Assembly: GCF_035083965.1 (NCBI RefSeq)
Contig: NC_089733.1
Span: forward strand, 6,183,574-6,247,573
DNA: 64,000 nt
Direction of reading: 5' to 3'
From: Branchiostoma lanceolatum
Lineage: Eukaryota; Chordata; Leptocardii; Amphioxiformes; Branchiostomatidae
Position 1 is the first letter of the stretch; each line of letters begins with the position of its first letter. Positions 1 through 64,000 of the stretch are shown here, in pieces. A program made the translations under genes and the position numbers. A model generated the notes under the pieces. It saw nothing but the letters and a program-made list of their open reading frames with translations, made no database searches and was not told the origin of the DNA.

Positions 1-431
1 ATACTTATGAATTCAATATGATACATTTTGTATTACCTGAGAGTGAGTGAATTTGACACAAAGTGTGTGTGTTTCCTTCAAGTGCCATCCTAGTAACCAC
101 AACAACCCCCTCCCCCCTCAGTGCCGCTCATTTTGTCCCCTAGGGTTAATTGACTACTCCTTATAATTGCATAAAATGCACTGGCAAATCAGTTATGCAA
201 ATAAGTGGATTCTACTGTATACATCAAATTTCTTGCACCCTCGGGCTGGAGCTCAATCTGTCGAAAAAAATAACAATGAACTTGATGAAAATGAATTTTC
301 GTAAGCTTAAAATGACGGATTTAGCAACAAAAGTTAAACAAAATTGGCTCCCAAAGAATGTGTGGGAGGGAAGAAAATCTAAAGCTGGAGACAGACCTGG
401 ATGGCATCCGCAACCTTTTGTCAGTGCCTTG

Positions 432-875
432 TAGAGCTGTGTACCGGTACAACCGGTACAGTGGTACCGATACAGTACTGGGTATAATCAATTAGGTACA
501 GGTCCAAAATACCTGAACCCTGGTGGACCGGTACTGGACAGGTACTAATCAGGTCAAGCCTGACTCAGGGGATGGCCACTTTGGCAGATGAAATTACTAT
601 GAAATTACCGTGGCAGTGCACTAAAGCCACATCTATACTGTACTCCAGCACATAAAATACATTTGCAAGGCTGGAGTCAAATTTTCATCTGTGTTTTCAT
701 AAAAATAATACCTAGCACAATTGAATATTATGTTGTTACATGCTTTTGTTCTTTATTAAAATCTACCATTTTCTGAACAAGTAGTTTAGGTACAGGTTCA
801 GGTCCGGACCTGTACCTAAACCCATGTACCTGTGCCTGTACCTGTACCTAAAATTTGTTTAGGTACACAGCTCTA
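432..875. mobile_element. hAT-like MITE (GTACCGGTAC family), copy 1
   Basis: The ends are inverted repeats: TAGAGCTGTGTACC at the left, and its complement at the right. The element is flanked by an exact 8-bp direct repeat GTGCCTTG (424-431 and 876-883). The interior is rich in GGTACAGGT/ACCTGTACC subrepeats. An 8-bp target duplication and TAG...CTA ends are typical of the hAT superfamily. There is no transposase, so it is non-autonomous. A related copy lies at 25013-25502. Confidence 0.75.
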
Positions 876-1437
876 GTGCCTTGTGTATCTGTTCAAAGCC
901 AGCTTCCTATCAAGTTTCAAAACTGCCCAAGGAAAATGATAAAAAAACTTGGTGGAAAATTTTCAGGTCCTCTTAGATAGAATGTGATGTGACCACTCTT
1001 ATGTGTATTTCACATTCTTCCACTCCTACTGACCGTAAATCTTAAAATGTTTGCAATGATTTGATTTTCACGAATATGCATTTCCTTTGTATGACTACTG
1101 TTCTACAATCTTAAAACACCACAAAGATCTCTTTTCCTCTCCTACCAGGAAAAATAAGCCCCGTTAAAAATAAACAAATTCAAGGCATACAAATGTACAA
1201 TTCTAAATGTACAGTATACAAAACTCTCAATTGTATCTTACCTTCTGTCTTCTGACAATGCTATCATCACTCGCTTTACTAGTTCATCCAATGAATATTG
1301 CCAAAGCACTTTCTAACGGTACTTCGCCGACTCAGCTTTTGCCGTGGTTTTTATCTATAGGTAGGACATGGGTTGGAGATTTGTTGGTGTAATGTCAAAC
1401 TTTTCTATGCATTTTTGTACCAGTGTCTGTTAGATAT

Positions 1438-1591
1438 TAACCTGGGTGCTAGCCTTTTTAGCTTTACTCCGCTCTTTTGGTCGCTTCTGTGCAAGCCTTC
1501 TTAGCTTTATTCTGCTCTCTAAGTCAGTTCCGTTTCCACAGAAGCGACCAAGAGAGCGGGGTAAATTTAAAAAGGCTAGCACCCAGGTTAA
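1438..1591. mobile_element. Palindromic MITE with about 55-bp arms
   Basis: The left arm begins TAACCTGGGTGCTAGCC and the right arm is its near-perfect complement, so most of the element could fold on itself. TTAGATAT flanks both sides (1430-1437 and 1592-1599), consistent with an 8-bp target duplication. It is non-coding. Confidence 0.7.
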
Positions 1592-1795
1592 TTAGATATG
1601 GGCAAGCAAATTAAATTAAAAGGATAAAAACAATTAAATACAGACCTGTTTACAACATCGTGCGAAATCAAAGGCTAGCTTCTGTCTGGGGAAGAGTCGC
1701 CACACGGGGGAGGGGCGCCGCAACCTGGAACAGCAGAAGTCTGAGTTCACTTGAACCTTGAAGAAAATAATTGACTGCAGGGATTGAAATTGATC

Positions 1796-1982
1796 ACTGT
1801 AAATGCAGAAATGTTCGCGACCGTTTCACCGCAAACTTAAAACCACCGCGAACATTTTTATCTAATACTGTAGCAGTATGTGACTATAGTATAGCACGGC
1901 TGCGAAAGCAAAACCATAGCTAACACTCCATTTTCCCCTTAGCGCGAAATAAAAACCATGCAAACTTAAATGCATTTACAGT
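1796..1982. mobile_element. MITE, ACTGTAAATGCA family, copy 1
   Basis: The terminal inverted repeats are ACTGTAAATGCA and TGCATTTACAGT. The interior holds many copies of CCGCGAAC and its complement. A closely similar copy lies at 31723-31932, and a 3'-truncated one near 61553-61705. Confidence 0.7.
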
Positions 1983-2226
1983 ACATCAAAGACTAGAGGT
2001 AGAATATCATTACCTGTACTGTTGATAGTGAACAAGATGAGATACAAAAAGTAAACAGCTACAATGTAAACATATAACTGTTATCACTAAATCTATCATA
2101 TATATGTTGTCACTAAATCCATCCTTTACAAAACAATTCAACATACATGTATAAAGCTATACTAACCCTCAGTCGATCGTCAAATGAATCTAAGGTCTTA
2201 ATTATGCAAAGAAATCTTTCCCTCAC

Positions 2227-2918
2227 CCTGCCTTGTATTGAGGTCCTAATGGAAACTTCTTAATTTTCTCCTCCGCTTTCTCAAACCTCCTCAGCTTCTT
2301 CTTCCATTCTATCGTCCTCCTGCAAAGGACGGGGAGGATGTAAATGTGAACAAATGAACAAATGAATGAATGACTGAATGAAAAGTCATATTGATCTAAA
2401 GAATCCTGCCAAATCAGACAAAACATATAGCAAATAGCAATGACACAATCAAACTTGAAGGCCCTGAGACACAAACAAAACATTTCCAGCCATGTATTAA
2501 GCATGTATTAAACTGTTTAGAACTTAGGGGCATTCACCTTTACATATCATATCAACAAAATAAAAAAAAAATGCATCTCATTGTGTACGCATAGCTGGAA
2601 CCTGACCATGAACAACACTACAAGAATCATTGAATGAGACCATATTCTCAGCTTATTATAAGTCATGCTTGATACATGGGTGAAATTTATCAGGACCTCA
2701 GTGAGTCAGTCAATGATATAATTTTGTATTTTTGTTACTTACACTAAATATCTGGCCCTTACCTCAATGTAAAGTGCCCAACAGGCCGATTTGAGTTCTT
2801 CATGATAAATAAACGCTCAAACAAAGTAAGAAACAAACAAACAAACAAACAAAACTCACCACTCCCTCAGCTGAGTCAAACTGCGTTTCCTGGGTGATAC
2901 GGTTGGCTGGTTGGACAT
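2227..2918 (-). CDS. Unrecognised lysine-rich protein, N-terminal two exons (partial)
   Basis: I do not recognise this protein. Coding exon 1 is 2918-2860, starting at ATG in the context AGCAACATGTCC. It gives MSNQPTVSPRKRSLTQLREW and ends at a GTGAGT donor in phase 2. Exon 2 is 2319-2227, after the acceptor TCCTTTGCAG. It continues in the same frame as RTIEWKKKLRRFEKAEEK followed by IKKFPLGPQYKA, and ends at a GTGAGG donor. The reading frame crosses the junction without a stop, and the exon 2 peptide is a highly charged probable helix. The rest of the gene lies at lower coordinates, outside the window or unrecognised within it. Support is the matching splice phases and amino-acid composition; there is no homology call. 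Confidence 0.45.
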
Positions 2919-2959
2919 GTTGCTAAGGGCAAGTAAGTAAACAATTTGTGAGATTTTGG

Positions 2960-3355
2960 CCTGGCTATTGACAGGATATCCTGTCAACAGTGCAAGTCTT
3001 ATTGACAGGAAGCACATGTACCTTTAAATGAGTAAACATCCATTTGATTTTGAGGAATTGGTGCAATGGCTCAGTTGAGAGAGTGATTCCCCTAGCAAAC
3101 ATAATTGATTATTCTTGTTCAGGTCAGAAATGTAGATAAGTTGTTGTATTTTTGCACCATTTTACAGGATCATCTTTAAGGGTTAGGGTTATATGATTAT
3201 AAGGGTTAGGGTTGACAGGATCATAAGGTGTTATTCTTGTCATGGGTCATATCATTTTTTTTCTAATTTTGGTCATAGTTATTATGAAAGAATCTACTTT
3301 TTTTCAACTTAAGGAACACCCTGTCCGTCAATAATGGCAAAAATCCTGTCAATAG
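2960..3355. mobile_element. Inverted-repeat element CTATTGACAGG, copy 1
   Basis: It begins near CTATTGACAGGATATCCTGTC and ends near AATCCTGTCAATAGC, so the termini are inverted. The interior has a tRNA-like stretch (3066-3140, GGCTCAGTTGAGAGAG) and two GGGTTAGGGTT motifs. A related element lies at about 8110-8610. Confidence 0.5.
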
Positions 3356-3364
3356 CAAATATTA

Positions 3365-5250
3365 AAGCTTAAAATCCCAATAGTGCACACAAAAAGATAA
3401 AGAGCCTTGACTGGCCATTTATTATATATCTAATCATTAATGCACCCCAACCTTCGAACTATATTGATTGACTACCCCCCCCCCTCCCTCCCCCCGAAAC
3501 AATGATATCATGACGTTGCTTTCACAACAGAAGAAATTGTCAGAAAACTGACTGTCCTTAATCTACTGTACTATACACAGAAAAATTAGTTTCTCTAAAA
3601 TTACCTAACGTTAAATATGCATGATGAAAGTATAATGTTAACATCGATGGTGACTACTTATTATATCACGCTTCTTGACCTTTTTACGTACCTTCGCTTA
3701 CTCTGCAATCGAGGTTCAAACACTCCCCTGGCTCGTCCGTATCGTCTTCTTGCTACTTTGTGGTTGTTGTCTCCCCCCCGTCCCAGAAACGTTGTAATAA
3801 TGTGTGTAACGTCGCCCTCCCACTTCTTCCTAGCACTGTTTGGCGGCCATGTTTCCCGCTTTCCCGACAGGCCTTGTGGTGCGGGGTCTCACACCACAGT
3901 TCGCATCAAACCGGCGCACCTATCACTGTAACCCCCAAGGGCAGCTCGGGAGGGGGTCAGGGGATGGTGGAAATCAAGCCTGGTTTATATTCATCTGAAG
4001 AAATGAATTAGGTACCCACCTGAGTAATGAGGCTGTTGTAGTGCATTTTGACGTACTCAAGGCACCTCCTCGGTTACGGGACGTCCCAGTTTATGCCCCT
4101 TCCGAAAGACGAATGCAGCTCCAACCAGTATGACCTTACTTATTTTAGCCTTCTCTATTATGGGTATGTTTTTTGGTGGCATAATATAAGAATGCCATAT
4201 ACTCGATTTACTTGGGTCAATGTAAATCATTGAAACTATCATTCAAACTATCTTAGGCCATGTTGATTTGATATGGATGACATCCGCACGCATCAATTTT
4301 CGTCCACAAAAAAAAAGTTTTCGGCCAAGTCATACGAAAGCAGCTGCAAAATGAGCAGATATATGCTGTATACTGCAAGAACAACAATGAAGAATGTATC
4401 ATCCGCCGGTATACCATGATACTCTGTGTTTTCAGTTTTGTCAAGGTTATAACCTCCTGCCAGAGAAAAAAACCCAAAGTAATCATTCTAGGCAATGCGT
4501 CAAGATATATAGGGACACCATTCTTCATCCAACTAGTCACGTTTCCTACTAAGAACCTCAGTGCCAATTATGAGACCGAGTGCCATTCTGCAAGATGACA
4601 GTGCCCGTCCACACAGAATTACAGTAATTTCAGATCATCTCCAGGATGCTGGAATACAAAGGACAGAGTGGCCTTCCAGCAGCCCAGATCACTTCTTATA
4701 CTCTGTGATCAGCTTGCAATTGGGCGAGCTTGGGCAAAATTGACCAACAGAACAACACTGGTAGTTATCTTTTACATGCACACCTGATGCAGTTCATGCA
4801 CTACTGTATGTTTGTATCCGAAAATATGAAACAATATAGAAATGAAATTTTTGTATCATACTTTTCGTCGACTTCTTCCACAAAATCACCATAATCTCGC
4901 ATCATAGCATAACATTGCCATCCACGGTGCTCTCAAAAATAGGTGCTGATATGACAGGTACAGAAGACCATTAACTGATAAACTAGTAATCTATGCAGAC
5001 GAGTAGCTTATTTGCATAATCAACGAGAAACTTTAGAATACGTCAGTTGTAAACTAAGGCTAAAATCATTCGGCGGAGGCTTGAGATCCTTGAACTCCAG
5101 TTTTGAAATGCGTTTCAAAGATTAGTCTGGCCGAGCTGTAAAACAAAATGCCATTCGCAACACGTCATACTAAAATATAGCTCTTCCATACAAGGGTAAA
5201 GCCAACCTTGCTTCTCCAGACTAATAACGATATTCTTTGCCTTATTCATA
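3365..5250. other. Gene-free stretch
   Basis: No supported gene is seen. It contains a pyrimidine run near 3470-3495. From about 4254 there is a segment (AGGCCATGTTGATTTG and GGATGACATCCGC) resembling the start of the MITE at 43946-44343 and of the fragment near 34982. The open frames here are short and lack coding character or splice context. Confidence 0.5.
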
Positions 5251-5381
5251 AACCTTTAGCTAGGCCGGTACAAACGGTGAACGCGTTATTTGTTCGGCAA
5301 TCGGTGAACAAGCAACGCGCAAACCAGCGAGCCGCAAAACTGTCTGTTTTGGCAACAAAGATTTAAGATTACGGTCTAGGA

Positions 5382-8300
5382 ATGTCTTCAGACACATATG
5401 AAGAAGCTGAGGCGGTGAAACTGAAGAAACTGCCGGTACAAAAGGCTCGACAGCAACGGGAGCGAAGGGCAAAGTCACGGCTAGAGGCGATTAATGTTGA
5501 AGACATAAGGCGCCACGCCGACCTGTCGTCTAAAGGTAGGTTATGCTTCAGATCTGTAGCTCGCTCCTTTAAAAACTTCTACACACATTTTGTAGCGGGT
5601 AACTAATCACCTGTAATGCGTCGGTCACGAAAACGAAAAAATAGAAAATGCATATCAGGAAAATACACAATATATGGTTAGGACTGACTTTTTAAACGTT
5701 TTTTTTCCTTTTGTTATCTTTTTCTCTTTGGTCACATTCTCCGTACGCCAAAAGACTCTCCGCCACAGAAGGCGCTAAACATTGCCTTCAGTAAAAAACT
5801 CACACCGAGACAAGGGAGGTCCCGCGAGGGGCTCCTAAGTAGCCTTATAGACGATTATAAACTGTTTATGAAAATGAACATTAGAACGGAAACCCACGTA
5901 CTGAAATACCTCCGAAAAAGAGCTAGCAACAAACAGGATTGGGCAAAGATGTACACTGATTTGGTCAAATTGTAATCTCAGCACATAGATATATCGATTT
6001 GACCAAAAACAGTTATTATTATTATTATTATTATTACCTTTTTATATGATATTTTTCCTTCCCATCAGCATTATTTGCAAATTAAAAACAGTCCGATCGC
6101 GGAAATCGCTGGAAAGACGTGCTTGTTATTATTTTTCAACAGTTCGTTTATTACAAGATACCGCCGTCTTGAAGAAAACATTACAATAAGAAAGCGATAT
6201 CCTATCAAAAAGTACAATTAAAAATAATTTTTAAAAAATCATTCCTGCAATGCAGGCAACAATTGGTTCACCGCTGATGCTACAGCTGGCGGGCGCCATT
6301 CTTCTTTTTTTCTTCTAAAATTTGGATCAAAACCAATACGATTTTTAAAATTTAAATCACAAACGTGTCTTATCCACAGAAAAAAAGTGAAACTATATTC
6401 CTGTGGAGCCATAATATTGATAGGTTTATCGAAACGTTGTGACTAAATTTAACCGACGCCAAACAACGTATTTTCCACAGACACCACGTATCAAGGACAA
6501 GGTAGCGCAACCCGCCGGCGTGTTTTCTGTGACGTCATCAACGCTCACAGCTGTTGCCTGGCCGCCACCTTGGCAGTAATCGTGTCACAGGTCACCGTGG
6601 GCCTCGTTCTGATGATGATTATTAATGTTCAGTACCACAAATACACAGAGGTCTGTATTTTTGTATCACGAGTTAGAAATGTAGGCTATGTATTTAGCAC
6701 TGAAAATTTAGGTATTTCCTACTCAACTAGTGTAAGGCAAGCCAGTCAGACCCTGGCAGTGATCTCAATTTGATATGATAATAAGCTACTTTAATATTAT
6801 AATGAGCAACAGCTACCTTGATGCTTGTTAATATGCAGTAGTTTGCGTGATAATTGTCTGCCGTTCACCGCCCCCAGCCCCGCCTGCTGTTTTGAATTTG
6901 AATTATTACGCGCTAATTTCTCCTGGTGAGTTAATTGGGCACCCCTGGGGCTGCTATGGGAACCGTCCATTTTCAAGATGGCCGAATACGTGAAATACAA
7001 GCACCATGTGGAAGCTAAATGAAAATAGCAAGGAATTTCACAGCCTTAGAATGATAGGCTGTGATATGCTTTGATGTACTAGTATGTTTGAAGTACATGT
7101 GTATTTGACATACCTCTAAAAGTATTGTTTTGTTCACGTCCTCTGTGAAAACATGCAAATGTCAATACAAAGACTTTTTTAAATGTTCTGAAGCAACATA
7201 CTTGAATGAATGCAATACCCTCGCTGCATGTATTTGTCATGTTTGCATAATATCAAAGGCCCTTTTTTCAGTGGTTAACAAAAACATTGGACTCAAAACT
7301 ATGCTGGAAAGGACCAGGTCACTAGTATTCTCATGCAGAACCCTGTGGTCCTCTATTCTCAGTCAGACTAAAAGACTATGACTTGAAACTGCCTAAAAAC
7401 GGAATGGTACCCTTTACAGCCCGAAAGATGCTACCTGCATGCAAGAGGGTCCTTTCATTCTTTTTTTTATTGCTACATGTATATGTGTGTTTCATTCTAG
7501 GTGTAACCACATGTAGCCTCCTTCGCAGACTTCCTAGAAGGGCGGTGTATAAATTTGGGACGGGTGGTGTCGCGATTTCTTACTAAACACGGGCCAAAGG
7601 TTCTCTAATGCCGGCAAGGGACTTACACCGCCGAGGGAGTTATGTCGCCAACGGACGATCCGGATAGAAAGGCGGTCGTCCCTCGGCGACATAACTCCCT
7701 TGCCGGCATTATACTTTATAGAGAGCCTTGGCCCGTGTAAGAAATCTTAGTTTCAAAGAGGTCATGTGTAGTCAGCTATACAGAAAAGTTAAATAGGCGT
7801 GGGTCGCCTATTGAACTTCTCTGCATAGCTAACTACCCTTGGCATACTATTCACTCTATCAGGCCAATTTCTACTATTTTCCCAGCGATCCGCGGAGCCT
7901 GGTAGAGGTTAGATGAAATACACATTTCTGCAGAAGTCAGTTTGTTACCAGTAATCTCCAAACAGATGTAGCAGTTGAACTTGTTTAGAGCTATGTATTG
8001 GGGGTGATTTATCAGATTATTAGACAGAACTTACAGGCTACACCCAATCAATAAGCAATCTGCTATTGACTTGCTATAGCCAAGGAGGTTATATAGACTC
8101 CTTGCTATAGCCTGTGATGATGATAATGATAGATTTTTCCACACTATTGATAGGTTAGCCTGTCAATATCATAATATTATTTTTGCCCGCTATTGACAGG
8201 CAAAAGCCGGTCAATAAGAATAACATGTAAATAACCTGATGCTGAGCATAATCGTGTAAAATGGGTCACATTTTAGATAATATTTTTTTCCCAATGTTTA

Positions 8301-11300
8301 CGGGATGTTCTTGTAAAATTGAGCAAAAAAGTCTGTATTGACATTCCTGAGTTATAATAGCCAGTTATCAAACGTTAAAAACTAAACAATGGATGTTAAA
8401 AACAAAACAGAAATAGATTTCAAAAGTTAAGTCCATTGGACTTGAACCCGCAAAACCTAGCTGATCGTAATATCTCTTAACCAGTTGAGCTAAGAGAGCA
8501 TATGAGTTTTGGCTATGCATTTATCCAAATGTAGACCTACATAGCCTGACAATTACCATTTTTTTGCCCTACTGACAGGGAACAGCCTGCCAATAGCCAG
8601 TCTTATCGGGATCCCTTTAGAACAAGATGCAGAATGTAAAACGGGAAACTTCTTCAACTCTTTGAATTACTTGAAACTTCTTTCTTCTTACCGGACAAGA
8701 CAGTTAGTTACAGACAAATTAGTCTATGCATAACAATAAACCCGGGGTCTTTTGTCATGGCGCAAGTGCAAATTACGGATAATTACTTGCCATGGAGGTG
8801 CTAATTATAGCTTGTCAAGGTGAGTGATGACCAAATTTCTTAAAAACATGGCCTACTAGGTGAAAACTGATCGTTCAAACTTCAAACCATGGCAGAAAAC
8901 ACTAGCCATGACTGGAAATAGTAGGAAATGCAATGGAATGATTGGCAATGTCCTGTTCCACACTCTGTCTTAGCTGAAAATTTTGTTTTTGGTCCCTGTC
9001 TTCAGTTGTAAGGCAATTATTAAGGAAGTACCCTAAAATTATACCCCTAAAGGAGACAAATTAATCTTTTTCACAAATCAGGAACATATTTCAAAATAAA
9101 CATCTAAAGTGTCTTAAAGGGGCACATGCCAGCATGTATATACAAAAAATCATGTAATTCGGACTTAAGGAATAGTTTTCTGTACTACATTTTGTTGGAA
9201 AAAATCATATATCATAATAAATGATAATATCTCTTTATTCATATAACATAACCTCATAAATGACACATGGTTGCACTTCTCGAGTCAAGCCCGTTCTTTC
9301 CTCCAAATTTGAAACATTTTAAAGCAGCTATTACGGCAGTTATGGCAGTTTTCCTACAGGGCTTTGACAATCACTGCTCAGGTCCTCTGGCACGCCTTAC
9401 ACAAACAGAGTAACCCAATTACAAATAAATTAGATATATTTGAATGAATATTTATAAAAATCATTACGAACATCAATTGAAAAGCCATGATAATTATATT
9501 TTCTTTTCAAGTGCACGTTTTGTAAAGTTTGGTGTAATCTTTCTTTATTTTTAGCAGTACTAGATAGGTAATGTTTTGCTCTTTTGCTCTTTCGGACTCT
9601 TTGTATACTTCTACATCCTATGTTAGATATCGTCTTTTGATGTCTCTAGTTGTTATTCAAATAGACTACCAAGACCATGCTTACCAGTTCAATTCTACGC
9701 AATTTATAGTTCAGCATTCTGTCTTGTTAAGGAAATATCGGAACTGTCCATTACTGCTGATACCTTGAAACGCAACCTGAACAACGAGCGAAATAGAAGT
9801 GCCGCATTGGAAAAGCGTTTAGGGGAGGAAATGACTGCAGGTTAGTGTCTTAGTACACTTTTTGTTAGCATATCTTGCCGGTAAATTGTCTGAACCCTAT
9901 TCAGACCGGGCTCAACTCAAAATACATTTAACGCATGAGAAGTAATGTATCGTTACTTTGTTCCTTCCCCCTGTCTCTATCTAATGTCTTAACTAGATTT
10001 GCCTGGGAAGAGGAGGTCGATGCATTCTTTTCTTCATTTGTTCAACCCTCCAAACATTTTTTCCATTCAAAAAATATCAAACACAACTGTTAATCAAATC
10101 AAGTCATACAGTCTATACAATAGTTTCATTCGCAGGTCTTACGCCAATCTCACATCTCCCAACGATGCCAACGACTTTAACAACAACGTCAGCAAAGACG
10201 CTCCCCTCAAGATCAACAAGGCCTGGACTAAAATCGGCCACAGGGGGTGTTGCTACATCGACATCACCCATCAACAAAGGTACGACATCCCTAATAAACC
10301 AGCCTGAAAAACGCAAGTCCTTAAGTTAAAAAATGGACTAATTGATTGCAATATGAGCACACAAAAAGAAGTTGCAACGTTATTATGATTACAGAACAAG
10401 CGGTATGAGTTTATATATTACAATCAAAATTCAGTATTAGTCTAACACAAAAAGGAAGTGAGCACACCAGATTCTTACTGTAACCTTCGTCAGATTCAAG
10501 CGGCAATGATCAGTCACTTGGGTCACGTGACCTTACCTTCACATGACGTCAACAAAATGTTATCAGCAACTGGCGGTGATAGCTAGAAGGGCAAAGAAAC
10601 TTATGTTCCGAATTATATTAACTTTCGATTCTTATTTAGAATTCCGCACAATTTTACAAAGGACGTTTCTCATTTGTTGAAAACACTTGGCTACTGCAAA
10701 ACCTGTGTTTTTTGGTGAATTTTGTTACGGTGTCGAGAGTGATTTCTAATGTTATTTTTAATGCTTACAGAAACCAATGCCTATGTTGGTTTTAGCGTAG
10801 AACCAGAAAAGGTCAGCTTTGGAGGGGAGGGATCGGATCCGGGAAAATTCCTCAGAAACTACGGAGTGGCCGTGTCTGCTGACAATGAGATATACGCAAC
10901 CGATGTGAACAATGAGCGAATCCAGGTCTTCAGCATAAATGGGGTCTTTCTCCGCCTCTTCCCAGCGCTAGTCCCAGGTGGACTTGAGCGAAACCTAATG
11001 CAACCTCACGATGTTGCCCTTGACGCAAATGGTTTCCTATGGGTGGTGGGTAATATCAAGGTTGGGTTCCTTCATGAAGTGCATGTAGTGCAGTACAACC
11101 GAGATGGCCAGCCTATGGCAACATTTAAGTTAAACTCTTTTGCTAGGTTCCCGACCATTGCCGTAGACGCACCAAAGAACAACATCATTGTTGCTGTGTC
11201 ACGTGGAATCATTGAGTTTTCAGCCATCGGTTTGTCAGGCAGTTTCGAAATCGAGAAGGGTGAAGCAATCGGATACATCACACACGGAAATGATGGGAAT

Positions 11301-11621
11301 ATCCTTGTTACCGACCGTTCTTCCAATAGTGTCCGGGTGTACAATCGCACTGGGAAGCTCCTACTCAAGTTCGGAGAAGGGGGAACCGGTGAAGGGCAAT
11401 TGCGTTTCCCCCAAGGCATCTGTACAGACAAATTTGGTCACGTAATGGTGGCGAACTGGGGAAACGATCGTGTAGACACGTTCACAAGTCGTGGGGAGTT
11501 TGTCCGCACCGTCGTGAAGACTCCCTCTCCTTTGGCTATTGCTATAGGACCAGCTGGGCAGCTGGTGGTGACTGACTCATTGACTGACACTGTGATCATT
11601 TTTCGTCTGCATGGTTTATAA
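5382..11621 (+). CDS. Coiled-coil and NHL-repeat protein (TRIM2/3-like propeller without RING or B-box)
   Basis: The proposed exons are 5382-5535, 9715-9840, 10136-10279 and 10771-11621. They sum to 1275 bp (424 residues), and each internal junction is phase 1. Exon 1 encodes a charged helix (KKLPVQKARQQRERRAKSR). Exon 2 encodes a heptad-like helix (EISELSITADTLKRN onward). Exon 3 is a Thr/Ser/Pro-rich linker. Exon 4, about residues 150-424, has repeated NHL signatures: YGVAVSADNEIYATDVNNER, PHDVALDANGFLWVVG, GNILVTDRSSNSVRVYNRTG and PQGICTDKFGHVMVANWGND. These form a beta-propeller, generally for protein or RNA binding. NHL propellers occur in TRIM2/3/71-type proteins, but no RING, B-box or filamin domain is seen here. 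The exon 4 NHL call is strong. Linking exon 1 to exon 2 across a 4.2-kb intron rests mainly on matching phase. Exon 2 could instead start at 9732. Confidence 0.7.
6010..6038. repeat. (TTA)n microsatellite
   Basis: A short TTATTATTA tract in intron 1 of the proposed NHL gene. Confidence 0.85.
7516..7912. mobile_element. Composite of inverted-repeat elements with a large palindrome
   Basis: The left end, AGCCTCCTTCGCAGACTTCC at 7517, matches the terminal repeat of the MITE at 37377-37625. Inside, 7574-7746 is an imperfect palindrome: CACGGGCCAAAGGTTCTC pairs with GAGAGCCTTGGCCCGTG, and GCCGGCAAGGGA pairs with TCCCTTGCCGGC. A second hairpin lies at 7771-7832. The right end, TTTCTACTATTTTCCCAGCG through GCCTGGTAGAGG, matches the terminal repeat of another family (60374-60718, 62637-62850). 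It may be nested or recombined elements. Confidence 0.55.
8110..8612. mobile_element. Inverted-repeat element CTATTGACAGG, copy 2, with tRNA-like core
   Basis: It has CTATTGACAGG-type motifs and their complements towards both ends, as at 2960-3355. On the minus strand 8427-8500 resembles a tRNA: TTAGCTCAACTGGTTAAGAG fits an A box and GGTTCAAGTCC fits a B box. The acceptor stem does not pair, so this looks like a tRNA-derived repeat and not a tRNA gene. Confidence 0.5.
8625..9710. other. Intron sequence, nothing recognised
   Basis: AT-rich sequence lying in intron 1 of the proposed NHL gene. I see no exon, repeat array or RNA gene in it. Confidence 0.5.
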
Positions 11622-11636
11622 AGTATCAGAAGTTCT

Positions 11637-11985
11637 TGACGCAAACAAAAAAAGTCGAGCTGTTTACCTCGACATTTTTTCGTGCTTTGGATAAAGTTTG
11701 GCGCAAAGGTCGGATATACAAGTTACAAAATAACGGGGTGGAATGACCATTTGAACTGGTTTCACAGCTATCTCCAAGGCAGAGTGTAACGGACAACGTT
11801 ATAATTGACTCCATGCATGTGCAGGTGTACCTCAGGGCTAGATTTTATGCCCTTTGCTTTTTCTCATATCTATCAAAGGTATTGTGGACATTGTGTTAAG
11901 TAAACCCTTTCTTATCGCTGATGATAGTTCATTGACTGATATTGTTGAAAATCCCCAATTACACACTTAAACTTAACTCTGACCT
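11637..11985 (+). pseudogene. Decayed reverse transcriptase fragment of a non-LTR retrotransposon
   Basis: Immediately after the NHL stop codon, pieces of a reverse transcriptase can be read in shifting plus-strand frames. In order they are a motif A-like AVYLDIF stretch, a motif B-like segment near 11820-11860 (AGVPQG), and a motif C-like ADDSSLTDIV at about 11915-11945. Stops and frameshifts interrupt it, so it cannot encode an enzyme. It is on the opposite strand to the fragment at 12020-13563 and is a different element. Confidence 0.6.
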
Positions 11986-12019
11986 TGACCTTGAACCTTG
12001 AACGAGGACATCAATGATG

Positions 12020-13563
12020 TCATCTCGGGAGACAATGAGTCCTTCTGCTCCACTCAGTCCGGTCTGCCATTAGCGATCTCAGCTCTGTTGTAGAAATGTC
12101 ACTGAGCCCAGCATCCCTTTTTAGGTTGTCGATGAGGGTTGTGCGTCTCCATCCCCTTTTCCTCCTTCCCTCTGTTGGCTCCCAGAGGATAAGCTGGTTG
12201 GCTGTCAGCTCGGTATGCCGGACGCAGTGTCCAGCCAGTGCCATCCTTCGATGCCTTATCTTCTGGGAGAGTCTGGGAAGATCGCCGTAGAGTGCGGAGT
12301 TTGTCATACGGTCCTCCCAGGTGACATTCAGCACTTTTCGGAGCATCCGGGTGTACATCCCGTCGAGTGACCTCTCGTCCTGTACCGTCAGAGTCCAAGT
12401 CTCCGAGCCATACAACAGTACACACTCGACAGTTGAGACGAAAAGTCTCCGCTTGAGTTTGCTGTCCATGTTGGACTCCCAAACTCTTCTCATGCTGTGT
12501 AGGGTGCTCCAGGCAAGGGCTCGTCTCACTCTGATGTCATGCGCTGTTGAAGCAATCCATCCGCCCAAATATCTGAAGTCCTTGACAACCTCAAGCTGTG
12601 TACCATCCAGAGAAGTTACCTTCTCGTCGGTCGTGTTGTAAGCCATGACTTTGGTCTTTTTGGCGTTCAACTGCAGGCCGATCCTTCCACAGTGTCGTTC
12701 CACCTCTGCTAGGAGGTTACAAGCTCTTTCTGCTGTATCGGAGTTCAGCGCAAGGTCGTCCGCAAAGTCAAAGTCTGTCACTGTTCTTGCTGGGACTCGA
12801 CGGCTGGCTCTTCTCTTGAGGGTAAACCCCAGTTGTTCTTCCCTTCCATCGATGGCACATCTGAGAGCGTAGTCAAGTGCCACGACAAACAAGAAAGGTG
12901 CCAGCGTGTCCCCTTGCAGCACACCTGCCAGGATTTGGAAGGCCTCAGTATCTCCGTCTGGAGTCCTGACTTTGGCCCATGTCTGTGAGTAGGTTGCCCT
13001 TATCGCTGTCACTAGTTTCTCAGGCACTCCGTAAGCTCGCAGGATGTCCATGAGCTTTCCACGGTGGATTGAGTCGAATGCCTTTCGAAAATCGACAAAG
13101 GACATGACGCAGCTAAGGTTGTTGGACGTAACCCCTTCAAGCAGTCGCCTGATTGCCACTATCTGACCCACGGTGGATCTCCGTTGTCTGAAACCATTTT
13201 GCGAGTTTCTCAGCAATGGGTCCAGTACGGGTCTCAGTCGGTTGAGTAGCATCCTATTGTAGAGTTTCAGCACAAGGGATATCAAGCTGATGCCCCTGTA
13301 GTTATCTGGTTTTGTCAGATCTCCTGATTTCGGGACAGGGACAATGATGAGCGTCCTCCAACTCTCCGGGATCTCTCCGGTAGAGAAAGCCTTGTTGATG
13401 AAGCCCAAGACTATGTCATAAAGCCCTGCGTACTTGAGAAACTCGGGGGTTATGCCATCATCTCCACATGCCTTCCCACATAGGATGGACTTCTTGGCGG
13501 TTGCATACTCTGCTTCCGAAAAGGTTTCGTCAGAGATGTCAAGCGTTTCGTAACTCTGACCTC
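12020..13563 (-). mobile_element. 5'-truncated LINE with a long intact reverse transcriptase frame
   Basis: A continuous minus-strand frame runs from about 13563 to a TGA at 12020-12022. Canonical reverse transcriptase blocks appear in order: SGDLTKPDNYRGISLIS, FVDFRKAFDSIHRGKL (motif A), GVLQGDTLAPFLFVV (motif B), FDFADDLALNSD (motif C), NAKKTKVM (motif D) and DFRYLGG (motif E). A C-terminal tail contains GRRKRGWRRTTLIDNLKRDAG-like sequence. The 5' part with the endonuclease is missing. The 3' UTR is nearly absent and ends in CAAGGTTCAAGGTCAAGG-like short repeats. A very short 3' UTR with a microsatellite tail suggests an RTE-like clade, but clade assignment is uncertain. The open frame suggests a fairly recent insertion. 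Confidence 0.85.
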
Positions 13564-13569
13564 CAATCC

Positions 13570-16335
13570 TTTTTCATCTTGGTCAAAAAAATGAATTGTA
13601 GATTTCAAGAAAATTAAATCCCCCAGTTACCCTCTATTCTATTATTTTAACGTCCAGCATGTCGTGGAGCACTCACATTACTGAAATGGTCTAAAAAGAT
13701 AACTATGATTAATAAGTTCATAAATCTCGTCAAATTTTTGAAGTTATCTACAAGACTTTCAATGAAATATGCTATATAGCATATAAGTTATATAGCACAG
13801 TTGTTGACTTTGGATCTGACTCCAGACGCATTGACGGTATCTGGTGCCGTGAGAGGGTCTTCATATTCTTCTCTCCTTCAGAAGCTTGGCTGGGGAAAAA
13901 CTTAAGCATTGATCGACATTAAGAATTCAGATACTGCTATGATCACTAACATTTCTCAAGTAAATATCAAAAGTTCAGACACGCTCAATTCCGATACAAA
14001 TAAATGATAAGTAGAGTACATCTATGCCCAGGTACTGAAACTATTTACATACAAAACGTACATCTACACAGGATTTAGGTCGCAGAACACAGTATTAATG
14101 GGCGACCCCCGTCCAATAGTAGTTCGGGTATGAAGTAGTGCGTCACATTGCTTGAAAAGGCCGTAGTTTTCCTTCTGTGCACGTTAGCGAGGCTGAAACT
14201 GTGGTGGTAGAGGAATACGTCAGTTTTGAGACTGTACGAATTTGATTACGGTCGGGTTGGATTCGCGCCTGAATATTGTTAGCGCCCGACTACTGTGAGT
14301 CGGCTGCAGTACGGAGGCAGTACGGTGACTTTTTTCACATATTTTGTAGAATGAACCTTGAAGTCAAACATATCAACTTCTGGCACCCTAATTGTACACC
14401 TTTCTATAAATTTTCAAGCGTCGAAGCTTCTCACTTTGGGATCCTTAACCATGTAAATCCCTATAGGCGAAATACTGTGGTCTGCAACCTTAACTTTTGT
14501 GGTGTTGAGTCTAGCAAAGATGCCGCTCTACCTCTAATTTTACTTCTCGGATTGTGTCCAGTTTGGACTTTTAGGCCAAGTCAAGTGAAATCCGAAAAGA
14601 AGGACGATATGGCCAGAATGCACATTTAGAATTCGAAGCACATGTACAGCAAGGACCTTATTGAAATATGATCTAAATCGATATTAGATATTTGACGTGG
14701 TTTTAACACTTATTTCATTTTGCCAACATTACTCAAGGATTGGTTGTACACGTATCTTTCACATATTTTACACTGCTAAGGCAAGGGAGTTATCAGACGA
14801 CATATACCGATCTCTAATAACAGGTTTTGGTCCAATACGCCTTTTTTTAAATCTAGAAAGCGCTTTAGCAAGACTACGCTAAGTTCTCAAACATGTTAGT
14901 ATCATCTATATTGTTAAAAAGTGATGTGTATAGAATGGTGATAACATGATGTAACAATAGAAATGTATGGAAATGATATCATTAATATGATACTTAAACA
15001 ATGTTGATTGACTGTACACTTTTGCATGGTGGTACGGGCACGTTCGCACGGGTACCTGCTTGATAACGTCTTCGTTTAAATTAAGGGTAACCTGTTAAGG
15101 GTAGCTCGAACTTTGCTGTTATAAATTGTTCCTCGATTTTTACGTTGTGTGTGTAAGCTGAAAAAACGCATTAATGTATATCATACAAATTGTTTAAAAA
15201 TAAAGCCTAAAGCAATTGATTTCAATTTTTTTCATTACATAAACAAAAGTAGATAAGCGCTAGCGCTACATGGTGAAATCAAACACCATCAGTATCACTG
15301 GACTATGCCGGCACGTTGACTGGCGTAGGTCATTGACCTAGCTTAACCGTACGTCGATTTGATTGACCAATCAGAAACTGAATGGTCCTCGCCGTAATCC
15401 AGGTAATGCCCCGCCGAAACACCCCCCCCCCCTTCAATACACAGGTGTACTAACGCTGCCCCCTATGTTTTAAGCAGATCAGTAACCGTGCGTGGTTCGT
15501 GGACGCCGACACTAGTTCAACTATCAATGGTTGTGTAATAAGAAATAAGAATGTTGAAATAATATCAGTTTGATCAACTTCATCACTGCAGGTAGGTATG
15601 GCGCACCCACAACACACTGATTGTTTTCGACATGAGTAGGTAACTGGTTGAACAACTTCAGATGCAGTCCCTTCATTTATAATCCCTCGATCCGTGCAAG
15701 GTGTTTAATCTGTGACATAATTGCAGACTGCAAGCCATACGTCCTTCGCCCACAGTACTAGTGGTCGTGGTGTGAGTACAACGAAAGGTCAACAAAAATC
15801 ATGATAAGAAATAAGGATATGTCTAGAATAAACAGTATATTCCAATTCTTTATCCCTTTGTTGTAGTATGAATCAAAGAGAAACAATGCAAATATCCGTT
15901 GAATTCACTGCAATTATCGCCTGACATGTATATGTATCAAGATGAGACGTTTTTCGGCATTCTTCCCTTAAATTAAGTCGAAGCTTTTTCAAAACAAACA
16001 TTGTCTGTCGAAATCTAAATTTGCGTTTTGTGTTCCCATATTTAAAACTGGGTCGCATATAGCCTTCGGCGAAGTACTAAAAGACAAAGCCTTTTGATGA
16101 AGCATGCCTTCTCGGAAGGTCTGCTGTCCGACCCTCCAGGTATTATGCATACATCGGTAGTACTACTTCTTCATTAAAGTAAGGATATCATATCAGACAC
16201 ACAGGTTTTATATCAGTGGATCGTCACACTAGATACTGTGATTTCTCGGCTGGCCTGAACAACTGCCAAAGTTCATAGGCGCTTCCTTCATAAAGCGGTA
16301 TGTTCAAACCATTTTTTAAGTATCTGAGATAGACA
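13570..16335. other. Gene-free stretch
   Basis: No gene is supported. The longest open frame (14276-14629, plus) has no recognisable domain. A C-run lies at about 15420-15432. Confidence 0.5.
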
Positions 16336-16336
16336 G

Positions 16337-16600
16337 TGGGTAGGCGGTCCCGTAGCCTTTTTGAGGCCATGGGGCAATGAGTTGTTATACACTGTGTCTA
16401 GGGCACGATGCTGGAAGGCGGGGCCCATCCCTCTCCTTCCACCGGCTATTGCCTATCCAACCGAAGTCAGGTACCCATTTTACACCTGTGTTGATCGAGG
16501 AAAGTTAAAGTGGCAAGATCGGAGGCATATCAGTGAGGGGATTAGAATCTAGGGCCTGTTCGTTCGGGGTCAAACACCCTAACCGATACGCCAAATTGAC
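16337..16600 (-). mobile_element. tRNA-derived SINE, family C, copy 1
   Basis: It reads 5'-3' on the minus strand. It shares with 63100-63375 the GGGATGGGCCCCGCC-like block, CTAGACACAGT and the terminal CCTCAAAAAGGCTACGGGAC. A degenerate tRNA-like head lies near 16540-16600. Confidence 0.55.
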
Positions 16601-17416
16601 TGCATGAAATAGAATAGGCCCTGTCTGTAGAAGAAACCAAGGAGACACAAAACAAATCTTTTTGATGAAGAATGTCTACCGGACTTTGGGAGACCCAGCA
16701 GTTGGCACCTGCGCCCAGGCCTCACAACGAGATATAAAAAAAACAAGGGTTTAGAACATTTTCAATGTTATAAACCCTTTTTGGTCTGTAGCAATGGTGT
16801 ACTGTGAGTAGTGTGTATTACATGTGTAACTGCTGCAGAGAGTCAGCAGTGTCTGGACGTCCGGACTTTAATTGTTATGTATGACTGGTGTCCAGACCGT
16901 ATGAATTATGTATAGTTTCGTGTGTACCTTTTTGTTATGCATGTGTTTGGTACTCTTTGATCGATAGATAATTAGACCTAGAGAAAACTTTCTGGTCCCA
17001 GTGTCCTCGTTTAATTTAGAAGTGTCATCCTATCTGACAGCACTGATATACAAAACAATGGTTTGTCTACAAGTCGCAGGACTGGCACAAAATGACTACT
17101 GATTAGCGGGGAATATACATGTAAATGCTTAAGACCGGGAGTCAGTTGTGAGTCTGGAATACAAAAAGAACGACCGTGTGTAAGTGTCTGATCGGAGTTC
17201 TCAGGATATCCGCTGAGCATGAACAAGTGAGTATAGTCCGTTATCAAACTAAAATTACACAACGTAATGTCCAGGATTTATTTGTAGTAAGGCTTCCTGC
17301 TATATACCCTCAGGGTGTCCATCGTATTTGGTATTTTTATAGACTCTCGACACGGCGGGCCGCCAGTGAATCCCGAGTTCGTTGCTAAATACGTGCCCAG
17401 CAAAAACAAAAACATG
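16600..17416. other. Gene-free stretch
   Basis: I recognise no gene or repeat family between the SINE and the TTAA-flanked element. Confidence 0.4.
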
Positions 17417-17420
17417 TTAA

Positions 17421-18340
17421 CCCTATCTAGACCGGGCTTTTTTGAGACTTCTTGGACCGGGGGGGGGGGGGCTCTTTCGACCCCCCCATCATAACTTCCA
17501 AACGGTATGCTCTATCATCACCAAATTTGCAGGGAGTGATGTTCACGTGAAGTTTTATAATTCCTGTAAGTTTGGTGACGTTATGACGTAATATGACGTA
17601 ATTATGACGTCATCGATGTGATTTTATTGGCTAAATAGGGAATGCCCATAATATCTAAAAGTATTAAACAAAATAGTGCGTTTTATTGATTGAAAGGTAT
17701 GCCAAGACATATCACGTCAGTGGTGACTAACTTGACGTCAAAATGACGTCGAAGAATGACGTCATGTGTTGTTAGCGACCCCCTGGGATCCGCCATCTTG
17801 GATCGGCCATTTTGAAATTTTTCAAAATACATTTTTTTTCATGTATGATCCCAAATAACAATCAAAATAGACTAAAAGCATTAATCTGAATTATTCTGGT
17901 TAAGAAAATTCCAGGTTGTGACGAATTTAAAGGCAAAAAAGCCTGTTTCTACCGAAGATAATGATTTTGTCCGCCATCTTGGATTTTGAGCGATGACGTC
18001 ATCAAATTAGCATAATTTATGAATATTTAATCATGACAGTTACATTAAATCACATGTGATGTTATACATGTAGGAAGCTAGTGTTGTTGAGAAAGAAAAC
18101 ATTGGAAACAACTATGTTAAAATCGAAATAAGCGAAATTTGCATAAAATGCCTCTTCAGAAACCCGTTGCCATGGCAACACGAAAAATGATAAACTTAAA
18201 CTTTTATCATAATATTGTTGCCAACTAAATTTTAGGAAAAGTCACCAAGTTTGGTTGTCCTACCATACGTCGTTTGGCAGTTATACGATGTCAAAGTTGG
18301 CGCGGGCACTTTTAGCCCCCCCCCCCCGGTCTAGATAGGG
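17421..18340. mobile_element. piggyBac-like non-autonomous element, copy 1
   Basis: It is flanked by TTAA at 17417-17420 and 18341-18344. The ends are inverted: CCCTATCTAGACCGGG and CCCGGTCTAGATAGGG. A TTAA target site and ends starting with CCC are characteristic of piggyBac elements. No transposase frame is present. The interior repeats ATGACGTCAT-like motifs and CGCCATCTTGGAT. It shares interior segments with 37818-39169. Confidence 0.75.
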
Positions 18341-18864
18341 TTAAATTAGAGTCACAAGGGTTGTGAGCATGTAAAGTAATACTTAGAAGTAGGATTCACG
18401 CATATAAAACCAGAGTATGAAACCAAATTTAATGCCGTAAGCCCTAATTTGGGGCGAGTTGGTCGTAAGAGTTTGGGCGAGTACTAGTTGACTAAGATTG
18501 CCACTGTATTGTCTGTTTTTGGACAATAAATACTACTGTCGGTGACATAATCTAGTGTCGAACTGACTTGCTTATTATACTTTAATATCATAAACATAGC
18601 ATAAGGGTAAACTGCTACAGGTGAAATATTGGTAATTGGTAGTTTTTGGTGGCTAGGACAACACAGATTTTTACACAGAATTAGTTTTAGCAAAGAGATT
18701 TTAAATGGTTCTAGAAAATGACCTTTCTCCACAATTGGGGGTCCACAATTTCGGCAATCCCATGAGGTAGTTGAATGGTCGTCAGGTTAATTTGTTCATA
18801 AAGAGCGTCTCTAAGTAATTTGTGACCTTTTTTTAATACTGTGGTTTATTCACAGTAACCGAAC

Positions 18865-19056
18865 ATGAAAGTGCATGTTGTGGCCTCGTTGCTGTGTCTG
18901 TGGGTGACGTCATGCCTGACCTTTGACCTTACCGTTCTCCACACCAATGACTGTCACGCTCGCATCGAGCAGGCGGACGGTAATGGCGGGTCGTGCGGGG
19001 ACAACGAAGCCCAAGCTGGGAAGTGCTTCGGGGGCGTGGCGAGGAGACTCACTAAG
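18865..19056 (+). CDS. NT5E: NT5E-like exon 1: signal peptide and first metal-binding motif
   Basis: It opens at ATG in the context ACCGAACATGAAA. A hydrophobic leader (VVASLLCLWVTSCLT) is followed by the metal-binding TNDCH motif. It ends at ACTAAG|GTATCA in phase 0. Confidence 0.88.
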
Positions 19057-22000
19057 GTATCAGCCAGCGGCTTTTAGTTATTAACTACAGTGGCCGTCAA
19101 TTACAGAACACAATGTACTTGTCGGCCACGGTAACTAACACACAATCTTTAGTGATACCACAAATGCACTGTGTCTTTTATCTGTACTGGATACAGAGTG
19201 GCTACACATGAATTAACTTAGATATAAGTACAAATGCATATGAATAACTCAGCATCTTAAATAAAACGTATGATTTATAATACTTGTTCGAAATTTTTCG
19301 TGTATTTACTTGTTTGTACATAATAAGGGATATCTTTTCCTAGTACGAAATTGAAATTATCGAACAAGCGTAAAGAAATGTGAACAGCTTTGAGTTAGCG
19401 TTTATCTTCATATTGTGAAAAAAATGCGTGATGAATAAGAGCTTATCTCCAATCTCCCGCCAGGAACACAGTCGACCAAGGAGGTTATATATATGAATGA
19501 ATGAATGAATGATTTATTGCACAACAATTGCATCAGTGACAATGTATGGCAAATTACAGACAACATATATATGTCTACATAACCTCCTTGGTGTGACACG
19601 GGATGTGTAGACTGGGAGACAGATTGTGTCATAGTCGGGAGTTCCAAAAACAAAGACTGACGAAGAATCGCTTTGCAAGTTGCATTGCAAAGATAAAAAA
19701 TATTGAAGACAAAATGCTTAGGTGGCGGTTAAGTATGTATAATGGCAGAACGTAGTGCGGATGTTTAATTGAATGTGTAATAGTCCTCATACCAACATGT
19801 GCCGTGGTGTGCGTTACAATGTAATTCCATGGCCAATGCAACACATTTTCAACGTGAGCATTCCTGATACCACCATGTGTGTAGGCTTGTGCGTTACAAT
19901 GTGATTTCATGGCCAATGCAACACATTTTCAACGTGAACATTCCCGATACCACCACGTGTGTAGGCGTGTGCGTTACAATGTGATTTCATGGCCAATGCA
20001 ACACATTTTCAACGTGAACATTCCTCATACCACCATGTGTGTAGGTGTGTGCGTTACAATGTAATTAAATGGCCAATGCAACACATTTTCAACGTGAACA
20101 TTCCTGATACCACCATGTGTGTAGGCTTGTGCGTTACAATGTGATTTCATGGCCAATGCAACACATTTTCAACGTGAACATTCCTGATACCACCATGTGT
20201 GTAGGCGTGTGCGTTACATTGTGATTTCATGGCCAATGCAACACTTTTTCAACGTGAACATTCCTCATACCACCATGTGTGTAGGTGTGTGCGTTACAAT
20301 GTGATTTCATGGCCAATGCAACACATTTTCAACGTGAACATTCCCGATACCACCACGTGTGTAGGCGTGTGCGTTACAATGTGATTTCATGGCCAATGCA
20401 ACACATTTTCAACGTGAACATTCCTGATACCACCATGTGTGTAGGTGTGTGCGTTACAATGTGTTTTCATGGCCAATGCAACACATTTTCAACGTGAACA
20501 TTCCTCATACCACCATGTGTGTAGGTGTGTGCGTTACAATGTGATTTCATGGCCAATGCAACACATTTTCAACGTGAACATACCTGATATACCACCATGT
20601 GTGTAGGTGTGTGCCTTACAATGTGATTTCATGGCCAATGCAACACATTTTCAACGTGAACATTCCTCATACCACCATGTGTGTAGGTGTGTGCCTTACA
20701 ATGTGATTTCATGGCCAATGCAACACATTTTCAACGTGAACATTCCTCATACCACCATGTGTGTAGGTGTGTGCGTTACAATGTGATTTCATGGCCAATG
20801 CAACACATTTTCAACGTGAACATTCCTCATACCACCATGTGTAGGCGTGTGCCTTACAATGTAATTAAATGGCCAATGCAACACATTTTCAACGTGAACA
20901 TGCCTGATATACCACCATGTGTGTTGGTGTGTCCGTTACAATGTGATTTCATTGCCAATGCAACACATTTTCAACATGCAGATCAGGGAGATACGGAATG
21001 CGGATGAAAATGTGATCCTGCTGGACGGAGGGGACCAGTTCCAGGGCACGTTATGGTTCCACTTCTACCACGGCCTGGAAGCTGCGCGATTCATGAACAA
21101 GATGCAGTATGATGCTATGGTAAGTTTGTTTGTTTGTTACAGGTTTGCGTAGCAAAACCTTTTTTGGATCCGTTGGCATGTGTGGTGGCCGCCATCTTGA
21201 ATTGTGACGGCACAGGGTCGCCATACCATTTTATTGGGAGGGGTGTTTTTTGGGGTCGCTTGCGTTCTCTCTATTTTTAACAAATCGGCACACAGCTATC
21301 AGAAATTAAAATCAATTTAGAAAAAAATTCAATACCAATTCATATTTATAAAAAGACCCCGTAATCGCTAAACTAACATAGCAAACCTGAAGTATATGTA
21401 GCACAAATACTTAACTCTAGTTTTGTTTGTTTGTTGCATTGGGTATTGGAGGACGATTGGCACGATATACAAAATCAAAAGAATCATTCAAAATTATTCC
21501 TTTCAGATAAAGTTTAACAACAGGCTATAGGCATGACACCAGCCCTCGGTCGCTGGATAACATGTCAACATAAAGGGATAAAAACTGACCAAATGCAATA
21601 TCTATGACTAAAAATGGGCTGATACTGATTGGCCAGATATGCCTACAAAAATTGTTACTCTCAGAAAGACTTGACCACTATTGAAGAACGTTTCTCAAAA
21701 GTTGGCTTTTTTCCTATTTCAGGCTTTTGGGAACAACGAGTTCGACAACAAAATAGAAGGGGTTGTCCCTTTTCTAAAAAATATCAGCCATCCAATGGTG
21801 TGCGCAAACATCGACGCGTCAAAGGTGCCGAAACTGCAGAGGCTCTTCCAGCCTTCCGTGGTGCTGACGGTGGGGGGGGCAGAAGATAGCAGTGATTGGA
21901 TACGTGACACCCAACACCACCTTTCTGTCCTTCCCGGGCCGTGAGTATCACTGACGTCACACCCAACACTACATTTCTGTCCTTCCCGGGCCGTGAGTAT

Positions 22001-24405
22001 CACTGACGTCACACCCAACACTACATTTCTGTCCTTCCCGGGCCGTGAGTATCACTGACGTCACACCCAACACTACATTTCTGTCCTTCCCGGGCCGTGA
22101 GTATCACTGACGTCACACCCAACACCACCTTTCTGTCCTTCCCGGGCCGTGAGTATCACTGACGTCACACCCAACACCACCTTTCTGTCCTTCCCGGGCC
22201 GTGAGTATCACTGACGTCACACCCAACACCACCTTTCTGTCCTTCCCGGGCCGTGAGTATCACTGACGTCACACCCAACACCACCTTTCTGTCCTTCCCG
22301 GGCCGTGAGTATCACTGACGTCACACCCAACACCACCTTTCTGTCCTTCCCGGGCCGTGAGTATCACTGACGTCACACCCAACACCACCTTTCTGTCCTT
22401 CCCGGGCCGTGAGTATCACTGACGTCACACCCAACACCACCTTTCTGTCCTTCCCGGGCCGTGAGTATCACTGACGTCACACCCAACACCACCTTTCTGT
22501 CCTTCCCGGGCCGTGAGTATCACTGACGTCACACCCAACACCACCTTTCTGTCCTTCCCGGGCCTTGAGTGTCACTGACGTCACACCCAACACTACATTT
22601 CTGTCCTTCCCGGGCCGTGAGTATCACTGACGTCACACCCAACACTACATTTCTGTCCTTCCCGGGCCGTGAGTATCACTGACGTCACACCCAACACTAC
22701 ATTTCTGTCCTTCCCGGGCCGTGAGTGTCACTGACGTCACACCCAACACCACCTTTCTGTCCTTCCCGGGCCGTGAGTATCACTGACGTCACACCCAACA
22801 CCACCTTTCTGTCCTTCCCGGGCCGTGAGTATCACTGACGTCACACCCAACACCACCTTTCTGTCCTTCCCGGGCCGTGAGTATCACTGACGTCACACCC
22901 AACACCACCTTTCTGTCCTTCCCGGGCCGTGAGTATCACTGACGTCACACCCAACACCACCTTTCTGTCCTTCCCGGGCCGTGAGTATCACTGACGTCAC
23001 AACCAACACCACCTTTCTGTCCTTCCCGGGCCGTGAGTATCACTGACGTCACACCCAACACCACCTTTCTGTCCTTCCCGGGCCGTGAGTATCACTGACG
23101 TCACACCCAACACCACCTTTCTGTCCTTCCCGGGCCGTGAGTATCACTGACGTCACACCCAACACCACCTTTCTGTCCTTCCCGGGCCGTGAGTTTCACT
23201 GACGTCACACCCAACACCACCTTTCTGTCCTTCCCGGGCCGTGAGTATCACTGACGTCACACCCAACACCACCTTTCTGTCCTTCCCGGGCCGTGAGTAT
23301 CACTGACGTCACACCCAACACCACCTTTCTGTCCTTCCCGGGCCGTGAGTATCACTGACGTCACAACCAACACCACCTTTCTGTCCTTCCCGGGCCGTGA
23401 GTATCACTGACGTCACACCCAACACTACATTTCTGTCCTTTCCGGGCCGTGAGTATCACTGACGTCACACCCAACACCACCTTTCTGTCCTTCCCGGGCC
23501 GTGAGTATCACTGACGTCACACCCAACACTACATTTCTGTCCTTTCTGGGCCGTGAGTATCACTGACGTCACACCCAACACCACCTTTCTGTCCTTCCCG
23601 GGCCGTGAGTGTCACTGACGTCACATCTCTACATTTCTGTCCTTTCCGGGCCGTGAGTATCACTGACGTCACACCCAACACCACCTTTCTGTCCTTCCGG
23701 GCCGTGAGTGTCACCGACGTCACATCTCTACATTTCTGTCCTTTCCGGGCCGTGAGTATCACTGACGTCACATCTCTACATTTCTGTCCTTTCCGGGCCG
23801 TGAGTGTCACTGACGTCACACCCAAAACTACATTTCTGTCCTTTCCGGACCGTTAGTTTCACTGACGTCACACCTCTACATTTCTGTCCTTTCCGGGCCG
23901 TGAGTATCACTTACGTTACACCCAACAAAATCAAAATTGATATATCCAATATGACAATATAAACCGCAAAGCGATTTTTAGCTTGAGCAGGTACCTTTAG
24001 GATTTTCTTCATTCGAAGCAATGGCAAGACATTGACAATGGCTGTCATCTTTACCAAAACGTTATCAATTTATTATATCATGGCTTTATCAGCGTCATAA
24101 CAAGCCTCCCTATATTCAATATGAGAATATAAAACAATTTATCATATCATGTGTTCTGTTAACGTTATATAGCCAACCTCGTCTTTAATGACGAAGTAGC
24201 AGCCATATCTGCGGAGGTCAGGAGGCTCCAGAGTCAGGGCGTGAACAAGTTCATAGCGCTGGGACACTCGGGCATCAAGGCCGACATCACCATCGCCAAA
24301 CAGGTGCCTGGACTGGACCTGGTCGTGGGAGGACACTCAAACACGTTTCTGTACGAAGGTGAGTAGTATATAGTCAACAGTTGGGGATACAAAAAAAAGC
24401 TTTTT

Positions 24406-24469
<64 letters not shown>

Positions 24470-27400
24470 TGTGTGTGTGCGTTCGGAAAGCCTAAATGAG
24501 TTGTTTTGTTGATATTTGGTATGTGTCGATGTTTTCTCCAGATGATTCGATTATGGGCCCCCCAGCGGCTTGTTATGGTACTGCAGTGGTACTGTTGTGT
24601 ACAAAAAAATTCTGTTGTCCAGTGACTTACCAACCTATCAAAACTCTTCACGGACATTACGTCAATGACATGTTTTGGTTTCTCCAGGCACTCCTCCAGA
24701 AGATGACAAGAAGTACGGAGAGTACCCGCTGGGCATCCCGTCGGAGGTGGAGAGCGGACGGTTCGTGCTGGTGGTGCAGGACTACGCCTTCGGGAAGTAC
24801 CTGGGCTACCTCAAACTCAAGTTCAACGACGCTGGAGAGGTGACCGAGTTTGATGGGAACCCGATTCTTCTGAACTCATCAGTTTCCCAAGGTCAGTTCT
24901 ATTTGTTGAGTGGATGAATTGATGCATAAACGATTGGATAAATGGAGCTTTATTTACGTGTCTAATATTCTGATCTCCATTCCTTGTACTATATTCGAAC
25001 TTGTATGATGACTAGGGGTGGTTACCGGTACATAAAATTCAGGTACGGTCCAGGTCCAGGTCCAGAAGGTCAGGTCCAGGTCCGGACCTGTACCTGTACC
25101 TGATTATAGTCATATTTGATTATATATGATCATATTTTGGAGAGCGAGACACACGTAAAAGTCTCCAAACGTCATGCCTGGAACGATATAATTTCTTAGC
25201 TTTGCACTTTGTCTCAAAGTTATAACTATACTCTCCTCGCCGTCTGTTTACTCATCCTTTAAGTGTTTCTAGATATGATTCACAGCTAACGTCTTCGAAA
25301 ACGACTTCTGTTTTGTATTTTCTTAGACCAGTTATGTAGCCGCCTGCTGGTAGCCTGGTACTATGAATTTTCTAATCGGTCCATAGGCCAGTCCACTGAT
25401 TTTTTACGGACCGGTTTTTTTGGACAGGTCCATTAAGAAATACCGGTTTTGTACCGGTACACGGTACCGGTACACGGTACACGGTACCGGTACCCACCCC
25501 TAATGATGACACATTACAGACGCGGAGACCCTGGCAGAGGTCGCCTCCATGAAAGGTATCATCGCGAACCTGACGAAACAGGAGGTGGGGAGAACACATG
25601 TGTTCCTGGACGGGAGAAGGGAGACGTGCAGGCGGGTACGGCCTCTTTTTTCATCTCTCTCTCTCTCATTTCCATAATAATCATTTTCTAAATCCATGTA
25701 CCACCTCACGGACCCGCTTCTTATATGTGTACTTGCATAGCCAATTTCTGGTACAATATTCGCCAACGGTACGACGGGAAAAGCTTAACGAAAACAGTCG
25801 AGTGACTATCATACATTTAGGAAGGCACACAAAAACGTAGGAAGACTACCCCGTATTGATAATTGGGAATTTCGCAAACTTGGTCGGTATCCACGTACCT
25901 CAAAACACGAATATAGAGGTAAAACAATGTGTGAGAAGTAAAGTACAACGTGTGACAACATTATCTACCGATTTCCTGCGTTTTGAAGATTTTATTATCT
26001 ATATAATGTCCTTGCAGTTACCGATAATACCAATGGCGGCGGTAAAAACGACCGCCGACAACCACTCTCAACCTGGCATGATTTGTCTCTCAAAATGCGG
26101 GAGATTGCGTTTCTGGAGGCTTGAAGATCCAAAATTTCCCGGGGGAGAATCCCCCCGGACCCCCCTAAATTGCGACCGCCTTCGGTGCCCCCCCCCAAAA
26201 AATTTTATTTTATTTTGGTGGACGCACTATGAAAATGGGCTGGCGGGAACGCTGATTGGGATACAGAGCTAGAGCCTTTTGTACTTTTCTAAGAAACATT
26301 GAACTCTGCATTGTTGTAAGGGTCCTCGGGGAATTTCAAGAACTCTATCGCTATAATGTTCGTCCTGCGTTCAGGATTTAGCTTATGGTAAATTTGATAA
26401 AACAAACTGGATTCAAGCATAACAATTTAGTCTCTCATGAATTATAACTTGAACCGCTTCTGGAGTGGAATGCTCCTTTAACGGGACAACATATCTTTCC
26501 CCTAACCTCGAAAAATGAAAATTTAGATAGTTTCGACTAACTGAATTAAATAGAACAAATGTTGCTTGGGATACAGGATACGCATACAGGCACTGAGCAC
26601 TGTATGTGCAACCAGTTTATATTCTGCCCAAATGAGATTGAAGATGAAAGTCACTTTATCATGAATTGTTCAAGATATAAGGATAAGCGCTCAAAGCTAT
26701 TCACCTTTATATCCGCTTGTTCAAATGAATTCAATGCGCTCCGTTCTGTCGATAGATTCAATTACATACTAGGAGGAGATAATCCCTGCTGTGTACAGAT
26801 AGGTATATACATCAAAGAATGTTTGGACATTAGAACAAGCAATGTATAAGTATATCACATGTGATATTTCGATATGTTGCTCTATCCCATATGATTGTAT
26901 GTAATCAAACTCATTTGTATGTACTTATTCGTTTGTATGTATGTATGTAGTAGACCTTACGAAAGTCGCTGTGCTTTTGTTGTGTCAATGAAGATCTCTC
27001 TATATGGAAACAGCAGGACAACGGTCAAGACAAATGTATTTTCTGCCTTGCATGTAGGGAGAGTGCAACATGGGAAATTTGATCACGGACGCCATGGTGC
27101 GACAGAACCTGAAGACCCCGGATGAGGTCAAGTGGGCTGACGTCACCATTGGCATATGGAATAGCGGCAATATCAGAGCACCCATACCCTTCAGGCCTCC
27201 TAATGGTTAGACTTGATTAGTTTCATTTATTAGAATGTATAAAAGACATACATTCAGGGCTATCCAACTAGCTATAAAGGGCTATCCTTGATAACTGGAC
27301 AATATGCAATATAGAATAAAAATGGTTGCATTCGTCAGTGCAGATTGAAATGCGTCAACGGAGATAGACTTTTGGTAGATGATGCAAATTATACAAAGCG

Positions 27401-29650
27401 GGGGGGGGGGGGTATTTTAGATACGGAGACGACCTGTGTTACTAACCTAACAAGTGCTAGAAAATAACGTTATAAAGATATCTGATCACTTTGTAACCTA
27501 TGTACGATATCAAGGCAGGTTGTTCAATACGTACAGTGTTTGTTACCTAGTCTTTACAGATTATTTGTCATCTTTACATTTGTTTTATATGAAAGTTCTT
27601 ACAAGTTATTGTTGTAAAGTCTTACGAAGTTTAGAAGTATCCATTAAAAATGATCACAAGCTTGGCTCTTTGTGACAAAAATGCTCGAGGCGAAAATTCC
27701 CCGACGAATGTTATATTTAATCACCAAGCAGATCCCAACGGTGGCAGGACAGTATGCATGGGATCTCCGGTGGCCGGCTGGATATTCTTTGGTCCATGGA
27801 TACTGTCCTGTCCAGTAAGCATGTATAGTGCTTTGATGTCCTTTCAGCTATCATACTGTACATTTATCTTTCTTTGTTTAAAAGAAGGATAAATGTAAAG
27901 TATGATAGCTGAAAGTTTGTAGGCTTGTTTTGTTGGGACCTCAGAGAACCTGATGTTAAAACTATGTATTTCAATCGTGACGTCACAGGGATTATCACAG
28001 GGGAAGACGTCTTGACGGTCGTGCCTTTTATGAATACTATTGACGTCATCGTCATATCTGGCGAGGCGCTGTACCAAGTGTTCGAGCATTCGGTGGCGGA
28101 GTTACCTGACAGTGCAGCTGGTCAATTCCTCCAGGTCTCAGGTGGGCGTTTTATTTCTTTTTATTTTGGCAAAGATTTTGAACCGTGCTAGTGTATTGCT
28201 ATGTTCAACTTTCGGCTGTTTGTATTGCATACCCGATACACCGCTTCATGGCATAACCATTAGGTTTGTACTGAACAGAACAAGCTGCAAATCTGGACGG
28301 ATTTATTTTGATCGACTCACACTGGGAAGGACCTCTACTCTTTTCGCTAAGTGTGGTGGATTCTTTTACGTGCTCGAGGTGTGGCTCTCCTCAAACACGG
28401 GACGTCCATTTAAAGAATTACCCTAAGGATGTCCCTAACCGAAGCTATAGGTGCTCATTTTCACCCGAGTGAAGTGAAGAAATTCGTGTTAAGTGTCTTT
28501 TCCAAGGGCACAACGTCGACGGGGGGCATGTCAGGGGATTCGAACATAGGACCTATGGGCAAAACACCATGCCATTACGCCACCACCGCAACGACACAAG
28601 TTTTATTATACTGTCTACACCCCCTACTCCTACAATGTTATATAGTCTTAGATAAGAAAGAGAAATTGAAAGTATATTTCTTGTACACCAATGACTTATT
28701 CCGTCTTACAGTTTTCCCATTCTTTACTTTTCTTCAGGATTCGTCGTAACGTACGATCTCAGCAAGCCTGTGGGTGAGCGAGTCGTGAGGCTGGCAGCTC
28801 GGTGTTCGGAGTGCAAAGTGCCTCAGTACCAGCCAGTGGAGAAACAGAAGCGCTACAAGCTCCTGATAAACAGCTACATAGCCGACGGCGGAGACGGTTA
28901 CACCATGATCAAAGACAACACGTTCAGCCGGGATCAAATCGGTAAAGATCTGAGTCTCATTGCTTGTTTGTTTGTTTGTTTGCTTGTTTTGTTTTGTCAC
29001 GCGTTTTCCGCCCAATTCGTCACTGTAAGTTTCTACGCACCACTTTAGCTGTGCGAACCCTCCCCCAATTTTAGCTTCAAGTTGACAATTCAAAATGATG
29101 GCGCCATTTTCAATTTGTGACGTCAGGTAAGGGACTCAGACCTCTTCAAACTAGGGGTCCCCAGAGGCCTAAAAATCAGGCTGAAATCTTTCTTTCTTTT
29201 TACCAAATCTCAAGATGTACACACATTTCAGACAAGAGGGTGTATACAAGTCTTAAATTGCTTCTTCCAAACTCTTTCCTCGCACCCCGCATCAGTTTTC
29301 GGAGTTCTCAGAGGATGCGATCTATATACTCGAATCAACATGGCCTTATTTTGAGAAATATGAAATGATTCCTCTGACGATGACTTAGGTTCATACGCAT
29401 TGGTCATGATAATGTGCAATAGACGATTAATGCATTATACATTCACTTCTTCTCTTACGCTGCAGGATACCTCGACTCAGACCTACTGTTTGCATACCTG
29501 AAGGATGCAAGCCCCATCACAACGGGTCTGGAGCGACGCATAACGTTCGTGGATGGTACTGCAGCCGGGTCCAGCTCGTCCTTGTCCGCAGCGTTCTTTG
29601 TGCTGTTGATGTCTCCAATACTGTCTATTTTCACCGCTCTAGTCGAGTGA
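18865..29650 (+). CDS. NT5E: Ecto-5'-nucleotidase (CD73-like), GPI-anchored
   Basis: Exons: 18865-19056, 20982-21119, 21723-21940, 24173-24358, 24688-24891, 25520-25635, 27058-27205, 27989-28141, 28738-28941 and 29466-29650. The enzyme family hydrolyses extracellular AMP to adenosine at the cell surface. The protein starts with a signal peptide (about residues 1-19). The metallophosphoesterase domain has TVLHTNDCHAR (D29, H31), LLDGGDQFQG (D82), GNNEFD (N114, then N115 where the family has His), ALGHSG (H214) and VVGGHSNTF (H237). The C-terminal nucleotide-binding domain includes AYAFGKYLGYLK-like, NSGNIRAPI and IADGGDGYTMI segments. A hydrophobic tail after a small-residue cluster fits a GPI signal. 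CDS is 1744 bp. Removing one G from the G8 run in exon 3 gives 1743 bp (580 residues, close to the 574 of human CD73), with all phases consistent. Whether that base is real, and whether the missing His abolishes activity, is open. Confidence 0.93.
19475..19592. repeat. Inverted-repeat element with (TGAA)n tract
   Basis: ACCAAGGAGGTTAT at 19475-19488 is mirrored by ATAACCTCCTTGGT at 19579-19592. Between them are ATGAATGAATGA and a TTTATTGCA segment. It lies in intron 1 of the nucleotidase gene. Confidence 0.6.
19795..20975 (+). repeat. 80-bp minisatellite (about 15 copies) ending at the exon 2 acceptor
   Basis: The unit is about 80 bp and contains GGCCAATGCAACACATTTTC and TACCACCATGTGTGTAGG. 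Successive ACACATTTTC anchors fall at 19841, 19921, 20001, 20081 and 20161, and so on, with a few 78-82-bp units near the end. The last copy runs directly into the exon 2 acceptor as ACACATTTTCAACATGCAG|ATC. The array therefore appears to have grown from the intron's 3' end. Open frames inside it are by-products of the period and are not genes. Confidence 0.92.
21723..21940 (+). CDS. NT5E: NT5E-like exon 3: altered catalytic motif and G8 frameshift
   Basis: It reads AFGNNEFDNKIEGVV at the start. A run of eight G at 21872-21879 shifts the frame just before the conserved KIAVIGYVTPNTTFLSFPG, which is intact one frame over. Seven G restores one frame from exon 1 to the stop codon. The frame as given meets a stop at 21942. 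The donor is GGGCC|GTGAGT, and this exon end is the founder of the adjoining 52-bp array. Confidence 0.88.
21905..23930 (+). repeat. 52-bp minisatellite, about 39 copies, each holding exon end, splice donor and CRE octamer
   Basis: The unit combines the last ~36 bases of exon 3 (CACCTTTCTGTCCTTCCCGG), the donor GCC|GTGAGT and intron start ATCACTGACGTCAC. Donors recur every 52 bp from 21941 to 23605 (33 positions). They then fall at 23653, 23704, 23752, 23800, 23852 and 23900, where several units are 48 bp. The copy at 22565 reads TTGAGT and that at 23852 GTTAGT; the others keep GTGAGT or near forms. Nearly every unit has the palindrome TGACGTCA. Sequence variants (CACCACCTTT and CACTACATTT) are interspersed. 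Confidence 0.95.
24408..24480. repeat. (GT)n microsatellite
   Basis: About 70 bp of nearly pure GT in intron 4 of the nucleotidase gene. Confidence 0.95.
25013..25502. mobile_element. hAT-like MITE (GTACCGGTAC family), copy 2
   Basis: The terminal inverted repeats are TAGGGGTGGTTACCGGTAC and the complement of GTACCGGTACCCACCCCTA. The exact 8-bp target duplication ATGATGAC lies at 25005-25012 and 25503-25510. The interior has CAGGTCC and GTACCGGTAC subrepeats as in 432-875. The right end is only 17 bp before exon 6 of the nucleotidase gene. Confidence 0.85.
25990..26235. repeat. Dispersed repeat fragment in intron 6
   Basis: A GC-rich segment with CCCGGGGGAGAATCCCCCCG and a C-run. Its wording resembles repeats dispersed in marine invertebrate genomes, but I cannot name a family. 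No coding role is seen. Confidence 0.35.
26550..26850 (+). pseudogene. LINE ORF2 C-terminal remnant
   Basis: The open stretch reads CNQFIFCPNEIEDESHFIMN, then CSRYKDKRSKLF. This is the Cys-His tail (C...C...H...C) common at the end of reverse transcriptase ORFs of jockey/CR1-type elements. It is truncated upstream and lies in intron 6 of the nucleotidase gene. Confidence 0.6.
27841..27915. repeat. 34-bp-arm hairpin in intron 7 (miniature element or miRNA-like precursor)
   Basis: Arm 27841-27874 (CTTTCAGCTATCATACTGTA onward) is complementary to 27882-27915, with one mismatch and one G-U pair, around a 7-nt loop. Size and pairing are within the range of microRNA precursors. Near-perfect short palindromes are also common MITE products, so function is not claimed. 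Confidence 0.7.
28210..28597 (-). mobile_element. tRNA-derived SINE, family A, in intron 8 of the nucleotidase gene
   Basis: On the minus strand it has an A box-like GGCGTAATGGCATGG and a B box-like TGTTCGAATCCC. The family body follows (GTGCCCTTGGAAAAG-like, GTGAAAATGAGCACC, GTTAGGGACATCC, GAGCCACACCTCGAGC). It shows many substitutions relative to other copies. Confidence 0.7.
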
Positions 29651-29736
29651 ACATGGTTTTCCAGATCATATTTCTGAGTAAAAAGTTGACGTTCCAATGC
29701 ATTGGAATTTCGAGATACGTCACTCAATATAAAAGC

Positions 29737-29825
29737 TACTCAAGCAACTGGATAAGGTAAAATAAACGGTCGGATCCTGCCTGAAACATCCGACCGTTTT
29801 CAAAACATATCCAGTTGCTTGAGTA
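29737..29825. repeat. Two-stem inverted repeat in the nucleotidase 3' UTR
   Basis: The outer arms are TACTCAAGCAACTGGATA (29737-29754) and its exact complement (29808-29825). The inner arms are AACGGTCGGAT (29765-29775) and ATCCGACCGTT (29788-29798). A diverged copy of the right arm and its flank recurs at 30803-30870. The structure begins 87 bp after the stop codon. Confidence 0.75.
29761..29766 (+). promoter_or_regulatory. Candidate poly(A) signal of the nucleotidase gene
   Basis: A canonical AATAAA lies 111 bp after the TGA, between the arms of the inverted repeat. Other AATAAA hexamers lie further downstream (for example near 30500), so use of this one is unproven. Confidence 0.4.
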
Positions 29826-29829
29826 ACAT

Positions 29830-31720
29830 TTGTGTTAAGAATCTAATACATGGGTGTCCAAACTTTATCAACGTTCGTTCGCAGTCATTGCGCAGTAGGG
29901 TTCAATTGAATAACAGTAATGTATTTATGTTAAAGCCCGAATGGCATTCTGTCTTTTACTACATTTTGGTAAAGCATTTTAGATTGTAGTGTTAAGTTGT
30001 GTTCTGTTCAAAACTGTTCTCAAAATATAGAAATAGCTATATATATAGACAGTGATGCAGTCGAAATCAGCAGCCGGCGTTTTGTTTTGTGTAGATTACT
30101 GTGGCCGAAGTTTCTTGAATTGGGTTCAATGACAAATGACGCCAAACGTACCCCGTAGGGTGAAAAGTAAACTTAATGTAGGTCTAGACATGGTCATAAC
30201 AATCGGTAATCAGGGTGTTTGTTCCGTACAGTAGTGTAGCTTCATTACAGCTAACGCTCGATTGTTCAGCTCACGTATTGACGTTGTGAAACACACCAGT
30301 ACGTTGGTATGGATATATTGATTTGTTATTTGTTACGATATTAAGTTGTTATTTTTTTCTCTATATCTTAATTTAGCATTGCAATTCATTCTGTTTGAAA
30401 AATGGGGATGGAATATTATAGACCACATTGGTCTCTACCTTCCCCGGCACTATGTGTATTGATCTGTCATATGTATGTAAAATTCTTTTACCTGTGCGAA
30501 ATAAAAAGACAAAGACAAATGAAAAGACAACGACACGTGCCGGTTTTAGAAATCGTCATCTATTTTCACAACTAATTTTGAATTTTGGGTTCAAACGACC
30601 AAAACGTGGATGCGAACTGGGAACAATGTTACTGGTCCTCCGTGAACCGAAAGAAATTAAATTTACTCGCCCACGCCAAGACTTTTGTCCTCTGATCCGA
30701 TGAAAAACACATTATTATGCCATTTGTCTCCTCTTTGTTAAAAAGGATACAACATTGCATTCTTGTATCCTCTTAGCTATATGAAACGTCTGTTTCAAAA
30801 TTTTATCCAGTTGCTTGAGTAACTATGTTTAGCGTATCTTATTACCTGGATGTCTAATCTTCATCAACGTATTTATCCTCTTGTTGCACTACTTTTTCCT
30901 CTAATCTAGTATTACATTGTTTACAGCTGTCTAGTAAAGTTGCATCAAGATTAATTATTAATTTGTATATGTAAGCTTGGCAATTCATGGTTATCAAAAA
31001 TGTCTAAGTATCAAATATATTGTGTAATAGATATCGGTATGCTGTGCACCACTGTCTGAGTTTTATCAATAACTTGTCGATCAATCAAATGCACCTTATA
31101 TGCTGACTTTAACCCAATGATTAGGTTATGTTCTGTCTGATATGTTGGCTAGTTTGCAGAAGTTGGCAGGAGTTTGCAGCCCGTGTGGTGAGTGCTCACT
31201 GCCGGAACAGTTTCGCCTGGACGTCCGGAAACCCTGGTCGGCCCAAAGCTGGCTTCACGGATTCCCAGTATTCTCTGGTATCCCTCCCACTGGAGAAACA
31301 TAGAAACAGCATTAGGAAACAGAAACAAGCGGAATAGATATAGTAAGACTGAGCTCTGGAACTTTATGGTCCATTTGTGCTAACTGTGGTCCCTCCTCGA
31401 AATACTCCACAACGTATTACTAACATTTTCAACCCGATTTTGCTCGGTACTAACTCTACCAGGAGCCATACTAGTTTGGTAACTTTCAGTAGCATTTTCA
31501 GTTATTTTCGCAATCGAGCCGGTGTCAGCTTTCCCCGATTAATCTTTCAATGGTAAGTATGTAAAAGGCTGTAAACAAAATATGTCCTTCAAGAGTCGCC
31601 ATGGCTACATATTTTCCTGCACTGGACGTTAACATGGGTCACAAGACTACAACTCGTATAATAGCATTTAGTAGGCCTAGGTCTTAAAATCCTGATTTCT
31701 CCATACAAACGCCATAATAT
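29830..31720. other. Intergenic region between convergent nucleotidase and BHMT genes
   Basis: It probably includes the nucleotidase 3' UTR. The only recognisable item is a diverged second copy of the 29800-29880 sequence at about 30800-30875 (ATCCAGTTGCTTGAGTAAC). I see no gene. Confidence 0.5.
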
Positions 31721-31722
31721 AT

Positions 31723-31932
31723 ACTGTAAATGCAGAAATGTTCCCGGTGGTTTTATGTTCGCGGTTTTCGCGGCGACCGTTTCACCGCGAACTTAAAACC
31801 ACCGCGAACATTTTTGTCCAATACTGTAGCAGTATGTGGCTATAGCACTGCCGCGAAATCAAAACCAGCGCGAACACTCCATTTCCCCCTAAGCGCGAAG
31901 TAAAAACCACGCGAACTTAAATGCATTTACAG
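31723..31932. mobile_element. MITE, ACTGTAAATGCA family, copy 2
   Basis: The termini are ACTGTAAATGCAG and AATGCATTTACAG, with internal CCGCGAAC arms in inverted order. It lies 127 bp beyond the BHMT stop codon and may fall within its 3' UTR. Confidence 0.75.
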
Positions 31933-32059
31933 CAATCACATGCATATCCATTGGAAATCAGTCACTTAGTTAACTAAAGGGACCACTCTAAAGATTAATA
32001 GATAAAAAAAAAATTAGTATGAAGTCTGTTGGACTGCCATACTGAGCGACAATGTAATC

Positions 32060-35000
32060 TTACTTCATGTAAGCTCTCTCAGACTGGTCAGACTTCATCG
32101 CCCCTCCCCACGGGCGGTGTTTCTTGCTGGCCTCTCCTAGCTTTCCGCCGCGCTCTGGGGACAGCTGCAAAACGTAAACAAATATACAGTACTCTATCTT
32201 GTTCATTTGCATTAAGTTTTTGTCTTATGATTTCATTTTTCTCTGAGAGGAATTTTTATGTTTACCTTTACGGAAGTGGAACATTATTTCTTCTTCGTCT
32301 AAACAAATAAGGTCAATGACCTTGACAAGACGGCTGTCCCCAAGGTTACTAAAGGTGCATTAGACACCTTTTGGTGTTATATTACATTATGTAGCAAGTG
32401 GCAGGACAGAGCTGGAGGGGCTGGTCACCATATACTGGTATGCAAATGTGTGTGAGTAGGAATAAACAGAGCAGAAGTTTGTAAAGGCTAGACCATGTGA
32501 AGGTAAGCATTGTGTATTTGCTTGCAAATGTCATCTTTGGTGTGATGGACGATATATGTCTGATAAAATGTACGTTCTCCGCTTAATGTGAAAAGAACAA
32601 GAACAACAACATTGGTCATCCATATTTGACAACAGTGACTACCTCTTCCGATATAGCCCGGATGTGGTGAGGTTCAAATCCACAACAGCCGCCGATGTAC
32701 CTGACCCCGAGGTCAAAGGCCGCTCGGACGAAGTGGTTGACTTCAAACCGGGTCATCTGGCGGGGTTCCAAAGCTGGCAAAGTAATACAAAGATCATAAA
32801 ACTAGCAAGAAACTTGGGACTTATCATTAGCCACTGCCTCCAGAGAAGAAGTCAAACGTTAACTCCCCAGTAATGTACGAAGAAACATCAGGTGGAATTA
32901 TAGTGTTGACACTTGTTACCTTTTACGTTATTGTATCCGTACATGTATGTGCCCTCGCTATTAGCCTACTGACATCAATTTGCAAATAAAGAAGGAAATG
33001 GTACCAGATCTTAATATGATGAATACGTTAGGGCGTTGTTGAATAATCGTGCTAACTGTCCATTTCTACTATTAAGGTTACTATCAACAGGCCTATTAAC
33101 ACTGGTCAAATGTTAAAAGTTACTTGATAATTTCTTGAGTAGAGCTAAGATGAATTTTCTTACCGAACGGAAACTCCGGCAGGATCCCCCATCCGTTCTT
33201 AGTCTGCTCGGTCTCCGGTGAAAGGAAGCCGTTTGGTTGGACCATCAGGTACGGGGACAGTCCTTCCTTCTCCAGCGCATCCTTCATCATCTTTATAGTC
33301 TTCAGACAGGTGTTCGCATCAAACCGGCAGTTCAACCCAACCACGTCAGCACCTTTGAACGGAAATGTATGGTTATGCTACGTACGGCTATGTCCGTATA
33401 GTAGGCGGTCTAGCCCCGGACAGGCCCCGAAGCCAAAAATTTGTCCTGAAGGACTGCCGGATACGGGGTACCTCTAGGTGTTCTCACGATTAGCTTACGG
33501 CGTGTATTTGCTACCAGGTTGATTTTGACTCTAAGTTAGAAAAACCCCGGGGCCCGGCCGTGCCCCCAAATAGCCTGATAGCCACAGGATGTCCCATGGG
33601 GCCACGTAGGGGTCGCGACTGAAAGTGCAACCATGGAACAGCCCGTAGACTACTCGTCGGTGCCCTTTTTTTCAATTGTGACCGTAGCATAGGAGGTATG
33701 AATCGTAGAATTCGCCCAAAAGTGAATAATTAGCAAGAAGAGTTCTTCCGCGGGAAGTTTTATATTTCCCCCTGCGCCTGGCAAATGAATCCCTATGGTC
33801 GCCAAACTCCGGATCCTTGGCAAAATCATTTTTCCTAGAGCCAGCGTAGTTAGTCTGGTAGAGACTATGTAAGAGGCACTAAAGTGAAAGAGTCTCTGGT
33901 AGAGACTCTAGTAGAGACTCTGAGTCTCTGGTAGAGACTATGTAAGAGGCACTAAAATCAGATTGAAGTACAAAGTGTGAAACGAGAAATAAGTCAAACG
34001 TGATGGGAGGTTGGTATCGCCCCCCGTCCCGGCACAGGAAGCACTCACCGGCTTTGGCCATCCTGACGGCACACTCCCCGGGAGACACACCGCTGTCATC
34101 TCCAGTGGGACCGATCCGCAGGGTGCAGGCTACAGGTTTCCCTTTTCCCTTCAACGCTTCGATAGCCCACTCTGCCTCCTCCACGTACCCAAAGAACTGT
34201 ACAGATACGTTGGTTCGAAAAAAAAGAAGTTTCCTACTATACTTTTCTTTTCCATTTACTTCACATCACCACGGAACACGGATCGAGAGCCATCCAGATG
34301 TTTAGGTTCACACTAATAACTGGATTGAGATGACCGATGTCTGTTTACCCCTAGTCTTAGAAACTTTAAGATTATGCCAATCAGCAAAGCAATTACAAAG
34401 AAGCTTGTTCCATAACGATATCGATACAATTTCTATCAATGCCACCTCAAAGATCACTTGAGTTACCTCAGCCAATAGGAAGTCCACAACGCAAATGATT
34501 TTACAGTGGGTGACGATGGGGTTCACATGACATACCTCAGCCAATAGGAAGTCCACTTCTTGCTCCATGAAGCTGTCCACTTGTTTGCTGAACTCCTGTT
34601 GCACGGCCGCCTTACCTTTCCCCTGAGCGTAGGACGGAGTGTTGGATAACCCCCCACAGATCAGGACATCCCCATCGCCAACAACCTCCTTCACTATGGC
34701 ACAGGCCTGGTTGTTTAACTCTTTGCACTGGATGTGAAAAACACATCGTGATATTTTGTGTCCTGAAATTGTCTATAAAACCGCACGTTCCTTTTAATGT
34801 ATGGTAGGGCGTAGTTGACCTCTAGGTATGACCTAAAGGTATATAAACTCTATACCTATTGCTGAATTTGACAAAACAAAACACGTTTTCGAAGACCAAG
34901 GAAATGCTGAATTGCATAATATATGCTGAAGGTATATGTTACGTCTGTTCGACGTTCGCAAATGTTGGCCCCCTAAATGCTTAGGCCACACCAAGTTAAT

Positions 35001-35555
35001 TCTACGGACGACATCCTTTTGCAGACTCCAAATTTAATGTGAGAGGACGAAAAAAAAATATTGGGGAACAAAGATTTCAAAAGGAATGGTAAAGGGACCG
35101 TACATTGCTGATGGGGAGTGGGCTGGGCCAGTGCACTGACAGAGTTTTAAATGGTGCCCTTACCGTGATGCTCTTCCCAGTCTCGTTCCCAGGGGCGTCA
35201 GGACCAGACAGTCTGTCGTCTGTTGCATAGAATGTGAAGGCCTGGAGCACGTCTGCGCCTGCGCGCAAGAACTCTCGGTGCAACTGTTTAACTGTAAACA
35301 TAAAATTAGCATATGAAAAAGACACATAAGAAGATGCAAAAATCACCACTGTTAAATGAAGAGATATAATGGTGTATATACGGAAAAAAAATCACTCAAG
35401 AAGAAGAACCCACCGGCCTCTGGGTGTTCGATGACGACTTCTGGGGTGTAAGGTCCAGCCATGACGTAACCCCGCTTCTCCAGGGTGATGACGTAACCCC
35501 CGTCACCTACAACAGGACCCTCCTGGAGGCGCTCAAGTAAACCCTTCTTCACCAT
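32060..35555 (-). CDS. BHMT: Betaine-homocysteine S-methyltransferase-like enzyme
   Basis: Exons in transcript order: 35555-35414, 35291-35164, 34727-34536, 34196-34049, 33352-33164, 32773-32643 and 32164-32060. They total 1035 bp (344 residues) and every junction phase agrees. BHMT transfers a methyl group from betaine to homocysteine in the cytosol, giving dimethylglycine and methionine. Visible features are the homocysteine-binding VGDGGYV (D18-G20), [27 protein letters not shown], and three zinc cysteines in VGLNC (C212) and GGCCGFEP (C296, C297). The C-terminus stops after QSERAYMK, so it lacks most of the ~60-residue arm that helps human BHMT (406 residues) assemble. The ATG follows an acceptor-like TTCTATCAG, so a 5' UTR exon, or a short upstream coding exon, is likely. 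The gene converges on the nucleotidase gene. Confidence 0.93.
33697..33868. mobile_element. MITE related to the element nested at 58838-58994
   Basis: It shares GAATCGTAGAATTCG near the left and GTAGTTAGTCTGGTAGAGAC at the right with 58838-58994. Its right end is partly re-duplicated to about 33960 as GTCTCTGGTAGAGACT repeats. It is in a BHMT intron. Confidence 0.5.
34465..34556 (-). repeat. BHMT: 69-bp tandem duplication of a BHMT exon end and its donor
   Basis: The 23-bp block covering VDFLLAE and the donor GAG|GT is identical at 34556-34534 (real exon end) and 34487-34465 (intronic). The spacing is 69 bp and the remaining positions are only partly similar. The intervening 69 bp are open in the coding frame. 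Confidence 0.8.
34982..35095. mobile_element. Fragment of the AGGCCACA...GGATGACATCC MITE family
   Basis: AGGCCACACCAAGTTAATTC, a GACGACATCC motif and GCAGACTCCAAATTTAATG parallel the left half of the MITE at 43946-44343. Confidence 0.5.
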
Positions 35556-35603
35556 CTGATAGAAATAACACAAGTTATGGAAAATTTCACTTTTTATCTC
35601 CAT

Positions 35604-35955
35604 GAAAAATGGAGATATAGTTTTGGGTGTGTCTGTCTGTCTGTTTGTTTGTCTGTTTGTCTGTTTGTCTGTCTATCTGTTTGTGTTTCCGAACTACTGT
35701 AGTCAGCATAACTCAAGAACCTCTTGATGGATTACGATATTTGATATGTGGGCAGGTGTTGTGAAGCCGAAGTTCAAGGTCGATTTTGGCCCCCTGGTAT
35801 GTGACCTTGGTACTGCAGCAGACCTTCCATTTTTTGTATCTCTTGACCTGGACGTGCTATGGTCTTGATTTTTGGGTGACAGATAGCTTGTGGTGTAATG
35901 AAGATGTGGTGTGGGTTTGGGCCCCCTAGCAGCTTGTTTTTAACAGAAGAGAATG
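35604..35955. repeat. (TGTC/TGTT)n tract and dispersed repeat upstream of BHMT
   Basis: GTCTGTCTGTTTGTTTGTCT repeats are followed by AACTCAAGAACCTCTTGATG and a moderately GC-rich body. Such TCTG-led segments are dispersed in several marine genomes. I cannot assign a family. Confidence 0.5.
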
Positions 35956-36775
35956 GACTGTTTAAGTCAACGCTTTCTCGGTCATTCTATTGTTGAGGTA
36001 AAGACGTTTGCGAAGGCACATCGAACGTCCTGTATGTGGTTTTACACGAAGTCCCAACAAAGACTAAGGATTTATTTATAGTTCGAGTACAGATTCGAAC
36101 CCGCGTCCTAGAACTAGTCGTAGGACGCGGGTTAGAATCAAGAGTAGGATGGTACATGTGGGAGCTTAAAGAATGATTTTGAAGCCATGAAATCCCAATG
36201 CTCAAGTATATATTCCACGCATATCCGCTATTGTTCGCCGTATTCAGGCGCCATCTTGTTTGCAAGTTGCAAACCCCTGCCGAAACGAACTGCTCAAAGT
36301 TGAAAAGTTCAACAGCCTAGAGGCCGAGCCCTTTCACGGTTACTCGGGAGACAATTCACAAACGTAACGTTGAATAGCGAACCACATGCAAGATACTCCC
36401 ATAGCAATCGTACTCTTGATTGTAATTGGTCAGTTCAGTTAACCTGGCTTCAGTACCTATTAGTATTAAATGTATTCACCCTGTCCTTGTTGGTCAAAAG
36501 GTTGATACGTAAAAAACACTCCCCAGCGAACCGATCGGTGGAACCGTTGTTAAAGTTCAAAGTGCAAGGTTATGCTAAGGGTCTCGTATCAGTGTTCATA
36601 GTACTGTACACTGTTGGAAGATTCAAAATGAATTTTTCTGTCATGTAAATTGGCATTCTTGACCATCTCTATGTATTTTATATGAGAAGTATATATTTAT
36701 CATATATTTGTTTATATATACATCTTTCTGTATACAGTCAACATTGTCAACAAATTTATTCATACCCTTGCTACA

Positions 36776-37165
36776 GTGGCGTCGCGGTGGCGTAGTGGCA
36801 GGGTGTTTGGTCCCAGACCCCAGAGATACCGGGTTCGAATCCGGCCGGGGTTCCCTGATTTGTCCCGTTGACGTTGTGCCCTTGGGAAAGGCACTTAACA
36901 TGACTCTCCCCACTTAACCCAGGTGAAAATGAGTTCTTAGCCTAGGGACGTCCCTCGGATAGGACGCTAAATGGAGGTCCCGTGTTTGAGAAGAGCCACA
37001 CCTCAAGCACTTTAAAGAACCCAAAACACGTATTGAAAATAGTTGGGGTGTGTGGATCATATAAATCTGTCCGGATATGCAGCTTGCACTCTTCAGTACA
37101 ACCTGGTGTGTTACGCCTTGATGCGGTTTACCGGGTATGCAATACAAACAACAACAAAAACAAGC
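36776..37165 (+). mobile_element. tRNA-derived SINE, family A, nearly complete
   Basis: The tRNA-like head has GGTGGCGTAGTGGCAGGG (A box) and GGGTTCGAATCC (B box). The body follows: TTGTGCCCTTGGGAAAGGCA, GTGAAAATGAGTTC, GGACGTCCCTCGGATAGGAC, GAGCCACACC and AAAGAACCC. An AACAACAACAAAAAC tail ends it. Confidence 0.8.
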
Positions 37166-37376
37166 CAATTGTAATGCAGAGGGTTGTGGCATAAATGCTT
37201 TTCTTAGTGTATGTGCAGACATGCGTGTGGTGCATGCGTGCGTGTGCATGTGTCACGGTGTGTGCGTGTGTTTTCTGTTACGGTGTACATGTGTGTGTCC
37301 ATGGTAAATGGACGGAAGATGCAGAGTAATCAAATACGGTGTTGCTGAATTTAGACCATCTCAATGACAAGTTTTA

Positions 37377-37625
37377 GCCTCCTTCGCAGACTTCCTATGA
37401 CGGCAGCGTATATTTTGGGGGGGGGGAGGTTCTCTAAAGGGAGTTGTGTAGCCAAGGGAGTCGGCTTTAGGTTCTCTAAAGGGAGTTGTGTAGCCAAGGT
37501 CCCTTTAGGTTCTCTAAAGGGAGTTGTGTAGCCAAGGGAGTCGGCTACACAACTCCCTTTAGAGAACCTCCCCCCTCTCCCAATATATACGCCGCTGTCA
37601 TAGGAAGTCTGCGAAGGAGGTTAGA
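37377..37625. mobile_element. MITE with AGCCTCCTTCGCAGAC ends and internal triplication
   Basis: The terminal inverted repeats are about 40 bp (AGCCTCCTTCGCAGACTTCC at the left, its complement at the right). Inside, AGGTTCTCTAAAGGGAGTTG occurs three times directly and once inverted. Confidence 0.8.
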
Positions 37626-37817
37626 CAAGTTTTTGGTAAGGAGTGATAAAAATTATCAGTGCGAAACGTTCAGATATCACTGGAAATTTTGTCATTTTTG
37701 AGTGAATGAAATGTTTCCGACCACCCCTTCTCTGAATGTTTGGAATGGAATAGTCATTATAGTACACTAAAGCTACCTTTTAGTGTTAATTTATGTTATT
37801 TATCGGGTATCTATTAA

Positions 37818-39169
37818 CCCTCAAACCACCGTATGGGGTCAAAACTGACCCCAGGCGTATATCAACATGTGCCATTTTGACATTTCGAGTCGAAATCAAA
37901 ATTCCTTCCATGAGTTTGTTTCTATATATGTCTTATAGCTTCTCACAAGTTTTTACCGAGATTGGCTCATTGTTGATTAAGTTATCCTAGAAAGTTTACG
38001 CATGGTCCAGTGGGGTCAAAACTGACCCCAGCAAAATCTGCACTCATATTCCCTATTGTTTGATACTTGTCATCTAGTAACATGTATAATAAGGGTTATC
38101 ATGATCATAGTTACAAAATATAATTTTGTAGAAACGTGAAAAAAACAATTTTTTTAAATGAACGTAAAGATTAATGAAATTGCGACGTATTATGACGTCA
38201 TTTATGTGATTTTATTGACGAAAACCAACAAATTGGGTATTTTCATATAATTTAAAGGTACACGATAAAACTTAAATAGAAATTATGTACGATAAATCAT
38301 AATATATCCAAAGACGTTATGTGTTGATGGCAACAGGTACGACGTCAAAATGACGTCATAAAAATTACATTCATATCAAGTTACACTAGCGAAATCCGCC
38401 ATCTTGGTTCCGCCATCTTGAATTACTTTAAATGCATTTTTTCATCATATAACCTAATAATACAATAAAGATGGACCAAAAAGTTTATATTAAGATTGTT
38501 TCTGTTTGAATAAACATGGTGATGATGAAATTTGAGGTTGAAATAGCCGGTTATAGCTAATCTAATCATATCGTCCACCATCTTAGATTTTGACTGATGA
38601 CGTAATCAAATATGCATAGATTATGAATAATAAATCATAAAAGTGATAGTGAAGTAAATTGGTTGGTATTGATGTAAGAAAATTAGTGCAGTTTGAAAAG
38701 ACAGCCCTAGAATTACATTGTAAAATCCAAAATTAGCGACTTTTTCCAAATATGGCTCTAAGAAACCGGTTGCCATAGCAACATGAAAATATTGATTATA
38801 TATTTCATTAAATTACACTTGTTGCCAACGAAATTTTAGCAAAGGTGACCAAGTTTGGTTGTTCTAGCGTAAGCCATTCAGATGCTATATGACATCAAGT
38901 GTTTGCGCAGGCCTGAAAAGAGCCCTCTTGTCTGAATAGCTTTAGTTGCAAAAGACGATGTTCCCTATTCTTGCATAAATTATGATAATGAGCAGAAATT
39001 TTTCACACCTAATCATGTCAAACTGTCCCTTATAGATTACTTAAACCATACATATATACAAACCACAATAATAGTCACCAATAAAGCTATATTTGTAGAA
39101 AACATTGTGGGGTCAGTTTTGACCCCATACGGTAAGATTAGTCGTAAAAAAGCTACGGTGGTTTGAGGG
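37818..39169. mobile_element. piggyBac-like non-autonomous element, copy 2
   Basis: TTAA flanks it at 37814-37817 and 39170-39173. The ends are CCCTCAAACCACCGTA and its complement, with subterminal GGGGTCAAAACTGACCCC palindromes at both ends and internally. It has no transposase. Interior segments (CGCCATCTTG, GTTGCCATAGCAAC, CCAAGTTTGGTTGT) are homologous to 17421-18340. Confidence 0.8.
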
Positions 39170-39530
39170 TTAAAAGAGATTGTTCATCACAGGAAAGTCC
39201 ATGTCAGCCATTTTTACAGCCCTTCGACAACTAAAAAGCGCCACTATGCGAGTTTGAATGAAATAACAACCAGGTCGCTATCTACGTCATCTACACTTCA
39301 TATTTAACAAAGGTGTATCGTATTGAGAAAAACAATACCAATCATAGTTACCTGCATACATTATTGCGACGTAGAAAACATAATGTTACAAGACTGAACA
39401 CAAAAAACTTCATTGCACACACACACCATAGTTTTTTCGTCCTTTACCAGTGGTGAGCTCCCACCAACCCTGTCTGATAAAAACTCATCAAGAGACTCCT
39501 GTAGTATAAAGAGGTTATGTTATGTTATTG

Positions 39531-39992
39531 GGTAGGACGAATACTCTCTCTTCGCAGCCAGGGCTGAATTGTGAGGAGCGCACATTTGGCGGGGACTAGA
39601 TCGCAAGGGTCTGTAGCGACTGCCATTCGGCGCGCAGGTGGCCTCAATACGACAATTGTCCCATGTGTGGCCATAGGACTGTCGGTTTTGAACCACTCAC
39701 ATCGGGAATAAGGACCCCTACTCTCTCTTTTCGATAAGTGCGGTGGGATCTTTAACGTGTCCAAGGTGTGGCTCTCGTCAAACAAGGGACACCATTTAAC
39801 GTCCTATCCGAGGGACGTCCCTAACCGAAGGTAGGTACTCATTTATACCTTAAGTGAGGAAAGTCGTGTAAAGTGCCTTTCCTAAGGGCACAACGTCAAC
39901 GGGACAAATCAGGGAACCCCGGATTCGAACGCAATATCTCGGGGTTCTGGGGCCAAACACCCTGGCCTGCCACTGCGCCACCGCGACGCCAC
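39531..39992 (-). mobile_element. tRNA-derived SINE, family A, full length
   Basis: The minus-strand head starts GTGGCGTCGCGGTGGCGCAG and has a B-box-like region near 39926. The body and the long 3' part are present (CCTATGGCCACACATGG, TGCGCTCCTCACAATTCAGC, GCGAAGAGAGAGT). Confidence 0.8.
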
Positions 39993-39994
39993 TC

Positions 39995-41660
39995 CCCATA
40001 ACCCCCTTGTGTGGTCCATAGAGGTCATGTACACTCTTTCCATGTGGAGAAGATAACGTGTCTCATCTGAATTTTTGATATTTGAATCATTTTACAGACT
40101 TCAATTGTAATTCTGAACAGGAAGCTGATTGTATACTAGTAATATTATCTTTTCTGATTATATCACTTGGTGAACGAATTAACGAGGTATTGATACCTTT
40201 ATAAATAACTCTGCTCGTGCTTTTGCACAATAAGGCCATTAGTTTAACATTCACCGAGAAATTTAAGATGACAAGTTGAACCAGTATAGTTCTGCTAACA
40301 GAAAAACATTGTCTCCGCTTTTATGACTTTAATGTATTTTTCAACGACTTAGATTGGCAGTATTGTATTTGATGTTATAGCATCGTTTATAGGCGTTCTT
40401 GATCTGTTGTAAGGAATACATATTTTTAGACATATATACATATATGAATAATCTTTTTCTAACGTAACATGACCTATTTACGTGCAGAACCTATTTACGT
40501 CCGGTTTGGCTCATGTCCACTTGTCGCGGTGTATTATGCCAAAGCCTGTTCTCATTAGCAATAAAGAACATCATAAGTATTATCCTTAGCCATCTCTTTG
40601 ATTTTTGCACAGCAAAACATAATGGCTATGCGTTTACCACTTGAACGCCACGTGCCGCGCATGTGGGGGAAATTTACAGATAAACATTGTTTTTTTTCCA
40701 TCGCGTGAAGCAAGTGGCCGGACAGACATAGTGATTTTACTATCATTTGTCTGCAGACTACTTTGGACATTTACTGTGCATTTTTTTTTCTGGTCTATGT
40801 TCTTCAAGCATAGCGCTAGAAGGGAAAAGATTCAGAAGTGGACGATAATGGGTTACCCTAGCACAATTCTTCATCATATACCTCAGTATGAATACATGCT
40901 CGCACGGCGTTAAACAGGCGGAGAAAAACTTACAGACCATGCATTTTCTTTTTAGAAGAGCTGATATTTCTGCCCATAGGTTTGAAATTTGGCTCTGTCC
41001 GCGCGGTTTTAAGATAAATACGTTTTGAATAAATCGGACGTTAACTGGTCATCTTACGTTAAATGTTTCAGACATTTTTTGTGATCTTGTCTCCCGTTTG
41101 CCTTGCGTATCACTAATGCACTTTTTATACACGTATCAACATACGTTCTTATGGGCCCTCAATTCGAAGAGGACGGCAGTATTGTTTGCATATTGATAAC
41201 ATTCCTTCTCAGATCCGTTGCTAAGAACTCAGCATACAACTGACTCATTAATCATGTGTCTACCATAAGATAACAGCACAACGAAAATGTCATTCACTGC
41301 GAAGTCGGTGCAGATCCAGTCAAACCAGCAACGGTTACATCATTCAGGATAAAAATAGTATACACGAATGAGATTTACAGAACAAGGGTCTTAAAATAGA
41401 CGTTTATTTTCATACGTCTTGATGTATTTCTAAATTTAGTTGGCGATAACCATTCTGGCTGGAAAGCCAAAGTAAACAATTGACCGCAGTAATGAGTATG
41501 GCAGGAAGGAACGTGCTTTGAGTCTTGACGTTGAGGGAAGCTCAATCTCAAGGTGATGACAAGAAGACGACAGACTTTGCTACACAAGTTGTGCGTTTGT
41601 GTCCAGAAATAGACTTACAGCTTGGCAGTGGAAAGTAATGAGTTCACCAGAATTCATGTC
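39995..41660. other. Gene-free stretch
   Basis: I see no recognisable gene, repeat array or RNA gene. Confidence 0.5.
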
Positions 41661-41671
41661 ATTTTCCTATT

Positions 41672-41940
41672 GTAGAGTGGCCTAGTTGAGGGCTGACGCC
41701 TCGCACACGGTAGGTCGTGAGTTCGAACCCAGGCTGGGTCATACCAAAGACTTTATAAATGGTACATACTGCTTTCTCTGCTTAGCACTCAGCATTTGGG
41801 AAATAGTATGGAAGTTAAACACACATCACTACCAGCGGACCAGCCCCTTGTTGTAGAGAACTTGCACAAATGTGGGTGTCCCAAGGGCTATAGAAATGGA
41901 GATGGGCGCCACCCCTATGCGTCTTTTAAAGACACCCGGG
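41672..41940 (+). mobile_element. tRNA-derived SINE, family B, copy 1
   Basis: The tRNA-like head has GTGGCCTAGTTGAGGGCTG and GTGAGTTCGAACCC. The body shared with 51728-52000 is GGTCATACCAAAGACTTTA, CTTTCTCTGCTTAGCACTCA and AACACACATCACTACCAGCG. Confidence 0.75.
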
Positions 41941-42132
41941 TCACTTTAACTTTTAACCTAGCCACGTGAGAAGAACGTGGCAGCCCGTAGGGTACTTTTC
42001 CTGAATCGGACAGGAATCCTTTTCATAATACAAGGCCTTTCAGAAATCATCAAATAAGGCAAGGGAAGTGTAAATGCAGTCTGACGTTTTCTTCCTACTG
42101 CCGTGATGGAACTGAGGAAGATTATGCACTCA

Positions 42133-42540
42133 AACGTGGCGTTTTGTGGCGTAACGGCTAGAATATTCGGCCGTCAAACAAGGGAACCCGAGTTCGAGCC
42201 CGGCTTACCCCCAGACATGTCTGGACATGCACCCGGACGTTTTGCCCTTGGGACAGGCACACAAAATGTCCTCACTTCACTCAGGTGTAAATGAGTACCT
42301 AGCTTCGGTTAGGGACGTCCCTCGGATAGGACGTTAAATTGAGGTCCCGTGTTTGGGGGAGAGCCACACCCCGCGCACGTTAAAGAACCCACCACACCTT
42401 TCGAAAAAGAGTAGGGGCATGCCCCGGTGTGCGATGGTCCAAACCTTACAGTATGGTCTGGGTTGACATCTTGAAAAGGGATAGTCACCTGTTATGTCAA
42501 ACCTTCCACAAATGTGGTAAATCTAAATAAAAAAGCACAA
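42133..42540 (+). mobile_element. tRNA-derived SINE, family A body with a different tRNA-like head
   Basis: The head reads GTGGCGTAACGGCTAGAATA with GAGTTCGAGCCCGG. The body is family A. The 3' part (GTAGGGGCATGCCCCGGTG, GCGATGGTCC) differs from the 36776 type and matches 49012 and 55120. Confidence 0.7.
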
Positions 42541-42544
42541 AAAA

Positions 42545-43945
42545 ACTTTGTGGGTTTTTGCAAGAGATATTACAGGGGTGCACTAACTAGGGCTGAAAAA
42601 CGGACCTCTCTGTCATATAATGGGCAAAACATAACACACGACAATTTTGGCATTAGGAAAACATTCTAGAAGTTTATTTCATAAAGAATACTTCCATGGA
42701 AATGGATGTAAAATAATTAGGTAGGAGAGTAGACAAAATTCATCATAGAAAATTGACTAGGGTATGGCAAAGTCTTGCTGATTTTCTATAAGACAATTGT
42801 TTTATATAATCTATTGTTAGCTACGACGATATGTGATCGAAATATGTTATTTAATGTGGCAGTAGTTGTCTTGTTATGATTAATACCAATCTCAGAGAAT
42901 TGATTTACCAACTACAACATTGTCAAACCATTTTGTAACTATCGAGCTACATACTGCAATAACCAACCCTGGATACTGATAAGTTACATGTCTGTACTTC
43001 AACACTTTAAACAGTCAACCTATTGTGATTCAAATGATGACAACACAGTAACAAAGACAGAAATTTACAGGTAAAGTCCATAATGAATTTGATCACGGGG
43101 CGAGGGGTGTTTTTAAAATTAGCGTCTTTATAATACCTTGACATTATATTTCATAATCAAGCTACTGTTGATATGGTATATCATTCATAAGTAGTTTGAA
43201 CACGGCAATTCACGAAATGGTTAACAATTCACACAACCAATGAACGCATATGTTCACAATTAAACGCACTCTGTGTACATTTCTTCAAATGGCTGCAATA
43301 TCATTTAACACATGTACACAAGTGCAGTTCCAACGACATGTCAAGTACATAGAGACTAATAGCAAATTCCATAAATCGCTACATTTAATCAGCTACTGAC
43401 CGACAGTTTCCAATACTTATGACACAGTGAGCTTCCTCCGCTACTGAAATGCCAGTGTTAAAGTTTTTGCATCGAATACATCGTTTGATTTAATATATAA
43501 ACTGTAATAGAGACCTCACAGTATTCACTAAAGAAGCGGTCGTCTAAAACTTAAAAACACCTTAGTGAATATCTGTTTCTAAACATGATTAGTTGAATAG
43601 TCGTTCGGACGTTTTGGAGGCATACTTAACCCAACAATTCTAGGTGTACAGTAAAACGTCTTATATTGGTAGTAAAGAAAGTGATAATTTCTGAGCAAAG
43701 TTTGCTTAGTCGTGTACAGAAATCATTTGTACTGCAGTTAAAATATAATCTTTATATCAGATCATAAGTCGAGCAGTTGGCACAGTGTACGCTTTGTCAT
43801 TATGTGCATATACATTCAACCGGACACAATGAGTTAAAAATACAACACTGACAATGGCCGCGTTGGAAATGATGTAATTCTACCGTAGGCCAGAAAATAC
43901 CATTAACAACGTGCATGGTGGCATTGAACCGTACCGGACGTAGTA
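42545..43945. other. Gene-free stretch
   Basis: AT-rich sequence in which I recognise nothing. Confidence 0.5.
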
Positions 43946-44343
43946 AGGCCACAGCAAGTAAATTTTATGGATGACATCCTCCGCAGACTCCAAAATTAAT
44001 GAGATAGGGCGAAAAAAACAAGCCGTGCCAAAAAAAAACAAGATTCGTATATTTTCAAGTTTTGAGATCATAATTCTTGTTAAATTTACTAGACCCCCCC
44101 CCCCCATTATCTATATAATGTCCTTGCTAGGACAAATGCAGAAAACAGCTTGTTATTATACCATCATGGGCAGGAACTACACTGGGTATTCATATGCAAG
44201 GAATAGACTGTCAATGTCTGCGACATATTTGCCCATTTTTGGCTCGTTGACCACCGTCGGAGTACAATGAAATTTCTTGTTTTTTATTTCGAAATCAGGC
44301 GAAAATTAATGAGCGCGCTGATGTCATTACTTGCTGTGGCCTA
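43946..44343. mobile_element. MITE with AGGCCACAGCAAGTAA ends
   Basis: The termini are AGGCCACAGCAAGTAA and TTACTTGCTGTGGCCT. It contains GGATGACATCC and a C-run. It lies 169 bp beyond the methyltransferase stop codon and holds TTTATT at 44284-44289, which is AATAAA on the gene strand. Confidence 0.75.
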
Positions 44344-44511
44344 AGTTGAAAACACAACACAGAAATATAGGCCACATCGGCAATGTTATCGTTTCTTCTT
44401 CAGCTTATTTTCTGAAATTTTCAGAGACCACTGTGAAGATGACAAACACCTGACGGGGTCTTTTGTTTTTTCAACGGACCCTCGACTCATCAACCAAATG
44501 TTGACAGACAT

Positions 44512-45719
44512 TCATTTTTGGCAAAGGTAATGGCACTCTTCCGGAACCTCAGGGACGTCCATGACCCCCAGGATTCTCAACCCAGCCTCCTGGAGCATGG
44601 TACAGACCGACTGCTTCCCCCATATGGTCCCCAACCCCCTCCCCTTAAAGTGCATAGACACCGGGACACAGTGAAGAAGGCTAGTAGAATACATTACGGG
44701 GCCAAAGGGGTTACCAATGTTATCTGATATCTTGGAATTCCCCTTGATTTCAACCAATGAGAAGAGCCCGCCGGGCTTGAGAATCCGGCGGACCTCTTTG
44801 AGAGCATCTTCCGGGAATGCCACGTCATGGATGGCGTCGAAGGCGGTGACGTAGTCGAACTTGCTGGACCAATCAGCGGGGAGCTTAGCTGCGTCGTGGG
44901 CCTCGAAGTAGGTGTTGGTGAGGTCCTCGGCCGCTGCTTCCTTGGTGGCGGCGGCCATGGCCTTGGCGTCGAGGTCGATGCCGTAAAACGCGCTGTTGGG
45001 GAACCTCGAAGCCAGGATCAGGGAAGGCGCCGCCCTCCCACATCCAAGGTCAATGACGTGGATGCCGGATTCTGTTTAAACAATAACAAACAATGTCTGA
45101 GTATTGATTGCAATTTGTATACTAAACATAGCAACAACGCAAATTCTCATTTACCCTTACTATCAAAGCAATGATAGAATGGAAACAGGGTAGATGCATG
45201 GTTTCTACCATTTTAGTTAGTTGAAGATCAATATCATTCATCCTCTTTAATCAAAATTAGGCCATCGAATTGTTCTCACTTTGTAGCTATCATGAAATAC
45301 TGATACATGGCGGCATTTTGAACCACTGAATTGAAATCATCAGTACAAGACCCTGCTTAAAATTAACACTTGGTATTTCATAATTATGATTAATCATAGA
45401 AATGTTATATATGTATTAATCAACTGATAAATTATCATAACTGTAAGACTTACCCAGCTTTTCCTTGAGCCCTGTGATGGTGGGGATGAAGTGGTCCACT
45501 AGGGTGTCCTCGTGGTGTGACCTGCGCACTAGGTACATCACGTCCTGCAGCGTGGAGTAGGCAGAGTACGGAACTCCTGCAATATTCGAAAGGGATTATG
45601 ATGTGTCAATCATCATCATCATCATCATAGTCATTATGCTCGTACCGTTATCTTCATGATTATCATCATTATCACCACCACCACCATCATCATCGTCATT
45701 ATCACTATCATCGTCATCG

Positions 45720-45797
<78 letters not shown>

Positions 45798-48700
45798 CCA
45801 TCATCATCATCACCATTATCATCATCATCATCATCATCATCACCATTATTATCATTATAAACATTATCATCATCATCACCACCACCGTTATCATCATTAT
45901 TAACATTATCATCGCGTTATCATCGCACCTTTTTTTTCAGGAAAACAGCAGTACCAAAAGACATAGCCTCCGTATATAAAGGTACATTGTTTATCAAAAT
46001 AGGCAATTTGGGCTAGCTTTTTAAACCCTTAATAATTGAATGATATCGTTTTAAGCTATAACTTTATAGTTCTTGAAATGTAATTTGTGTGGAGAACATG
46101 TCTACAGGTCTTTTTGCCAGTTACAATTGAACGCGGGTATCTGCGTATGATTCTAGAATCTTTTACACTGAGGGAAACACTGTTACAGTCAGTGACCTGA
46201 AAGCCAAAAGTCTGCAAAAGTCTAAATGCTGTAAACTATGTGTTAACTATCCCATCTGGCCGCAGTGGTTTTTCTGCGCTATTTTAAGAAAGGATCGTGA
46301 TGGAAACGTTTTGATGCGGTCTTTCATAGACTGCCGAGAACGATTTAGCAGACTTGGCCTTGGTGAGGTCGTAATAGAATGGTGTTTCCAGGCACTTTTT
46401 AGGTCTTATATTCAAGGCCAAAACAAAAGACAAAAACGTGTGGCCAAGGAATGTGCTTCGATTTTACAACCAAACGTCGGGCTTTCTACATGACATTGGA
46501 AGCCGCTGGTGTGCTCGAAGGCGATGCAATGTTGCATAGTGATTACATTGATGATCAGCCTCTTACTTTCTTTTCATCTCTCTTTTGTTTTGGCTATTAA
46601 GCGATTTTCTTTCGGATATATCATAGACCAAATATTGAGACAAAGTACCACTTGGATTAGATTTGGCTTACATTAATCTTTCTTGATAGTTCCTTACATT
46701 TTTGTCCCAAACTTTCAGACTTTCACATAGGCACTACGCAGTCGAGAGTGGGTACCGCTATGGAACGTATTAGAAATCCAATTACATTATAGGAAAGTAG
46801 AATAGTTTAATCATGCGATCCAATTAAAGAAAACGTAATTATTCTTTTAGGTTAAGGCAGTACAGCTTTACTGAGGATGCCTGACCAAGTGACACGTGAC
46901 TTTGGGGACATGTGACTCTGGTGATAGGATTCAAAAATACTTGGGCTAATCATTAGGAAGATGGACAGGATTTCTGGAGGATTGGATCGAAATATTATGC
47001 TTTAATCAAAACTGTTATTAAACACGCGCCATTACCAGTGATCTAGCTCTGACACTATGCTGCTGCAGTGTTAATTTGCACAACCGTGTGGTCCATGGGC
47101 TATGCAAACGGAGATGGGAACCGCCCTATAACTGAGCCGTGTTGGAAGGATCTAAACTATAACTAACTCAATGCTTCCGTGAATAGTTTCATCAGGTTGG
47201 TAAGTCACTGAATAAAAATACTCTTCCTTTACACAATCAAGAGATTTTATTCAACCGACGTTTCGGTGACCAACTGTCACCTTCTTGAAGGCAATTCTGA
47301 CTGGTTCACATTGCACTGCAGCACAGGTGTCGCTGCTTATAGATGCGTTCCCAAACGCAAAGTATTTACATATGTACAGTTACAGAGAATGACATCACAA
47401 TTCGTCGGTTGAATAAATCTCATGTAATTTGTTTGTTGTTTGTTTGTTTATTTTTATTTCACCAGGGGAGTCATATCGCCAGCTGGCGTTTTTCAATGAG
47501 CCTTGGGGAGCTCTTGGTTGTGTAAAAATGTGTATTTTCATTCAGCAACTCAATGCTCACCTGTCGGACCGTCCTTTGCGAAGCACTTGACCACCTCGCC
47601 CGTGGCCTGCGCGAAGCAGTCCGCCAGCTGACAGAACGGGGTCACTGACCGCCTGAAGAATGAATGAATAAAATCTTATTTCTATTCCACAACAATCGTA
47701 CATCTACATCTACATCTACATATGATACCCCCAAATAGCCCCTTCAGGGGCAAAGTAGGGGGGGGGGGAGTTGAGGTCCCGGGCTAAGGCGGGCAGGCCT
47801 CCAGCCTGGCACGGAACGACTCAACGGTGGGAGCCGTCGCAACCGTGCCAGGCAGGGTGTTCCACTGAGGGATGGTACGGGGAAAGAAAGAGTGTTTATA
47901 TGTGTCGGTTCTAGCGTGGATGGTGTGAAACTTGAGGTCGTGGCTCCCCCGGGTGCGCCCCTGGGCTGGTTTCAACAAACTGTAAGTGTCTATATTAATG
48001 TGGTTATTAACAAGTTTGTAGAAGAAGGTGAGGCGGGCGTTCCTCCTCCTTTCAACTCCTCCTGACATGGTACAATGTATGGTAGAAAATTAACAATACC
48101 ACCAGACTAGCCTGTCTTACAATCAATTCTAACTGCAAAATATTTTCGATGACAGCATATGGGTTATAATGCAGGCATGTATGGGTCTCGCTTTTGGAAT
48201 GATGTATAAAGAAATTGACTTATGTAGGCGGATATAGGAGTTTGATATGGCAACAATACATAAAAAATATGGTTCTGTGTACCAGATAGAGTGAAGTTAT
48301 TTTAACAAAAACTTTATTCAGATAAACAAAAGATACAAAACAGAAGCATGAAACAAGAAAATACAGTTGTACATATACTGACAAATGTATAACTTGTGGC
48401 AACGATCCATTGAGCTTACAAACCATACTAAGGTATTAAGATTCCCACTTTTTGTTGTTTTTACATATTTTGTTCTTAAGTGTTGCAACATTTTTCTCTT
48501 ATCTGTATATATAGGTATATATGCTATAGAGTGAAATTTGTCTTAGCAATAATAGTCTGTAACATAACAGCGCATCTCTATCTTCACCTGAACTGCGACA
48601 GCAGGACGGGGATGCGGTGTCTCGGCAGGAAGAACGTCTCCTTCTCCATGTCCACCACGTCAATCACTCCTGACGTTGCCATGGCACCGACCCACTCGCG

Positions 48701-50595
48701 GACGTACCTGTAAAACGGTTTAGACAACACAGGGTCATTCGAGCCTATACTATCGAGAAAGCAACACACAAGGCGAAAGTAGTCTTGATGTGGGCTTGAA
48801 TAAAGTTCTAAACGGGAACTATGCGGCTACAGCGTCTTTTCTGAAGATGTGGCGTGAGTGTGTACGGTTGGCTTGAGGTTGTCCACAGCTATTTGCCTAC
48901 AACACAGGGTCAGTTGTACCAGCTGATTTGAGCCCGGTCTCATTCGACATACGATCGTCGCACGGTCGCCCCCTAAGGAAATTATCGGAATATCCGTCTA
49001 TCAGTCCATAAGTGGCGTCGTGTGGCGCAAGTGGTAGAGCATGCGGCTGTCAAACAATGGGACCCGGGATCGATCTCGGGTTGTGCCCAGAGAAATGTCC
49101 GAACTTGCGTCCCGATGTTGTGCCCTTGGGAAAGGCACTTAACAGGACTTTCCTCACTTCACTCAGTACCTAGCTCATCTAGGGTTAGGGACGTCTCTCG
49201 GATAGGACGTTAAATGAAGGTCCTGTGTTTGGGGAGAGCCACACCCCGCGCACGTTAAAGAACCCACCACACCTTTCGAAAAAGACTAGGGGCATGCCCA
49301 GGTGTGTGATGGTCCAAATCCTTTTGTCTGAAGTTGGTGATTCACTACAAATCACCCGGATGGATGCCTGGCGAACCTCCGTCTCGTATCAGCCATACGG
49401 TGATTTACACCATTCACCCGGACGGGAGACCTGGCGCATCACCGTCTACAGCCATGTCACCCCGTAAAAAGGGCGGTATAACCCATAGCAAGGGGCCAGT
49501 GCTGGCCTGTGCACGTACTACTACTGCTACTACCGTCTATCAGTCGTACAACATTCAGCTGTCTTGTTCGGAAAGGGCTCCCTTAGATCCTTAGCGACAG
49601 TTAGTTCGGTCACTGCCTGTTTGAAACGTCTACGATAGCAAAATTGCACAACGGCCTACGACACATGTGACCGCGCCGTCACTTCGATTCCCTTCTTGAC
49701 ACATTCTAAAACCTTAAGGTCCTTAAAGGGGTGTATTGTAAAATCTGGTGGGCAAAAACTACAAATATGCAGAATTTGAAAAATATACATTCAGATTCAC
49801 ATTTGTAACTCATTTGTAACTTATTTCCAACATATTCCCGTCATTTTGTCACATTTCCATCATTAATAAACGACGAAAACGCAAAACGCGCAAAATCTGG
49901 CTTATTTGCATATTATTTATCTGCCCCCATTTTATGACATGCAAATTAGGCCAGCGTAGAACGCTATAGAATAAGCGAATCGACCGTTGCTGTCGGAGTT
50001 CGAGCGTCACAGGAAAATAACCACAAGTAAACAAACTTCAGAACGTAGCGCGTTCCATCGCGTGTTCGGTGGTTCGTCGGAATTTTGGACGAAATGGTGG
50101 ACAAATTAAACGGCGGTGGAGATTGCGTGTATATACATTTTTTCCAGACGTTCGCACGACACTAGAAAGTCGCATACATACGTGATAAATATTGCTGTGC
50201 AGTGTGATAAGGTAGATTCAACTAATGATGAGAAAAATAACCAAAAGCAATGAATTTTGTTTTCTGTTCCGATCACAATATGCCCCTTTAAGGTATGGCG
50301 AGCTCAAATGATAATGGCGAACCGTTGAAATTTAGTTTTAGCTGTGGGATAACCCTTATGTAGTACTTGCACTGTTGTGTGGCCCAAGGGCTACAGAAAC
50401 CGAGATAGGCACCACCCTATATACTGAAATGTCCGGGAATGGTTTAGATTTTAAGTCACTAACTTTGAAATGTAGTTTGTCTGGTACAAAATGGTGTGGA
50501 TAGATTTTATGATAAGGAATTGATACCTACATGTACATTTTGTAGCAGTATTCAATATATAAGCATGCGATGCTGACACAAAGTGTTACCCCCCA

Positions 50596-50658
<63 letters not shown>

Positions 50659-53600
50659 AAAACCCACCCATATATCTACAGCTCTCAATGATAGGGTAAT
50701 TGTATGATACGATACGAGCAACATCATTAAATTACGTCTATATTCAACAGGACTGATGAATAGACCAATTAATGTGCTTGTATTCGTTTGTATTGCATAC
50801 CCAGTAAACCGCATCATGGCGTAACACACCAGGTTTGTACTGAACAGTCCAAGCTGTATATCCGGACAGATATTTTTTATCCAATCACAGCGGGAAGGAC
50901 CCCTACTCCTTTTAATAAGCGTGGTGGGTGTGGCTCTCTCAAACATGGGACCTCTATTTAACGTCCCTAACCGAAGCTAGGTACTCATTTTTACCTGAGT
51001 GAAGTAGGGAAAGTCGTGTAAAGTGCACCGTCAACAAGACAAATCAGGGGAACCCGGATTCGAACCCAGGACCTCTGGGTTCTGAGCCAAACACCCTGCC
51101 ACTGCGCCACAGCGTCGCCCCACGTGGCAGTGCTCATATGCCCAAATTAAAAAAAAGAAAAAAAGAAATCAATCTTCCTTCATCTAAGTCGCAAATATTA
51201 GTAGCATGGTAGTGGAAAGAGTACGCAGGATACACATGTAAAATATGTACTTGTAGCCTCTATCTAACAGGAAATCTTATTATACACAAGTGTTTATCTT
51301 AGAATGCGTTGCATGGAAAGACGAAAATAGGTACCGGGTTCAAGTAACGAAAACAGCACATTGGAACGAAAAAGCCCCACCTTTTTTTGTGTTTGAAGTC
51401 CCTCGGTTACTATATTTGGAAAAAGAATCTATATCTGTACATTGATGACAGAAACGGCCTCGTATGACAAAAAAATGTCATAAATAGAAACGTTGTTTGC
51501 ATCATCTGCTATTTTCACAGGTTATATCGACATACATCCGTTTGTTTGGCATTTTAAACACTTGATAACCCTAAGCAATCATCCTGTCGTAACCCTTGTT
51601 TGATAGTTAATATTTACCTTTTGATAGGAGGACCACCCATTCGGTGTTAAGAATGCCATTTTCCAAGCAGAGGTTTCGATCGAGGCGCTAGCAGTGGCCG
51701 GGATTATTAACGCTGCCCTCCTTTCACCGGTACAGTGACCTAGTCGGCTAGTGGCTAGAGTGTTCGCCTTGCATACGGTGGGTCGTGAGTTCGATCCCCG
51801 GTCGGGTCATACCAAAGACTTTAAAAAAATGGAACATCCTGCTTTCTCTGCTTAGCACTCAGAATTTGGGAAGAGTACGGAAGTTAAACACACATCACTA
51901 CTAGCGGACCAGCGCTAGCCGGGCCCCCTGCTGTAGTGACTTGCACAATTGTGTGGCCCAAGAAATGGAGATGGGCGCCACCCCTATGTGTCTTATCAAG
52001 ACGTCTGAGATATTTTTATTTTTATTTTCACCGGGAAGGGCAGCGACACCAATTTTAAAAGGAAAGCCCCGCCCTGATGCGTTCTATTGCAGAAGTGAAG
52101 GGAGGGGGGGGGGGAGCGTTAATTTTCTCGGCCTCTACTAGCCCCAATCGGCTTGGGGGGTAAAGAACGATTCATAGTCAGAAGCTAGTGTGTTAAGCCC
52201 CCCTCTCATTAGACCCGCGGCACGCTGGCGGCGTCGCTGCGGCCGATAAAATTGACAAAGCACTCAACGAATTTCATCTTTAAAAAAAACGATTTTTTTA
52301 ACGCTTTGTGTGTTTTGTTGTCTTTTTGGTCATACTTGTACGTTTTGAATGATATTCCCATTATAAAGATTCTATAAAGTCAAGGGTAACACAAATCTTG
52401 TTTTCATAGGACGCAGCGACGCCGCCAGCGTGCCGCGGGTCCAGTGAGAGGGGGGCTTTACACCGAAGGAAGGTCTTACCGGTTGTACAGTGTAGATACT
52501 GACCTTAGCAGACTTCGAGGTGGGCTTTTCGGGGCTAATAATTTGCTGATTTTGAAATTCTAATGCCATATCAGTTTAATTTGTATCCCTTTTTTCTGGC
52601 TGGCAGAGAAACGTTACAAATATCGGATAAGAGATATGTAGTCATTTTAACACCTGGATGGGGTGAGGAAAGTCGTGCATTTCTCAAGGGCACAACATCA
52701 GTGGCATGTCGGGGGATTCGAACCCTGAACCTCTGGGTTCTAGGCCACCAAACACCCTAACCTACACCAACACGACGCCACCTACCTACCGACCCTAATG
52801 TTTCCAGCACCGTAATAGGAAACACAAGATTAATTTTCATTGGCCTTATCTATAAGTGTGTGTACTTGACTCACCAGACCCGCATCCCGGCGGCATCGGC
52901 GATCTCTTGACACGTGGCGGGCCCCTCAAGCCGCCCCAAGGCCTCGAACAGCCCGGCCCGGGACCCCAAACCAAGAAACAAACATACAAATAAACAACCT
53001 CTACTCACCGGACCCGCATCCCGGCGGCATCGGCGATCTCCTGACACGTGGCCGGCCCCTCAAGCCGCCCCATGGCCTCGAACAGCCCGGCCCGGGACCC
53101 CAAACCAAGAAACTAACATACAAATAAACAACCTCTACTCACCGGACCCGCATCCCGGCGGCATCGGCGATCTCCTGACACGTGGCCGGCCCCTCAAGCC
53201 GCCCCATGGCCTCGAACAGCCCGGCCCGGGACCCCAAACCAAGAAACTAACATACAAATAAACAACCTCTACTCACCGGACCCGCATCCCGGCGGCATCG
53301 GCGATCTCTTGACACGTGGCTGGCCCCTCAAGCCGCCCCATGGCCTCGAACAGCCCGGCCCGGGACCCCACGGACATGGCCATGCACACGAACCCCGCCT
53401 TCACGATATCGAACATCTTCATGGCGAACTCCATGGTGGACTCCTCCCTTTCCTGTAGCACGTATTCAAAACGTAAGGGCCCTGTCATACTTTTGCGTAT
53501 ACACAAGCCCGCATGAGTTGCGTATTAACATGTTTTTTTGGTTTAGGTTAAGTTTGCAGCCGAAGAAGTTATTTCTTTGGTTTGATTACCTGACCGCACA

Positions 53601-54124
53601 ACGATGGGTCGAAGTAGAAAACAACTTCCTCCCCGCAAAATTTACTGAAGCAAACAAAATATGTTACTGCGGAACCCATACGCACTGGAACATACGCACA
53701 AGTGTGACAGGGCCTTTAGCACGGGGACAGAGCCATTCAGCACTGGAAAACCAGTGCTGAACTTTCTTCAGCACTGCAAAAACCCGTGCTGAGGCCGATT
53801 CTGGCGTTGATTCAGCACTGGAATACCAGTGCAGAAGGCATGGTTTTTGATACCTCTTTGGACACAACTGTGTGTGTATGGCTCTTGTCGTCCCTGTAGA
53901 CGGTCGACAGCTTCGGTCGATATCTCAGCTTAGCAGTCAGTCATGATCACTCTGGGGGGTCCTAGCTTTGCAGTGCCTCTCGTGCGTATGACACTATAGT
54001 CGAGATACTAAACTTAAACACGGCTTTAAACGCTTAGGTTATGCAGACGTGGTCTTACCTGTTGGTCACCGCTAGACGCCATCACGACGTCGTTCTGATG
54101 ATGGTCAGTCTCAGTAGCGCTCAT
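44512..54124 (-). CDS. SAM-dependent class I methyltransferase, Rv2258c-like
   Basis: Exons in transcript order: 54124-54059, 53452-53277, 48707-48588, 47652-47561, 45576-45454 and 45071-44512. They total 1137 bp (378 residues) with all phases agreeing. Residues about 25-110 look like a winged-helix N-terminal domain (GSRAGLFEAMGRLEGPATCQ, EIADAAGMRVRYVREWVGAM). Residues 193-378 form a Rossmann methyltransferase with motif I VIDLGCGRA (198-206), the acidic ribose contact in FYGIDLD (D225), FDYVTAFDAIHDV, and LKPGGLFSLVEIKG. Such proteins transfer a methyl from SAM; the acceptor is not predictable from sequence. ATG 54124 is 31 bp inside an exon preceded by a strong polypyrimidine acceptor at 54156, so an upstream 5' UTR exon is expected. 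Introns are filled with repeats. Confidence 0.9.
45607..45917. repeat. (ATC)n microsatellite, about 310 bp
   Basis: An imperfect ATC/ATT repeat in the intron before methyltransferase exon 5. Its nearer edge is about 30 bp from the acceptor. Long Ile-only and Met-only frames across it are artefacts of the repeat. Confidence 0.95.
47656..48068 (-). mobile_element. 5'-truncated CR1/L2-like LINE with (ATTC)n tail
   Basis: The minus-strand frame 48068-47784 encodes a typical ORF2 C-terminus (KHSFFPRTIPQWNTLPG, TVESFRARLEACPP). It is followed by a short 3' UTR and TTTTATTCATTCATTC. The tail abuts the acceptor of methyltransferase exon 4. Confidence 0.8.
49012..49500 (+). mobile_element. tRNA-derived SINE, family A variant
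   Basis: The head GTGTGGCGCAAGTGGTAGAG, a B-box-like ATCGATCTCGGG, and the family A body with the GGGGCATGCCC 3' type. An additional CACCCGGA...GCCTGGCG segment runs to about 49500. Confidence 0.7.
50365..50432 (+). mobile_element. SINE family B 3' fragment
   Basis: TTGTGTGGCCCAAGGGCTAC followed by GGCACCACCCTATA matches the 3' parts of 41672-41940 and 51728-52000. A similar fragment lies near 47080-47135. Confidence 0.5.
50599..50654. repeat. (CA)n microsatellite
   Basis: About 56 bp of CA dinucleotide in the intron between methyltransferase exons 2 and 3. Confidence 0.95.
50788..51119 (-). mobile_element. tRNA-derived SINE, family A
   Basis: The minus-strand head is GGCGACGCTGTGGCGCAGTG with a B-box-like GGGTTCGAATCC. 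The body is family A and its end resembles 36776-37165 (GGTTTACTGGGTATGCAATAC). Confidence 0.7.
51728..52000 (+). mobile_element. tRNA-derived SINE, family B, copy 2
   Basis: The head is GTGACCTAGTCGGCTAGTGG with TGAGTTCGATCCCCGG. The body matches 41672-41940. Confidence 0.75.
52193..52460. mobile_element. MITE with about 55-bp GC-rich inverted ends
   Basis: TTAAGCCCCCCTCTCATTAG and CCCGCGGCACGCTGGCGGCG are complemented at the right end by CGCCGCCAGCGTGCCGCGGG and GAGAGGGGGGCTTTA. The middle is AT-rich and non-coding. Confidence 0.8.
52650..52781 (-). mobile_element. SINE family A, truncated
   Basis: Head (GGTTCGAATCCCCCGAC region) and the first part of the body only, on the minus strand. 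Confidence 0.6.
52869..53370 (-). repeat. 134-bp tandem repeat: exon 2 end, donor and intron start, 3 extra copies
   Basis: The donor block ACTCAC|CGGACCCGCATCC recurs at 52869, 53003, 53137 and 53271, exactly 134 bp apart. Each unit holds 94 bp identical or nearly identical to the 3' end of methyltransferase exon 2 (53277-53370), plus about 40 bp of intron. The three intronic copies lack the first 82 bp of the exon. Confidence 0.95.
53474..53720. mobile_element. MITE, AGGGCCCTGTCACAC family, copy 1
   Basis: The left end is AAGGGCCCTGTCATACTTTT and the right end GCACAAGTGTGACAGGGCCT. It has GCGTATACAC-like motifs inside. It is in intron 1 of the methyltransferase gene, 21 bp from the exon 2 acceptor. 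Confidence 0.75.
53733..53840. repeat. Cluster of three CAGCACTG hairpins
   Basis: CAGCACTGG and CCAGTGCTG arms are separated by 3-5 nt loops. The motif occurs three times in about 100 bp; the second and third are imperfect. Confidence 0.75.
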
Positions 54125-54559
54125 GTTGTTGGGTCAGATTTCTTTCTTAGCAAATCTAAGAAAAAAAGATAAAGACTAAACAATTTGTTTAGCTCGTCTC
54201 TGTCGACCCTCTCCCCACACGATTACACAAGCAAGTCATCAGTCAGATGGATGATATTCAGCACCGAATAAGACTGACCTCTGACCAAATGATCTGTTTT
54301 TGTTAGTATAATTGGAGCGTGATTGAATACAATGATGTAATTAAAAGCAACCAATGGCGGCTAATGACTCTCTGACCAGTAGCCACGGTAACTGGCAGAC
54401 GACTATCATGATTTCTTAATGACGTGACGTCATTAGCAAGTTTTGCATAGGCCTGCCTCACTATGGTAACGGTTCCTGGAAAAAGGTCAAGGGTCAAGAA
54501 GATGGCAATTAACACATTCATAGTTTTAACACACCCGTCCGACCTACCTTCCACTAGCG

Positions 54560-54962
54560 TAAAGCCCCTGTCACACTTGTGCGTATAGCCGTTGCGTGTG
54601 AGTTGCGAATTGACATTTTTCACATACGCCGCCGTGCGCACTTTACGCGTCTCACATGCATCTCAATCGATTTGTGTAAGTTTTATGTTCGCTCGCATAC
54701 GCACAATATGGCCCAGTAGGCATAATAGTTTTGGGTATGAACGAAATTACGCTAATGCGCAAGTTATACGTTATAAATATGTTTCGATTATTTTGATGTA
54801 TGTGTAAGGCACATCTAACATATGAAAAACGAAATGTGAGTCACACATTCGTCAAAATAGTCGAAAAATTCCACAACTGTTGTGCGTACAGCTGCGTATT
54901 GAATTTTGTCGATACGCAACTCACACGCAACGTGTATACGCTCAAGTGTGACAGGGCCCTAA
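54560..54962. mobile_element. MITE, AGGGCCCTGTCACAC family, copy 2
   Basis: The termini are AAAGCCCCTGTCACACTTGT and AAGTGTGACAGGGCCCT, with extended complementarity (GTTGCGTGTGAGTTGCG and CGCAACTCACACGCAAC). It is upstream of the methyltransferase start codon. Confidence 0.8.
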
Positions 54963-55119
54963 GGTATTGACGTGGTATCTACCAGACTAACCACACCTAG
55001 TACCTGCTTTATAGGGAGAATATTTACACGGAGGGTTTAGCCACCAGGGGGTTTCATTCGCAGGCGAAGAAATATCAACTTTACCGTGGACTTTTATCTA
55101 TTTATTTATTTCGATTTAC

Positions 55120-55509
55120 CACATTTTATGGAAGGATTGACATAACAGATGAACTATCACCTTTTCAAGATGTCATCCCAGACCGGACTGTAAGATTTAG
55201 ACCATCGCACACCGGGGCACGCCCCTACTCTTTTTCGAAAGGTGTGGTGGGTTCTTTAACGTGCGCGGGGTGTGGCTCTCCCCAAACACGGGACCCCCAT
55301 TTAACGTCCTATCCGAGGGACGTCCCTAACCGAAGCTAGGTACTCATTTACACCTGAGTGAAGTGAGGAAAGTCGTGTTAAGTGCCTTTCCCAAGGGCAC
55401 AACGTCGGGGCGCAAGTTCGGACATGTCTCTTGGCACAACCCGGGATTATAGATCCCGGGTCCCATTGTTTGACAGCCGCGTGCTCTACACTTGCACCAC
55501 ACGACGCCA
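55120..55509 (-). mobile_element. tRNA-derived SINE, family A variant
   Basis: The minus-strand head is TTGGCGTCGTGTGGTGCAAG. The body and GGGGCGTGCCCCGGTG 3' type are as at 42133. A terminal AATAAATAAATAGATAAA tail follows on that strand. Confidence 0.75.
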
Positions 55510-55514
55510 ACCGG

Positions 55515-56810
55515 ACTGACTCTACTGCCAAATTCTTCCCTTTTTGTCGAATTTTTCGATCCATACGCCAATGGGAAGGCCTAGTGAAGGCTAAAACTGA
55601 GGCGTTGGTTTAGAAACAGCACTGTTACAGGATGAAACTCTTTCTTATTTCAAAGGCTGAACTTGAGCTCAAGTGTATTCTTTGGGATGGTTGTAATTTT
55701 TCTTCCACGTTTTCATCATTTTTTTTCCTTAGTCGCGCGGGGATGTTTCCTTGTTAACGGGACAAATCCTGTCAATGGTTGTTCCTTGCAGGCATAAAAC
55801 GCCACCTCAAGCTGAGGTTACTTCCCAAAAATAGCTCCCGTTAATGACCTCGTTAACTTTTAAGCTATCCGCAACTGAAACATGTTGAATGTATTACGTA
55901 ACACCGACCACAAGAATACATCGTTGCAAAGTGTACAGACTCGCATATCTTTTCAACAGAAAAGGCTTGTAAGACAAAGTTTCACTACATAGCCAGTTCA
56001 TTGTTCAGTGTCTATAATTTGTTTGAAAGTAGCTGTCTAGTCCTGTCCACAACTGTCAAACGACTATACTAGAAGGGAACCCACCAATAGCAATTGTCAA
56101 GGACAAAACAACTACACGACAGCGAATGTAAGAAGAGCTGAACTTGATTTACAGCCATCATTTACACTTAATCGCACAAAGATTTTAAATCCGATGACTT
56201 AAGCTAGTAAAAAGAGTATCGATGATGAGTAGTTGGGCTAACACAGGATCCGTAATATGTCAAAACCCTTTACAGATAGCTGTGCTTAGTTACGCCACTG
56301 TTTAACAAAGTTCTTTGTACACCGCCAGTATTTAATCACCTGTCGCCACTTCACACACCGTCTGTCGCCTTCCTCCGGGCAATACCGACTAGTTACAGAT
56401 TAAAACAAGAAAAGACTGCCAAACGGGAAAATTAAGAATGGCATCACAAAGAAGCTATTTACCTGACTTTCATACCCGGAGGCTGATTTTCGACAAGTCA
56501 TTCTTTCTGCTAACTAGAAACATGCCACGACTTGTCAGTAGAAGCTTTTTCTTAGCGTCTACCAGGCTCCGTAGGTTGATGGTAAATTAGTAGAAAAGGA
56601 AAGGGAAGGAGAGTGATCTCGAACCAGTTTAGCTCAAATGAAGTCAATGAACAGATGAGCTAATCTTCCACTGGTCGTGACAGAGAAGACAGACGCTATG
56701 TACAGTATTTACATGTTCATTGTACCCCTAGCTCATTTCGATAAGCACAATGAACAGTGGACCACGGCTTAATGTCCCGTCCTAAGGACTTAGACCCTTT
56801 CCGGTAGCGC
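55515..56810. other. Gene-free stretch upstream of the methyltransferase
   Basis: Untranslated 5' exons of the methyltransferase could lie here, but I cannot identify one with confidence. Confidence 0.4.
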
Positions 56811-56814
56811 GCAT

Positions 56815-56910
56815 ATATGCATGTAGGATGAGCGACACAGCCGGGATCGAACCCGGGGCTTCTAGTTCCAGAGGCAAGAGCGCTAACCACTGGACTACGC
56901 ATGCTAGAAA
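56815..56910 (-). mobile_element. tRNA-derived SINE fragment
   Basis: On the minus strand GTAGTCCAGTGGTTAGCGC fits an A box and GGGTTCGATCCCGG a B box with a TpsiC stem. The acceptor stem does not pair, so it is not called as a tRNA gene. Confidence 0.55.
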
Positions 56911-57404
56911 TTGGCCTAATAGACAAATATAACATACCAGAAACTGGACGAAAATGCAATTCTCGGTTACAAACGGTATTTTCGATCAGCTAACTCTTCT
57001 TATATCCTTCTTATATTCGGCCGAGTTCTGCTATTTTTCCAGCAATCTTTGGAGCCTGGTATACAGGCCAACGTTTGTTGTCTCCCGGCTCACATTTAAT
57101 TGGTATGCCAACGATGGGAGCAAACGCATTTAAAAGTGCACATTTTGTTCAGAAATGATCTCCTTGGAGTATATAAATCACTCTTTGTACGACAAATACA
57201 TCACCAAGACCTGAGTTGACCTGCCTCAACTTGGCAGAGATCTTGCTTGATTCTTCAGATGCGGCAGAGACGAAATAAACCCAGAAATTTGGCGCGGTCT
57301 TAAGACAACACAACTGGTTATCTACTTTCCAGTCAACATTGGACTTATGTAAGGTCTCGTATAGTAGCATAGAAGCATGTACGGAGCACGCGGACATATA
57401 CGTT

Positions 57405-57650
57405 TGTAACTTGCGCCCCGACGTTGTGCCCTTGGAAAGGCACTTAACACGACTTTCCTCACTTCACTCAGGTGGAAATGAGCACCTAGCCCATTTAGGG
57501 TTAGGGACGTCCCTCGGATAGGACGTTAAATTGAGGTCCCGTGTTTGAGGAGAGCCACACCCCGCGCACGTAAAAGAACCGACCACACCTTTCGAAAAAG
57601 TGTAGGGGCATGCCCCGGTGTGCGACGGTCCAAATCCTTCTGTCTGGAGT
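57405..57650 (+). mobile_element. SINE family A, headless
   Basis: It starts in the body (GACGTTGTGCCCTTGGAAAG) and runs to the GGGGCATGCCCCGGTG 3' type. The tRNA-like head is missing. Confidence 0.65.
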
Positions 57651-57654
57651 TGGT

Positions 57655-58795
57655 GAATACTCAAATAGAAATCATAGCATTACGTTTGCTCATGGAACGG
57701 AAGTTCTTTTTTCTGTTAGTAATTGTTTTATTACATATATACCATTACTAATATAAGAGTAATTGTAAAAATAATTTTCATGTAGCAAAGCGATTGAATA
57801 ATATGAAAAAAATACATACACAGAGCCTCTGTGTTGAACTGGTCTAATAAAAAGAATGCCATAACCATGAAAAATTAAGAAAAAAATACTTTAACAATCA
57901 CAGAAAGAGATGCATGTCATGAAGCTATTTTCTACCATTGGGTTTTTAAAAGCTCATTGCGTGAAATATGACAGCATCTTAAAATCAACATGAAAATTAT
58001 TTTTATCATTTTTCTATCCGTCTGAAAAAAAAACCAAGACGTTACAAGATAATATTACAACCCATCATCAGAACTTGCAGACTATGAATGATTTCAAATC
58101 CCTTTCTAATAGAAATATTTTGACCCATCTATCATTTAGATGAAATAGCAAGAATAGAATAATTGTTTTATCAACACATACCGTTCAACGCCTCTCTCGT
58201 GTACAGAGTTTGGCCGCAGAGCTGCTGGCGCTAGCGATGTTACAGTCTTGTTTAAGGCTCGAACACGTGTGTGGGACTACACTTTATATTGGCAGGCAAC
58301 CACCGTGTATTTCCTTCCGGTAACTCGATTATGAGGCGGGTAACCGATAACGGAGGCGTGGTGTTATCCAATTGGAAGTTGTTAAAGCAAACACGCTGTA
58401 ATGTTTTCAATGACGCTCTGTAGTCAAGAGAAAATATTCAAACGTTTTAAGTATGTTTCTCCAAGAGGGGCCATATACATTTGAAGAGTGAATAAAGTTG
58501 TAAAACGATACGAAAGTGGACCATCTATTTGACTTAAAGCAGATGTAAGGAAATAATTTTAGCTGATTTCATTTTTTCTTATAAAAAAGACGGTCAACAA
58601 GATCAGAGCGCTTGGGATGTAATATGGTGCCCATAAGTATGAAAATTTATGATTTTTCTATTTCTGTTTTTTAAATGATATTCGCATCTAGCAGGCGAGC
58701 CCTTGGGCAGGCATTGTGCATTAGAGGCCTCTATTAGACTTACTATGTGCGACCTTTAAATCTAGAGTCTTGAGGATTATGTCAAGAACAAGAAT
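57655..58795. other. Gene-free stretch
   Basis: Nothing recognised except a possible exon-like minus-strand segment near 58195-58240 ending at AACG|GTATGT. That is too weak to call. Confidence 0.4.
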
Positions 58796-58800
58796 CTTAA

Positions 58801-59432
58801 GTGGCGTCGCGGTGGCGCAGTGGTAGGGTGTTTGGCCTAGCCTCCACCAGGCCCTCTTACGGGCGTATGAATCGTAGAATTCGTAGAAAAAGGAATGATT
58901 AGCCGGTAGAGTCAGTCCACAGTGAAAATCACATTTCGCCCGTTTAACGGAGCCAGAAAGTGAAACCCTGGAGTAGTTAGTCTGGTAGAGACTATGTTTG
59001 GCCCCAGAACCCAGAGGCACTGAGTTCGAATCTGGGGTTCCCTGATTTGTCCCGTTGACGTTGTGCCCTTAGGAAAGGCACTTTACACTAATTTCCTCAC
59101 TTCTCTCAGGTGTAATTGAGTACTTAGTTTCGGTTAGGGACGTCCCTCGGATATGACGTTAAATGGAGGTCCCGTGTTTGAGGAGAGCCACAGCTCTAGC
59201 ACGTCAAAGAACCCACCACACTTATCGACAAGAGTAGGGGTCCTTCTCGGTGTGAGCGGTTCAAAACCTACAGTCCTATGGCCGCACATGGGGCAATTGA
59301 CATATTGAGGTCACCTGAGTTAGCTCCAAATGGTAGTCGCTCTAGGCCCTTGCGATCTATCCCCGCCAAATGTGCGCTCCTCGCAATTCAGCCCCTGGCT
59401 GCGAAGAGAGAGTAGTCGGCCTACCCAATAAT
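58801..59432 (+). mobile_element. tRNA-derived SINE, family A, interrupted by a nested MITE
   Basis: The head GTGGCGTCGCGGTGGCGCAG is split from the B box (GAGTTCGAATC) by the insertion at 58838-58994. The long 3' part (CCTATGGCCGCACATGGGGC, TGCGCTCCTCGCAATTCAGC) is present. Confidence 0.85.
58838..58994. mobile_element. MITE nested in a SINE, with 9-bp target duplication
   Basis: TGTTTGGCC occurs at 58829-58837 and 58995-59003. The ends are TAGCCTCCACCAGG and CTGGTAGAGACTA. A 9-bp duplication suggests a Mutator-like origin, with caution. Confidence 0.75.
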
Positions 59433-59439
59433 AAGAAAT

Positions 59440-60370
59440 AGGTAAACGATTTGCGACCCCCCTCATCTATCTAGGTTCATTTCTAACTCATGGTTAACTG
59501 TATTTTACCTGGCGTTTTCCTCCACACCCACCCCAATGTTGTGGTCATTAGAACACTTTTTATGTGCGCTAATCTATCAGTAACGAATCATCCCTGAAAT
59601 CCTCATAATTAACTCACCGTCTGGTGTGGTTTCATAACGAGACCACAGTCAACGGCTGCAGGTCTCACCGCTTGTCCTGATTTGCATAAACATGGACGTA
59701 GTCTATCGTCCTCGTTACCAGTATAAGGAAATTCTATTTTTCACTTTAAGGACGACAAAGCAAATAATTTCTTATTGATGTTACAGTGGTTAGCTTACTT
59801 TGCGATATTCTTCAAGAAACTCACGTCTCCCTAACTGGATTCCAGACGTTAGCAATGTAGAACTTTGGAAGCAGAATTTTTGTGGGATTTTTTCGTTTGT
59901 TTGTTCGCACAACCGCAGGAAATTTGAACCAAGAACCTTTGGATCCTGAAGTAAACAACTTTAGCTACAAGACGTAAGATCAACAAAAGAGATATTTCCC
60001 TACTATATGCCGAATTCTTCCATCCAAGAACAATCTCGTCTTTCAATGGATTTATTTTGGATAGGATTTTAAATGTACACCCATGAAGCGCCCTCTATCG
60101 ACATTTCTTTGAAATCCATTCGCATTGATCCTCTAAGGCCACATTATGCAATATTTGTTGACTGCGAGACTTCCGTTAAATTTCTATATTAAAACCACTC
60201 ACCTAATTTTATGACACGCTTGATTTTGAGGCTTGCTTTTTGATTGGTTAACAGGGGTGGTGAGAGGGAATGTAAAGCAAACAACGCCATGTAATCTAGA
60301 ATCGGTCTGATAAAACGTGTTTGATCAAGATGGTTCAATGAAAACGCAGCAAATATCCCCCTCCCCCTTC
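59440..60370. other. Gene-free stretch
   Basis: Nothing recognised. Confidence 0.4.
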
Positions 60371-60373
60371 TTT

Positions 60374-60718
60374 GTCAGAGGTAGCCTCTATCACGTTCCA
60401 CATGTCGCTGGAAAAATAGTAGAAATTGGCCAAAAATACGGATAACATGCCGGTGACACGCGAACGTCGCGATCGGACGAGCTCCGGAAAATCGCCTGAA
60501 GCCCGCGTTATCATCGACAGGACGTCGGCCGTTCTGACACGTCGATCAGCCGAGCTAAATTTTTGATTTGTGACGGGGACTTAAAGAAGTGACAGTTAAG
60601 TTTGCGACCTCTAACTGTAACTTCTTAAGCGGACCAGCTTCTCTAGCCTGTTATCCGTCTATTTGTCAAATTTCTACTATTTTCAAACGACCTGTGAATT
60701 AAGCCTGGTAGAGGCTAA
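60374..60718. mobile_element. MITE with about 65-bp inverted ends (GTAGCCTCTA...TAGAGGCTA)
   Basis: Left GGTAGCCTCTATCACG, AAATAGTAGAAATTGG and CGGATAACA are mirrored at the right by TGTTATCCG, AAATTTCTACTATTTT and CCTGGTAGAGGCTAAG. Related ends occur at 7858-7912 and 62650-62705. Confidence 0.75.
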
Positions 60719-61552
60719 GTCAGATTCGAAGTGCCTGGAACAATTATCTTTACGAAATGCGAGCTTCGCTTTCAAAGTGCGGCCGGCCACGTCGACCTTA
60801 CGGTTTTTCTTTTGTCTTACTTTTTTCATCGATGCTAAAACAGAACCAACCGTCAATGTGCGTTTGAAGCTTCTACGTCATATAATGAATATGCTGGATT
60901 TGGAAGACAGTCCCAAGACAGCTACAGTTCCCAATTAATTGTCTTAAACCTCTCGCACGACAGAAGGCGAACAATCCCTATGTCCAACACGTTACCATAG
61001 TGTGAAGTGACGTTACTACAGCGAGCCATTCAGACTTGTCTTTTATATAAACCACTTTATCACACAGTATACCCGTGCATTATATACAAGCCGTTACGAA
61101 ATACGAGCATAAAAACAAACAGGTCATACAGGGTTGTAAAGGAAAGTAGTTTACCCTCAAAACAACCCGGGACATATCAAGTTCTAGTAGAAACAATACG
61201 CGACTTCCGCCCATTATGAGACCTACACATGTTGTATGGGCGGATAAACACATGCAGGTTTGCAAGGATTATTTTCTCTGCACCTGTACGATTCGATGTT
61301 ATCGGTAGACGTGAAAAGATCTGTAGCCAGGTCATGAACTCCAGAACAAAAAGTCGTGGTCTGTTGTTTTTGTTTTGAGACCTTTTGTGTCTGCCAGGGA
61401 CCAAATGTCCCCTTCACGTATAGCGCACTGCCGTAGGCGTTTGGCTACCAACTTTTTATTGGTTATACGGCGTTAGGCAGCAAGGAGAAGGTTAAGATAC
61501 TTTACACTAGTCAGTATGCAAACATTAAATTTGCAGAATCGGTATTTATCAT

Positions 61553-61705
61553 AAAAGAGAAATGTTCGCGGTTGTTCTATGTTTGCGGTTTTCGCGGTGA
61601 CAGCTTCACCGCGAATTTAAACACATCGCAAGCATTTTTGTTCGGTCTTCTGTCCGCCTACTCTCTTTTCAACCGCGAAGTTAAAACCACCGCGAACACA
61701 CCGTT
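61553..61705. mobile_element. MITE, ACTGTAAATGCA family, copy 3, truncated
   Basis: AAATGTTCGCGGTTG through CACCGCGAACACACC matches the interior of the copies at 1796 and 31723. The right end is replaced by the SINE at 61711. Confidence 0.6.
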
Positions 61706-61710
61706 TTTCA

Positions 61711-62152
61711 CCCAGAACCCAGAGGTACTAAGTTCGAATCCGGCGTTCCCTGATTTGTCCCGTTGACGTTGTGCCCTTAGGAAAGGCACTTAGCACGACT
61801 TTCCTCACTTCACTCAGGTGTGAATGAGTACCTAGCTTCGGTCAGGGACGTCCCTCGGATAGGACGTTAAATGGAGGTCCTGTGTTTGAGAAGAGCCACA
61901 CCTCGAGCCCGTTAAAAAGAACCTACCGCACTTATTGAAAAGAGTAGGGACCTTTCCCGGTGTGATTGGTTCAAAACCGACAGTCCTATGGCCGCACATG
62001 GGGCAATTGTCGTATTGAGGTCACCTGCACGCCGAATGGCAGTCGCTACAGACCCTTGCGATCTAGCCCCGCTAAATGTGCGCTCCTCGCAATTCAGCCC
62101 CTGGCTGCGAGGAGAGTGTAGTCGGCCCACCCAATAACAATAAATTCACGCT
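61711..62152 (+). mobile_element. tRNA-derived SINE, family A, starting at the B box
   Basis: It begins AGAACCCAGAGGTACTAAG, GTTCGAATCC and continues through the full body and long 3' part to AATAACAATAA. The A-box half of the head is missing. Confidence 0.75.
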
Positions 62153-62636
62153 TGACGTACTGTGGAATGCTGGTGTTAATGGCGCAACACGTGCCATGTA
62201 TAACATTCCATGTACAGATGCACGTGTCGCGTCTTTTGACGGTTTTCGTACACCCTTGTCGATGTTGGCTCTGTCATATATATGCATAGCTTGCTGAACA
62301 TCAGACGACAAAAATAATCGTACGAGATATGTGTCGAGGTTCAAATTGTAAAAACAGAATCATTTGAGCTCTAACGTTTTTGTCTTCCTTTACAGCTATC
62401 GTGATAGAGCACATATTGTCTCTACCACAATTATTGACTGGAGAGATGTCACATTTATCTGGCGGTCTTTCTATTCCATAATGCTTGATTCTGGTTCTGG
62501 AGCAGGGTACCTGGGTTCGAATCCCACAGTGAAGTCGCTAACCCGACGTCGTGCATGATATTCTGCTGACTCGGTAATGATCCTATTGTCAGAAGGCCGG
62601 CAATGGAAATAATTAGCGACCCAGATTTTGCACCAG

Positions 62637-62850
62637 AGGACCATGTACGGGGTAACCTCTACCAGGCCCCGTGGGTCGCTGGGAAAATAGTAGAAATTGG
62701 CCAAAATAGAGTCAATTGTATGAAGGGAGTCGGCTACGGAGAGAGGGTCAAATAGGCACCTGCGAATGAAACCCTCCATGGCCAAAGTCTCCCCGCAAAT
62801 GTTCTCCCTATAGCCGGCGCGGTTAGTCTGCTAGAGACTACTGTACGGGT
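62637..62850. mobile_element. MITE fragment related to 60374-60718 and 33697-33868
   Basis: GGTAACCTCTACCAGGCCCC and AAAATAGTAGAAATTGGCC occur at the left, and GCGGTTAGTCTGCTAGAGAC at the right. Confidence 0.55.
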
Positions 62851-63099
62851 TCGAATCCTACACTTGACTGTTAAACATGTTAAACCGTCTTCAGTACAAG
62901 TGTACATGCAGGTGTGCAGTATCTAGCCATGCATATGTGTCATCTGTGCAAGAAAATTGGGTCACGTTAAAACTACAGCTCCACATGTACTGTGCACGGC
63001 CATTCATATCGCAAATAGTAGCAAGTAAACCTCTCAGCGATCCAACAGTGGCTTGGGAAAAACTTAAATTTTCAGAAATATAGTGCAACTAACTGGGTG

Positions 63100-63375
63100 G
63101 CATCGAATGACCGAGTGGGTATGCTAGTGGATACGAGAGCTTGATTCCTGCCGGTGTTCTTGGCGTTCCTGGTTAGACATTGTGTCCTTGGAAAAGGCAC
63201 TTAACACGACTTTCCTCACTCCACTCAGGTGTAAAAAATGGGTACATTGCTTCGGTTGGGGAGGTAAAAGTCAGTTGGATGAGAGGGATGGGCTCCACCC
63301 TCTAATACTATGCCCTAGACACAGTATACACAAACCCACGACCCTTACAGCCTCAAAAAGGCTACGGGACTAGCT
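63100..63375 (+). mobile_element. SINE family C, copy 2
   Basis: CCTTGGAAAAGGCACTTAAC and a GATGGGCTCCACCC block, then CTAGACACAGTATAC and CCTCAAAAAGGCTACGGGAC, shared in reverse with 16337-16600. Confidence 0.6.
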
Positions 63376-63777
63376 TACATGTACCTCTATCTTTTACAAC
63401 TGCCAAATGAAAATATACATACGATGGGGACTTTGTAAGCAAAGCTGATATTAGAAACATACCGTTTAAGTGTACGGACTTCGCCTGCTGCCGCCTCAAA
63501 TCAGCTTAAGACAAATTATTTTCTCGTACTTACTTTTACTAGCTTCTGTCCAAGTGCTGCCCGCCTGGAATCCTCCCAACAAGTAGCACACTGTGGACTG
63601 ACACGGTGAATTGAAGCCAGACTAACATGGTCCTCACGAAATAATGCTACCTACGTCATCCGTGACATCACGGCCAAGCGGACCCCTTTGTGTCAAAATT
63701 GCCTCAAGCTAAAAACAAAAATCTAAGAGAGACTCATTGATTTGATTTTTCTGTAGACACTGCGATTGCTTTTCGTG

Positions 63778-63935
63778 GTCGCACATGGGGCAATTATCGT
63801 ATTGAGGTCACCTGAGTTAGCGCCGAATGGCAGTCGCTCCAGACCCTTGCTATCTAGCCTCGTTAATTGTAAGCTCCTCGCAGTTCAGCCCCTGGCTGCG
63901 AAGAGAGAATAGTCGGTCCATCTGATAACAATAAC
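63778..63935 (+). mobile_element. SINE family A 3' end only
   Basis: CGCACATGGGGCAATTATCG through GCGAAGAGAGAATAGTCGG and a terminal AACAATAACAA. Confidence 0.65.
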
Positions 63936-64000
63936 AATTTTGGGCTGGTAACGTTAACTGTAAAACGGTTTTGTTAACGGGAACGTTGCATAACTGAAAA

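Follow-up and report, generated by a model that had tools for sequence, protein, structure and literature searches.

A donor-spanning 52-bp minisatellite in an amphioxus ecto-5'-nucleotidase gene as a probable large mirage

The window, by which we mean the whole 64,000-nucleotide (64-kb) stretch of Branchiostoma lanceolatum DNA analyzed here, contains a ten-exon ecto-5'-nucleotidase (CD73/NT5E) gene (18865..29650, + strand) that runs from a signal peptide to a hydrophobic C-terminus, with GT-AG borders and matching phases. Its joined translation, carrying an X at a frame break described below, aligns with solved 5'-nucleotidases over residues 1 to 532 of 562 (best E value, 4e-157); the matches include the snake venom enzyme and human CD73 and comprise 32 distinct sequences at an E value of 1e-20 or better. 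Pfam assigns the same translation to PF00149 (Metallophos) and PF02872 (5_nucleotid_C), and the hydrophobic C-terminal tail of CD73 would, judging from its sequence, be a putative GPI-anchor signal. Exon 3 (21723..21940, +) is 218 bases long and is followed by a GTGAGT donor (21941..21946, +), the first of intron 3 and, by the CD73 frame and homology, the authentic and productive one. Exon 4 (24173..24358, +) follows the acceptor tatatag/CC (the slash marks the intron-exon border), and its phase fits that of exon 3, as expected for the acceptor originally placed at 24173.

The border between exon 3 and intron 3 lies inside a donor-spanning minisatellite (21902..23927, +), which we call a mirage after the amphioxus repeats discussed at the end of this report. 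TRF describes the array as 39.3 copies of a 52-bp period with 95% matches and a score of 3527, a length and identity that are not attributable to chance. Together with the CD73 homology, this bears out the original prediction that a splice donor has been amplified about 39 times in an ecto-5'-nucleotidase intron. The array itself was correctly recognized; its span, given earlier as 21905..23930 with about 36 exonic bases, becomes 21902 to 23927 with 39 exonic bases. The consensus unit consists of these last 39 bases of exon 3 (21902 to 21940), which count as the first exonic copy, and the first 13 bases of intron 3. When the array is cut at the intron start, 39 intron-start copies and 38 complete units are obtained in the one haplotype covered here. 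Thirty-three of the complete units have the anticipated 52 bases; the remaining five do not, one having 51 (unit 34) and four having 48 (units 33, 35, 36, and 38). Twenty of the 38 are identical to the consensus, and the exon differs from the consensus unit by a single mismatch at 21906, where the exon has G and all 38 units have C.

The donor hexamer is GTGAGT in 37 of the 39 copies, in agreement with the predicted number of some 37 near-identical donors, one of which is the authentic site. The two exceptions are TTGAGT in unit 13 (22565..22570, +), in which GT is lost, and GTTAGT in unit 38 (23852, +), so that GT is kept in 38 of 39 copies. With the authentic donor set aside, the decoys amount to 36 GTGAGT sites and one GTTAGT site. 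The 9-mer GCC/GTGAGT is present in 37 of the 39 copies, and the 11-mer around the donor is identical to that of the authentic donor in 32 of them; site strength therefore cannot single out donor 1. In a pairing computation with the U1 end, the unit donor has an energy of -6.9 kcal/mol; the gene's nine donors span -4.1 to -11.8 kcal/mol, and the unit donor ranks fourth strongest among them. The unit donor is thus an ordinary site, not an unusual one.

We next consider what each donor would do to the reading frame, taking as the coding frame the one after a run of eight G residues in exon 3, which is the frame that matches CD73. In this frame, donor 1 alone among the 39 donors leads into exon 4 without a stop. 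Reading past donor 1 meets a stop, as had been claimed: all 38 later donors give FPG-REYH-stop. Exon 3 would grow by about 52 bases with each donor step, reaching 270 bases with donor 2 and 2177 bases with donor 39. All 39 AG dinucleotides between 21941 and 23945 lie within donor copies; consequently, the array can extend exon 3 through its later donors but offers no separate acceptors. Mini-exons that use a donor-copy AG as acceptor were considered and rejected, as the resulting pieces are 47 bases long in the common units, a length not divisible by three. The alignment with solved CD73 passes the exon 3-exon 4 joint without an insertion, as splicing from the first donor would predict, and homology thus favors donor 1 as the probable site in use.

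The G run itself (21872..21879, +) lies inside exon 3 and shifts its frame, so that, as assembled, a full-length protein results from none of the 39 donors: the assembled frame meets a stop after 187 residues via donor 1 and after 183 residues via each of the 38 later donors. The claim that only the first donor is productive accordingly holds in the CD73-matching frame and fails for the sequence as assembled. We asked whether a later donor could rescue the frameshift and rejected this idea, since all 38 later donors stop at one and the same place and donor 1 stops soon after. The run may stem from a sequencing error or mark a null allele.

The units differ from one another in a manner that is typical of minisatellite turnover. 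Mean differences from the consensus are 0.77 for units 1 to 13, 0.54 for units 14 to 26, and 4.58 for units 27 to 38; the interior of the array is homogeneous, and its divergent edge is the 3' one. Units 1 to 12 and units 13 to 24 differ at merely 4 positions over 12 unit pairs, as if a block had been duplicated. Judged by variable sites, conservation among the units is no stronger at the donor than elsewhere: 3 of the 9 sites of the donor 9-mer vary, compared with 12 of 43 in the rest of the unit, and no more than three variable sites are seen in 40 of the 52 circular 9-base windows. Counted instead by variant runs, the donor block is quieter (3 over 9 sites versus 46 over 43), although the figure of 46 is inflated, most of these runs coming from the linked columns of two unit types and from a shared deletion. 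At the RNA level, three units fold no better than shuffled sequences (z = 0.26; 126 of 200 shuffles as good), and Rfam gives no match up to threshold within the 64-kb window.

A comparison of the units with exon 3, codon by codon, hints at an additional form of turnover. We used 33 of the 38 units, leaving out the five with indels, and found eight distinct base changes from the exon within full codons. Four of these recur in at least three units (33, 9, 9, and 3 units), and each of the four is synonymous; the other four are confined to one or two units, and each alters the amino acid. With 31 of 108 possible changes being synonymous, the chance of four out of four is 0.0068, and a two-sided Fisher test of widespread versus rare changes gives 0.029; both values are to be read with the cut between widespread and rare having been set after the data were seen and with two of the four widespread changes co-occurring. 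When all eight changes are pooled, 4 of 8 are synonymous, which is not significant (P = 0.17). That the widespread variants are all synonymous and the rare ones never so is a hint that the end of exon 3 may exchange sequence with the array, variants passing through the exon, where selection would filter them. The fixed difference at 21906 implies that such exchange, if any, stops short of this position, which is three to five bases in from the left edge of the exonic segment.

Comparable repeats occur elsewhere in the window. When the 64 kb were screened for 14-base words that recur at distances of up to 400 bases, 12 clusters emerged, at least 3 of which span a donor: the 52-bp array, a repeat in a methyltransferase-like gene, and a duplication in a betaine-homocysteine S-methyltransferase (BHMT) gene. 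The second donor-spanning minisatellite (52869..53370, - strand) has 4 copies, each with 92 exonic bases plus GTGAGT, at a period of 134 bp. Its exon matches PF21320 (Rv2258c-like HTH), and a methyltransferase domain is located further along, at 45075 to 44512. There, the later donors lead to a stop in 3 of 3 cases, and synonymous changes account for 3 of the 4 seen in full codons (P = 0.063). The third case (34464..34556, - strand) consists of 2 copies, at 34556 and 34487, of 21 exonic bases plus GTA at a period of 69 bp. The exons flanking it match solved BHMT (E value, 3.5e-35) with no insertion at their joint, which, as for CD73, agrees with use of the first donor; splicing from the lone later donor would lengthen the protein by 23 residues without a frameshift. 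When 12 clusters were placed at random in 20,000 simulated runs, three or more spanned a donor in 0.25, 0.48, and 2.3% of runs for 20, 30, and 50 assumed donors, respectively. These percentages are rough, given that the number of donors was an assumption and that the test was conceived post hoc. The presence of the same repeat kind in two unrelated genes points to a habit of the genome and not to a device of the CD73 gene. One further array, an 80-bp minisatellite of 14.6 copies found by TRF in intron 1 (19807..20975, +), ends 6 bases before exon 2. We considered it as an acceptor mirage and rejected it: it is without exon sequence, and a comparison of its unit with the first bases of exon 2 shows no similarity, 468 of 2000 shuffles reaching the score of the real unit.

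Based on these observations, we favor, with a probability of roughly 78%, the reading that the array is a large mirage minisatellite in which donor 1 is spliced, the other donors are near-neutral intronic passengers, and the end of exon 3 can trade sequence with the units. A short stretch across the exon 3-intron 3 border would first have undergone tandem duplication, after which replication slippage or unequal exchange would have raised it to 39 copies and homogenized it; on the best reading, the mirage is young. Homology and the reports on other mirages suggest that donor 1 at 21941 is joined to exon 4. It would be chosen most likely through exon definition, in which exon 3 is recognized with its own acceptor as a unit of 218 bases, and most likely also through the order of synthesis, this donor being made first. 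The remaining 36 to 37 GT donors would stay in the intron without appreciable effect on fitness. The end of exon 3 would still be part of the array and able to exchange with it, and the variants that spread would, from the small number at hand, be mostly those that leave the protein unchanged.

We weighed this reading against others in which the array does something for the gene or is not what it seems. The original prediction proposed that donor choice, or decoy binding of U1, could tune the level of productive mRNA with array length. U1 is very abundant in cells, which makes its titration in trans by the decoys implausible. In the cis form, decoys would vie with donor 1, and a longer array would produce more degraded REYH-stop transcripts and less enzyme. 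The sequence offers much that such a length rheostat would use, in that 36 GTGAGT decoys share the 9-mer of the real site, one identical premature stop follows from all 38 later donors, and an array whose AGs are confined to donor copies extends exon 3 while providing no acceptors of its own. Yet the donor 9-mer is, by variable sites, no less variable than the rest of the unit, like repeats occur in two unrelated genes of the window, and published mirages are reported to leave splicing intact and to yield no aberrant mRNA, as described in the available parts of PMC3087553 and PMC3902484. Tuning of mRNA by array length is therefore unsupported, and we regard it as unlikely. The same low standing belongs to a fuller version, in which the array would be a heritable, fast-changing rheostat, its length, perhaps varying between individuals or tissues, setting the share of CD73 transcripts lost to poison donors, and would at the same time be an intronic reservoir of past exon 3 alleles (GTC/GTG, ACC/ACT, ACC/ACA, and TTC/TTT) that could be copied back through exon-array exchange.

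It is slightly less probable still that the copy number, or the array as a whole, is an artefact of assembly. The G run that breaks the exon 3 frame may be a base-calling error, and the length of mirage arrays in assemblies can be wrong or variable according to the available text of PMC3087553 and PMC3902484. Against this, variants are scattered among the units, divergence is graded along the array, and the duplicated block carries private changes; the window also contains two smaller repeats of this type. The least probable reading, to which we give very little credence, is that the array is an intronic enhancer. The units contain the palindrome TGACGTCA, which we take to be the consensus cAMP response element, and its 37 copies in the array, spaced at about five helical turns, might act on transcription. 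The palindrome arises only at the joint between units, a point in favor of this idea. It was noticed after the fact, however, and is frequent window-wide, with 14 occurrences outside the array against 0.82 expected, an excess that makes it look like a habit of the genome. Four of these 14 form an upstream cluster in a transposon-like element whose 20-base inverted ends are perfect; we considered this cluster as a promoter and rejected the idea.

If the array is a large mirage, as we favor, it provides a good natural experiment on the choice of 5' splice sites. Dozens of donors with one 9-base signal separate site strength from site choice; with strength equal, position, exon definition, and order of synthesis are the factors that could still favor donor 1. 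In classical in vitro work, the intron-proximal site is favored when all sites are occupied. In the CD73 gene, intron-proximal choice would yield only dead transcripts, and the splicing pattern would thus be informative either way. The available portion of PMC8724738 does not state an intron-proximal rule. The locus may also be a case of coding DNA that evolves together with a minisatellite.

Tandem repeats across exon-intron boundaries are known in amphioxus as "mirages" and have been described in the Adh3, troponin C, globin, and PGBD5 genes (PMC3087553, PMC3902484, in the parts available). Our literature search with the enzyme name and amphioxus found no paper, a result of little weight given that the apostrophe in the name is not searchable, and the accessible text of PMC2632668 does not mention minisatellites. 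As described in the available sections of PMC3087553, minisatellite-like duplications of exon-intron boundaries occur in two amphioxus globin genes and are called "mirages" in line with previous Adh3 studies; the units are 10 to 72 bp long in Adh3 and 150 to 160 bp in globin, length and somatic instability are reported, and the Adh3 data together with globin RT-PCR suggest that mirages do not interfere with splicing. PGBD5 and troponin C were added as mirage genes in PMC3902484, in whose available text splicing is said to be undisturbed.

The CD73 array resembles the globin mirages BflGb6 and BflGb9 in its boundary repeats, its many units with a splice signal, its concerted evolution, and its divergent array ends; the parts of PMC3087553 at hand report no disturbance of globin splicing. 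It differs from BflGb6, which has 3 or 6 units of 150 to 160 bp on the acceptor side, in that its 39 intron-start copies have a 52-bp unit and sit at a donor, and likewise from BflGb9, which has a 157-bp duplicate at the 3' border of an exon (PMC3087553, available part). Like the Adh3 mirages of Branchiostoma floridae and B. lanceolatum, for which length instability, including somatic instability, is reported, it spans a boundary, and its 52-bp unit falls within the 10- to 72-bp Adh3 range (PMC3087553, PMC3902484, as far as available). Repeats of 60 and 108 bp likewise overlap splice sites in lancelet PGBD5, where copy number varies between assemblies (2 or 7, and 3 or 6); unlike the CD73 array, the PGBD5 arrays are imperfect and short, and part of one is annotated as an exon (PMC3902484, available text). 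A splice signal is also copied in intron gain by tandem duplication of an AG/GT proto-splice site (Rogers, cited in the available part of PMC3087553). In contrast to that process, which takes a usable donor and a usable acceptor, the CD73 array has no AG beyond its donor copies and yields no new intron or exon. On each feature compared, the CD73 array fits the mirages: its repeat spans an exon-intron boundary, with the border backed by homology to solved CD73; its units carry splice signals, as many but not all units do in published cases; its interior evolves in concert while its edge units diverge; and several genes are affected, NT5E, the methyltransferase-like gene, and BHMT all lying within the window. 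The array is thus an unusually long-looking member of the already known mirage kind.

In the ten-exon ecto-5'-nucleotidase gene, the reading frame of exon 3 is broken in this assembly at a run of eight Gs (21872-21879). Intron 1 of the same gene carries a minisatellite of 14.6 copies of an 80-bp unit (19807-20975), which ends 6 bases upstream of exon 2, and thus the 3' splice site of this intron is built on a degenerate unit.

Repeats that span a splice donor were also observed on the minus strand. In the BHMT gene, the donor is duplicated in two copies (34487-34556), and use of the second donor would add 23 residues. Because these residues would stay in frame, the second donor could be the source of an alternative protein form. 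A methyltransferase-like gene contains a donor-spanning minisatellite with four copies of a 134-bp unit (52869-53370). Elsewhere in the window, short repeats of about 40 bases at 37389-37546 have copies in inverted arrangement. The longer element in which they are nested is hairpin-like, and its outer ends are inverted as well.

Outside the donor-spanning array of the nucleotidase gene, we found 14 copies of the palindrome TGACGTCA, compared with 0.82 expected from shuffles for the whole window. Several of these copies are in exons of the nucleotidase gene, and four TGACGTCA sites lie within a 928-base element upstream of it (17417-18344). The inverted ends of this element are perfect over 20 bases and start with TTAA-CCC; we take it to be piggyBac-like.
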